From Gammaproteobacteria bacterium (GTDB lineage Bacteria; Pseudomonadota; Gammaproteobacteria; GCA-001735895): a stretch of DNA of 48,064 nt. The DNA lies in contig JAOTYD010000025.1 in the NCBI GenBank assembly GCA_029862005.1, forward strand, positions 1 through 48,064. Direction: 5' to 3'. Every line of letters starts with the position of its first letter. The first letter of the stretch is position 1. The notes beneath the pieces were generated by a model, which did no database searches, was not told the origin of the DNA, and saw only the letters and a list, made by a program, of their open reading frames with translations. Positions 1-48,064 of this stretch are shown here, piece by piece. Made by a program: the position numbers and the translations under genes.

Positions 1-186
1 CGTGAAAGGCCTCCCGGTCGCGTTAGCCCCGTGTAATCCCGGCGCGAGACCGACTATCAGCAGCTGCGCACTGGGATCGCCAAATGCTGAAACCGGCAAA
101 CAGCGGTATTCGGGAAATCTATGCTTCTGTTCAATCCGGTAAGCCGTAAGACGCGGACACTGTTGGCAGTCTTGCAGGATGCTCAC
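1..186 (-). CDS. Uracil-DNA glycosylase, family 5-like (partial, N-terminal 62 residues)
   Basis: The reading frame runs off the left edge, so only the first 62 codons are seen. The translation has an early Cys pair (DCQQCPRL, typical of the iron-sulfur ligands of family 4/5 uracil-DNA glycosylases), then [16 protein letters not shown] and [11 protein letters not shown], which match the catalytic-loop region of family 5 (UDGb) enzymes. These enzymes remove uracil and some deaminated bases from DNA. The frame is closed upstream by the stop of the response-regulator gene, so the GTG at 186 is the only reasonable start; the gap to that stop is 6 nt, suggesting cotranscription. No strong ribosome-binding site is visible. 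The missing C-terminal part prevents a check of the DNA-binding His motif. Confidence 0.8.
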
Positions 187-192
187 TGCCGA

Positions 193-840
193 TCAGTCCG
201 AGTTTGCGAACTCGACCATCCCCTGCTGTACCGCTATCTTAATCAAATCGACCTCATTGTGCGCGCCCAGTTTTTCCAGCAGGCGCAGACGGTAGGTGCT
301 GATGGTCTTGGGGCTAAGACACAGTTTTTCGGAAATCTCGGCATTGGTTAAACCGTGGGAAATCATCAGCATTACCTGGAATTCGCGTCTCGACAGACGG
401 TCGACGGGATTGTGTTCGTTCCCGGGTAACAGGGATAAGGCCAACTGCTGTGCGATACTCGGCGCTATATAAGCGCCGCCATTATTGACCTGGTTTATTG
501 CAATCAGCATTTCTTCGACACCGCAGTCTTTGGTGAGGTAACCCTTGGCGCCGATTTCGAGCATGCGTTTAGGAAACGTTTGCTCGTTATGGACAGTTAG
601 CACGATTATTTTTTGGCCGGGGTCACGCTGCAAGATACGACGACATGCCTCGACGCCACCGATACCCGGCATACTGACATCCATTAATATGACATCCGGG
701 TTTAGCTGCTGGGCGAGCCTGACGCCTTCTTCACCACAGTCGGCTTCACCGACGATACTGACTTGATTGCTGTCTTCCAGCAGGCGCCGAATCCCGGTAC
801 GCACCAGCGCATGGTCGTCGGTGAGTAAAACGCTTATCAT
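193..840 (-). CDS. Two-component response regulator, GacA/UvrY type (NarL/LuxR family)
   Basis: A 215-residue regulator with an N-terminal receiver domain (about 1-120) and a C-terminal LuxR-type helix-turn-helix (about 148-205). Phosphoacceptor Asp54 sits in ILMDVSMPG, the acidic pair is near residues 8-9 (TDDH), and the conserved Lys104 is in GYLTKD. The HTH carries LSRREFQVMLMISHGLTNAEI. Length and sequence resemble GacA/UvrY, which with the BarA/GacS kinase switches on CsrA-sequestering small RNAs. In many gammaproteobacteria uvrC follows this gene; here a uracil-DNA glycosylase follows instead. No sensor kinase lies in the window, so the cognate kinase is unknown. The fold assignment is certain; the GacA orthology is likely but not proven. 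Confidence 0.85.
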   Translation of the reverse strand: MISVLLTDDHALVRTGIRRLLEDSNQVSIVGEADCGEEGVRLAQQLNPDVILMDVSMPGIGGVEACRRILQRDPGQKIIVLTVHNEQTFPKRMLEIGAKGYLTKDCGVEEMLIAINQVNNGGAYIAPSIAQQLALSLLPGNEHNPVDRLSRREFQVMLMISHGLTNAEISEKLCLSPKTISTYRLRLLEKLGAHNEVDLIKIAVQQGMVEFANSD

Positions 841-912
841 TATTTGTAACCAGGTAATCTGAGATCATCATATCACAGCTTTCCTACTGCATGTAGTCCA
901 GTGTCAAGATAC

Positions 913-1881
913 CTAGTAACGCAATAATACTGATCCCCAGGTAAAGCCGCCGCCAAATGCTTCCAGTAACACGAGTTCGTTTGCCTTGATACGACCATCG
1001 CGCACTGCAACATCAAGCGCCAGCGGCACCGATGCGGCCGATGTATTGCCATGCTTGTTAACGGTTACGACAACCTGGTCCATCGACATTTTCAGCTTTT
1101 TAGCGGTCGCGTTAATAATCCGGATGTTTGCCTGATGTGGCACCAGCCAGTCGATATCCGATTTAACCATGCGATTAGCGGCCAGGGTTTCGTCGACGAT
1201 GCGGCCCAGCGTGTTGACAGCCATTTTAAACACCTCGTTACCTCGCATTTCGACAAAGCCTCTGCCCTGTTTCACCTCGTCGAAACCGTCCCCAATACCG
1301 TGTGGCACCCACAACAGGTCCTCATATTTGCCATCGGCATGTATATGTGTTGATAAAATTCCAGTTTCTTCGCTCGACTCGAGGATCACGGCACCTGCGC
1401 CATCGCCAAACAGTACGCAGGTCGAGCGATCCTGCCAGTTAAGAATCCTTGAAAACACTTCCGCGCCAACCACCAGCACTTTGCTCGCACTGCCGGTTTT
1501 TATAAACTTGTCGGCAACCGCCAGGGCGTAGATGAATCCGGTACAGACTGCCTGGATATCGAATGCCGGACAACCGTGCAGGTCCAGGCGCGCCTGCAGG
1601 ATACAGGCCGAGCTTGGAAAGATCTTGTCGGGAGTAGAGGTCGCCAGCACGATCAGGTCGATTTCAGCGGGATCAATTCCTGCTGACTCGATCGCGAGTC
1701 TCGAGGCTTTTTCGGCGAGATCAACCGTGGTTTCATTTTCCGCCGCAATATGGCGCTGTTCGATACCGGTTCGCTCACGAATCCACTGGTCGGACGTTTC
1801 CACGATTTTTTCCAGGTCATGGTTCGTCATAACGTTTTCTGGCAGGTAACTGCCGGTGCCGGTAATACGGGAATAGATCAC
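913..1881 (-). CDS. fabH: 3-oxoacyl-ACP synthase III (KAS III)
   Basis: FabH condenses acetyl-CoA with malonyl-ACP to start type II fatty acid synthesis in the cytosol. The 322-residue protein has the thiolase-fold catalytic triad Cys113 (in AVCTGF), His249 (in VPHQAN) and Asn279 (in KHGNTSAAS), and the C-terminal GGGFTWGS motif. Length equals that of typical FabH. Its start overlaps the stop of plsX by 4 nt (ATGA type), so translation is probably coupled. In E. coli this gene is followed by fabD, fabG, acpP and fabF; here the next gene on the strand is an unrelated uracil-DNA glycosylase/response-regulator pair whose transcription runs the same way, so the fatty acid cluster ends at fabH. 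Confidence 0.97.
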
Positions 1882-2909
1882 GAGACGGCTTCCCCGACCT
1901 GTTCCAGGTAGCTCTCGATCGCACTGGAGATTCGTTGCGGAACCTTATTCTCGATCTCGAGACTGGCGATCTTGATGGCATTCATGAACGAACTCGTGTC
2001 GGCGCTGCCATGGCTTTTGATAACAATACCATTCAGCCCTAGCAGGCTGGCGCCATTATAACGGCGCGGGTCAAGTTTGCGTCGAACGGAAGACAATACG
2101 GGTAACGCGCAAACGCCAGCCAGTTTTGTTAGCCAGTTGCGCTTAAACTCATCGGCCAGCACGTAATTGATAAAAGCCGCCAGACCCTCCGCGGTCTTAA
2201 GCGAGACGTTACCGACAAATCCATCGGTTACAATTACGTTAACGGTACCCTTGTAAATGTCATCACCTTCAACAAATCCATAATAGTTTAGCCTGCTTTC
2301 GGAGATTAGCTGGCTGGCCCTCTTCACTGACTCGCTGCCTTTGACTGATTCTGAACCGATGTTCAATAGCCCGACCGAAGGATCCTTGATTCCCTCAACC
2401 GATTGCGCCAGTACCGACCCCATCAACGCGAATTCGGCAAGATTTTCGGGGCTGCATTCCAGGTTAGCACCGAGGTCCAGCATATGGGTGTGTCCATTGA
2501 TGCCCGGCAAGGTGGTGCAGATTGCAGGTCGACTTATTCCCCGTATGGTTTTTAAGACAAACTTGCTGGTAGCCATCAGGGCACCGGTATTACCCGCACT
2601 GACACAGGCTTGCACCCTGCCCTCCTTGACCAGGTCGATTGCTACCCGCATCGAAGAATCTTTCTTCTTTTTAAGCGCGATGGCGGGCAGTTCATCCATG
2701 TCGACAACCTGGGAGGCGTGGTAGATCTCGACCCGATTATCGTTACTTAGACCGTGCGTCTCGAGTTCCAGCGCGAGTGACTCCTGATTGCCGACGAGAA
2801 CCAGTTCAAGGTCGGGAATCTCATTCAGTGCCAATCGCGCCGCAGCCACGGTTACGCTGGGGCCGTGGTCGCCGCCCATGGCGTCAAGCGCGATAATTTT
2901 TGGTTCCAT
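1878..2909 (-). CDS. plsX: Phosphate acyltransferase PlsX
   Basis: PlsX converts acyl-ACP to acyl-phosphate, the first committed step feeding glycerol-3-phosphate acylation by PlsY in phospholipid synthesis; it is a peripheral membrane enzyme. The 343-residue protein begins with [13 protein letters not shown], the family's signature, and contains [10 protein letters not shown] and the [14 protein letters not shown] segment typical of PlsX. Length matches the family. It lies 67 nt downstream of rpmF and overlaps fabH by 4 nt, the classic rpmF-plsX-fabH order that couples ribosome and membrane lipid production. Confidence 0.97.
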
Positions 2910-2976
2910 TTAGCCCTGTTGGAAACAAATACGGGCGGTTGTCGCCGCCCGTACTCAGTGATTGAACTCGCCGTTT

Positions 2977-3171
2977 CTACTCGTCATCGTCTTCGACGAT
3001 TTTATCCGCGATTACCTGGCGGCCCTTGTAGTAACCATCGGCACTGATATGGTGTCGACGGTGGATCTCGCCGGTTGTGGGTTCAACCGCCAGGGTTGCG
3101 CTTCCCAGTGCATCGTGGGAGCGTCTCATACCCCGTCTGGACGGGGTTTTGCGACTTTTCTGAACAGCCAT
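2977..3171 (-). CDS. rpmF: 50S ribosomal protein L32
   Basis: The 64-residue protein starts [20 protein letters not shown], the invariant bL32 N-terminus, followed by a short body with a HRRHH segment and an acidic tail (VEDDDE). It carries no Cys zinc-ribbon, as in the zinc-free bL32 form. The gene sits 19 nt after yceD and before plsX, as in E. coli. The extra acidic C-terminal residues make it slightly longer than the E. coli protein (57 residues). Confidence 0.97.
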
Positions 3172-3190
3172 CAGTATATCTCCAGTTTTC

Positions 3191-3712
3191 TTAATCGGTC
3201 GTTTTCAGTTGCTGCAAAACTGCAAACGGATTTTCTCTTGCGGGAGTCCCGGATTTCTTTCCAGCAGGCTGCCAGTTTTTATTGCAAGACCTGTTCTCAT
3301 GCGCAGCTACCAGGGGTATTGCCAGTATCAGCTCATCTTCAATTATCTCGATAATGTCGATATATCCATCATGACTATATACCGTATCTTCGTCGCTTTG
3401 GCTGACAATATCATCGCTGGCGTGAATCAAGAGTTTGAAATCGAGTTTCAACGGCCATTCCATTGCCTTGAGACATCGCTGGCATTCCAGCTCAAGACTG
3501 GTTTCCAGCCCGCCCGTAATCATTGGAATACCGTACTCGTTGCGTAAGAACTCGAATCGAATGGCTATCTCGCGGTCCGCCTGGTCAGATTCTCCGCCAT
3601 GGAGCAGTTCGACCAGACGCCCGGTTTCTGATAGCGATATTTCTCCCTGGAAACAGCCGTTTCGGGTCACTTCCTTTTGAACCTGATAGCGCCTACGCAA
3701 CTTGTCCCGCAT
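3191..3712 (-). CDS. yceD: YceD/DUF177 family protein (23S rRNA accumulation protein)
   Basis: A 173-residue DUF177 protein. Visible family marks are the Cys pair in [14 protein letters not shown] (about residues 75-88), the aspartate/isoleucine-rich [17 protein letters not shown] segment, and the C-terminal NPFAVLQQL. Members are linked to 23S rRNA accumulation in bacteria and plant plastids, though the mechanism is not settled. The gene precedes rpmF by 19 nt, the standard arrangement, and is divergent from the YceF-type Maf gene. The 3713-3880 gap between them should hold both promoters. Confidence 0.92.
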
Positions 3713-3880
3713 AAGGCGGCGATTCTACATGTTTGTGGATAACATTGTCTATTCAATTCGCGGTGAAAATACAGGCGGATAATGTATTCAATTCGTGCTT
3801 GTAATATACTGCGCCACCGTTACCAGACTCTTCCAGACGCAGGCCCCGGTCTGTCCGGATTTTTACAGGAACTATACCCA

Positions 3881-4462
3881 GTGCAAACTCAGATAATACT
3901 GGCCAGCGGCTCCCCTTTTCGCAAGCAGCTGCTAGATCGATTACAGCTCGATTTCGTCTGCCTTTCTCCCGATATCGACGAGACTCTCAAGCCAGCTGAG
4001 GATGCCCGCAATTACGTTTGTCGACTGGCAGAATCGAAGGCAAGGCAGGTAGCGGCAGATCATCCGGATGCGATTGTCATTGGTTCTGATCAGTGTGCGC
4101 TGCTGGGTACAAAAATACTGGGTAAACCGGGATCGCACGAAAACGCCCTGCTACAGTTGCAGGAGGCACAGGGAAAAAGCGTGATTTTTCATACCGGCGT
4201 CTGCGTACTGCAGCTGTCATCTGGATTCAATGCGATAGAGGATGTCCTGTTCGAAGTTGAATTCCGTAGCTTAAGTGATCGGCAGCTGGAGCATTATCTC
4301 CACGTCGAGCAACCCTACCAGTGCGCCGGCAGTTTCAAGGCAGAAGGCTATGGTGTCTGCCTGTTCAAAAAAATGCATGGTGATGATCCGACGGCGCTGA
4401 TTGGATTGCCCCTGATTGCATTGACAGAGATACTGGAACGCGCCGGAGTAGCGGTCGTCTAG
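3881..4462 (+). CDS. Maf-family nucleotide pyrophosphatase, YceF type (7-methyl-GTP pyrophosphatase)
   Basis: Maf proteins hydrolyse non-canonical or modified nucleoside triphosphates. The sequence has the N-terminal SGSPFRKQLL motif, SPDIDE, and GSDQCALLG followed by LGKPGS. The DQ form of the third motif is typical of the YceF subgroup (7-methyl-GTP, UTP-type) rather than the DT form of YhdE. The open frame extends back to 3782, but homology begins only at the GTG at 3881, which has ACAGGA about 10 nt upstream; this gives 193 residues, the usual Maf length. It is divergent from yceD, as yceF is in E. coli. Confidence 0.92.
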   Translation: MQTQIILASGSPFRKQLLDRLQLDFVCLSPDIDETLKPAEDARNYVCRLAESKARQVAADHPDAIVIGSDQCALLGTKILGKPGSHENALLQLQEAQGKSVIFHTGVCVLQLSSGFNAIEDVLFEVEFRSLSDRQLEHYLHVEQPYQCAGSFKAEGYGVCLFKKMHGDDPTALIGLPLIALTEILERAGVAVV

Positions 4463-4486
4463 CGCGGTTAACGAAATCCTGACCCG

Positions 4487-5461
4487 CTAGTTAATGGCCA
4501 TATTGCCCAGTAAGTACTCGCTGATTTTGCGTCCTGCACTGCTGCCGATGCGGGCTGCAATTCGTTCCAGCAGGTTGGCCTTGGGCGTGAAATCAACAAT
4601 CTGTTCCGCTTCAAGTTCCCGCGCAATACTCTGCGTGGTGCCGTAGGCATCCACAAGACCCAGGCCGAGCGCCTTTTCACCGCTCCATATCAAGCCGCTG
4701 AAGATATCCTCATTGACAACGAGGCGGTCTCCCCTGCCGCGCTTGACTGCCGCGATAAAGTGGCCATGTACCTCATCGAGCATCGATTGCAAATGGGCCT
4801 TCTGTTCACTTTGCTCTGGCAGGAATGGATCGAACAGACCCTTGTTTTCTCCCGCAGTCAAAAGCCTTCTCTCGACACCGATTTTTTTCATCAGTTCGAC
4901 AAATCCAAATGCATCCATGCGCACACCGATCGATCCCACCAGGCTCGATTGATTGGCATAAATTTTATCGGCTGCCGCGGCGACGAAATATCCACCCGAA
5001 GCAGCAATATCAGCGACTACCGCGTACACGGGTATCGATTCGTGTTTCTGTTTCAGGCGCATGATTTCATCGAAAATATAAGCGGCCTGAACCGGAGAAC
5101 CGCCCGGCGAATTGATTTCCAGGACGATTCCGGCGGTATCATCGTGTTTAAAAGCCGCTTTGAGCCCGGCAATCATGTTTTCGGAACCGGCCGCTTCCCC
5201 ACTGGCGATGACCCCGGAAAGCTTGACCAGCGCGGTATGCTTTTTCCCATCAACCGCCAACGACCTGTCGCTGGTATCGGCAAAGAACATGATTGTTACG
5301 ACGCTTAGATAGACGATGAAAAACAGCATGAAACCGACTCGCCAGCGACGTGCCCGGGTTTGCTCTTTTATCGCCGCAAATACCAGGCGGTCAATAATTT
5401 TCTGGGCCTGCTTGTCATTACCTGGACCGGAATTATCGCTGTGCGTTTCGTTTTCTGTCAT
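4487..5461 (-). CDS. sppA: Signal peptide peptidase SppA, short form (peptidase S49)
   Basis: This membrane serine protease degrades cleaved signal peptides. The 324-residue protein has one transmembrane helix at about 42-61, preceded by a charged cytoplasmic segment, and one S49 domain. The predicted nucleophile is Ser155 in IAASGGYFVA, and the general base is probably Lys207 in GENKGLF; the 52-residue spacing equals that of Bacillus subtilis SppA (Ser147/Lys199). NSPGGS and LVGSIGV are further family motifs. It is half the size of E. coli SppA (67 kDa, two repeats). The neighbour rluC ends 13 nt upstream on the same strand, so the two are probably cotranscribed. Confidence 0.94.
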   Translation of the reverse strand: MTENETHSDNSGPGNDKQAQKIIDRLVFAAIKEQTRARRWRVGFMLFFIVYLSVVTIMFFADTSDRSLAVDGKKHTALVKLSGVIASGEAAGSENMIAGLKAAFKHDDTAGIVLEINSPGGSPVQAAYIFDEIMRLKQKHESIPVYAVVADIAASGGYFVAAAADKIYANQSSLVGSIGVRMDAFGFVELMKKIGVERRLLTAGENKGLFDPFLPEQSEQKAHLQSMLDEVHGHFIAAVKRGRGDRLVVNEDIFSGLIWSGEKALGLGLVDAYGTTQSIARELEAEQIVDFTPKANLLERIAARIGSSAGRKISEYLLGNMAIN

Positions 5462-5474
5462 CGTGCTTCCTGTT

Positions 5475-6449
5475 TCAATAGTTGTGCGTGGTTAAGCCAT
5501 TGTCTGCAGCGCCGATGAGCTGCTCGAATTCTGTGGGTAATGGAGCGTTGACCACCAGTTCGGGTGTAAATTTGCTGTGGGGCAGTTCGAGGCTTGCTGC
5601 ATGCAGCATCAGACGATTAATTTTACGCCGGCGCATGGCGCGGTTAAATTCAATATCACCATATTTATCATCACCCGCGATTTCGTGTCCCTGGGACTGG
5701 CAATGCACCCGGATTTGATGCGTACGGCCGGTTACAAGTTCCACCTGGATTAAACTGAAACTGTTACCGGTCTGTAATAGCTTGATTCGACTCAAGGCCT
5801 TTTTCCCATTGCTGTCAACCTGCATCCGCCGCTCCCCGTTGGGAAGGACTATTTTCTTCAGCGCGAGTTTAATCTCGCGAATTTCCTGGGGCCATCGACC
5901 CTTGACTATAGCGCAATATTTCTTGTTGAGTGTTCCGTCGCGCAGCGCCGCTTGAACGTCTAGCAGCGCCTGTCGATGTTTACTCAGTAGCAGGCAACCA
6001 CTGGTATCACGATCGAGCCTGTGCACCAGCTCGATGGCGTCGTCGGGTCGCAGCAGGCGCATCGCGTCGATGACGCCGTAGTCCACCCCTGAACCGGCGT
6101 GGACAGCGAACCCGGCGGGTTTATCGATAATGATAATATGCCCATTCTCAAAAAGTATGTTGCGTTCCAGATTTTCGACCAATCGCTTCGACGGCTGTAG
6201 CTTGTCGCGTGAACCGGTTGCCAGAAGTAACGGTGGAATTCTGACCTGATCGCCAATCTTCAGTTTGTATTCCGGTTTGCAACGCTTCTTGTTAACCCGT
6301 ACCTCACCTTTCCTGATGATTCGATAAATGCGGGTACGGGGAACGTTGTTGAGCTGTTTGAACAGGAAGTTGTCGAGCCTTTGTCCAAGTTGAGCGGCAG
6401 AGATCTCGATCAGGCTGACGGGACTTTTTTGTGGTTTATCTGAACTCAA
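5475..6449 (-). CDS. rluC: 23S rRNA pseudouridine synthase RluC
   Basis: RluC makes pseudouridine at 23S rRNA positions 955, 2504 and 2580 (E. coli numbering). The 324-residue protein has an N-terminal S4 RNA-binding domain (about 20-75) and the RluA-type catalytic motif HRLDRDTSG with Asp146 as nucleophile. TGRTHQIRVH and GDDKYGD are conserved downstream motifs. The gene is divergent from rne across a 362-nt region, the same partnership as in E. coli, which supports RluC over RluD. Confidence 0.95.
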   Translation of the reverse strand: MSSDKPQKSPVSLIEISAAQLGQRLDNFLFKQLNNVPRTRIYRIIRKGEVRVNKKRCKPEYKLKIGDQVRIPPLLLATGSRDKLQPSKRLVENLERNILFENGHIIIIDKPAGFAVHAGSGVDYGVIDAMRLLRPDDAIELVHRLDRDTSGCLLLSKHRQALLDVQAALRDGTLNKKYCAIVKGRWPQEIREIKLALKKIVLPNGERRMQVDSNGKKALSRIKLLQTGNSFSLIQVELVTGRTHQIRVHCQSQGHEIAGDDKYGDIEFNRAMRRRKINRLMLHAASLELPHSKFTPELVVNAPLPTEFEQLIGAADNGLTTHNY

Positions 6450-6811
6450 TGGATGGCAGTTGGCAGAAACTGTGTTATATTCCCTGCCGTAGCATTGTAC
6501 TGCCTAAATTCCAGGCAAAACACTACCAAATCAGTTTTTTCAAGGGAAGCAAAGGCCCCAGGGCCTGTTTCCCAAATGAATTAGTCCGGAGCCGGCGCCG
6601 TATAAGTGTCTGGGTTCAGGGCTCTCAGTCACACAAAGGCCAATGCACTGCCTCATACACAGTTTTGTTCTGATCAATAATTTCCTCATCACAATCGGTT
6701 TACAGGGACCGGTGTGCATGGGCCTATTGCCCGCACAGATAAAAAAGGAAACACAGCTGTCAGAACAAACAAATCGCAGCAGCTGGCTATTCAAGCAAGG
6801 CAACAATATCA
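6450..6811. promoter_or_regulatory. rluC-rne divergent intergenic region and likely long rne leader
   Basis: No gene is visible in these 362 nt. The plus strand carries GC-rich inverted repeats, including AGGCCC-CA-GGGCCT near 6553-6566 and GGGC-CTATT-GCCC near 6721-6733. Long structured 5' leaders are known for rne in enterobacteria, where the enzyme feeds back on its own mRNA through leader hairpins. The same role here is inference; I could not place a confident -35/-10 pair. Confidence 0.5.
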
Positions 6812-9274
6812 ATGAAAAGAATCTTAATAAATGCCACCCAGGCCGAAGAGCTCAGGGTGGCGATGGTCAATGGCCAACAACTTTACGACCTCGATATCGA
6901 AGTACCCTCTCGAGACCAGAAGAAGTCAAATATATACAAGGGTAAAATAGCCCGGGTCGAACCCAGCCTCGAGGCTGCTTTCGTTAATTACGGCGCCGAA
7001 CGTCACGGGTTTCTTCCATTCAAGGAAATCGCCAAGCAATACTATGGCGATGCACCGCGGGACAATAACGGCAAACCCATTCTTAAAGACGCGCTCAAAG
7101 TAGACCAGGAGATCATCGTCCAGGTCGAAAAAGAAGAGCGCGGCAACAAGGGCGCCGCGTTAACTAGTTTTATCAGTCTGGCCGGCAGGTTCCTGGTTGC
7201 AATGCCGCAAAACCCACGCGCCGGCGGAGTATCCCGGCGAATCGAGGGCGAAGACCGTGACGAGCTTAAAAAAACGCTTTCAGAATTGACAATGCCGGAG
7301 GGCATGGGCGTCATCGTACGGACTGCCGGCGTTGGTCGCTCCACCGAGGAAATGCAGTGGGATCTTGATTATCTGACCCAGGTCTGGACTGCAATCGAAA
7401 AGGCAGCTGGAGAAAAATCTGCGCCGTTTCTGATTTACCAGGAGTCAGATATCGTCATTCGGGCTTTACGCGATCACTACCGAAACGATATCGGAGAAAT
7501 ACTCATCGACTCCAGGCAGGCCTATCAACAGGCCCACGATTTCATGTCAATGGTAATGCCAGGTTCGATTAACAAGCTCAAACTGTTCGAAGACAAGTTG
7601 CCGCTGTTCAACCGTTTCCAAATCGAGAACCAGATCGAATCCGCTTTTGCCAGGGAAGTCAGATTACCATCTGGCGGCGCTATCGTAGTCGATCATACCG
7701 AGGCTTTAATTTCGATTGACGTTAACTCTGCCCGTGCCACCCGGGGCGGCGATATTGAAGAAACCGCGAAGCAGACCAATCTCGAGGCGGCCGATGAAAT
7801 CGCACGCCAACTGAGAATTCGTGATCTGGGAGGCCTTATCGTGATTGATTTCATCGATATGATGCAGAATCGTAATCAGCGCGAGGTAGAAAGCCGGTTA
7901 CGCAACGCGGTCTACGATGATCGTGCACGTGTACAGATTGGGCGCATTTCGCGCTTTGGATTGCTTGAAATGTCACGTCAAAGACTGAGACCCTCACTGG
8001 AGGAGTCGAGCCAGATCGTCTGCCCCCGGTGCAGTGGTCAGGGCACGATACGTGATGTCGAATCGCTTTCGCTGGCTGTATTACGCCTGCTGGAAGAGGA
8101 GTCCCTCAAGGATAACACCGGTAAGATTCTTGCCAAGATGCCGGTCGAATGTGCGACCTATCTGCTCAATGAGAAGCGTGAAAAGATTGATAGTCTCGAG
8201 CAGCGACGCGAAGTGCATATCGTGGTTATTCCGGATCCAAGACTTGAGACGCCGCATTACGAAATCGAACGCGTCAAGGATAACGACACGCATCGTCACG
8301 AATCAAACTATAAAAAGTCTTACGAGATGACCACGCCCGAACAACCGGTCGACCTCGTCGAGATGGCGAGCAGTAATATCTCCACCCCGGAAGCTGCAGC
8401 CGTACAAAGTATAACGCCCCCTACGCCAAGACCCGCAGCGCCTCCCCCTGTTAAAACTTCCTCTGGCGAGAGCGGCTTTCTTGGCAAGATTGTCAATCTG
8501 CTGACTGGTAGTGGTGATAAACCCGCGGAGCCTGTCGAAGAAACGCCGGCAAAAACTGCTACCCGTCCGGCTCAGAGCGGAAATCGGGGTCGCCGGGGTA
8601 AGTACCGCGGTGGACAAAATCGGCAGCGTAGTAATGCATCGGCAACAAACAAGGGTGCAGGCGAGAAAGCCAAGGATCAAAGTGAAACCGAAAAATCCGC
8701 AGCCGCAGAAGCCAAACGCACTAACCAGCCACGCACGGGTCGCTCACGCAGTGGAAATCGCGGTGGAAATCGAGGCAATCGGGCTCGTCAAAAGGATCAG
8801 CAGGCGTCATCTGAAAAAACTCCTGTCGCGGACGGCAAGCATCAGTCACAAACCCGCTCGGAACAAGATGGCAATCGTCACCCGCGACAAAAGCCTGACG
8901 TGGATGGAAATCAAAATCAGACTGCTAAATCCGAGGAAACTGGAAAGGTCGAAGCGGGCAAGACCAAGGCTCGAAAAGCACCTGCCAAAAGCAGTCGCAA
9001 ACCTAAAAAGGCTGAGGCAACCGATTCGAGTCTGCCCGGGCAATCCGAAAAGACAACGGACGCTAAGCCTGCAACCACAAAAAAAGCGGCTACCGGCACA
9101 ACGAAATCCCATACTGCCCGAAATGGGGAAAAAGCAGACTCTGCAGCATCCGAACAGAAAGCGGAAAGCAAGCCGACCTCAGGGGTTGAAACCTCGGAGT
9201 CAAAGTCTGGCGTGGATTCCTCGGCACACAATGCCGCTCCATCCAGTTCAACGGCTGTCGGGCAGGATTCGTAA
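6812..9274 (+). CDS. rne: Ribonuclease E
   Basis: Endoribonuclease and degradosome scaffold that starts mRNA decay and matures rRNA and tRNA. The 820-residue protein has an S1 RNA-binding domain (about 35-120), a 5'-sensor/RNase H-like region and a DNase I-like catalytic domain. Asp303 (in IDVNSA) and Asp346 (in IVIDFIDM) fall at exactly the E. coli catalytic positions, and the Zn-link Cys pair is C404/C407 in CPRCSGQG. After residue about 510 it is low-complexity and rich in Arg, Lys, Gln and Ala. A short amphipathic stretch near 551-565 (GFLGKIVNLLTGS) may be the membrane-targeting helix. The C-terminal half is shorter than in E. coli (1061 residues). Confidence 0.97.
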   Translation: MKRILINATQAEELRVAMVNGQQLYDLDIEVPSRDQKKSNIYKGKIARVEPSLEAAFVNYGAERHGFLPFKEIAKQYYGDAPRDNNGKPILKDALKVDQEIIVQVEKEERGNKGAALTSFISLAGRFLVAMPQNPRAGGVSRRIEGEDRDELKKTLSELTMPEGMGVIVRTAGVGRSTEEMQWDLDYLTQVWTAIEKAAGEKSAPFLIYQESDIVIRALRDHYRNDIGEILIDSRQAYQQAHDFMSMVMPGSINKLKLFEDKLPLFNRFQIENQIESAFAREVRLPSGGAIVVDHTEALISIDVNSARATRGGDIEETAKQTNLEAADEIARQLRIRDLGGLIVIDFIDMMQNRNQREVESRLRNAVYDDRARVQIGRISRFGLLEMSRQRLRPSLEESSQIVCPRCSGQGTIRDVESLSLAVLRLLEEESLKDNTGKILAKMPVECATYLLNEKREKIDSLEQRREVHIVVIPDPRLETPHYEIERVKDNDTHRHESNYKKSYEMTTPEQPVDLVEMASSNISTPEAAAVQSITPPTPRPAAPPPVKTSSGESGFLGKIVNLLTGSGDKPAEPVEETPAKTATRPAQSGNRGRRGKYRGGQNRQRSNASATNKGAGEKAKDQSETEKSAAAEAKRTNQPRTGRSRSGNRGGNRGNRARQKDQQASSEKTPVADGKHQSQTRSEQDGNRHPRQKPDVDGNQNQTAKSEETGKVEAGKTKARKAPAKSSRKPKKAEATDSSLPGQSEKTTDAKPATTKKAATGTTKSHTARNGEKADSAASEQKAESKPTSGVETSESKSGVDSSAHNAAPSSSTAVGQDS

Positions 9275-9282
9275 AACGACAA

Positions 9283-9312
9283 CTCACCCTTGCTGGCCGT
9301 GGCCGGGGTGAG
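9283..9312. terminator. Hairpin between convergent rne and Skp-like gene
   Basis: CTCACCC pairs with GGGTGAG (7 bp), with an inner GGCC/GGCC pair in the loop. It lies just after the rne stop and just before the end of the convergent Skp-like gene, so it could act for both strands. There is no following T-run, so classic intrinsic termination is uncertain. Confidence 0.4.
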
Positions 9313-9319
9313 GCGTTAA

Positions 9320-9808
9320 CTATTTCTTGAGTTCCTTGAGGATTTCGTCGGTGATATTGACTGCATCGCTGGCGTAGGCAATGCTTGCGTCAGTAAATAT
9401 GAAGTCGTACCCATTCTTGTTGCCATAATCCTGGATAACCGTTTTTATCGAAACCTGCACCTTCTGTAATAATTCTCTTTGCTTTGCCTGCAAGTCTTCT
9501 TTCAGCGACTGTTGTTCAAATTGAAAACGCCGCTTGTTCTGGATTATGTTGTCCTCGGCCTTTTTTTTCTGTTCGTCACTCATTACCGCACTATCGGTTT
9601 TATAGGTTTTTTCCATTTGCTGGATTTCCTGTGCAAGTTTTCGCAGGCTCTGCTCGCGGTCGCCAAACTGGCTCTGCAATTCGGCATTGGCCTCTATCGC
9701 TTGCGGCGACTGTTCAAGCAGTACCTTGGAGTTGATGAATGCCGTTTTTCCGGCTGCGTTCAGGCCGACGCTGACCAGCGTCAGTAAAAGAAATGCTGTA
9801 ATTTTCAT
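9320..9808 (-). CDS. OmpH/Skp-family periplasmic chaperone
   Basis: A 162-residue protein with a signal peptide (MKITAFLLLTLVSVGLNAAG, cleavage near residue 19), a short beta segment (KTAFINSKVLLEQSP) and a long charged helical arm (about 45-125) that should form the coiled-coil tentacle of Skp. It ends in the typical YDFIFTDASIAYASDAVNIT segment. Skp binds unfolded outer-membrane proteins in the periplasm. The usual skp neighbours (bamA, lpxD) are absent; here it is followed upstream on the strand by a DUF4124 gene. It may therefore be a second OmpH paralog rather than the main Skp. Confidence 0.88.
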   Translation of the reverse strand: MKITAFLLLTLVSVGLNAAGKTAFINSKVLLEQSPQAIEANAELQSQFGDREQSLRKLAQEIQQMEKTYKTDSAVMSDEQKKKAEDNIIQNKRRFQFEQQSLKEDLQAKQRELLQKVQVSIKTVIQDYGNKNGYDFIFTDASIAYASDAVNITDEILKELKK

Positions 9809-9824
9809 GTATAGATGTCTCTTA

Positions 9825-10343
9825 TTAGTTAATCGTTGATTCCTGATCTTGCAACCTTTGCTGGAGCAGTTTCTCGATATTCTTGGTGTCCTCGAATAGC
9901 TTCTTGATGGTATCCGGAGAATACGGATTGCCGATGTCTCCTGGATTATCAGTTTTTTTAGCGGTTGAGCCTGTTTCTTCCGTCTCGTTTTCTTCGGGTG
10001 GAAGTTTTACCGACTGAATCACGTTTGCATTGGGATCGAAACCCTTGAGTGTAAACTCGACGCCATCAGGGGGTGGCTCAGTTGTAAACTGGACATTTCC
10101 ATCGGCATCGTACCATTTATAAAATACATCCTTGCCGTCAAGATCTTCATCTGAACCAGCCTGGATTGAATTGCCTGAGAATTTAGGCAAATCAGGCATC
10201 GAGAAGTTCGGCATCGACAGATCCGGAAAACTTAAATCCGAAAAACTCACCATGGTATCTCCGTTATCGTCCTTTAGAATCGTAAAGGGCAACAGCAGCG
10301 CGATGAATAATACTGCAATCATAATCTTCGTGAATAGCTTCAT
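9825..10343 (-). CDS. DUF4124 domain protein, membrane-anchored or exported
   Basis: A protein of about 172 residues. The N-terminus has a hydrophobic segment (about 5-21) that could be a signal peptide or anchor. A short repetitive stretch follows (FSDLSFPDLSMPNFSMPDLP), then a DUF4124 module with YKWYDADGNVQFTTEPPPDG, and a C-terminal region ending in a predicted coiled coil (TIKKLFEDTKNIEKLLQQRL). The frame opens with a TTG at 10355, but the ATG at 10343 with GGA about 8 nt upstream is the better start. DUF4124 proteins are common in gammaproteobacteria and have no known function. It ends 16 nt before the Skp-like gene and they are probably cotranscribed. Confidence 0.8.
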   Translation of the reverse strand: MKLFTKIMIAVLFIALLLPFTILKDDNGDTMVSFSDLSFPDLSMPNFSMPDLPKFSGNSIQAGSDEDLDGKDVFYKWYDADGNVQFTTEPPPDGVEFTLKGFDPNANVIQSVKLPPEENETEETGSTAKKTDNPGDIGNPYSPDTIKKLFEDTKNIEKLLQQRLQDQESTIN

Positions 10344-10386
10344 CTGGATTTCCAAATCCGTAAAGTAATGCGAAGAGTATAGCTTT

Positions 10387-12047
<1,661 letters not shown>

Positions 12048-12144
12048 TTCAGGTTTGAATTAAAATACGATATTGTACCAGCCATCTGGAAAGATGCACC
12101 CGCAACGGCACGAATAAAGCGTCCAGGCCATTTTTATTATTTCT

Positions 12145-13191
12145 TTGACCAAATCAGAATCTATCAAAAAGATCGGGCTTGAACTGGGATTCCAGCAGGT
12201 CGGTATTACCGATGCCCATCTCGATCCGCATCATCGACACTATGCAGAATGGATTGCGCGTAACTATCACGGTGAGATGGGCTATATGGCACGTAACGTA
12301 CACAAGCGCCTGCACCCATCCGAATTGGTCGCGGATACATTGTCGGTGATCTGTGTCCGTCTCGACTACCTGGTCGATGAGGCGCGAAACCCGCTCGACC
12401 TGCTTGATCACCCTTACCTGGCATACGTTTCCCGATATGCACTCGGTCGTGATTACCACAAGCTGATGCGCAAGCGCCTGCAGAAATTTGCCGACCGAAT
12501 AAAACAGGCCCATGGCAGTATGGGGTATCGCGTGTTTACCGACAGCGCCCCGGTTCTCGAGAAAGCACTCGCGACCAAGGCTGGGATCGGTTGGCAGGGA
12601 AAACACAGCAATATCCTGCATCGCGAGCATGGTTCCTGGTTTTTTCTGGGTGAAATCTATACTGATATGGTGCTCGAAATCGATGATCCGATCGACAATC
12701 ATTGCGGCCGCTGCACCAGTTGCATTGACGTCTGTCCGACCGCGGCGATAGTTGAGCCCTACTGGGTAGATGCAAGACGCTGTATTTCCTATCTGACCAT
12801 CGAGCATCGTTCTGAAATCCCGGTGGAATTTCGCCAGGCGATTGGTAATCGAATATATGGTTGCGATGATTGCCAGCTGGTGTGTCCCTGGAATCGCTTT
12901 GCAAAATATACCGGCGAAATCGATTTTCAGCCACGCCACGGGCTCGACCATATTTCCCTGATGGATTGTTATCGTTGGTCAGAGGCCGACTTCATGCATA
13001 AAATGGAAGGTTCGGCAATTCGACGTATCGGCTACCAATGCTGGTTGCGTAATATAGTGATTGCGCTTGGAAACGCCGCCCGGGACCCACATATAGAATC
13101 GATACTAAAGCAGGATTATGCTCAACACAGTGGTTTCTTACAGCACCACCTTGACTGGGCGATTCAACAACAGCAGGGCAAATCGCAATGA
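12145..13191 (+). CDS. queG: Epoxyqueuosine reductase QueG
   Basis: QueG reduces epoxyqueuosine to queuosine at the tRNA wobble position, using cobalamin and two [4Fe-4S] clusters. The 348-residue protein has the N-terminal cobalamin-reductase-like domain, with FTDSAPVLEKALATKAG and GKHSNIL, and two cluster motifs, CGRCTSCIDVCPTAAI (about 192-207) and CDDCQLVCPWN. The start is TTG at 12145 with no clear Shine-Dalgarno, chosen because the family N-terminus follows at once. The stop overlaps the ygfZ start by 4 nt. It is a little shorter than E. coli QueG at the C-terminus. Confidence 0.95.
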   Translation: MTKSESIKKIGLELGFQQVGITDAHLDPHHRHYAEWIARNYHGEMGYMARNVHKRLHPSELVADTLSVICVRLDYLVDEARNPLDLLDHPYLAYVSRYALGRDYHKLMRKRLQKFADRIKQAHGSMGYRVFTDSAPVLEKALATKAGIGWQGKHSNILHREHGSWFFLGEIYTDMVLEIDDPIDNHCGRCTSCIDVCPTAAIVEPYWVDARRCISYLTIEHRSEIPVEFRQAIGNRIYGCDDCQLVCPWNRFAKYTGEIDFQPRHGLDHISLMDCYRWSEADFMHKMEGSAIRRIGYQCWLRNIVIALGNAARDPHIESILKQDYAQHSGFLQHHLDWAIQQQQGKSQ

Positions 13192-14174
13192 AGCAGTGGC
13201 AAGAATTCGAAAGTAAGCAGAGTAGCGCGCAAGCCGCTAACGATTTCATCTGCGCCGTTGACGAAATCGGATTGATCATGGTCAGTGGTGCGGATGCGAC
13301 TGACTTCCTGCAAAACCAGCTCAGCAACGATATCAACCTGATTGATGAATCCCGTTACCAGTTGAGTTCCTATTCGACACCCAAGGGCAGGATGCTGGGA
13401 GTATTTCGAGTAATTCGGGTCAGCAACGGTTACCTGCTGCTGACGACCGCGTCAATAGTGGTACCGTTACTCGAGCATCTCTACAAATACATCGTACAGT
13501 CACAGGTGACGCTGGCCGATGCCAGCAATTATTTTGCCCGTTTTGCGGTGCAAACAGGAAACCCGGAAAATGTCGGGAAAACATCGACACCGGGCGGGCC
13601 GGGTACCGTAATGCAAACCGAGAGTATGATTACATTGCAGCTTGAGCCGCTCGGGTCCCAGCGTCGATTCCTGCTGATGTTCCTGTCTGCCGATGAGGCA
13701 ATTGATTTCTGGGAAAGCCTGGCCGGGAGTTTACAGGTTGCCGGATACTCGTCCTGGCATCTGTCCGAGATCAAGGCGGGGATTCCAGTGATTTACCCTG
13801 CAACGGCCGGGGAATTTGTGCTACAAATGACGAATCTCGGTGCTCTGGGCGGTGTCAGTTTCGATAAAGGCTGCTATCCCGGCCAGGAAATTGTCGCGCG
13901 CATGCAGTATCTCGGAAAACTCAAACGGCGCATGTTCCTGGCTCGCATCGAGACTGATACGCTGCCGGCTCCAGGTGATGACCTGGTCACGCCGGGCAAG
14001 ACCGTTGCTGACGGCAGCGGCAAGGTCGTCGATGCCGAGTTCGACCTGGATGGAAATTGTCATTGTCTTTACATCGCACAAATTTCAAAAGCGGAGTCCG
14101 GCAGCCTGCAGCTGTTGAAACAGCCTGGATCCAGAATCGATAACGTCGATTTGCCTTACGTGCTCGAGATTTAG
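13188..14174 (+). CDS. ygfZ: tRNA-modifying / iron-sulfur assembly protein YgfZ
   Basis: A folate-binding GcvT-like protein of 328 residues that supports maturation of some iron-sulfur enzymes, including the MiaB-type tRNA methylthiotransferases. The diagnostic motif K-G-C-[YF]-x-G-Q-E is present (KGCYPGQEIVARMQYLGK, about 226-243), with the redox Cys near residue 228. The N-terminal GADATDFLQNQLSNDI segment is also typical. It overlaps queG by 4 nt; both proteins touch iron-sulfur/tRNA modification, which fits an operon. Confidence 0.94.
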   Translation: MKQWQEFESKQSSAQAANDFICAVDEIGLIMVSGADATDFLQNQLSNDINLIDESRYQLSSYSTPKGRMLGVFRVIRVSNGYLLLTTASIVVPLLEHLYKYIVQSQVTLADASNYFARFAVQTGNPENVGKTSTPGGPGTVMQTESMITLQLEPLGSQRRFLLMFLSADEAIDFWESLAGSLQVAGYSSWHLSEIKAGIPVIYPATAGEFVLQMTNLGALGGVSFDKGCYPGQEIVARMQYLGKLKRRMFLARIETDTLPAPGDDLVTPGKTVADGSGKVVDAEFDLDGNCHCLYIAQISKAESGSLQLLKQPGSRIDNVDLPYVLEI

Positions 14175-14245
14175 CATTTATCCGGCTGTGAAATCAAAAT
14201 TGACTTCTATACTCGAGAGTACCTGATTCAAGCCTCCGAGAAACG

Positions 14246-15076
14246 ATGAGCATCACCGCGGAATCCATTATTGACGATCTGGAAAACGATCGTTTACCTC
14301 TACCTACTTTACCCGAAGTCGCGCTCAAGGTTCGCGAAACAGCCGAAGACGACAAGGCTTCGATAAACGATGTTGCCAAGATCATCGAAACAGATGCAGC
14401 GCTTTCGGCGCGTATTGTCCAGGTCGGCAACTCGGCGCTTTATCGAGGCATCAGTCCAGCCGAGACCGTCCAGGCTGCTACCATGCGCATGGGCCTGGAT
14501 ACGGTACGTACACTTACAACCAGCCTGGTCATGAAACAACTGTTCCAGGCCACCCACCCGGTGGTTGATTTTCACCTGCGTAAAGCCTGGAAGCTGAGCA
14601 CCGATGTTGCGGCCCTGAGCGCAATGATCGCCAAGAGTTCGTCATCACTGGAAGCGGATAGCGCCCTGCTGGCGGGATTAACCCACTCGATCGGCCTCTC
14701 CCCGATCCTGGTAAAGGCTGAAAGCGATCCTGCTTTACTGAACAATGCAGAGGCGCTCGAACAATTGTTGTTTGACCTGTATCCCATGGTCGGTAGCCAG
14801 ATCTTAAAGCGGTGGAATTTCAGCAATGCGCTGATTAAAGTACCCGCCGAGCACCTGATTCTTCAGCGTAATGGAGACAAAGGCAAGGCAGACTATGTCG
14901 ATGTCGTACAGGTCGCGCTGCTGCAGACCCTCGGGGACGATACTCATCCCCTGAAGGGTACAGACCTGAGCCAGGTTTCCGCGTTCGAGCGCCTGGGTAT
15001 GAGCACTGATATCGATGAAATCGATATCAGTGGCGGTGTCATCGAGGTCGAAGAAATCAAGGTCGCCATTCGCTAA
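14246..15076 (+). CDS. HDOD domain protein
   Basis: A 276-residue protein with one HDOD domain (about 12-210), recognised by LPTLPEVALKVRETAED, VAKIIETDAALSARIVQVGNS and MGLDTVRTLTTSLVMKQLF. HDOD proteins are non-enzymatic relatives of HD phosphohydrolases that act as signalling partners in motility, biofilm or stress control. No GGDEF, EAL or receiver domain is fused, so its partner is unknown. The C-terminal tail (EIDISGGVIEVEEIKVAIR) is not a known domain. Its 3' end overlaps that of the convergent DsbA-family gene by 4 nt. Confidence 0.9.
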   Translation: MSITAESIIDDLENDRLPLPTLPEVALKVRETAEDDKASINDVAKIIETDAALSARIVQVGNSALYRGISPAETVQAATMRMGLDTVRTLTTSLVMKQLFQATHPVVDFHLRKAWKLSTDVAALSAMIAKSSSSLEADSALLAGLTHSIGLSPILVKAESDPALLNNAEALEQLLFDLYPMVGSQILKRWNFSNALIKVPAEHLILQRNGDKGKADYVDVVQVALLQTLGDDTHPLKGTDLSQVSAFERLGMSTDIDEIDISGGVIEVEEIKVAIR

Positions 15077-15702
15077 GCAGCATCGATCTGGCTTAACATC
15101 GCCTCCGGATCACGGTAGTTCAGTCCAATGTGTTGAAGTACTCCGGCTTTTACTAGCGCGAGGCTCGGAAAGTTGTTTATCCCCATTGACCGTGCGCTCT
15201 GAATTTCAACCAGCAATGCCTGCTGGGTTGACTCGGATACCAGGCTTTGCGCAAATCGCTCAACGTCGAGACCGATATCTGCCGCCAGTTCAATCAGAGT
15301 GCTGTTATCCGATGGATTTTTAGCCTGCAGGTAATAGGCCTGTTGAATTCGTCCGGTCATCGCCTCGTCATACTCGTCGCCCTGTTCGCGGGCCGCGATA
15401 ACTGCACGATTGGCGGGATAGGTCGAGCGCCTTGGTGAACACTCGCTCCAGAATCCGTGGTTAAAGCGAGTGCCGGGGATGGTTTGCTCGATTCGGTGCC
15501 AGGTTTGCTGCAGCATCGTGGCCATTGCCGCAGGCATCGGTTCGTCCGAATCGGGTGCCAGGCCACCGACGATGCGACGAATGTGCATGTGTCCGGCGAC
15601 GGCGTCAAATATTACCCGGCGCGTGGGTTCGAAGCCCCAGCACCAGCTGCACATCGGGTCATGTACGTAGATCAGGGTTTCCTGCATGACGTTATGCCTC
15701 AT
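15073..15702 (-). CDS. DsbA-family (FrnE-like) thioredoxin-fold protein
   Basis: A protein of about 204-209 residues with an N-terminal thioredoxin-fold motif DPMCSWCWGFEP, giving a CxxC pair at Cys18/Cys21 from the longest start, and the DsbA helical insertion. There is no signal peptide, so it is probably cytosolic. Such proteins (COG3531-type) are annotated as DsbA-family oxidoreductases or isomerase-like proteins; the substrate is unknown. The ATG at 15702 overlaps the stop region of the next gene upstream on the strand; a second ATG at 15687 is equally possible. It is the last gene of a three-gene set with the flavoprotein and the DUF4442 gene. Confidence 0.85.
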   Translation of the reverse strand: MRHNVMQETLIYVHDPMCSWCWGFEPTRRVIFDAVAGHMHIRRIVGGLAPDSDEPMPAAMATMLQQTWHRIEQTIPGTRFNHGFWSECSPRRSTYPANRAVIAAREQGDEYDEAMTGRIQQAYYLQAKNPSDNSTLIELAADIGLDVERFAQSLVSESTQQALLVEIQSARSMGINNFPSLALVKAGVLQHIGLNYRDPEAMLSQIDAA

Positions 15703-16681
15703 CTCCGATTAACTGTCGCATGATGGTTTCACAGGTTTCAATGGTGTCGATTCCGGCCACGCTTTTACCCGCCTGCCAGTAGTCTTTCTCACCTTTTTCA
15801 TCCAGCGAAGAGTGTTTCAACTGCCAGATCGACTTTAAACCATAGAACATACGCATCCAGTGCTTGGTTTTGTTACCTGACAGCATCCAGCGGGAAAACC
15901 AGCCGAGGCCGGTTCCACTGCGTTTGATAAAATCGGTGTTGATGACCGACACCGGGATTCCGGTTACCCGTTCCGATAATACAATGTCTGACTCCACGGC
16001 AGAGAGCACCGCCTGCTTATAGGCATCGCTGGCACGACATTCAGTACTCGCGATAAAGCGTGTGCCGAGCTGACAGGCAGAATAACCCGTATCCAGCGCC
16101 TCCCAGAAATCCCGCGACTCGCCAATGCCACCTGCACATACCAGTGGAATGCCGAGCCCATGCAGTTCCTCGTAGATCTGCTGCATCGATTGCGGGCCCG
16201 CGTGACCGCCGGCACGATTGTTCACGCAAATCAATCCGTCGACGCCATTATCGAGGCCGATTTTCGCCCATTTCAACTCGGTAACATCGTGATAAACAAG
16301 ACCTCCCGCGGCATGCACCCGTTCGGCCACCCAGCCCGGCTTTCCAAGGGAAGTCACAAAAAATCGTATGCCCTCTTCGAGTGCGATATCTATCCATTCC
16401 GACATGCGCTGATGATATTTCTTTGATGATTTCTCGATTAGCGCATTCATGCCGATGGGTTTATCCGTTAGCTCCTGCATCAATCGGATGCCCTCGCGGT
16501 ATTCATGGCCGTGAACGTATGTCAAAGATATCGGCTGTAAAATACCGATACCGCCGGCTTCCGAGACAGCGGCTGTCAATTCAGGATTGCTACAGGGATA
16601 CATGGCGCCACCAATTACCGGGTAACGGATGCCGACTTGCTGACAAAATGCGGCTGCTGCTGAGGATAGATCTCGGCTCAT
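15692..16681 (-). CDS. Nitronate monooxygenase / 2-nitropropane dioxygenase-like flavoprotein
   Basis: An FMN-dependent TIM-barrel enzyme of about 329 residues from the ATG at 16681. That start overlaps the stop of the DUF4442 gene (ATGA) and is preferred over the longer open frame reaching 16768. Visible motifs are VIGGAMYPCSNPELTAAVSEAGGIGIL at the N-terminus, NNRAGGHAGP in the middle and VCAGGIGES, which binds the FMN phosphate. Members oxidise alkyl nitronates, while close relatives act as enoyl-ACP reductases (FabK) or other flavin oxidoreductases; the substrate cannot be told here. Confidence 0.87.
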   Translation of the reverse strand: MSRDLSSAAAAFCQQVGIRYPVIGGAMYPCSNPELTAAVSEAGGIGILQPISLTYVHGHEYREGIRLMQELTDKPIGMNALIEKSSKKYHQRMSEWIDIALEEGIRFFVTSLGKPGWVAERVHAAGGLVYHDVTELKWAKIGLDNGVDGLICVNNRAGGHAGPQSMQQIYEELHGLGIPLVCAGGIGESRDFWEALDTGYSACQLGTRFIASTECRASDAYKQAVLSAVESDIVLSERVTGIPVSVINTDFIKRSGTGLGWFSRWMLSGNKTKHWMRMFYGLKSIWQLKHSSLDEKGEKDYWQAGKSVAGIDTIETCETIMRQLIGDEA

Positions 16682-17169
16682 GTCGTCTCGTTTCCAATTA
16701 ACCAGGTCGCTCGCACCCGTGTGACGGTCTCTCCACTTTGATCCCGCAGTATTGCCTCGACCTGGCACGGGGTATTGTCTGCCAGCGACTCGGGTAACTG
16801 AAACTCGGCAATGGCGGTTATCTTGCCGCGTGACTTTTTGATGTACTCCGCGTGGATATCGAGCACGATACCACGCATGTTAGCAGAAATGGTCGACAGT
16901 ACTGCCAGGCCGGTTGCAATCTCACCGAGATTGACCAGAGCAATCGCGTGTAATGAATGCAGATGATTGCGAACCCTGCGCTTGTCCCTCAGGCTCACCC
17001 GGGCGTAGCCTGGCCGTATCTCTTCGACATAAGCACTGATCGTGCCGCTATAGGGCGCTACCCAACCGAGTGCAAGGCTGAATAAACGACGGCCGAATGG
17101 CAGTCCTTCGAGACGGGACCACCACTTGAGAACCGTCGCCTGATTTGCGCTGGATTTGATCTGTGTCAT
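16678..17169 (-). CDS. DUF4442 family, hotdog-fold thioesterase-like protein
   Basis: A 163-residue protein of the DUF4442/PaaI-like hotdog superfamily. The central region (RPGYARVSLRDKRRVRNHLHSLHAIALVNLGEIATGL, about 60-97) has the N-H-x2-S-x-H-A-x-A-L-x-N-x-G-E pattern shared with acyl-CoA thioesterases of the family. It heads a tightly overlapping three-gene set with the flavoprotein and DsbA-family genes. The substrate is unknown. Its start is only 53 nt from the divergent zinc-ribbon gene, so the two share a promoter region. Confidence 0.85.
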   Translation of the reverse strand: MTQIKSSANQATVLKWWSRLEGLPFGRRLFSLALGWVAPYSGTISAYVEEIRPGYARVSLRDKRRVRNHLHSLHAIALVNLGEIATGLAVLSTISANMRGIVLDIHAEYIKKSRGKITAIAEFQLPESLADNTPCQVEAILRDQSGETVTRVRATWLIGNETT

Positions 17170-17222
17170 CGAAACGGGAGGCTTACTTGTGCGGCCTGAT
17201 ATTATGCGCTATTAATGAACCC

Positions 17223-17732
17223 ATGGAAAATAAGGACCGGGAAAAACTGATTGCCGCTTTCGACCACATGGTGGAAAACGTCAGTGCAGCAATTCATGAA
17301 GCCGAAGAAGCCATCGCCCCGACGGTTGAGGAAATGGTACACAATTCGCAGGTACTGGCGCGCGAACTGTTTGCCCTGACCCAGGAGGAAGCAGAAAGCC
17401 TGGGTGACACGCTGAAACGCGACATGCAGAAAGCCAACAAAACCCTGAACCAGCAGGGCAAGGAACTCAAGGATTGGTTGAGCTTCGATTTAACGGTGGT
17501 CGAAGATCGTTTCATTGAAATGATTGCGCGTGCGGCGGATAAAACCTGGCTCGATTTCCGGGCTTTTGAAAATGAGGATCACCAGGCAAGCATTTATCGA
17601 AGCGGTGAAATCTGCAGCGCCGGTACGTTGTGTTGCAGGAACTGTGACAATAACATTACCCTACCCCAGACCGGCCAGATTCCGCGCTGCCCGGAATGCG
17701 ACCAGGAAGAATTCTTTCGGGTTGTCAGCTAG
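17223..17732 (+). CDS. Zinc-ribbon-containing protein, YbeL-like (DUF1451)
   Basis: A protein of about 169 residues from the ATG at 17223 (the frame is open from 17163). Most of it is charged helix, likely coiled coil (about 1-110), followed by a C-terminal zinc ribbon with the Cys pairs CCRNCDN and CPECDQ. Length and layout match E. coli YbeL. The function is unknown. Its stop overlaps the end of the convergent putA gene by 4 nt, so no separate terminator is present between them. Confidence 0.85.
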   Translation: MENKDREKLIAAFDHMVENVSAAIHEAEEAIAPTVEEMVHNSQVLARELFALTQEEAESLGDTLKRDMQKANKTLNQQGKELKDWLSFDLTVVEDRFIEMIARAADKTWLDFRAFENEDHQASIYRSGEICSAGTLCCRNCDNNITLPQTGQIPRCPECDQEEFFRVVS

Positions 17733-20700
17733 CTGCCTGCAGCGATCAGGCTGGCATTACCGCCGGCAGCGGTCGTATCAATACACAGGTGACGCTCGAC
17801 GATGAGACGGTCAAGCTCATCAACACCACAAATCAGCGGAATCAGCTTACCGTTTCTGTCCGCCAGGGCGATTCGGTAAGCGCGCAGTTGCTCAGCCCGG
17901 GCCCGCGACATTACGGCATCGATACCGTCTAGCATTCTCAGCGTCGCGGCTTCGACCGATCCATCGATTCCCACTGCCATTCCGAACTGCTGCAGGCGTT
18001 GTGCCAGTTGAGTGGCCTGTTCGGCCACGATGACGATTGCGTTCTGCTGTGCCAGTGCCGCGACTGCCTGCAGCAACGCATCGCCGCGTGTTGGTCCCAG
18101 GCACAGTACGACCCCGCGAGGATGCATCGATAACTGATTGGTCTCGCCTGTTGGCCCTGGCATCGTGTAAATTTCGATAATCGATTTAACCTCTTGCGGA
18201 AGTCCCTCGTCACGGGCTAGCCGTCGTAATTGGCCGAGGTCAGGATTCGAATCCGGGACATTGAAGCTGGATATTTTCGAAACCAGTTTCTGCAAGCTTG
18301 CAGCGTCGACCGACGCCTCATCGGTGCTGCTGTTTGGCAGACTTGTCTCGGCAACGAAACGTTGTAGATACCAGGGACCCCCGGCTTTAGGGCCGGTTCC
18401 GGAGAGGCCTTCACCACCAAACGGCTGGGTGCCTACCACGGCTCCAATCTGGTTACGGTTCACATATACATTACCGGCTTTTATGCGCCTGACGATTTGC
18501 TCGACTCGCGAATCTACCCGGGTATGAATACCAAAGGTCAATCCATAACCCTGTTCATTTATGGTGCTGACTACCTTATCTATATCGCTGGCCGCAAAGC
18601 GAGCGACATGCAACACAGGCCCAAAGATTTCTTCCTCGAGTTGCTCTATACCATCCAGCTGGATCACAGTCGGGGCTACGAACAGGCCTTCTTCCGGTAC
18701 CGCTATCGATTTGAGTACCCTTCCCTGTTGCGCCATGGAGCGGCAATGTGATTCAATTTTTTGCTTTGCAGCCTCGTCAATTACCGGCCCGATATCCGTC
18801 GCCAGGTACCATGGATTCCCGACCTCCAGCTCGTCCAATGCGCCAAATAGCATTTCCAGGACTTTATCCGCGATATCCTCCTGCAGGTAAAGCATGCGCA
18901 ATGCCGAGCAGCGCTGCCCAGCGCTCTGGAAGGCCGACGCAAGGACGTCGCGGATCACCTGCTCGGGCAACGCGGTCGAGTCGACAATCATCGCGTTCAA
19001 ACCACCGGTCTCGGCGATCAGGGGTGCCGTCACCGGTAAATGCTGGGCCATGCTGCGATTAATGTGCGTCGCGGTTGCCGTCGAACCCGTAAAACAGATA
19101 CCGGCGATGCGAGCATCGGCGCTAAGCGCTGCCCCGACGATTGCACCTGTGCCCGGCAGCAGCTGAAAGGCCGCGGGTGGAATTCCGGCCTGGTGTATCA
19201 GTTTTCCTGCAAACGCTGCAATCAGGCTGGTCTGCTCGGCGGGCTTGGCAATAACGCAGTTTCCGGCAGCCAGCGCGGCAAACACCTGGCCACTGAAGAT
19301 CGCCAATGGGAAATTCCACGGTGAAATACAAACCATAACGCCACGCGCAACCAGGGAGCTATCCAGCGACTCGAGTTGCGCCGCGTAGTAGCGCGCGAAA
19401 TCGACCGCCTCGCGCACCTCACCCACGGCATCGAGCCAGGATTTACCGGCCTCCCGTGCCAGCAAGGCGAAGAGTTCAGGTGCGTTTTGCTCGTACAGGT
19501 CGGCGACACGTTGCAGACACCGGGCGCGATCCTCCCTGGTGGAACCTGACCACTCGTCAAAACTTTCGAGCGCGCTCTGAATTGACCGATCGACTGTTTC
19601 GAGGCTCGCATCGATGACTTCTCCAACCCGGTCTTCGGGATCTGCAGGATTGAAAACCTCCCGTGCGACTTTCTCTTGTGTTATTGGCGCACTCGTCAGC
19701 GGTTCCGCCTGCCAGGTTGTTGTACTCAGGGTTTCACGTGACTGGTTAATTTCGTGCAGGCAATTCAGGTCGGTAATGTCCCAGCCCCGGGAATTAAGGC
19801 GCGCGCTGCCGTAAAGCGCCGCGGGCAAACAGATCCCGGGATTCGACAGTTGTTCTAGCTTCGATATCTGATCGATCGGATCGCTTGCTATGGATTCCGG
19901 GGAAATGCTGGTATCGACAATCTGGTTGACAAACGAACTGTTGGCGCCGTTCTCGAGCAGTCGACGAACCAGGTAGGCCAGTAAATCCTGGTGTTCGCCC
20001 ACCGGTGCGTAGATACGGCAGTGTGCACCATGCTTTTGATGCACGTGTTCGTGCAATGACTCGCCCATGCCGTGCAGTCTCTGAAACTCGTAATCGTGCT
20101 GACCCCCCGCAAGGTTTAACACCGCGGCCACCGAATGTGCATTGTGCGTCGCAAACTGCGGATAGATTCGATCGGTCATGGTCAACAGTTTCCTGGCGCA
20201 GGCAAGGTAGGAAATATCGGTATTTACCTTGCGCGTGAATACCGGGTAATCGGAAAGTCCGAGTACCTGCGCGCGCTTGATTTCGGTATCCCAGTAGGCG
20301 CCTTTTACCAGCCGGACCATGATCTTGCGATCGAGGCGTTTGGCCAGGGCATAGAGCCAGTCCAGCATTGGCACGGCGCGTTTACCAAATGCCTGCACGA
20401 CAACCCCGAAACCCTGCCAGTCCTGCAACGCGGGATTGGTTAGGACGGCCTCGATGACATCGAGCGAAATATCGAGTCGATCTGCCTCTTCCGCGTCGAT
20501 ATTGAAACCCATGTTGGCCGAACAGGCGAGCATGGCCAGGGATTCAACCCTTGGCACCAGTTCATTGATAACCCGGAGATACTGGCCTATTTCATAACGC
20601 GGGTGCAGTGCCGAGAGCTTGACCGATATGCCCGGGTTGTCACGGGTGCTTTGATGTCTGCAATCTTTTGCCAGGGCCGTGATCGCGTCCGAGTAGGCCA

Positions 20701-21367
20701 GGTGGTAGTGGCGTGCATCCGCCTCGGTGCGGGCGGCTTCACCGAGCATGTCGTATGAATAGGTGTATCCCTGTTGCTCGAGTTCCCTGGCTCGTTTTCT
20801 CGCCTTGTTGATGTTGGTACCGAGCACAAAATGTCTGCCAAGTTCTTTCATCGCCTGGGCTACCGCCGTGCGTACCAGGGGTTCACCAAGACGTTTTATC
20901 AGGCCATGCAAGGTTAAGCGTATACCCTGTTCATCTTCAGGGGCGACAATTTTACCGGTAAGCATCAGCGCCCAGGTAGAGGCATTGACCAGCGGCGACC
21001 CCGAATGACCCAGGTGTTCACCCCAGTTGCCCGGAGAAATTTTATCCTCGATCAACTCGTCAATGGTCTGTGCGTCGGGCACTCGCAACAGTGCCTCGGC
21101 GAGACACATCAGGGCCACCCCTTCCCGCGTTGACAAGCCATATTCAGCGAGAAAGTTTTCCATCATGCTGGGACTGCTGTCCGCGCGGACCTTCGTTATC
21201 AAGTCTGCAGCCATTTCGCTGATGGCCTTGCGTTCTGCCGCTTCGAAGCCAGCCTCTGCAACCAGGTCAGTAATTATTTCATCTTCGCTCCCGAGGTAAT
21301 TTTCACGGATCTTGCAACGTAGCTTGTCGGCTGAAATGGGTGGGATGACAGACTGGTCAGCAGGCAT
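17729..21367 (-). CDS. putA: Bifunctional proline dehydrogenase / P5C dehydrogenase
   Basis: PutA oxidises proline to P5C with FAD and then to glutamate with NAD+, channelling the intermediate. The 1212-residue protein starts at once with the alpha-helical linker; there is no N-terminal ribbon-helix-helix, so it is not the self-repressing trifunctional type. The proline dehydrogenase barrel covers about 205-500 (VRLVKGAYWD near 351-360, YLVRRLLENGANSSFV near 465-480). The aldehyde dehydrogenase domain covers about 560-1010, with SPWNFPLAI, Glu786 (AETGG) and catalytic Cys820 (GQRCSALR). A C-terminal degenerate ALDH-like domain (about 1040-1190) is present, as in long PutAs. It is divergent from an NAD-glutamate dehydrogenase across 115 nt. 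Confidence 0.96.
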   Translation of the reverse strand: MPADQSVIPPISADKLRCKIRENYLGSEDEIITDLVAEAGFEAAERKAISEMAADLITKVRADSSPSMMENFLAEYGLSTREGVALMCLAEALLRVPDAQTIDELIEDKISPGNWGEHLGHSGSPLVNASTWALMLTGKIVAPEDEQGIRLTLHGLIKRLGEPLVRTAVAQAMKELGRHFVLGTNINKARKRARELEQQGYTYSYDMLGEAARTEADARHYHLAYSDAITALAKDCRHQSTRDNPGISVKLSALHPRYEIGQYLRVINELVPRVESLAMLACSANMGFNIDAEEADRLDISLDVIEAVLTNPALQDWQGFGVVVQAFGKRAVPMLDWLYALAKRLDRKIMVRLVKGAYWDTEIKRAQVLGLSDYPVFTRKVNTDISYLACARKLLTMTDRIYPQFATHNAHSVAAVLNLAGGQHDYEFQRLHGMGESLHEHVHQKHGAHCRIYAPVGEHQDLLAYLVRRLLENGANSSFVNQIVDTSISPESIASDPIDQISKLEQLSNPGICLPAALYGSARLNSRGWDITDLNCLHEINQSRETLSTTTWQAEPLTSAPITQEKVAREVFNPADPEDRVGEVIDASLETVDRSIQSALESFDEWSGSTREDRARCLQRVADLYEQNAPELFALLAREAGKSWLDAVGEVREAVDFARYYAAQLESLDSSLVARGVMVCISPWNFPLAIFSGQVFAALAAGNCVIAKPAEQTSLIAAFAGKLIHQAGIPPAAFQLLPGTGAIVGAALSADARIAGICFTGSTATATHINRSMAQHLPVTAPLIAETGGLNAMIVDSTALPEQVIRDVLASAFQSAGQRCSALRMLYLQEDIADKVLEMLFGALDELEVGNPWYLATDIGPVIDEAAKQKIESHCRSMAQQGRVLKSIAVPEEGLFVAPTVIQLDGIEQLEEEIFGPVLHVARFAASDIDKVVSTINEQGYGLTFGIHTRVDSRVEQIVRRIKAGNVYVNRNQIGAVVGTQPFGGEGLSGTGPKAGGPWYLQRFVAETSLPNSSTDEASVDAASLQKLVSKISSFNVPDSNPDLGQLRRLARDEGLPQEVKSIIEIYTMPGPTGETNQLSMHPRGVVLCLGPTRGDALLQAVAALAQQNAIVIVAEQATQLAQRLQQFGMAVGIDGSVEAATLRMLDGIDAVMSRARAEQLRAYRIALADRNGKLIPLICGVDELDRLIVERHLCIDTTAAGGNASLIAAGS

Positions 21368-21407
21368 GTATATTTTCCGTGGTAGTAGATAAAATTTCTC
21401 GACGCCG

Positions 21408-21424
21408 GACTCTAATATAGAGTC
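21408..21424. promoter_or_regulatory. Perfect 17-bp palindrome between putA and gdh
   Basis: GACTCTA-ATA-TAGAGTC is a perfect 7-bp inverted repeat with a 3-nt centre, placed 41 nt from the putA start and 59 nt from the gdh start. Size and position fit an operator for a dimeric regulator of both divergent genes. Because this PutA lacks the DNA-binding domain, a separate regulator would be needed. No regulator gene lies next to it. The AT-rich centre might also overlap a -10 element. Confidence 0.5.
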
Positions 21425-21482
21425 AAACCGGTTCCGATAAAAGGTTTACAATGCCAACAATAACATCAAAAGGGCTGCGGTA

Positions 21483-24400
21483 ATGAACAGGTGGTACAAA
21501 CGACTATTCAAACGTGTCGATGAGAAAGCCGGACTGGGCAAGCTGAAAATCAGTGAACAAACATTTTCAGAAAACTACCAGGGTGATTTCTCGGTAGACG
21601 ATGCGATGGTCGACCTGCCCGTTCTGGCAACGATAAATATTCGCAACCGGGCACAGGCCAGGCTGGTGAAAATCTCCAGGGATCCCAGGAATTACTCGAT
21701 CAAGCTATACACGCTGAAAGACACTATTCCCCTGTCGCAATCGATGCCGATATTCGAGTCCATGGGTCTGCTGGTACTGATTGGTCGACCCTATCGTATA
21801 AAGCTCGGTAATCGAAACTACTGGATTAATCATTTTACGCTCGAACGCGGCGATAATATCTGCGACGTCGATCCTGAAAAAATACCACGCTACTTCATGG
21901 AACTGTTCGACAGTATCTGGCGATCGCAAAGCGAAAACGACGATTTTAACCATTTATTGTTCACGGCCTGTATCAAGGCCAGGAATATCCAGATATTACG
22001 AGCCTACACCGCGTACCTGCAACAAATCCGGTTTCCGCACAGCCGCGAATACATTATCGAGACGTTGAATAGCTATCCCGATATCACCTTGCTGCTGGTC
22101 AGGAGCTTCATGCGCAAGTTCGATCCGGATAAAATCGACAGCGGTTCGCATCTCGAGTTATTCGCTGAAATCGAATCTAAGCTGAATGATATCGAATCCC
22201 TGGATCACGACCTTATCTACAAGCGCATGCTCAACCTGGTTGATGCGACGGTACGCACTAACTATTTTCAGAAAATCCCGGGTGATTCCGGGCACCTGAG
22301 CTTCAAACTTGATTCGCTTCGAATCGAGCAGCTGCCAAAACCGAGCCCGCTGGTCGAGATCTATGTTTATGCCCCGCGGTTCGAGGGAATCCATTTACGT
22401 GGCGGGCGTGTTGCACGTGGCGGGATACGCTGGTCGGACCGACGCGAAGACTACCGCACCGAGGTGCTGGGTTTGATGAAGGCACAAATGGTGAAAAATG
22501 CGGTTATCGTCCCGGCGGGCTCAAAGGGTGGATTTATCACCAAACAGGTCGCCCATTTACCCGCTGGGGAAGTTTATGGTGAGGTGCAGGCCTGTTACTC
22601 GCTGTATATTAATGCCCTGTTAGAACTGACAGATAACCGGATCGATGATGAAATCAGGCAACCCGAGCGCACCCGGGTTCACGATGACGCTGATCCCTAC
22701 CTGGTGGTTGCGGCCGATAAGGGCACGGCGGCATTTTCAGATGTTGCCAATAGTATCTCCCACCAACACGGTTTCTGGCTGGATGACGCGTTTGCGTCGG
22801 GTGGTTCACAAGGTTACGACCACAAGAAGATGGGCATCACCGCGCGCGGTGCCTGGGAATCGGTAAAGCGCCATTTTCGTGTCCTCGGCCGGGATATTCA
22901 GCGAGAACCGTTCACCATTGTCGGTATCGGTGACATGTCGGGAGACGTGTTTGGTAACGGCATGCTGCTGTCGCCCTGTATCAAGCTGGTAGCGGCGTTT
23001 AACCATATGCACATATTTATTGATCCCAATCCCGATGTCAGGAAGAGTTATAAGGAACGGGAACGGCTATTCGGCATGCATCGTTCAAGCTGGCATGACT
23101 ACAACAAGGAACTGATCAGTAAGGGTGGCGGCATTTTTCTACGCTCGGCAAAGCGCATCAATCTCAGTGCCGAGATCAAGCAACTCATCGGGTGCAAGCA
23201 AGATCACCTGACCCCGAACGAACTGATCGTATATATTCTCAAGGCCCATGTAGACCTGATCTGGAATGGTGGGATTGGCACTTACATCAAGGCGGCCACC
23301 GAATCCGATAGCGATGTCTCCGACAAGAGTAACGATGCGATTCGCATCAATGGTAGACAGGTGCGAGCCAGGGCCATCGGTGAGGGTGGTAACCTCGGGG
23401 TTACCCAGCGTGGTCGCATCGAGTATGCGCAGGCGGGTGGCCTTATCTATACCGATTCAATCGACAACTCGGCGGGCGTCAATTGTTCGGACAAGGAAGT
23501 CAATATCAAGATCCTGTTGTCACAGTTGGTCAAATCCGGGCGTTTGAGCAGTGAACAACGCAACCAGTTGCTGGTTGAAATGACCGATGAAGTTGCGCAG
23601 AAATGCCTGTTTAACAACTATCGCCAGACGCAGATCATCGACAGCATCGAGCAGCATGCAGCGCTTAATATGTATCAGCACGCGCGCTTCATGCGTCACC
23701 TCGAGGCCGAGAAGATATTAAACCGTCGGCTGGAACATCTTCCCAGTGATAAGCAGATTACCGATCGTATTGCCAAGAACCGGGGATTGACGCGTCCCGA
23801 GCTATCGATATTACTCTCCTATAGCAAGTTAACCTATAAGAACGCCCTGCTCGGAGCATCCTCGCTGACGGAAGACTGTTATGATCCCCTCCTGTTAGGC
23901 TACTTCCCACGCCTGATCCGGAAACGATTCGCCGATGAAATTCGCAAACATCCACTGCGCAAGGAAATTATTGCGACAATACTGAGTAACCAGATTGCCA
24001 ACAACATCGGTATCGGTTTTGGTTCCCGTATTCGCGAAGAGACCGGTGCTACGATTGAAGATATCGCCAAGGCCTACGTGGTCTGCGTCGAAGTTTTCGA
24101 CCTGTACGATACCTGGAGAAAGCTGGAGAAGCTCGACAATGTCGTCCACGAAAAGGACAGGTATGATTGTTTCCAGGATGTCAGTGGATTGCTGGAGCGT
24201 TCGATAAGCTGGTTACTGCGTAATCAGCCTTCGGATTTCGACGTCAACGAAGTAATCGAAAGTTACAAGGCCGACACGGTTATTCTGCGAGACGTCATTT
24301 CGAGCGTCATCGTTGGCCAGTCACGCAAGAATTATCTGGCTAACAAGCGTCGTTTTGTCAAATACAGGCTGCCTAAAGCACTGGCACACGAGCTGGTGGA

Positions 24401-24845
24401 TAAAACAACGCTGGCTTCCGCTTTTGATATCATCGAAATCAAAACCAAGCTGCAAACCGAAACCGAAAACGTGGCGCGAATGTTTTATGCGTTATCGGAA
24501 CGCCTGCAGTTGCACTGGATCAGGGATGCAATATCTACAACGATCGTTCGCACGCACTGGAATCATCTCGCGATCCTCAATTTACGTAATGACTTACACG
24601 CCAATCAGCATAATCTGACCGAATTGATTTTACAGATGGTCGGAAACAAGCGTCACGTCAATAAGGCGATGGCTATCTGGGAGCAACAGAATACCGACGC
24701 ATTGCAGCGTTATGACAGTATTCTCAATGAATTCAGCGCGATGCGAAGCTGCGATTTCCCAACCATTAGCGTCTCGGTTTCAGAGGTACGCCGGCTGGTA
24801 CAGCTCGGTAAGAGGCAACCCGTGTTGCAGGATGAAACGAGTTGA
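21483..24845 (+). CDS. gdhB: NAD-dependent glutamate dehydrogenase, large type but N-terminally short
   Basis: The enzyme deaminates glutamate to 2-oxoglutarate with NAD+. At 1120 residues it belongs to the large-GDH family, but the usual bacterial GDH-180 form is near 1600. The protein opens at the segment ENYQGDFSVDDAMVDL, which in the long form lies some 500 residues in. The first 20 residues look unrelated or linker-like. The catalytic region is intact: APRFEGIHLRGGRVARGG and SDRREDYRTEVLGLMKAQ (about 298-336), then VPAGSKGGF, the dinucleotide-binding GIGDMSGDVFGNGMLLS, and GEGGNLGVTQRGR. Upstream, only 115 nt separate it from putA, so no missing coding part is hidden. RBS-like AAGGG precedes the ATG by about 10 nt. 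Confidence 0.9.
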   Translation: MNRWYKRLFKRVDEKAGLGKLKISEQTFSENYQGDFSVDDAMVDLPVLATINIRNRAQARLVKISRDPRNYSIKLYTLKDTIPLSQSMPIFESMGLLVLIGRPYRIKLGNRNYWINHFTLERGDNICDVDPEKIPRYFMELFDSIWRSQSENDDFNHLLFTACIKARNIQILRAYTAYLQQIRFPHSREYIIETLNSYPDITLLLVRSFMRKFDPDKIDSGSHLELFAEIESKLNDIESLDHDLIYKRMLNLVDATVRTNYFQKIPGDSGHLSFKLDSLRIEQLPKPSPLVEIYVYAPRFEGIHLRGGRVARGGIRWSDRREDYRTEVLGLMKAQMVKNAVIVPAGSKGGFITKQVAHLPAGEVYGEVQACYSLYINALLELTDNRIDDEIRQPERTRVHDDADPYLVVAADKGTAAFSDVANSISHQHGFWLDDAFASGGSQGYDHKKMGITARGAWESVKRHFRVLGRDIQREPFTIVGIGDMSGDVFGNGMLLSPCIKLVAAFNHMHIFIDPNPDVRKSYKERERLFGMHRSSWHDYNKELISKGGGIFLRSAKRINLSAEIKQLIGCKQDHLTPNELIVYILKAHVDLIWNGGIGTYIKAATESDSDVSDKSNDAIRINGRQVRARAIGEGGNLGVTQRGRIEYAQAGGLIYTDSIDNSAGVNCSDKEVNIKILLSQLVKSGRLSSEQRNQLLVEMTDEVAQKCLFNNYRQTQIIDSIEQHAALNMYQHARFMRHLEAEKILNRRLEHLPSDKQITDRIAKNRGLTRPELSILLSYSKLTYKNALLGASSLTEDCYDPLLLGYFPRLIRKRFADEIRKHPLRKEIIATILSNQIANNIGIGFGSRIREETGATIEDIAKAYVVCVEVFDLYDTWRKLEKLDNVVHEKDRYDCFQDVSGLLERSISWLLRNQPSDFDVNEVIESYKADTVILRDVISSVIVGQSRKNYLANKRRFVKYRLPKALAHELVDKTTLASAFDIIEIKTKLQTETENVARMFYALSERLQLHWIRDAISTTIVRTHWNHLAILNLRNDLHANQHNLTELILQMVGNKRHVNKAMAIWEQQNTDALQRYDSILNEFSAMRSCDFPTISVSVSEVRRLVQLGKRQPVLQDETS

Positions 24846-25119
24846 TCCCGGTTCTGCGGACGATGGGTGTAATACGTTGGAGTATCTAAATTGAAGATAG
24901 AAGTTTTTTAAATTATTTTATATTACATATACTTAAGAAAACTACTTAAAGTAAATTATTGGACTCAATATAACACTTATTGTTGATTTTTTATCCTGTC
25001 ACCGTTTCTCCGGGCCTGTTTAGTGAAAATAAATAGCCAAACTGATAGATAATAAATCGAACCTCTACTTAAGACCTCACTTTCTTTTCAGCCACAGCAT
25101 CCGATAGTAAACTCGCGCC
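24846..25119. other. AT-rich gap after gdh, no gene seen
   Basis: These 274 nt hold no supported reading frame. The stretch 24895-25050 is very A+T rich (for example GTTTTTTAAATTATTTTATATT) and contrasts with its neighbours. It probably contains the gdh transcript end and the promoter of the alkyltransferase-like gene. I could not define a clean terminator hairpin. Confidence 0.4.
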
Positions 25120-25458
25120 ATGAGCCGTTTCAGGGAAAAGTTTGATCACCAGATATGGCGGGTCGTTGCAGCGATTCCACCCGGACACGTTATGGGCTAC
25201 GGGGAAGTAGCCAGGGCCGCAGGATTCCCTCGTTATTCCCGGATGGTAAGCGCTGCGCTCGGTCGGTCACCGGAGCCCTTGCCCTGGTTTCGGGTGGTGC
25301 GTTCGAATCGCACGCTGGCATTTGAAGTCGGATCCAGCAGTTACCGGGAGCAGGCACAATTATTGAAACAGGAGGGCGTACACTTCGATGGTTTGAAAAT
25401 AATTGAACCTGACTCCGATGACAGCCTGGACCGGATGCTCTGGGGCCCGCAAGACTAG
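25120..25458 (+). CDS. Alkyltransferase-like protein (ATL/YbaZ type)
   Basis: A 112-residue protein with the C-terminal DNA-binding fold of O6-alkylguanine-DNA alkyltransferase: IWRVVAAIPPGHVMGYGEVARAAG (helix-turn-helix with recognition helix) and then LPWFRVVRSNRTLAF. In true MGMT enzymes the motif is P-C-H-R-V with an alkyl-accepting Cys; here the position is Trp (PWFRV), the hallmark of ATL proteins. These bind and flag O6-alkylguanine for nucleotide excision repair without repairing it themselves. It is a single-gene unit. Confidence 0.92.
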   Translation: MSRFREKFDHQIWRVVAAIPPGHVMGYGEVARAAGFPRYSRMVSAALGRSPEPLPWFRVVRSNRTLAFEVGSSSYREQAQLLKQEGVHFDGLKIIEPDSDDSLDRMLWGPQD

Positions 25459-25485
25459 TTGTAAATTAAACCTGTAAATGACGGG

Positions 25486-25956
25486 TTACTGGTATTTTGC
25501 CGCCGTAATAAATTCATCGAATGATTCGCACCAGACAACAACCGCGCCGTAATCTGATGGATTGACATTTTCCGGCATCGGCAGGATAAAATTTTTAAAA
25601 GTCTTGATTTCCCCGATGTTGACAGAACTGTCCTTTACCAGCATGAACTCCTGTTCGTTCAGGACCAGGTCACGGGTCAGGTAAAGCCGATAAGCGGGTC
25701 CCGGTGCCAGCGAACCCTTGAAACTGACCTGCTTCGCCGAGATTGAAACCTGTCCTTCGCCCCAATGCAGAAAATCGCTGCCCGGCAGGTCTTTTCGAAA
25801 GCGGGCGCTGAACATCGCCTGCGTGGATGAAGATGCCACCTCGGCATCGCTTGGTCCCTGCGGTGCCACCAGGATCGGCAGCAGGTAGATACCAAGCGCA
25901 AAGCCGATTGCCAGCGCAATTCCATGGGTAATCAGGAATCTTATCAGTTTGAACAT
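25486..25956 (-). CDS. DM13 domain protein, membrane-anchored
   Basis: A 156-residue protein with an N-terminal transmembrane segment or uncleaved signal (about 8-31) and a single DM13 domain (about 50-155): [29 protein letters not shown] and [19 protein letters not shown]13 domains are often found as extracytoplasmic modules and have a conserved Cys, here in VVWCESF, that has been proposed to take part in redox or electron transfer. The specific role is unknown. It is divergent from glutathione reductase. Confidence 0.85.
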
Positions 25957-26057
25957 TTCAGTCGAACGCCCGAGGTTTCGTCGGATTATGTCTGCAAGGG
26001 GTTAAAAAATCTACCGGAAAACTGTTACAGTGCGCGCCGTTAAACCTGGAGAATAAC

Positions 26058-27413
26058 ATGTCACATGAGTTCGATTACGACCTGATTACACTTGGCGCCG
26101 GAAGCGGTGGCTTATCCATTGTTGAACGTGCCGCCAGCTACGGACAACGCTGTGCCGTCGTTGAAAGAGGCGATATCGGCGGTACCTGTGTCAACGTGGG
26201 TTGCGTACCAAAGAAAATCATGTGGTTCGCGGCGAACCTTTCACACATGATCGACGATGCCACGGGCTACGGTTACGACCTGACCAAAAACGGCTTTGAC
26301 TGGGCCAGGCTGATTGAAAAGCGGGAGCGATATATCAGCGGAATCAATCAGTGGTATCACGGGTACATGAAGGAACTCGGCATCGACGAAATCGAGGGCG
26401 AGGCCAGTTTTATCGATGCCAACACGGTCACTGTCAATGGCAGACATTATTCGGCACGACATATCGCCATTGCCACCGGCACTCGTCCCCGGGTTGCGGA
26501 CATACCCGGCGGTGAACATGTGATTACCTCGGATGGATTTTTCGAACTCGATCACCAACCAAACCGGGTCGCGATAGCGGGCTCAGGATATATCGCGGTA
26601 GAACTGGCCGGTGTCCTGAACTCGCTGGGAAGCCATGTGACCCTGTATTTGCGCAAACATCATGTACTGGGCGAGTTTGATAGCCTGATAAAAACAACCT
26701 TGCTGGAAGAGCTTGCCAAATCCGGTATCGAGCTTCGAACCAACTGCGAAATCACCCGCATAACACGTGCCGACTCCGGTCAGATGAGGGTCGATGACAA
26801 CCATGGTGTCGGGCTTGAAGATGTGGAGCAGGTCATCTATGCCATTGGCCGGGTACCTGAGCTTGAGACGTTAAAACTCGAGAATGCCGGTGTCGAGATA
26901 AACCAGAAGGGATTTATCTCGACCGATATGTACCAGTGCACCAATCAGCCCCATATTTTCGCGCTGGGTGACGTTACCGGGCGAGCGCCGTTGACGCCTG
27001 TTGCGGTTGCCGCGGGTAGACGCCTGGCGGATCGCCTGTACGATAACCAGGCCGAGCGCCATCTGGATTACGAGTTGATTCCCACGGTGGTTTTCAGTCA
27101 TCCGCCGATTGGCACGGTAGGCGTGACCGAGGAAGCAGCACGCGCGGAATACGGAGACCGGGTCAAAGTCTACCAGACCCGTTTCACGGCGATGTATAAC
27201 TCGATCAGTGGACACGACGTTCCTACCGCGATGAAACTGGTGTGCCTTGACGAGGAAGAAAAGATCATCGGTTGTCACATGATAGGGCCAGCGGTCGATG
27301 AAATGCTGCAGGGGTTTGCCGTGGCAATCCGCATGGGTGCCAGCAAGCGAGACTTTGACGACACCGTCGCAATTCACCCCACCAGTTCAGAGGAACTGGT
27401 GACAATGCGCTAG
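26058..27413 (+). CDS. gor: Glutathione-disulfide reductase
   Basis: FAD enzyme that reduces glutathione disulfide with NADPH. The 451-residue protein has the N-terminal GAGSGGL FAD motif, the redox disulfide in [13 protein letters not shown] (about 41-53), the NADPH-binding [14 protein letters not shown] and the C-terminal [12 protein letters not shown] with the catalytic His-Glu pair. In the NADPH 2'-phosphate loop E. coli has two arginines (R198, R204); here the aligned loop is [11 protein letters not shown], so the first Arg is kept and the second is Gly. A TGGAG ribosome-binding site precedes the ATG. Confidence 0.94.
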
Positions 27414-27436
27414 CAATCATTGCAGCTGACGATCGA

Positions 27437-28951
27437 TCAGGATTTTCGAGCGATAATTTGAAACTGTCTGGCTGTCAGCTTGTAGGGGCTGCGCTCGGTA
27501 AATTCCAATTCGAGCTGTTTCAGTTTTTCATACACGATGGAGTCCTCCTTTAGTTCATTGGTACCCCAGTAGTTGTAAAGGCAACGAATCCCGTAGTGTT
27601 TTTCGAGACCTAATCCCATGCTGGAGAGCCACTCGATGACTTCATCGGGACGGTATTCATGGACATTGATATCAAATATCGAGTTGTACTGATCGGCCTG
27701 GTCCAGCAGTTCGTAGGCCTTGTCAAGGTCGTGTTCCAGAAAAGCCGCCTGGTAGGGTAACGAGTACTGGTTGGTGGTAATCAATGACATGAAACCGCCG
27801 GGTTTCAGCACCTGCCGCAGAACCTCCAGTAAAGGTTGCACCTCGTCAATAAACTGAATGACGTTATGACACAAGACGATATCGAACTCATTTTCGGGAA
27901 ACTTGTTACCAATGGTAAGGATATCCATTGCATGGGTATTCAATCGATCGGTAACGCCGGCCAAAGCAGCATTGGCGCGCGCATCGTCGAGCATCTGCCG
28001 GGAGATATCGACAATATCGATTTGATGATTCATGCGTGCCAGCGCGAGGCTGTCGAATCCGTTGCCACCGCCAGCGTCAAGAATACGCAAGGGTCTTGAA
28101 TCGACCGGGATGTGCTTTTTAAGGTTATGTTCGATCAGTTCATAACCAAAGCGATTCCACGGCATGCTTTGATCAGCCTTCCATCGCGACAGACCGGCCT
28201 CGAAGGAATCTTTACGGCTACATACGCGTAGCGCTTTGTTGAGGTCAACGTTGCCGGTATAAAGCGCCTTGCCAATAATTACGCCATCAATGCCATCGTT
28301 GTTAAAGCACTCGCGCACGTCCGTCATTGAGCCAATTCCACCGCCGACAATAATTCGCAAACCACTCATCGTCGCGAGGTCGATCGATGCCTCCAGATCA
28401 ACGCCGGTCATCGAACCATCCCGATGAATGCTGGTATGAATTGCGGTGGTTACGCCGAGCTGACGCATTTGAATCGCGAGCGTTGTTGCCTGTACGCTCC
28501 CGGGCGCACGCCAGCCGTGGATGTGGACTTCACCGCTGGCATCGGCGTCGATGCCAAGCACGATTGCATCACTGCCATAGGCCGCGACTGACTGGGCCAT
28601 CATTTGTGGATTTTCAACGGCGGAAGTGCCAATAATGACGCGCTTGATCCCCGACTTCATCGCCCAGTGAACATCGTCGATATTGCGAATTCCGCCGCCA
28701 AACTGGATATTGATGTCGAGGGCAGTGATTTGCTCGATTAACTCCCAGTTATGACTGGCCTCTTCGTCGAAGGCGGCATCAAGGTTAACGACCTGTAGCC
28801 AGCTGGCACCCTGGTCAATCCACTGTTGCGCACAGGCAACCGGGTCGGTATTGAAGACGACCGGATTCTCGGTATCGCCCTGGGTAAAGCGCACCACTTC
28901 ACCATTACGTATATGTATGGCTGGGAAAATAGTAAACCGCTTTAAATTCAT
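27437..28951 (-). CDS. HisA-like TIM barrel fused to a CmoM-like SAM methyltransferase
   Basis: A 504-residue fusion. Residues 1-243 are a HisA-type barrel: FPAIHIRNGEVVRF, QFGGGIRNIDD, VLGIDADASGE, HRDGSMTGVD and the phosphate loops VGGGIGSM and VIIGKALYTG. In ProFAR isomerase the first catalytic Asp lies in P-A-[IL]-D; here it is His13, while the second Asp is kept (Asp135). The usual V-D-L also reads VVNLDAA. Residues about 247-504 are a class I methyltransferase with LDAGGGNGFD as SAM motif I, most like CmoM (tRNA cmo5U methyl-esterase), including the C-terminal YEKLKQLELEF and QIIARKS. It lies 28 nt downstream of dapB with no other his gene. Whether the barrel is still an isomerase is doubtful. 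Confidence 0.85.
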   Translation of the reverse strand: MNLKRFTIFPAIHIRNGEVVRFTQGDTENPVVFNTDPVACAQQWIDQGASWLQVVNLDAAFDEEASHNWELIEQITALDINIQFGGGIRNIDDVHWAMKSGIKRVIIGTSAVENPQMMAQSVAAYGSDAIVLGIDADASGEVHIHGWRAPGSVQATTLAIQMRQLGVTTAIHTSIHRDGSMTGVDLEASIDLATMSGLRIIVGGGIGSMTDVRECFNNDGIDGVIIGKALYTGNVDLNKALRVCSRKDSFEAGLSRWKADQSMPWNRFGYELIEHNLKKHIPVDSRPLRILDAGGGNGFDSLALARMNHQIDIVDISRQMLDDARANAALAGVTDRLNTHAMDILTIGNKFPENEFDIVLCHNVIQFIDEVQPLLEVLRQVLKPGGFMSLITTNQYSLPYQAAFLEHDLDKAYELLDQADQYNSIFDINVHEYRPDEVIEWLSSMGLGLEKHYGIRCLYNYWGTNELKEDSIVYEKLKQLELEFTERSPYKLTARQFQIIARKS

Positions 28952-28979
28952 ATAGTTATATAAACTAATTAATGTGAAT

Positions 28980-29801
<822 letters not shown>

Positions 29802-30920
29802 TCAAGATTTCATGTCTTCGAAGAACTTTTTCATATTATCGATCCAGGAATTTTCGTTCGGATTGTGCTTTTTCCCCGCTTTTCCCATGGATTCTGCAAA
29901 TTGTTGCAGCAGTTCTTTTTGCTCGGCGTTCAATTTTACAGGTGTTTCGACAACAATGCGGCAGATTAAATCACCAACCGGACCACCTCGAACCGGCTTA
30001 ACTCCCTTTCCGCGCATCCGAAACAACTTGTGGGTCTGCGTACCGGCCGGTATTTTCAGGTTCAATCTGCCTGCAAGACTGGGAACCTCGAGCTCACCGC
30101 CCAGTGCAGCCGTCACGAAACTGATCGGTACCTCGCAGTAAAGGTCGGCGTTATCACGTTCAAAAATCGGATGCGGTTTGACATGTATCTGGACAAACAG
30201 GTCGCCCGTTGGTGCCCCTGCTTCGCCCGCTTCGCCTTCACCTGATAATCGTATACGGTCACCATTATCAACCCCGGCAGGTACTTCTACCGAGAGTGAT
30301 TTATGTTCTTTAACCCGCCCGGCACCGTGGCAGGTATTGCAGGGATCACTAATTGTCGTGCCCTTACCCCGGCAGTTGGGACAGGTTTGCTGTACCGAAA
30401 AAAATCCCTGTTGCATTCGTACCTGGCCGTGCCCACCACAGGTGTTGCAGGTTTCCGGGGAGGTGCCGGGTTTTGCACCACTGCCTGAACAGGTCGTGCA
30501 GTGTTTCAATGTGGGCACGCGGATTTTTACCGTCGTGCCACTGACGGCATCCTCCAGGCTCAGTTCGAGGTTATATTGCAGGTCGGCGCCCTTGCGTACC
30601 CGCGAACGGCCTCCGCCGCCAAAAATATCGCCGAATATATCGCTGAACGCGTCACCGAAGCCGCCTCCACTGAAGCCGCCCCCGCCTACTGATTGATCGA
30701 CACCGGCGTGTCCGAACTGGTCATAGGCCGCGCGCTTGTTGGGATTTGACAGTACATCGAAAGCTTCCTTGGCTTCCTTGAAATTCTGTTCGGCTGTCTC
30801 ATCATCGGGATTACGATCGGGATGATATTTCATCGCGAGACGACGAAAAGCCTTTTTTATCTCGGCATCCGAGGCGTTTTTTGAAACTTCTAGAACTTCG
30901 TAATAATCGCGTTGTGACAT
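29802..30920 (-). CDS. dnaJ: Chaperone protein DnaJ
   Basis: Hsp40 co-chaperone that stimulates DnaK ATPase. The 372-residue protein has a J domain with the HPD motif (about 5-65), a Gly/Phe-rich linker (about 75-110), four zinc CxxCxGxG repeats ([32 protein letters not shown]) and the C-terminal substrate-binding domain. It lies downstream of dnaK beyond a strong hairpin (30943-30972), which may lower its expression relative to dnaK. Confidence 0.98.
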
Positions 30921-30942
30921 TGACTCGTTTCTACAAATAACA

Positions 30943-30972
30943 AAACCTGGCGCGATAAATCACGCCAGGTTT
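30943..30972 (-). terminator. Strong hairpin between dnaK and dnaJ
   Basis: A perfect 10-bp stem (AAACCTGGCG / CGCCAGGTTT) with a 10-nt loop lies in the 72-nt dnaK-dnaJ gap. On the minus strand it is followed by TTTTGTTATTT, so it could act as a partial terminator or as a 3'-end stabiliser of dnaK mRNA, giving less DnaJ than DnaK. Confidence 0.6.
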
Positions 30973-30992
30973 ATAACGATCAGAAAAAACCG

Positions 30993-32927
30993 TTACTTTT
31001 TGTCGTCTTCTTTTACTTCTTCGAATTCGGCATCGACAACATCATCGCTCGCATCTGCCTGTGCCGATGCATTCGCATCGACTGGATCCGGACCGCCTTC
31101 CGCGGCGCCAGCGGCAGAATAGGCCTTTTCAGCCAACTTGCTGGATGCCTCGGCGAGTGCCTGCGTTTTGGCATCGATATCGTCCTTATCCGAACCTTCC
31201 AGGGCCTTTTTCAGATCTTCGATTGCAGATTCGATCTTACTCTTGTCTTCGTCCTCGACCTGGTCACCCAGGTCCTTGAGCGTTTTCTCTGCCGCGTGGA
31301 TCATCGCGTCAGCCTGGTTGCGTGTTTCGACGGTTTCTCGATGCTTGCGATCTTCGTCAGCATGCGCCTCGGCATCCTTGATCATCGCATCGACTTCATC
31401 ATCGGAAAGGCCGCTGGAGGCCTTGATGACGATCTTTTGTTCCTTACCGGTTGCCTTGTCTTTGGCTGAGACATTGAGGATACCGTTGGCATCGATATCG
31501 AAGGTTACCTCGATCTGTGGTACACCACGTTGCGCCGGCGGAATGTCCGACAGGTCGAAGCGGCCCAGAGACTTATTCGCCGTGGCCACCTCGCGCTCAC
31601 CCTGAAGCACGTGCACCGTTACCGCGGTCTGGTTATCTTCCGCGGTTGAAAAAGTCTGTGCCGCCTTGGTCGGAATGGTTGTATTTTTCTCGATCAACTT
31701 GGTCATGACACCACCGAGGGTCTCGATACCCAGTGATAGCGGAGTGACGTCAAGCAGTAATACATTCTTGACATCGCCACCCAGCACGCCACCCTGGATT
31801 GCAGCACCACAGGCTACGGCCTCGTCCGGATTTACATCGCGACGCGGATCGCGACCAAAGAAGTTTGTAACCACTTCCTGGACCTTGGGCATACGGGTTT
31901 GACCACCCACCAGGATAATATCGTTGATGTCTGATACCGATACACCCGCGTCATCCAGCGCCAGCTTGAGTGGATCGATGGTGCGTGCAATCAGGTCGTC
32001 GACCAGTGATTCGAGCTTGGCTCGAGTGATTTTTAAATTGAGGTGTTTCGGTCCTGACGCATCTGCAGTGATATAAGGCAGGTTTACATCGGTTTGCTGG
32101 CTCGATGACAACTCGATTTTTGCCTTTTCGGCAGCCTCCTTGAGGCGCTGCATTGCGAGCGGATCACCACGCAGGTCCATACCCTGTTCCTTCTTGAAAG
32201 TGTCGGCGAGATGGTCGATCAGGCGCATGTCGAAATCCTCACCACCGAGGAAGGTATCGCCATTGGTCGACAGCACTTCGAACTGGTGTTCACCATCGAT
32301 CTCGGCGACTTCGATGATTGAAATATCGAAGGTACCGCCACCCAGGTCATACACCGCGATCTTTTTATCGCCAGTAGCTTTGTCCATGCCGTAAGCGAGC
32401 GCCGCGGCAGTGGGTTCATTGATAATTCGCTTGACTTCGAGGCCTGCAATTTTACCTGCGTCCTTGGTTGCCTGGCGTTGCGAATCGTTGAAATAGGCCG
32501 GAACCGTGATAACGGCTTCGGTGACTTCTTCACCGAGATACTCTTCCGCGGTCTTTTTCATTTTCTGCAGCACGCGCGCCGAGATTTCAGGCGGCGCCAT
32601 TTTCTTACCCTTGGCCTCGACCCAGGCGTCGCCATTGTCTGCCTTTAGAATGGTATAGGGCACCAGGTCAATATCCTTTTGCACCTCTTTCTCGTCGAAA
32701 CGGCGCCCGATCAGGCGTTTTACCGCGTACAGCGTGTTAGCCGGGTTTGTTACTGCCTGGCGCTTTGCCGGCTGCCCCACCAGCACCTCGTCTTCAGCGC
32801 CAAAGGCCACGATTGAGGGAGTGGTACGATCGCCTTCGGCATTTTCAATAACCTTGGGCTTGCCGCCCTCCATTACCGCCACGCAAGAGTTCGTGGTACC
32901 GAGGTCTATGCCTATAATTCTGCCCAT
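30993..32927 (-). CDS. dnaK: Chaperone protein DnaK (Hsp70)
   Basis: ATP-dependent chaperone of 644 residues. The N-terminal nucleotide-binding domain starts with [13 protein letters not shown]; the interdomain linker ([17 protein letters not shown]), the substrate-binding domain and the helical lid follow. The C-terminus ends in a disordered acidic tail ([17 protein letters not shown]), as in E. coli. A sigma-32-type promoter is visible upstream (32969-32996). Confidence 0.99.
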
Positions 32928-32968
32928 TTAAATACTCCGAAAAATTTGTCTAGTGAAACTTACACTCG

Positions 32969-32996
32969 ATGTAGGGTTATTTCTGACGCTTTCAAG
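32969..32996 (-). promoter_or_regulatory. Sigma-32-type heat-shock promoter of dnaK
   Basis: On the minus strand CTTGAAA is followed, after 14 nt from CTTGAA, by CCCTACAT. This is close to the sigma-32 consensus (CTTGAA, 13-15 nt spacer, CCCCATNT) and matches the geometry of E. coli dnaK promoter 1. The -10 lies about 42 nt upstream of the dnaK start. Confidence 0.7.
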
Positions 32997-33020
32997 TATA
33001 TTTCGCGATTTTTTCTTAAT

Positions 33021-33605
33021 TTACTTGGCAACCACGACCATGGCTGGTCGAACCAGCCGTTCGTTTAACAGGAAGCCTTTCTGCATGACTTCGACAACCG
33101 TATTCGATTTGACACCCTTGGCATCAACCATGCTGATAGCCTGGTGTCTCTCGGGATCAAAAATCTCCCCCATCGGATCAATGTGCTCGAGCCCGTTTTT
33201 TTCGAGTACCTGGACCAGCATGTTCATGGTCAGGGCGGTTCCCTCGCGAATGCTCTCCAGGGTTGCATTGTCGGCCACGGCAGCCGTCTGACCCATCTCC
33301 ATACTGTCAATCACGGGCAACAGGTTTTCGACGAAATTTTTCAAGGCATACTTGTGGGCATTCTCGACATCGCGTTCGGCGCGCTTGCGGTTATTGTCGA
33401 TCTCAGCACGCAATCGCATCATCTGATCCCAGTAATCCTTAATCGTTTCCTGTGCTTTTGCCAGCTGTGTCTCGACAGGCTCATCGGCCTCGATTTCATC
33501 TTCAGCCGCTTCAGGAACAACATCTTCGAGATGAGCCTGTTCCTCGGCTTCGGTGGCGATAGGATGTTCCTCGTCAGGATGGGCTTCGGATTGTTGTGAC
33601 GACAT
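33021..33605 (-). CDS. grpE: Nucleotide exchange factor GrpE
   Basis: Co-chaperone that releases ADP from DnaK. The 194-residue protein has an acidic N-terminus (about 1-50), a long helix that forms the dimer (about 50-90) and the C-terminal beta wing with NGLEHIDPMGEIFDPERHQAI and VVEVMQKGFLLNERLVRPAMVVV. It lies between hrcA and dnaK. I found no clear sigma-32 element in the 88-nt gap to hrcA. Confidence 0.97.
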   Translation of the reverse strand: MSSQQSEAHPDEEHPIATEAEEQAHLEDVVPEAAEDEIEADEPVETQLAKAQETIKDYWDQMMRLRAEIDNNRKRAERDVENAHKYALKNFVENLLPVIDSMEMGQTAAVADNATLESIREGTALTMNMLVQVLEKNGLEHIDPMGEIFDPERHQAISMVDAKGVKSNTVVEVMQKGFLLNERLVRPAMVVVAK

Positions 33606-33693
33606 TGACTGCTCCGGTTTAACTGGTTCGCTGGTTAGGGTGAATTTGACCGGCTGAAATTCAGCGGTAATTAAATGGCGTTTAATTTAAGGA

Positions 33694-34734
33694 TTATTTC
33701 CGAGTATTCAAGGCCGAAGTTAATAATCTTGCCGTGACATCGACAATGGGTATTACCTGCTCGTAGGCAATACGAGTTGGACCGATGACGCCAAGCACGC
33801 CGACAACTTCACCTTTGATTTCGTAGGGAGCGCCAACCACGCTGCAATCGCTTAAGACCGAGTATCCCGATTCGCTGCCGATAAAGATTTCAACACCATC
33901 TGCCGAGGTGCAGCCATCGAGCAGTTTCAGTAAATCCGTTTTCTCATTAAACACTTCAAATAGATCTCGTAACTTATTGATATCAGAGAGTTCCGCGTAT
34001 TGAAGCAGGTTAGATTCACCGCTTGTCAGCAGATCATCATGCGCATTCAGACTACAGATTTCCTGCATCGCGTCGAGCACCGGTTCGAGGATGGAATCGA
34101 CGCTGGTTCTCAGTTCGGAGAGGTCTTCCAGCAATTTCTCACGGGCGCTTTCAAAACTACGCCCTATCAGGTAGTGACTCAGGGTCTGTGCTGCCTGTTG
34201 CAGTTCGAGGTCGCTGTAATCCCGATCCACATGAATCACCTTGTTGTGCACATTGTCCTTGTTGATGACAAGGATCACCAGAACTCGACGTTCGCTCAAT
34301 GTCATGAACTCGATATGCCGCACTTCAGCCGGCGCGGTATGTGTCAGGCTGACAATCCCGGCCAGGTGGGTAATCCGCGACAGGATATCAGTTGCGCTGT
34401 GTATCAGGTCACTCGATGTTTTATTGGTGCTAAAGGTTTCCGAAATAACCTGCTGCGAAGTGCTGGCGAGATCGCCAACTTCGAGCAGACTGTCGATAAA
34501 AAACCGGTAGCCGGCATCAGTAGGAATTCGACCGGCCGAGGTGTGAGGGGAATTCACCAGGCCCATATCCTCGAGTTTTGCCATGATATTGCGAATCGTG
34601 GCAGAACTGACGTCGAGTCCCGACAGTTCCGCCAGGTTCTTTGAGCCAACAGGTTGTGCATCACGCGTATACGAGTTGATTAATTCCCGCAATAAAACCT
34701 GGGCGCGTTCATCAAGTTCGTATTTTTCGATCAT
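33694..34734 (-). CDS. hrcA: Heat-inducible transcription repressor HrcA
   Basis: Repressor of heat-shock operons through the CIRCE operator. The protein is 346 residues from the ATG at 34734 (the frame is open to 34794, but homology begins at MIEKYELDERAQVLL). The winged-helix DNA-binding domain covers about 1-75 (SGLDVSSATIRNIMAKLEDMG), followed by HTSAGRIPTDAGYRFF and the GAF-like dimerisation domain. The C-terminus has GVIGPTRIAYEQVIPIVD. It heads the hrcA-grpE-dnaK-dnaJ set. I found no CIRCE (TTAGCACTC-N9-GAGTGCTAA) upstream of hrcA, grpE or dnaK. Confidence 0.96.
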   Translation of the reverse strand: MIEKYELDERAQVLLRELINSYTRDAQPVGSKNLAELSGLDVSSATIRNIMAKLEDMGLVNSPHTSAGRIPTDAGYRFFIDSLLEVGDLASTSQQVISETFSTNKTSSDLIHSATDILSRITHLAGIVSLTHTAPAEVRHIEFMTLSERRVLVILVINKDNVHNKVIHVDRDYSDLELQQAAQTLSHYLIGRSFESAREKLLEDLSELRTSVDSILEPVLDAMQEICSLNAHDDLLTSGESNLLQYAELSDINKLRDLFEVFNEKTDLLKLLDGCTSADGVEIFIGSESGYSVLSDCSVVGAPYEIKGEVVGVLGVIGPTRIAYEQVIPIVDVTARLLTSALNTRK

Positions 34735-34847
34735 CGGGTCTGATATATTGTTGCCAGGCGCTAGTTTAGCTGCAAATTTAATACAGTGAAACACAAGCTA
34801 TATACTAATGCCCGTTAAATCAAGGAACCTGGACAGTCGTTTAAAAA

Positions 34848-35717
34848 ATGTCTTCAAACTTCAAATCAGTTGGCCTCGTGGTGCGCAGCGACATGCAGGA
34901 CCGGCAGGAGAAGATACAGCAGGTCGTCGCGGTATTGTCGCGCCACGCCAGCGTTGTCGTTCATTGCCTCGATTTCGACCAACCCGTGTCCGGGGTATCC
35001 AACGTTTCTCTGGAGCAACTGGTGGAGGAAGCGGACCTGGTGATTACGCTGGGTGGCGACGGCACCCTGCTAACCGCCGCAAGGGCGCTTGCCGACGTTG
35101 ACACCCCGCTATTGGGAATTAACCTGGGGCGGCTTGGATTTCTTGCAGACGTCTCGTTTGAGCACTTCGAATCTTATCTGGATGCCGTCATGCAGGGTCG
35201 TTACAGTGTAGACGAACGATTCCTGATCCAGGGGCATTTTTATGATCACGACAAGCTGATTGCCAGGAATTACGCCCTCAACGACATCATTCTGCACAGC
35301 TACGAATCATCCAGCATGATCGAGTATGAAATTTCAAGCGGTGGCGCCCTGATCCATATCCAGCGTTCCGATGGGGTTATCGTAACCACTCCGACCGGTT
35401 CTACCGCCTATGCCCTTTCCGGCGGTGGCCCGATTATGCACCCCTCTCTCAACACGCTGGCAATTGTGCCGATATGTCCGCATACGCTCAGTAATCGTCC
35501 CATCGTGTTGCCCGCAGATCAATCCATCGAAGTTCGCCTGGGGCAGGATTCGTTGCAGGCAAAGGTCAGCTACGACGGTCATTCGACCACGATCGTAAAC
35601 CAGGATAACCGCGTACTCATAACACGCTATCCCAAACCGCTAAGGTTGCTGCATCCCGAGGATTATGATTATTTTCAGGTTCTGCGGGGCAAGCTCTACT
35701 GGAGTGCGAACTACTAG
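34848..35717 (+). CDS. nadK: NAD kinase
   Basis: NadK phosphorylates NAD+ to NADP+. The 289-residue protein has the GGDGT motif (Gly69-Asp71 region, VITLGGDGTLL), LGINLGRLGFLADV, NDIILHS and TPTGSTAYALSGGGPIM. It is divergent from hrcA, the usual gammaproteobacterial position, and is followed by recN 40 nt downstream. Confidence 0.97.
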   Translation: MSSNFKSVGLVVRSDMQDRQEKIQQVVAVLSRHASVVVHCLDFDQPVSGVSNVSLEQLVEEADLVITLGGDGTLLTAARALADVDTPLLGINLGRLGFLADVSFEHFESYLDAVMQGRYSVDERFLIQGHFYDHDKLIARNYALNDIILHSYESSSMIEYEISSGGALIHIQRSDGVIVTTPTGSTAYALSGGGPIMHPSLNTLAIVPICPHTLSNRPIVLPADQSIEVRLGQDSLQAKVSYDGHSTTIVNQDNRVLITRYPKPLRLLHPEDYDYFQVLRGKLYWSANY

Positions 35718-35757
35718 TGCGCTGTCGATCCGTCAGAGCAGACCAGGAACCCGATTG

Positions 35758-37422
35758 ATGCTCGAATCGATTCAAATCGAGAACTTTGCAATCATTGATT
35801 CATTGCAGCTCGAATTCGATTCCGGAATGAGCGCGCTCACCGGCGAAACCGGAGCGGGAAAATCGATTTTGCTCGATGCAATCAAGCTGGTTGCAGGCGA
35901 TCGAGCCGAGGCTGATTCTATTCGCCAGGATTGCGAGCGAGCCCAAATAAGCGTCAGTTTCAACCTAGATGACGCGCCGGCGGTGGACAACTGGCTTGCC
36001 AACAACGAAATGAACGCCGACGGAGAATGCATGATAAGGCGCGTGCTTCATGCCAATGGACGCAGCAAGGCTTTCATCAACGGATTCAGCGCAACACTGG
36101 CGCAGTTGAGGACACTCTGCGACATGCTGATCGATATTCACGGTCAACATGAACATCAATCCCTGCAGGTACCCTCGGTGCAACGTCAATTACTCGATGC
36201 TTTTATCGGCGAACGCAACCTGCTCGACGAAGTACGTGAGAAATTTGAAATATATAGATCCCTGGAGCAGCGTTTACAACAAGCCCAGTCCGGTTCACGA
36301 GAGCGCGAACAACGTATCGATTTGTTGGGTTTATATTGCTCGGAGTTGAACCAGTTGGCTTTGACAAAAGACGAGTATGAGGCATTACAGGTCGAGTATC
36401 GACGGCTGTCGAACGCCGATACGATTATCGAACAAACGAGTCAGATTCTCGGGCTGCTTTACGAAAACGATGAGCAGAATATCCAGTCCGTACTCAGTCT
36501 TTGTGAGCAGCGACTGGGCGAGCTTGTGGAAAATGACAAAGTGCTGTTGGAAATCCATGAATTGATAAGCGCGGCCTTGATCCAGGTCCAGGAGGCCAGC
36601 TCGGAACTGCGAAATTACCGCGCCGGCATCGAACTCGACACGACACGCCTGGAAGCGATTAATGAGCGCATAGCCAGTATCCAGAACCTGGCGCGCAAGC
36701 ATCGTGTCGAGATCGCCGCGCTGCCGGCGTTGTGTTCCGATCTGAACCGCGAGCTCGAGTTGTTGCAGGGCGACGGTTTCGATGCAGAAAAAATTGAGGC
36801 CGAGCTGGTCAAGGCTCGTGAAGACTATTTGTTCAGCGCCGGAGAATTATCGTTAAGGCGGCAGCAGACCGCTGTAGGTATCTCCGAACAGGTAACGCAG
36901 GTTATGCAGCAACTGGGTATGGAGGGCGGCAAATTCATCATTGACATCGAACCCCACCAGGAGCCCGGCAAGCATGGCTTCGACGGCGTTCGTTACCTGG
37001 TCAGCGCTAACCCGGGCCAGACGCCGAGGCCGCTGTCCAGGGTAGCCTCCGGGGGCGAGCTCTCCCGCATCAGCCTCGCGATACAGGTGATTATGAGCGA
37101 GTCCTCAAAAATTTCGACCCTGATTTTCGATGAAGTCGATAGTGGTGTGGGCGGAGGTGTCGCTGAAATAGTTGGCAAGAAGCTGCGCTTGCTGGGTCGA
37201 GACCGGCAGGTATTCTGCGTCACTCACCTGCCCCAGGTTGCATCCCAGGCCCATCACCATTACCGGGTATCGAAAATTAACGAACAAAACGAAACTGCGA
37301 CCCGGGTGTTTTCATTGAACCCCGAAGAACGACTTGAGGAAGTAGCGCGAATGCTTGGCGGCGTGACCATTACCGAGCAGACCCGGGCACATGCGAGTGA
37401 AATGCTGGCGCTGCAGGAATGA
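35758..37422 (+). CDS. recN: DNA repair protein RecN
   Basis: SMC-like ATPase for double-strand-break repair. The protein is 554 residues from the ATG at 35758, which has AGGAA about 9 nt upstream; a longer frame overlapping nadK is open but lacks homology. Walker A is GETGAGKS (29-36), a coiled-coil arm spans about 150-370, the ABC signature is in VASGGELSRIS, and Walker B is LIFDEVDSGVGG. I saw no LexA box in the short nadK-recN gap. Confidence 0.96.
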   Translation: MLESIQIENFAIIDSLQLEFDSGMSALTGETGAGKSILLDAIKLVAGDRAEADSIRQDCERAQISVSFNLDDAPAVDNWLANNEMNADGECMIRRVLHANGRSKAFINGFSATLAQLRTLCDMLIDIHGQHEHQSLQVPSVQRQLLDAFIGERNLLDEVREKFEIYRSLEQRLQQAQSGSREREQRIDLLGLYCSELNQLALTKDEYEALQVEYRRLSNADTIIEQTSQILGLLYENDEQNIQSVLSLCEQRLGELVENDKVLLEIHELISAALIQVQEASSELRNYRAGIELDTTRLEAINERIASIQNLARKHRVEIAALPALCSDLNRELELLQGDGFDAEKIEAELVKAREDYLFSAGELSLRRQQTAVGISEQVTQVMQQLGMEGGKFIIDIEPHQEPGKHGFDGVRYLVSANPGQTPRPLSRVASGGELSRISLAIQVIMSESSKISTLIFDEVDSGVGGGVAEIVGKKLRLLGRDRQVFCVTHLPQVASQAHHHYRVSKINEQNETATRVFSLNPEERLEEVARMLGGVTITEQTRAHASEMLALQE

Positions 37423-37495
37423 GGCGATTCGGAGTTGTAAAGTGCCCGGGTACCTTCGTTCAAGCCTGTCGGTCGTCGACGGTTAAATTTTCAAT

Positions 37496-37903
37496 TTACT
37501 TATTTTTATGAAAGTGTCCGTACAGCACCATGGTGTGCTCGGTTATCTTGAAATCGTACCTGTCGGCAATTTCCTTTTGACGCTGCTCGATAATTTCGTC
37601 ATAAAACTCTACGACCTTGCCGGTTGAAATATCAACCAGGTGATCGTGGTGCTCGCCGTCGTTGATTTCAAATACCGCGTGACCACCATCAAAGTGGTGA
37701 CGGGTTACCAGGCCCGCGGTTTCAAACTGGGTCAGGACTCGATAAACGGTTGCCAGTGCTATTTCTTCGCCAGAGTCCAGTAGCATTTTATAGATGTCCT
37801 CGGCCTTCAAATGTCGATCAGCCGAGTTTTCCAGCAATTCGAGAATTTTCATCCGCGGCAAGGTAACCTTTAAACCTGCATTTTTAATATCGGCTGTTTC
37901 CAT
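37496..37903 (-). CDS. fur: Ferric uptake regulator Fur
   Basis: Fe2+-dependent repressor of 135 residues. The winged helix occupies about 10-80 (GLKVTLPRMKILELL, LATVYRVLTQFETAGLV), followed by the metal-binding dimer domain with HHDHLVDISTGKVVEFYDE. The CxxC found in E. coli Fur (C93/C96) is absent, as in some other gammaproteobacterial Fur proteins. The gene is divergent from bamE and converges on recN, the classic recN-fur-bamE arrangement. Confidence 0.95.
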   Translation of the reverse strand: METADIKNAGLKVTLPRMKILELLENSADRHLKAEDIYKMLLDSGEEIALATVYRVLTQFETAGLVTRHHFDGGHAVFEINDGEHHDHLVDISTGKVVEFYDEIIEQRQKEIADRYDFKITEHTMVLYGHFHKNK

Positions 37904-37978
37904 AGAAAGCTCTCACAGTATTTGCAGCATGTCGGTTGGGGCAGTATTATCGCGCCTTCCTTCGCGGCAATCAGCAGT

Positions 37979-38302
37979 ATGAAATTTAGACTTTTTCGAA
38001 GAATCCTGATTGGAGGATGCGTCATTGTAGCATTCTCCGGCTGTGTGTATCGAATGGATATCCCGCAGGGTAACCGGATCGACGCCAGCCTGGTTCAGCA
38101 GCTGGAAATCGGCATGTCGCGCAACCAGGTTAAATTCTTGCTGGGTACGCCCGCTATCGTTGACCTGTACCAACCTGATCAATGGCATTATATTTACTAT
38201 CTGAAAACCGGGGACGATGGCGAAATCGAGAAAAAACGGATGACCTTGACCTTCAGCAATGACCTGTTGTCAAAAATCGAGGGTAACCTTAATCCGGGTT
38301 GA
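37979..38302 (+). CDS. bamE: Outer membrane assembly lipoprotein BamE
   Basis: Small lipoprotein of the BAM complex that inserts beta-barrel proteins. From the ATG at 37979 it is 107 residues, with a lipobox FSGC (Cys22) and the SmpA/OmlA domain: IDASLVQQLEIGMSRNQVKFLLGTP and DQWHYIYYLKTG. Its end overlaps the convergent rnfH gene by 14 nt. Confidence 0.95.
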   Translation: MKFRLFRRILIGGCVIVAFSGCVYRMDIPQGNRIDASLVQQLEIGMSRNQVKFLLGTPAIVDLYQPDQWHYIYYLKTGDDGEIEKKRMTLTFSNDLLSKIEGNLNPG

Positions 38303-38609
38303 TCGCACCACCGCCTTTTTTCGTTTTTAAGCCCATTGCCGCTCTTTGCCTTCTTATTTCCTTGGGATCGGCAATAAGTGGTCTGTAGATCTCGATGCGA
38401 TCGCCATCACCCGGTTCGTAGTCGGGGGCAACGACCTTGCTGAAAATCCCCAGTTCGCAGTTATCCAGGTCAATCTCGAGAAAATGCTTATCAATACCAG
38501 ACTGCTTGACGGCTGCACGAACAGTGGTACCCGCCTCGATCTCGAGTTCGAGAATAACCTGCTTTTCAGGGGTAGCGTAGGCGACTTCAATCGAGGTTTT
38601 AGCGGTCAT
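38289..38609 (-). CDS. rnfH: RnfH/RatB family protein
   Basis: A 106-residue ubiquitin-like-fold protein (UPF0125) with the typical SIEVAYATPEKQVILELE start, the LEIDLDNCELGIFSKV core and the YEPGDGDRIEIYRPLIADPKEIRRQRA end. The ATG at 38609 is preferred over the longer frame because homology starts there. It overlaps ratA by 11 nt, as in the ratA-rnfH (ratAB) pair. The function is unclear. Confidence 0.93.
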   Translation of the reverse strand: MTAKTSIEVAYATPEKQVILELEIEAGTTVRAAVKQSGIDKHFLEIDLDNCELGIFSKVVAPDYEPGDGDRIEIYRPLIADPKEIRRQRAAMGLKTKKGGGAINPD

Positions 38610-39033
38610 GCTGCGCCCTGGCTCGATCGCAAAAGGATTCGACCATCGTGTTTGCGATACGCGAGAAAGCGGGACCAACCAGCGTAGATGCGAGGCCATG
38701 TTTCATTTTGAACTCGAGTGTCAACTCGATTTTGCAGCCCTCTGGATCAATCGGGGTAAAACACCAGAACCCGTGGAGTTCACGTAGCGGACCTTCGACC
38801 AGTTCCATTTCAATTGATTTACCGGGTTCCATCGAGTTGCGGGTTTTCAACCAGTGATTCATTCCGACACCCCGCATCAGGATCGAAGCCTCCATCGAGC
38901 GATCATCTACCCGATGAACTTTGACATCGCTACACCAGGGTAGGAACTCAGGGTAGTTATCGACATTATTCACGATCGCATACATAAAATCAGCAGGATA
39001 TGGCATCAAGGCACTGCGATTTATCTTGGGCAC
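38599..39033 (-). CDS. ratA: RatA family START-like protein
   Basis: A Coq10/START-fold protein of about 144 residues. The GTG at 39033 is preferred because the homologous segment PKINRSALMPYPADFMYAIVN begins immediately; the frame extends upstream into the transporter gene. Other family segments are YPEFLPWCSD, VEGPLRELHGFWCFTP and NTMVESFCDRA. E. coli RatA was described as a toxin that blocks ribosome-subunit association; other members bind lipids such as quinones. smpB, the usual divergent neighbour, is not here. Confidence 0.92.
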   Translation of the reverse strand: MPKINRSALMPYPADFMYAIVNNVDNYPEFLPWCSDVKVHRVDDRSMEASILMRGVGMNHWLKTRNSMEPGKSIEMELVEGPLRELHGFWCFTPIDPEGCKIELTLEFKMKHGLASTLVGPAFSRIANTMVESFCDRARAQHDR

Positions 39034-39034
39034 T

Positions 39035-40432
39035 TCAAATAATTCCAAAAGCTGCCAGTATGACGACCAGCAACAGCACTGGAACAATGTATCGCACCAG
39101 ATAGTTCCAGATTTCAAAACTGTAGTGTCGAACTAGTGCGAATTCCTTGTGGCTTACCTCACGCGGAATTTTCCAGGCGACGAACAGGCAAATAAACAAG
39201 GCGACAAACGGCTGGATCAAATGGCTTGATACAAACACCAACACGTCGTGAAATCCAGCATTGTTTACTAACCGGATTGCGTCATCGCCAAAAAATAATG
39301 CCAATGAAAAACCCTCCCCGTTCCAGACGCTGTGCGCCAGTACGACACCCAGGCCGAACAACCAGATTCCAACGCCCAGTATCAACGTTGCCCGCAAACG
39401 AGTAATCGAACGTATACGTTGCAAATAGGTGATCGGTGCCTCGAGCAATGCAATAGACGTGGTCAGAGCGGCAATGGTTAATAGCACGAAGAACAGGGTA
39501 CTGAAGAGACCTCCGTAGGAGAATTGATCCATAATCACGGGCATTACCCTGAAGGCAAACTGGCTGTCTATTCCCGGCTGCTGCCCAGCCGATAACATCA
39601 GTGCGTTTATCGACAGGCCGGTGAATATTGAAAAAAGCAAATCAACCATAATGACCAGGGCCGCCGAGTAACCAATCGAAACACCTGCGGGCAGGTAGCG
39701 GCCATAGGCCATCATCACACCGATACCGAGCGCCAGCGTGTAGAACGCACGCTGCAGCGCCAGTATAGGTGTATTCGAATCCATCGCTGAAAAATCGGCA
39801 TATAGCGTGTAATGGATACTGGGGATCAACCCCGATGACATAAAACCAAGCATGAGCCCGGAAACCAGTAGCAAAATCATAAGCGGGACCAGAATCAGTG
39901 TTATACGCTCGATGCCCTGCCTGATGGGTTGCGCGCATATCAAAACCAGGCCGATGATGAATAGTGTATGCCAGAGGGTCATACGTTCACCGTCGATAAT
40001 GAATCCATCGAACAGGGATTTAGCGGACTCCAGGGTAACGCCATGGAATAAACCGACCATCGATTTGACCGAGTAGGCAAGCGACCAACCTGCGATAACG
40101 CTAAACGTGGCAACGATCAGAAAGGCGGCGAGCATCGAGCTGAGGCCTGCGAGTTTCCAGTATACCGAGGCCTTGTATTGTTCGGATAGCGTTCCAAGAC
40201 TAGCGGCAGGGTCGGTACGGGTCAGCCGTCCCAACATCATTTCCGTCATTAATAGTGGCAGGCCCAGCACAAACAGAAACAGTATGTACAGTAACAGGAA
40301 AGCACCACCACCGTTTTGACCTGCAAGCACCGGGAAAGTCAGCAGATCATTCAGGCTCAGCGTTGCACCGGCGGCTACAATGACAAATGCAGACCGTGAA
40401 CGCCAGATAAATCCGTTTTCAATGGTACTCAT
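39035..40432 (-). CDS. Neurotransmitter:sodium symporter (NSS) family transporter, divergent
   Basis: A 465-residue inner-membrane protein with about 11-12 predicted helices and the NSS hallmark AGQNGGGAFLLLYI after TM1. An ungapped comparison with LeuT over the first helix shows the ion-site residues altered: LeuT N21, N27 and R30 align with Ala, Asp and Thr here (SLNDLLTFP instead of GLGNFLRFP). NSS proteins import amino acids or amines with Na+; the changes suggest another ion coupling or substrate. The gene ends 1 nt before the ratA start and occupies the place where smpB usually lies. Confidence 0.88.
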   Translation of the reverse strand: MSTIENGFIWRSRSAFVIVAAGATLSLNDLLTFPVLAGQNGGGAFLLLYILFLFVLGLPLLMTEMMLGRLTRTDPAASLGTLSEQYKASVYWKLAGLSSMLAAFLIVATFSVIAGWSLAYSVKSMVGLFHGVTLESAKSLFDGFIIDGERMTLWHTLFIIGLVLICAQPIRQGIERITLILVPLMILLLVSGLMLGFMSSGLIPSIHYTLYADFSAMDSNTPILALQRAFYTLALGIGVMMAYGRYLPAGVSIGYSAALVIMVDLLFSIFTGLSINALMLSAGQQPGIDSQFAFRVMPVIMDQFSYGGLFSTLFFVLLTIAALTTSIALLEAPITYLQRIRSITRLRATLILGVGIWLFGLGVVLAHSVWNGEGFSLALFFGDDAIRLVNNAGFHDVLVFVSSHLIQPFVALFICLFVAWKIPREVSHKEFALVRHYSFEIWNYLVRYIVPVLLLVVILAAFGII

Positions 40433-40630
40433 ATCTTGCTCTGGGTATCGAGTCGTTAATTATTCCGGTATCGATTTTTTTACCAGCATCTCCACAATTA
40501 AATATAATAAATTCAATAATTTAGTGAGTATAGTTAAGGTGACTTATTCCAGTTATTTTACATTTTTACGCCAGTGTGCCGCTCAGCATGATACGGATTG
40601 AAGAGGGCCACCCGATATCGCGCCGGCATA

Positions 40631-41743
40631 CTACATCCAATAACGCAGAAACCTGGATAGCCATCCCAGGAGTCTGAGAAGCCATGGGTGCTGTTGCCAT
40701 TGGTCCAGCGTAATTTCGACGCTGTCTGCAATATCATTACAAAATCTTTCCTGCATCTGTTCGACCAGCCGGGCATTGTCCAGCAACAGGTCAAGCTCAA
40801 GGTCATGAAACAGGCTGCGATAATTCAAGTTGGTACTGCCGATCAATACCTGTTTGTCAATAAGTATAGTCTTAGAATGCAACACCCGATTGCCATATTC
40901 AAAAACGCGAATATTACTCTGTAGCAGATCCGTGTAAAAACTGCGTGATAACAGGGGGAAGAAAACACTATCCGACCGCTTCGGTACGATTAACTGGACC
41001 GAAAGACCGGACTCTGCCTTGCTTTTCAAAATCTTGAGGATCTGGTTTGAAGGATTGAAGTAGGCGTTGGTGACCCATATTCGTTGACAGCATAGCCCGA
41101 GCTCCTGCTGCAGGTGCAGCCTTGGCTCGCGCCGACGTCTTATTTCATCACGTGCCATAAAATGTCGCGATCGTTGACTGATACTGCCGGTCTTGCGGTG
41201 CCACACATGGTTAAAATTTGCAGCCAGCAATTGCACGACGGACCCGGTCACCCGCAGCCCGGTATCATGCCAGTAATCATCTTCTACCGGAGATGAAAGA
41301 TTTTCATGATCGGCCGTAATATTGTAGCTTCCCAGCCAGGCGGTTTTACGGTCAATCAGACAGAGTTTACGGTGATCGCGGTGATTCATCGAGGCTATAA
41401 AGTAGAAAACCTGTGAGTACCAGCGTTCTGCTTTCAACGCCCTTCGATAAACCGGAAAATCCCAGGGAAGCGGGTGAAATACACGAACCTCGCTATTTTC
41501 CGATCCCAGGTTTTCTGCGATCTGGCTCGAATCACGATAGGATCCAACCCCATCAATCAACAGCTGCAACCTGACGCCACGGACAGCGGCGTCATTCAGT
41601 GCAGATAATACTCGGTTGCCAATATTGTCCAGCTTGAAAATGTATGTCTCGAGAATGATCTCGACTTGAGCCCGATTGATATCCCGAATGAGATTGTCGA
41701 AATATTCGTCAGGTTTGAAGAATAATCTCTTACCGGGTTGCAC
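40631..41743 (-). CDS. Phospholipase D-fold protein, ClsB-like cardiolipin synthase
   Basis: A 370-residue protein with two HKD motifs: H124-x-K126...D131 (DHRKLCLIDRK) and H289-x-K291...D296 (LHSKTILIDKQ), each followed by Gly-Ser-Asn-type residues (GSYNI, GSTNL). Size, lack of N-terminal membrane helices and the adjacent EEP-family gene match E. coli clsB/ybhP. ClsB makes cardiolipin from phosphatidylglycerol and phosphatidylethanolamine and can also form phosphatidylglycerol. It is the last gene of the four-gene set on this strand. Confidence 0.9.
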   Translation of the reverse strand: MQPGKRLFFKPDEYFDNLIRDINRAQVEIILETYIFKLDNIGNRVLSALNDAAVRGVRLQLLIDGVGSYRDSSQIAENLGSENSEVRVFHPLPWDFPVYRRALKAERWYSQVFYFIASMNHRDHRKLCLIDRKTAWLGSYNITADHENLSSPVEDDYWHDTGLRVTGSVVQLLAANFNHVWHRKTGSISQRSRHFMARDEIRRRREPRLHLQQELGLCCQRIWVTNAYFNPSNQILKILKSKAESGLSVQLIVPKRSDSVFFPLLSRSFYTDLLQSNIRVFEYGNRVLHSKTILIDKQVLIGSTNLNYRSLFHDLELDLLLDNARLVEQMQERFCNDIADSVEITLDQWQQHPWLLRLLGWLSRFLRYWM

Positions 41744-41751
41744 TTGCGGTG

Positions 41752-42495
41752 TTATTGAGGTGCGAAAGACGCATAGAGTGGCAAATGATCCGATAGCTCA
41801 TTCCAGGGTTGCCGTTCCATGCAGTGCGAATCGAGTAAATTGATTCCGCGATAGTATATTCTGTCCATACGAAACATGGGCCAATGGGAGGGGAAGGTTT
41901 TGGCGTAATTACCGGTCTTTTCGCGAAACGCCTCTTGCAGACCCAACCGCGATTCCACTGTTCTGCCGAGTCCGCCATGCCAGTCGTTAAAATCGCCACC
42001 AAGGATGATCGGGTCGGCGGCATTGATACTGGAGTCCATGTAGCGCTTCAGTTCTCGGAGCTGGCGTTTGCGTTCAAATCCGATCAGGTCCAGGTGAACA
42101 CATAACAGGTGCAGCGGTCCATTGCTGTCAGGTAATTCGATGGTGCCATGTAACAGACTACGACTGGCGCTCTTGAAACGGGAAAGATTCAAATTGCTCC
42201 ACTCGGCAATTTTGAACTTGCTCAAGATTGCATTTCCGTGATGACCCTTGCGGTAAATTGCATTTTTACCATAGGCGAAATGGGGCCATATATTATCTGC
42301 CAGGTATTCAAACTGACTGACATCCGGCCATGCCGAAATCTGGCTCTCGTGATGCAGGTGGCGTCCCTGTATCTCCTGCAGCAGCACCACGTCAACCTCG
42401 GCATTTTGCAGGTGGTCCTTGATTCTGTGCAATACAAAATCGCGGTTGTATCGATCGAATCCCTTGTGGATGTTATAGGTTAATATCTTTATCAT
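41752..42495 (-). CDS. Endonuclease/exonuclease/phosphatase family protein (YbhP-like)
   Basis: A metal-dependent EEP-fold hydrolase of about 247 residues from the ATG at 42495. Motifs: LTYNIHKGF (metal/Asn), LLQEI (metal Glu), HGNAILSK, CVHLDL, GGDFNDW, RMDRIYY and the C-terminal SDHLPLYA catalytic His. Members cleave phosphodiesters in nucleic acids or lipids (DNase I, sphingomyelinase and inositol phosphatase types); the substrate is unknown. The neighbouring ClsB-like gene starts 8 nt downstream, matching ybhP-clsB in E. coli. Confidence 0.9.
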   Translation of the reverse strand: MIKILTYNIHKGFDRYNRDFVLHRIKDHLQNAEVDVVLLQEIQGRHLHHESQISAWPDVSQFEYLADNIWPHFAYGKNAIYRKGHHGNAILSKFKIAEWSNLNLSRFKSASRSLLHGTIELPDSNGPLHLLCVHLDLIGFERKRQLRELKRYMDSSINAADPIILGGDFNDWHGGLGRTVESRLGLQEAFREKTGNYAKTFPSHWPMFRMDRIYYRGINLLDSHCMERQPWNELSDHLPLYASFAPQ

Positions 42496-42538
42496 CGATC
42501 GGCCTACCGATTGGCTACCTGGATTTCTGGTAGTTTCA

Positions 42539-43294
42539 TTATCGGAAAACACGTGTGTCGCGGGAGCGGCGAAGATCTGCAAATACACTGATTTCCCAGG
42601 GTCGGATTGCCATCATCAAACTGGTGCCGAAACGCTGCTCCAGCGGTAACGATTCTGATGCCTGGTTCATGTCACTCATTTCCTGGGCCAGCTGGTGAAT
42701 CTTTTTTATCAGCTCGCTGTTAGCGTTTCTCGATATCATCCCCGACATGAAAACGCGAAATTCGCCTGCTCCATTGAAAGACGAGTTCAGGAATTCCGGC
42801 TGGACCCTGTCTTCAAAGAACCGCTGAATTGGCCCGCCGGGAATCCATTCAAAATTTTGTGAAATCATCAACTTTACGCGGTTACCGGGTTGTAGCTCTA
42901 TCATTTTCATGCGGTCCAGCCGTGCCAGTAATTTTATACCCTCGGGTTCGGAGATATCGTAAGTGTCCAGTATTTCGTCCAGCCGCAGTTTGTTCATTAA
43001 TAATAGTGCTACCAGTAGCATTTTTATATCAGAAACCAGTTCTTTTTCCTGATCCAGGGCAAGTTGTGTCGTTAGCTCGATATTTTTTTCCATCAGGTGC
43101 ACCAGATCACTGATATCAAGCTGCAGCAATTCGCAAATTTTTTCGAGGCGCCTGATTGAAAAAGCTTCTTCAGAAAACAGTCGCTTAACGCTGGTCTCCG
43201 AAAGTTCGAGTACTTCTGCAACACGCTTGTAGGTAACGCGTTGCTTTCGTAACTCCTGCTTCAAGGTTTCAATTAGAGATTTCGTCTGCGACAT
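42539..43294 (-). CDS. HTH transcriptional regulator, XRE-like N-terminus
   Basis: A 251-residue protein with an N-terminal helix-turn-helix (about 15-65: RVTYKRVAEVLELSETSVKRLF and RRLEKICELLQLDISDL). The rest (about 80-251) contains a second winged-helix-like stretch (LRLDEILDTYDISEPEGIKLLARLDRMKMI) and a hydrophobic/beta tail ending in SLMMAIRPWEISVFADLRR; it does not match a domain I know. It lies between the two phospholipase-D-fold genes and may control them. Confidence 0.85.
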   Translation of the reverse strand: MSQTKSLIETLKQELRKQRVTYKRVAEVLELSETSVKRLFSEEAFSIRRLEKICELLQLDISDLVHLMEKNIELTTQLALDQEKELVSDIKMLLVALLLMNKLRLDEILDTYDISEPEGIKLLARLDRMKMIELQPGNRVKLMISQNFEWIPGGPIQRFFEDRVQPEFLNSSFNGAGEFRVFMSGMISRNANSELIKKIHQLAQEMSDMNQASESLPLEQRFGTSLMMAIRPWEISVFADLRRSRDTRVFR

Positions 43295-43351
43295 GGATTC
43301 GATTCCGATTGCTAATATGCCCGGAATATAATACCACCTTAAAATAAACCC

Positions 43352-44890
43352 TTAGAGGAATTCGTCGGCGAGAAACTCAGCAAAGTGGTGACGATTGGTA
43401 ATCGGTAACGGTTCGTATAACTCGGAAGAAATCGCGAAATCCGGGTAAAAAATGCGCTCCAAGAGACTGGCGACAGCCGTGGGATCGGAAGTCCCGAGAT
43501 TGATCTCCTGGTTGACCTGCAAACTGAGCTTGTCGAAGTTGGCTGAACCCAGGCAGGCCCAGCCATCGTAAACTGCAGCTTTCACATGGGTCATTCCAGG
43601 GTAGCTGTATACCCGGATTCCGTTGCGCAACATGATGTTGATTGCCTTCTGATTACTGAGATCGATCATGCCACTGTCGCCCTGCGAGGACAGTATTACC
43701 CTCACGTCCACGCCCCGGCGACGCGCCCTGGCCAGTTCAAACAATATTTTATCATCGGAAAAATAGGCGTTCTCGATGTAGATGCGTTTGCGGGCGTGGC
43801 GGATGGCAGCAACCTGGGCGCGGTAAATTTCTGAATCATGTATCGTGGTCGACAGTATGCGGATCGGGTATCCCGTTGGTGATTCGTCGATTTCACGACC
43901 CTTCAAGGCAGTTGCCAACCAGGCAAAATCACCCATCCAGCCGGATTTCGCCCAGGCCTGGTCGAATTCGTACTGCAATTGACTAACGACTGGTCCCTCG
44001 ACTTCCATCATTAAATCGTGCCAGTCATAGCGATACTCCCTGCCGATATTCATGCCTCCAACGAAGGCCAGGGACTGGTCGATAACGGTTATCTTGGCGT
44101 GGTCTCCCGTGAACCACGGATTCGATTGCTTGCGAAATTTAACCTTGCTGCCGTGGGCCAGGTAACGAGACATCGATGCTGGCAGGTCCGTATTCTCTGG
44201 CATACTTGCCGAGTCGAGTCGGGTAGCAAACAGGTCGGCCAAACCATCGACCAGAATTTTGACTTCAACCTCGCCGGATCTGGCCCGCAACATGTTTGCC
44301 ATATGTAAAGCCACGTCGTCGTTGTCGAAAATATAAGTACGAATATCAATAGATTTTTCTGCCGCGTCGATCGAAGCGCTAAGCCGTGAAAAATACTCCT
44401 CGCCGTCAACCAGGAAACGAATACGCCCAGAAGACGATTTGCGGGACGTCAGCTCATCCAGATGGCGTTCCCAGGCCACGAGGTCCATGGCCGTCGCATC
44501 CGCTAACCCGGGAACGGGATGGCGCTCGATTAGCGGCAAACGTACGCTTTCGATAAACCTTCTTTCGAGGAAACCAGCAGTGGACTTCAGGGTAACGCCG
44601 TACAGGGACTTTAGTGTAGAGAAGGGTCGGATCACCGGATCCACCAGCAGTGTTTTACCCACCAATCCCGCCCCGCTCTCTAAACCCGAAGATCCACGGG
44701 TCGGATTGCCGAGTCGATCAGGCTCCCCGAATGATCCCAGGTGCATCTTCGATTCAGCCGGTTCGTTATCGTCCTGGGAGGATCCCGAAGCGGTTAGGCT
44801 CATGGATGAACAGGCCATCGACAGGCTACTGACAATCGCAATCGTTGTACAACGGCAAAGCACGCTAATTGAAGCGGGAAATTGCAACAT
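43352..44890 (-). CDS. Phospholipase D-fold lipoprotein
   Basis: A 512-residue protein from the ATG at 44890, which has a strong GGAGGGA ribosome-binding site. It has a lipobox (LSMAC, Cys27), a Ser-rich linker (about 28-75) and two HKD motifs: H264-x-K266...D271 (DHAKITVIDQS) and H435-x-K437...D442 (THVKAAVYDGW). It resembles ClsC/YmdC-type cardiolipin synthases but is exported and lipid-anchored. The DNA for residues about 78-102 (44586-44660) is duplicated exactly at 45113-45187. Another PLD-fold gene, an EEP gene and a regulator follow. Confidence 0.88.
   Translation of the reverse strand: MLQFPASISVLCRCTTIAIVSSLSMACSSMSLTASGSSQDDNEPAESKMHLGSFGEPDRLGNPTRGSSGLESGAGLVGKTLLVDPVIRPFSTLKSLYGVTLKSTAGFLERRFIESVRLPLIERHPVPGLADATAMDLVAWERHLDELTSRKSSSGRIRFLVDGEEYFSRLSASIDAAEKSIDIRTYIFDNDDVALHMANMLRARSGEVEVKILVDGLADLFATRLDSASMPENTDLPASMSRYLAHGSKVKFRKQSNPWFTGDHAKITVIDQSLAFVGGMNIGREYRYDWHDLMMEVEGPVVSQLQYEFDQAWAKSGWMGDFAWLATALKGREIDESPTGYPIRILSTTIHDSEIYRAQVAAIRHARKRIYIENAYFSDDKILFELARARRRGVDVRVILSSQGDSGMIDLSNQKAINIMLRNGIRVYSYPGMTHVKAAVYDGWACLGSANFDKLSLQVNQEINLGTSDPTAVASLLERIFYPDFAISSELYEPLPITNRHHFAEFLADEFL
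44586..44660. repeat. 75-bp exact direct repeat, copy 1 (inside PLD lipoprotein gene)
   Basis: This stretch starts TTCAGGGTAACGCCG and ends GTGTTTTACCC. It is identical in sequence and orientation to 45113-45187. Here it encodes residues about 78-102 of the lipoprotein. Confidence 0.95.
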
Positions 44891-45112
44891 ATCAGTCCCT
44901 CCTTCATTACCAGCGTTCGGGTACCTGATGCACCGCCTACGCTGCTGATATCCTGCAGAGAATGTAGCTAATAGTTTCAATTTGCCACTTATTTTGACAA
45001 AGTATCGATAGATGCTACTGAATGGATCAAATAGAGCGACTTGTTACTTTGGATAGCCGGTTGCCAGGGGATCGGACAGCAGTACAATCATATCGGCCGC
45101 TATGCTGCTGGT

Positions 45113-45187
45113 TTCAGGGTAACGCCGTACAGGGACTTTAGTGTAGAGAAGGGTCGGATCACCGGATCCACCAGCAGTGTTTTACCC
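45113..45187. repeat. 75-bp exact direct repeat, copy 2 (non-coding)
   Basis: Identical to 44586-44660, 527 bp away, in the same orientation. It lies 222-297 nt upstream of the PLD lipoprotein start. On the minus strand it still reads as the same 24-25 residues but is not attached to a larger frame, so it is a non-coding fragment. Confidence 0.95.
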
Positions 45188-45286
45188 CTAATCTGCAATT
45201 GTGCTACCAGGCTGTGCAAAAGACAATCGGGTGTCTCCTTCGGGACGGTTACCGAGGCCTAGTATTGCTGGCGGGGGATCTGATTT

Positions 45287-45349
45287 CTCCAAAGGAGACG
45301 CTCAGTCTCGTTCGATGAGCTTCACGATACGGCCAGGAACAGACACTCA
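45287..45349. repeat. Right-end dispersed repeat, copy D (degenerate)
   Basis: It contains CCAAAGGAGACGCTC and ACGGCCAGGAACAGACACT, shared with the other copies (46529, 47160, 47917), but the middle GGCAATCTT part is diverged. It lies just before the YeeE/YedE pair. Confidence 0.6.
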
Positions 45350-45493
45350 TATCGCGAACTTGCGAATAATTAAAGCACCGAGAGCTATCTATCTTCTATC
45401 TCTTTCAGGCAGGTCATCCGAATAAATAGATATTTATCATCACCGAGGGTGAAACTAAACTGCGATTCTCTAATTACGATTTGCTGTCTTCCC

Positions 45494-46054
45494 GTGAATT
45501 ATCTAGTCGAGCTGTTGAGTAGTCCTTGGCCCTGGTATGTGGCTGGACCAATTATTGGTTCCCTAGTCCCGATAATGTTGTTCATCGGTAGCAAATCGTT
45601 TGGAATATCGCAAAATCTCGAACATATCGTTGCGATAACCCAGCCAGAAAAAGTAAACGTTCAGTTCTTTCGGTACGACTGGAAGAAATATGGATGGAGT
45701 ATTGCGTTTGTGTTGGGTGTTGCGTTAGGTGGATTTTTCGCCGGCGTGATACTTCCTGATCCTGGACCGGTACAACTTTCTGCAGCCGCTGTGGATACGA
45801 TGGCCGGCTGGGGCGTCTCTCACAGTGAGGGTCTCTACCCTCCTGAGGTTTATGACTTGGGTTTGCGAAACCTCGTCGTACTCGCGATCGGTGGCATTCT
45901 GGTAGGGTTTGGAACCCGTTACGCTTCCGGGTGTACCTCGGGGCACGCTATTACCGGTCTCGCCACGCTACAGTTAAAATCGCTAACCGCAGCCATCGGC
46001 ATTTTCGGTGGTGGCATGCTTTCTTCACATTTCATTACGCCTTTCATCGTCTGA
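45494..46054 (+). CDS. YeeE/YedE family sulfur-transport-type membrane protein, part 1
   Basis: A protein of about 186 residues with four or more hydrophobic helices. The GTG at 45494 is chosen because homology begins at VNYLVELLSSPWPWYVAGP; the frame is open from 45449. The family signature GTRYASGCTSGHAITG carries the conserved Cys of YeeE/YedE, the thiosulfate/sulfur-compound transporter family. In this split form two small proteins make one transporter; part 2 begins 11 nt downstream. Confidence 0.88.
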   Translation: MNYLVELLSSPWPWYVAGPIIGSLVPIMLFIGSKSFGISQNLEHIVAITQPEKVNVQFFRYDWKKYGWSIAFVLGVALGGFFAGVILPDPGPVQLSAAAVDTMAGWGVSHSEGLYPPEVYDLGLRNLVVLAIGGILVGFGTRYASGCTSGHAITGLATLQLKSLTAAIGIFGGGMLSSHFITPFIV

Positions 46055-46064
46055 GAGGTCCAAT

Positions 46065-46481
46065 ATGAGATACATCCCCTATTTAATGCTCGGTATCGTA
46101 TTTGGCTTTGCCCTAATCAAATCCGAGGCTGCTTCATGGTATCGAATAATGGAAATGTTTCATTTCCAGTCATTCAAAATGTATGGGGTGATTATTACGG
46201 CGGTTCTAACCGCATTTGTCGGCGTTGAGTTGATCAAGCGATTTACGTCGATCAAGTCGATTGAAGGTTCCATCATCACGATTCCGCAAAAAGCGGAAGG
46301 AAAGGCTCGATTTCCGCTGGGAGGATTAATTTTTGGTCTTGGCTGGGGGATGATTGGTTTATGTCCTGGGCCAATTTTTGCACTTGTTGGAGCGGGATCG
46401 ATCGGTGCTTTTATTGTATTACTTGGGGCTTTACATGGAACGTGGTTGTATGGTTTGGTGAGAAACAAACTGCCTCACTGA
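46065..46481 (+). CDS. YeeE/YedE family sulfur-transport-type membrane protein, part 2
   Basis: A 138-residue membrane protein from the ATG at 46065, which has GAGAGG upstream. It carries GLGWGMIGLCPGPIFALVGAG, the second half-signature of the family with its Cys. It forms a pair with part 1 (11-nt gap). Such pairs often sit with sulfurtransferases or rhodaneses; here there are none. Confidence 0.88.
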   Translation: MRYIPYLMLGIVFGFALIKSEAASWYRIMEMFHFQSFKMYGVIITAVLTAFVGVELIKRFTSIKSIEGSIITIPQKAEGKARFPLGGLIFGLGWGMIGLCPGPIFALVGAGSIGAFIVLLGALHGTWLYGLVRNKLPH

Positions 46482-46528
46482 TACCAGGCTCATTGTCTTT
46501 CTGTTGGATTTTAAGCGTCAGCTTTCTT

Positions 46529-46587
46529 CAAAGGAGACCCTCAATAAACCTGGGTGGAAGGCAATCTTCGGCCAAATTGAGACGCTG
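46529..46587. repeat. Right-end dispersed repeat, copy A
   Basis: It reads AAAGGAGACCCTCAATAAAC, then GGCAATCTTCGGCCA and GAGACGCT. The core GGCAATCTTCGGCCA is identical to copies B and C. It lies between the YeeE/YedE pair and the HEAT-like gene, preceded by TTAAGCGTCAGC, which matches the GAGCGTCTG arm of copy B. Confidence 0.8.
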
Positions 46588-46673
46588 AAATAGTTTACCG
46601 GAGGAGCAAACTTACGAGAAATCTTTTACTCAGATTGGTATCCTTTTCGGGGAGAGGGTCACTGGGCACACAA

Positions 46674-47021
46674 ATGAACTCGCTGGAGTTTGATGAATGT
46701 ATCGAGATGCTTAGAAGCTCTGATTCATTGACATACGAGGATGGTTATCATTGGCTCCAGGGTTACCTGGATAAATACATAGACGAATTAGTACAACTGA
46801 TGCTTCGAGAAACCGATCCAGATATGAGATCGAAGTTTGTTGAGCTAGTTGGAAACTCGAAGAATCCCAAAGTAATACCTTTAATAGAAGCGGAGTTAAA
46901 AAGTCATCACAGCGAAGTCCGAAGCTGGGCTTACAGTTCATTACTTTACTTCGAAAATTCGGAAGCGATGAAAATCGCAGAATGTTTTAAGAAAGAGAAT
47001 CCAGATGAGGATTTTTTGTAA
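46674..47021 (+). CDS. Small HEAT-repeat-like protein
   Basis: A protein of about 115 residues from the ATG at 46674 (the frame is open from 46635). It is helical, with a HEAT/Armadillo-like pattern in ETDPDMRSKFVELVGNSK and PKVIPLIEAELKSHHSEVRSWAYSSLL. Similar small HEAT proteins occur as immunity proteins or orphan hypotheticals; no partner toxin is visible next to it. It stands between two copies of the repeat. Confidence 0.75.
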   Translation: MNSLEFDECIEMLRSSDSLTYEDGYHWLQGYLDKYIDELVQLMLRETDPDMRSKFVELVGNSKNPKVIPLIEAELKSHHSEVRSWAYSSLLYFENSEAMKIAECFKKENPDEDFL

Positions 47022-47356
47022 TCCAACGGAGCAACCTAACAAACGCATGCAGCCTGGCCAAAGTGCCCGCAAAGTGAGGGTTTGAGCACGGGCATGAGAG
47101 TCCGAGTTGGGGTCGGTTCCCGTCGCTGAATAATTATTTCTGAGCGTCTGTTTTCCCGTTAGCGGACGCTCATAAAGTTGTGGTGGGAGGCAATCTTCGG
47201 CCATTAGCAGACACCCAAGAATCTCTATGAAGCATCTAATTGGGGTTCAAGTTATCTGTACTCTAATGTTTAGTAAATAACCGCAGATTACTAGACTTAC
47301 AGCTCAATGGTGTTTAATCTTTCTTGCCACTTCACTGCTTTGAAATCGGGGGAATT
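47022..47356. other. 335-nt gap between HEAT-like and lipoprotein genes
   Basis: No gene seen. It holds repeat copy B with its GAGCGTCTG/CGGACGCTC hairpin, and an upstream stretch CCTAACAAACGCATGCAGCC with a TGCCCG/CGGGCA stem. Confidence 0.6.
47141..47213. repeat. Right-end dispersed repeat, copy B with hairpin
   Basis: The hairpin GAGCGTCTG...CGGACGCTC (9 bp, one G-T) at about 47142-47170 is followed by ATAAAG, GGGAGGCAATCTTCGGCCA and AGCAGACACC. It is the most complete copy. Confidence 0.85.
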
Positions 47357-47908
47357 GTGCAGCGAGGATCAGGTAAACCGAGACTTGTACTCGTAGTCAT
47401 TTTTTTTCTTCTGACGGGTTGCGCTTCAGAAATTGGAGGTTATTCAACATTTGATGGCAGCCCTACCGAAGCAACACGACTTAATGTAGAACAAGATCGC
47501 CAAACGTATTTGGTCGAACTCTCAGAAAAATTAATCGCGGTTCCAAAAAATAAGCTGACTGACCCAGAAAAAACTGAGTTACTCGATCTTTTCGAGAAAT
47601 GGGAAAAAGTAGACAGTGTTGTAGGCCCCCCAACGCCAAGCAGTAGTCAGGAAATTCGCAGGATTATCGACCATGCTGCCATAGAGCTAGAATTGTTTGC
47701 GCGCAAGAATCCTGAACACTATGAGCTGACTCGGGCTCTTCGGATGAGTTTTCAGCCATTTATTGATGGATTTGGCTCATTTCAGGCATTTGAATATGCT
47801 CCATCTCTCAGCATGGATAAGGCTCGGGAAGGTTTCGAGACGCAGTCCGAATTTAAGACGGGTCGCGAGGCTTTCAAACTACTGGAGCAGGCAATTTATC
47901 AGTTCTAG
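47357..47908 (+). CDS. Small hypothetical lipoprotein
   Basis: A protein of about 183 residues from the GTG at 47357 with GGGGGA just upstream; the frame is open from a TTG at 47324. It has a lipobox (FFLLTGC) and a helical body of charged segments (about 45-180) with no domain I recognise. It stands between repeat copies B and C. Confidence 0.7.
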   Translation: MQRGSGKPRLVLVVIFFLLTGCASEIGGYSTFDGSPTEATRLNVEQDRQTYLVELSEKLIAVPKNKLTDPEKTELLDLFEKWEKVDSVVGPPTPSSSQEIRRIIDHAAIELELFARKNPEHYELTRALRMSFQPFIDGFGSFQAFEYAPSLSMDKAREGFETQSEFKTGREAFKLLEQAIYQF

Positions 47909-47916
47909 CGACCTCG

Positions 47917-47973
47917 TAAGCGGACTCTCATAAATCCCTAGCGTGGGGCAATCTTCGGCCAGGAACGGACACT
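47917..47973. repeat. Right-end dispersed repeat, copy C
   Basis: It reads TAAGCGGACTCTCATAAA, GGGGCAATCTTCGGCCA and GGAACGGACACT. It lies directly after the lipoprotein gene and shares GGCCAGGAAC with copy D. Confidence 0.8.
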
Positions 47974-48021
47974 GTAAAGATTCTTTACATTAAGAAGGGG
48001 AAAGTGTAAAAAATTTTTACA
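47973..48021. promoter_or_regulatory. Two tandem palindromes TGTAAA-N5-TTTACA
   Basis: TGTAAA-GATTC-TTTACA (47973-47989) and TGTAAA-AAATT-TTTACA (48005-48021) are perfect in their 6-bp arms and identical in arm and spacer length. Their centres are 32 bp apart, about three helical turns. They look like paired operators for a regulator of the gene to the right. The N5 spacer differs from the TyrR box (N6). Confidence 0.65.
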
Positions 48022-48029
48022 CTTTAACA

Positions 48030-48064
48030 ATGACGCAATTATTGCTTTTCCTCAACATAATGAT
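48030..48064 (+). CDS. Possible start of a further gene (cut by window end)
   Basis: An ATG 9 nt after the second palindrome opens a frame to the edge (MTQLLLFLNIM). Only 11 codons are visible, there is no clear Shine-Dalgarno, and the operator would lie at the promoter or 5' end. It may or may not be a gene. Confidence 0.25.
   Translation, partial: MTQLLLFLNIM

Follow-up and report, generated by a model that had tools for sequence, protein, structure and literature searches.

HisA, PriA and TrpF are the classic case of one barrel that changed its substrate by duplication. For HisA of S. enterica, a table in PMC7591586 records no HisA activity with the listed changes at D129 or D176, and the acid-base pair of TrpF, as given in the part of PMC9088769 used here, employs a Cys, so the residue on strand beta-1 is replaceable within the superfamily. 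AdeK, a homologue of HisA and PriA, has been recruited to nucleoside antibiotics beside the housekeeping enzyme (PMC13055916, in part). In AdeK and PriA, Asp11 and Asp175 are catalytic, and the portion of that paper used here mentions neither a fusion nor a His at beta-1. Papers on his gene and archaeal fusions deal with HisA or HisF joined to HisIE (PMC1963479, PMC11237513), and the parts consulted mention no HisA-methyltransferase protein; a search of open-licence papers by title and start of the abstract found none on such a fusion. Among methyltransferases with a bearing on this study, CmoM holds the carboxymethoxy group of cmo5U with R26, W124 and Y247 (excerpt of PMC10516636).

We studied a gene in a gammaproteobacterial window of 48,064 nucleotides (i.e., the whole stretch of DNA analysed, contig JAOTYD010000025.1) that joins proteins of these two kinds. 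The gene (27437..28951, minus strand, ATG at 28951) encodes 504 amino acids: a HisA-type (beta/alpha)8 barrel at residues 1-243 (28223..28951, minus strand), identified by PF00977 at residues 8-235 (E 7e-65) and by the match of its model to PriA and HisA structures (see below), and a class I SAM methyltransferase domain at residues 247-504 (27440..28213, minus strand) with Pfam Methyltransf_25 and Methyltransf_11 at 290-388. The SAM-binding motif LDAGGGNG, residues 291-298 (28058..28081, minus strand), did not vary among the 14 rows of the orthologue alignment, one of which is our own protein. The ORF list and this alignment agree with a preliminary description of the window in that both halves lie in one continuous frame. 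The frame is real and not an assembly artefact: among its 15 carriers it was full length in 11 genomes, cut only by contig ends in three (G010, G020 and G024) and split over two contig ends in one (G005), from which only a 57-residue piece (L022) was obtained, outside the alignment.

The gene was also correctly described as adjoining dapB (28980..29777, minus strand; TIGR00036), which ends 28 bp upstream of it. Its other neighbour is the convergent gor, encoding glutathione reductase (26058..27413, plus strand; NF004776). The fusion is the last gene of a same-strand string, hrcA-grpE-dnaK-dnaJ-dapB-fusion, with its 3' end lying against gor. The hrcA-grpE-dnaK-dnaJ genes, at window positions 29802-34794, immediately precede dapB and the fusion. 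Despite their presence, no CIRCE operator was found in the window with up to three mismatches allowed, and scans for promoters and terminators gave site numbers similar to those in shuffled sequences.

The barrel shares with HisA (TIGR00007, PF00977) its fold, the two phosphate sites, the stacking Trp and the Asp residues of beta-5 and loop 6; it is unlike HisA in having a His at beta-1, a Gln (13/14) and an Asn at beta-2, a score below the family cut-off, a fused domain, a locus outside the his genes and a separate hisA in the same genome. Residue equivalences were established by alignment and residue spacing, with catalytic and ligand residues as named in parts of PMC9088769, PMC7591586 and PMC13055916, and beta-1 residues were read in the fetched loci. 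All codons given next are on the minus strand. The beta-1 catalytic Asp of HisA is replaced by His13 (28913..28915), a substitution that was noticed at first in this protein and proved to be conserved across the fusion homologs, in 15/15 carriers. The usual V-D-L indeed reads VVNLD, with Asn56 (28784..28786) at the place of the canonical Asp in 14/14 aligned fusions; the 57-residue piece also has His13 and Asn56. The position of H47/H50 was Gln53 in 13 of the 14 fusions and His in one.

The retention of Asp135 and of the phosphate-binding residues, also claimed at the outset, was borne out. Asp135 (28547..28549), the beta-5 Asp corresponding to D129 of S. enterica HisA and D130 of PriA, was invariant, as were GGGIR in the 14-row alignment and Asp178 of the RDG motif (28418..28420), the equivalent of catalytic D176/D175, matched by alignment and by the T170-to-D175 spacing of PriA. 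That spacing ruled out the Asp of T-D-I, which would be Ser174 here, as the D176 equivalent. Arg89 (28685..28687) and Thr109 (28625..28627) correspond to the distal-phosphate grippers R83/R85 and S103/T105, and Trp147 (28511..28513) to the stacking Trp145 (roles from PMC9088769, in part); these three residues, D135, D178 and T173, which is the kept equivalent of T170, were identical in the fusions and 20 canonical HisAs. Retention of the D129 and D176 equivalents is meaningful because their changes abolish the activity of the S. enterica enzyme. In an AlphaFold model made with the 14-row alignment (mean pLDDT 82.8 and pTM 0.80 in the best of five models, 63.6-72.3 in the others), the barrel matched PriA and HisA structures at Z 27-31 (3zs4, for instance, at Z 30.4 and 2.1 A over 235 residues), some of which contain ProFAR or PRFAR; PriA structures were the closest solved ones.

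A search of the own genome with the fusion protein found, on another contig, a canonical hisA (C5:70777-71487) beside hisF (C5:70015-70725); the fusion gene is neither the sole hisA of the genome nor part of a his locus. The same held for the other carriers: among the matches listed, a separate canonical hisA occurred in 15/15, in 13 of them next to a HisF-type match, which was not seen for G009 and G010. All 20 canonical HisAs compared (from the 15 carriers, four other congeners and one genome of a sister genus) had Asp both at beta-1 and in V-D-L, and 40/40 canonical HisA rows of a further alignment had it at beta-1. Two genomes, G161 and G285, each had two separate hisA-hisF type sets, and all four HisAs carried the catalytic Asp.

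A tree of 36 barrels placed all fusions together in a single clade (100/100), which lay on the HisA side but separate from the HisA of the genus and had 1.61 changes per column along its stem; the deep order of this tree was unresolved and its long branches were flagged. Across 91 pairs of genomes, the barrel averaged 0.788 in amino-acid identity, canonical HisA 0.808 and the methyltransferase 0.693, with mean dN of 0.142, 0.129 and 0.228, respectively; in 19 of these pairs it was the barrel, not HisA, that was the more conserved. The NG86 dN/dS ratio in four close pairs was 0.04-0.08 for the barrel and 0.08-0.31 for the methyltransferase, many distant pairs being saturated at synonymous sites. 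A long stem followed by strong constraint argues for a new function, and the barrel is probably, judging from sequence comparison, a neofunctionalised HisA paralogue under selection that evolves almost as slowly as HisA itself. An actinobacterial origin of the whole fusion was rejected, since the barrel was 30-33% identical to those of Nonomuraea, Tsukamurella and Arthrobacter versus 39.6% to that of Listeria, in comparison with a plasmid collection that contains few actinobacterial chromosomes, so that a fusion or a stand-alone His13 barrel may yet occur in that group; at most the methyltransferase half may have such an origin.

The search for the fusion covered 57 genomes: 31 of the same genus (own genome included), 5 of the same family and 21 of the same class. 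Among the matches listed, the same two-domain protein was present in 15 of the 31 congeneric genomes and in 0/26 of the less related ones. Among the matches listed for 369 genomes of the class, full-length ones came from just two genomes, both congeneric. In 84,980 species genomes, scanned with exact short peptides that detect close relatives only, there were 14 fusion loci, all in MAGs that are gammaproteobacterial or proteobacterial by title, and with at least 67% identity. No relative was found in viral contigs scanned with the methyltransferase alignment, and the phage matches listed, 10 of 16 records, covered the barrel part only.

The order dapB then fusion was seen in 15/15 carriers (G005 judged from its first 57 residues). 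Among the 16 congeners without a fusion match, dapB was followed by an opposite-strand frame reading as gor, judged by eye against the gor of the window, in 10; the locus was uninformative in five, where it met a contig end (G006, G017) or dapB was not found (G007, G012, G027). Behind dapB of G013 (L143), which had no fusion match, lay a relic of 29 codons with 62% identity to fusion residues 473-501 (E 4e-8), and the gene has therefore been lost at least once. On a dapB tree of 28 genomes, built from one short gene and with several weak forks, the presence of the fusion required five changes, and carriers fell on both sides of the midpoint root. Given the patchy presence, the changes on the dapB tree and the relic, the fusion gene is accessory.

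The explanation that we prefer, tentatively and at somewhat less than an even chance, is that of a neofunctionalised HisA paralogue joined to a SAM methyltransferase, in which the barrel would isomerise a bis-phosphate via His13 and Asp178 and the methyltransferase would methylate the same molecule. With its two phosphate sites, stacking Trp and Asp178 all preserved, the barrel would, we infer, still bind a bis-phosphorylated phosphoribosyl compound of the ProFAR or PRFAR class. Its reaction would be an Amadori-type isomerisation or a related enolisation in which His13, the putative acid-base residue, replaces Asp as the beta-1 partner of Asp178, by analogy with the Cys that works with an Asp in TrpF; the fused methyltransferase, if coupled to the barrel as we suppose, would then act on the same small molecule. 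The architecture, the invariance of His13, the kept ligand residues, the constraint, the separate hisA and the distribution in the lineage with one scar of loss argue for this explanation, and AdeK may serve as an analogous precedent for the recruitment of a HisA/PriA homologue to nucleoside metabolism (PMC13055916, in part). Against it, the gene is dispensable (16 of the 31 congeners lack the fusion among the matches listed, one of them with a relic), evolution is faster in the methyltransferase half than in the barrel, and a D7N HisA was crystallised, by the titles of the structure entries, with bound ProFAR, so that loss of the beta-1 Asp may mean binding without catalysis. A more explicit form of the proposal is possible but doubtful: the His/Asp-pair barrel would transform a ProFAR-like bis-phosphate and the methyltransferase would O- or N-methylate it, yielding an undescribed phosphoribosyl or imidazole/nucleoside metabolite.

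The main rival, which we regard as rather unlikely, starts from that same D7N crystal: a catalytically dead barrel would sense ProFAR, PRFAR or a similar intermediate of histidine or purine synthesis and thereby switch or position the methyltransferase. Loss of the beta-1 Asp with all ligand residues kept is what is expected of a binding-only barrel, and there are HisA-like barrels with Gln or Glu at beta-1 that are fused to another domain (L003 and L119, see below). Such a sensor, however, is at odds with the invariance of Asp178, Asp135 and Thr173, given that loss of the first two abolishes S. enterica HisA activity (PMC7591586, in part), and with a His13 that is constant in all carriers instead of drifting.

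It is improbable that the protein is a redundant or moonlighting ProFAR isomerase that converts ProFAR to PRFAR with the His as base. The kept phosphate grips, Trp and Asp178 would suit this activity, as would the predicted fold, nearest to ligand-bound PriA and HisA structures, but the same genome has its canonical hisA next to hisF, and the barrel scored 211.5 bits with TIGR00007, the HisA equivalog, below the cut-off of 228.95. Moreover, the beta-2 His and Asp are changed as well (Q53 in 13/14, N56 in 14/14), the stem is long, and the gene is absent from half of the genus among the matches listed. The suggestion in the preliminary description that the barrel works outside histidine synthesis is thus well supported by the fusions, the fixed His13 and the separate hisA, but the link to tRNA cmo5U that accompanied it is not.

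The fused methyltransferase is like CmoM in its class I fold, C-terminal cap, SAM motif and, mostly, R209 and R246. CmoM structures were the closest solved ones by sequence, and CmoM 8joz was the top fold match of a model of the methyltransferase alone (Z 21.8, 3.2 A over 230 residues; model pLDDT 68.3). The name CmoM-like is appropriate for the fold, but not for the position in the tree or for the residues that hold cmo5U. CmoM-type proteins were about 23-34% identical to the fused domain, and the nearest stand-alone relatives found were actinobacterial, with 36-37% identity along the entire domain, its N-terminal helix included. A tree of 36 sequences split the fusions and three actinobacterial proteins from 19 CmoM-like proteins (100/100). 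Each of R26, W124 and Y247 was invariant in 19/19 of the CmoM-like proteins, whereas the fusions had Gly, Ser, Ala or Asn at the R26 position (Arg in 0/13 readable rows), Phe or Tyr at that of W124 (Trp in 0/14 rows) and Gln or Leu at that of Y247, where Tyr was left in one of 12 readable rows. K22 of CmoM was also missing, its position being Trp in 13/13 fusions, and that of N16 was Asp or Glu in 13/13, although the N-terminal helix with the N16, K22 and R26 positions was aligned less surely. R209 was kept in 12/14 fusions and R246 in 12/12 readable rows, and the equivalent of D73, the acidic residue after beta-2, was Asp in 14/14.

The three actinobacterial methyltransferases (Streptomyces, Streptosporangium; L105-L107) were stand-alone proteins, with no annotated HisA in the regions read, and unlike the fusions they keep R26 and D213 of CmoM; their neighbourhoods had no common annotated gene hinting at a substrate. 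When 398 genomes of the phylum were screened, no listed match outside the own genome exceeded 131 bits. This phylum-wide lack of close methyltransferase matches would fit acquisition from elsewhere, without being proof of it.

A CmoM replacement, i.e., a tRNA cmo5U34 methyltransferase with an accessory barrel, is very improbable. The similarity in structure and the kept R209 and R246 speak for it, together with the gene content of the genus, where cmoB was over the cut-off in 28 of the 31 genomes and nothing but the fused domain scored more than 55 bits with the CmoM model. In a sister genus, two genomes had better CmoM matches of 215-224 bits, still below the cut-off. The fused domain, however, scored 112 bits with the CmoM model NF008264 against a cut-off of 366, a strict one that was passed by none of the 57 genomes, and it falls in a separate clade with the residue losses given above. 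Furthermore, 15 of the 28 cmoB-positive congeners lack the fusion, and the idea of a stand-in for a missing CmoM was rejected on this count. Methylation of tRNA cmo5U by the fusion is unlikely because it groups with the actinobacterial methyltransferases and has lost most of the residues that hold cmo5U, a judgement made on sequence data; CmoM function was rejected on residues and tree despite the CmoM-nearest fold and the mostly kept R209 and R246.

A TrpF-like barrel, i.e., a PRA isomerase, seems more improbable still. Some point mutants of HisA gain TrpF activity (PMC7591586, in part), but it was the loss of D129 or D176 that gave this activity in the same source, and the equivalents of both are kept here; PriA His50, needed for PRA (PMC13055916, in part), corresponds to Gln53 in 13/14 fusions, and trpF is already present in 30 of the 31 genomes of the genus, own genome included, by which a PriA-type replacement of trpF was rejected. 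That the gene is a decaying duplicate without function, as its lack in 16/31 congeners (among the matches listed) and the relic in G013 might suggest, has a negligible probability and was rejected by the constraint on both halves, with purifying selection in the four close pairs, a barrel nearly as conserved as HisA over the 91 pairs and open frames in 14/14 aligned copies.

The own genome contained a third HisA-like barrel, joined to a nucleoside deoxyribosyltransferase-like domain (L003:1003-2223, minus strand; C10:19979-20698 in the own genome). It had Gln at beta-1, and its beta-5 Asp and RDG motif were lost by alignment. L003-like fusions occurred in about 24 of the 31 congeneric genomes among the matches listed, by match span and frame length, with L003 as the one that was read. 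Two further barrels with Glu at beta-1 were found in other gammaproteobacterial families, one in the same deoxyribosyltransferase fusion (L119:919-2220, minus strand; G248) and one stand-alone (L120:1474-2217, minus strand; G389), and both formed one clade with L003. L003 and L119 have in common with the methyltransferase fusion a HisA-side barrel, an altered beta-1 residue and a second enzyme domain, and differ from it by the Gln or Glu at beta-1 and by their separate clade. A literature search on deoxyribosyltransferase-HisA proteins found, by title and start of the abstract, no paper on the methyltransferase fusion.

If the more explicit form of our proposal, with its undescribed methylated metabolite, is true, these bacteria would have a small accessory route that branches off the synthesis of histidine or purines. 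Earlier papers, in the parts used here, concern engineered mutants or stand-alone homologues; here the beta-1 Asp to His change is natural, stands in a fused protein and is under constraint close to that on HisA. The congeneric genomes that lack the fusion, one with a relic, are natural controls. The fusion offers a clean case of neofunctionalisation that is open to testing, and a new methylated phosphoribosyl metabolite could come of its study.
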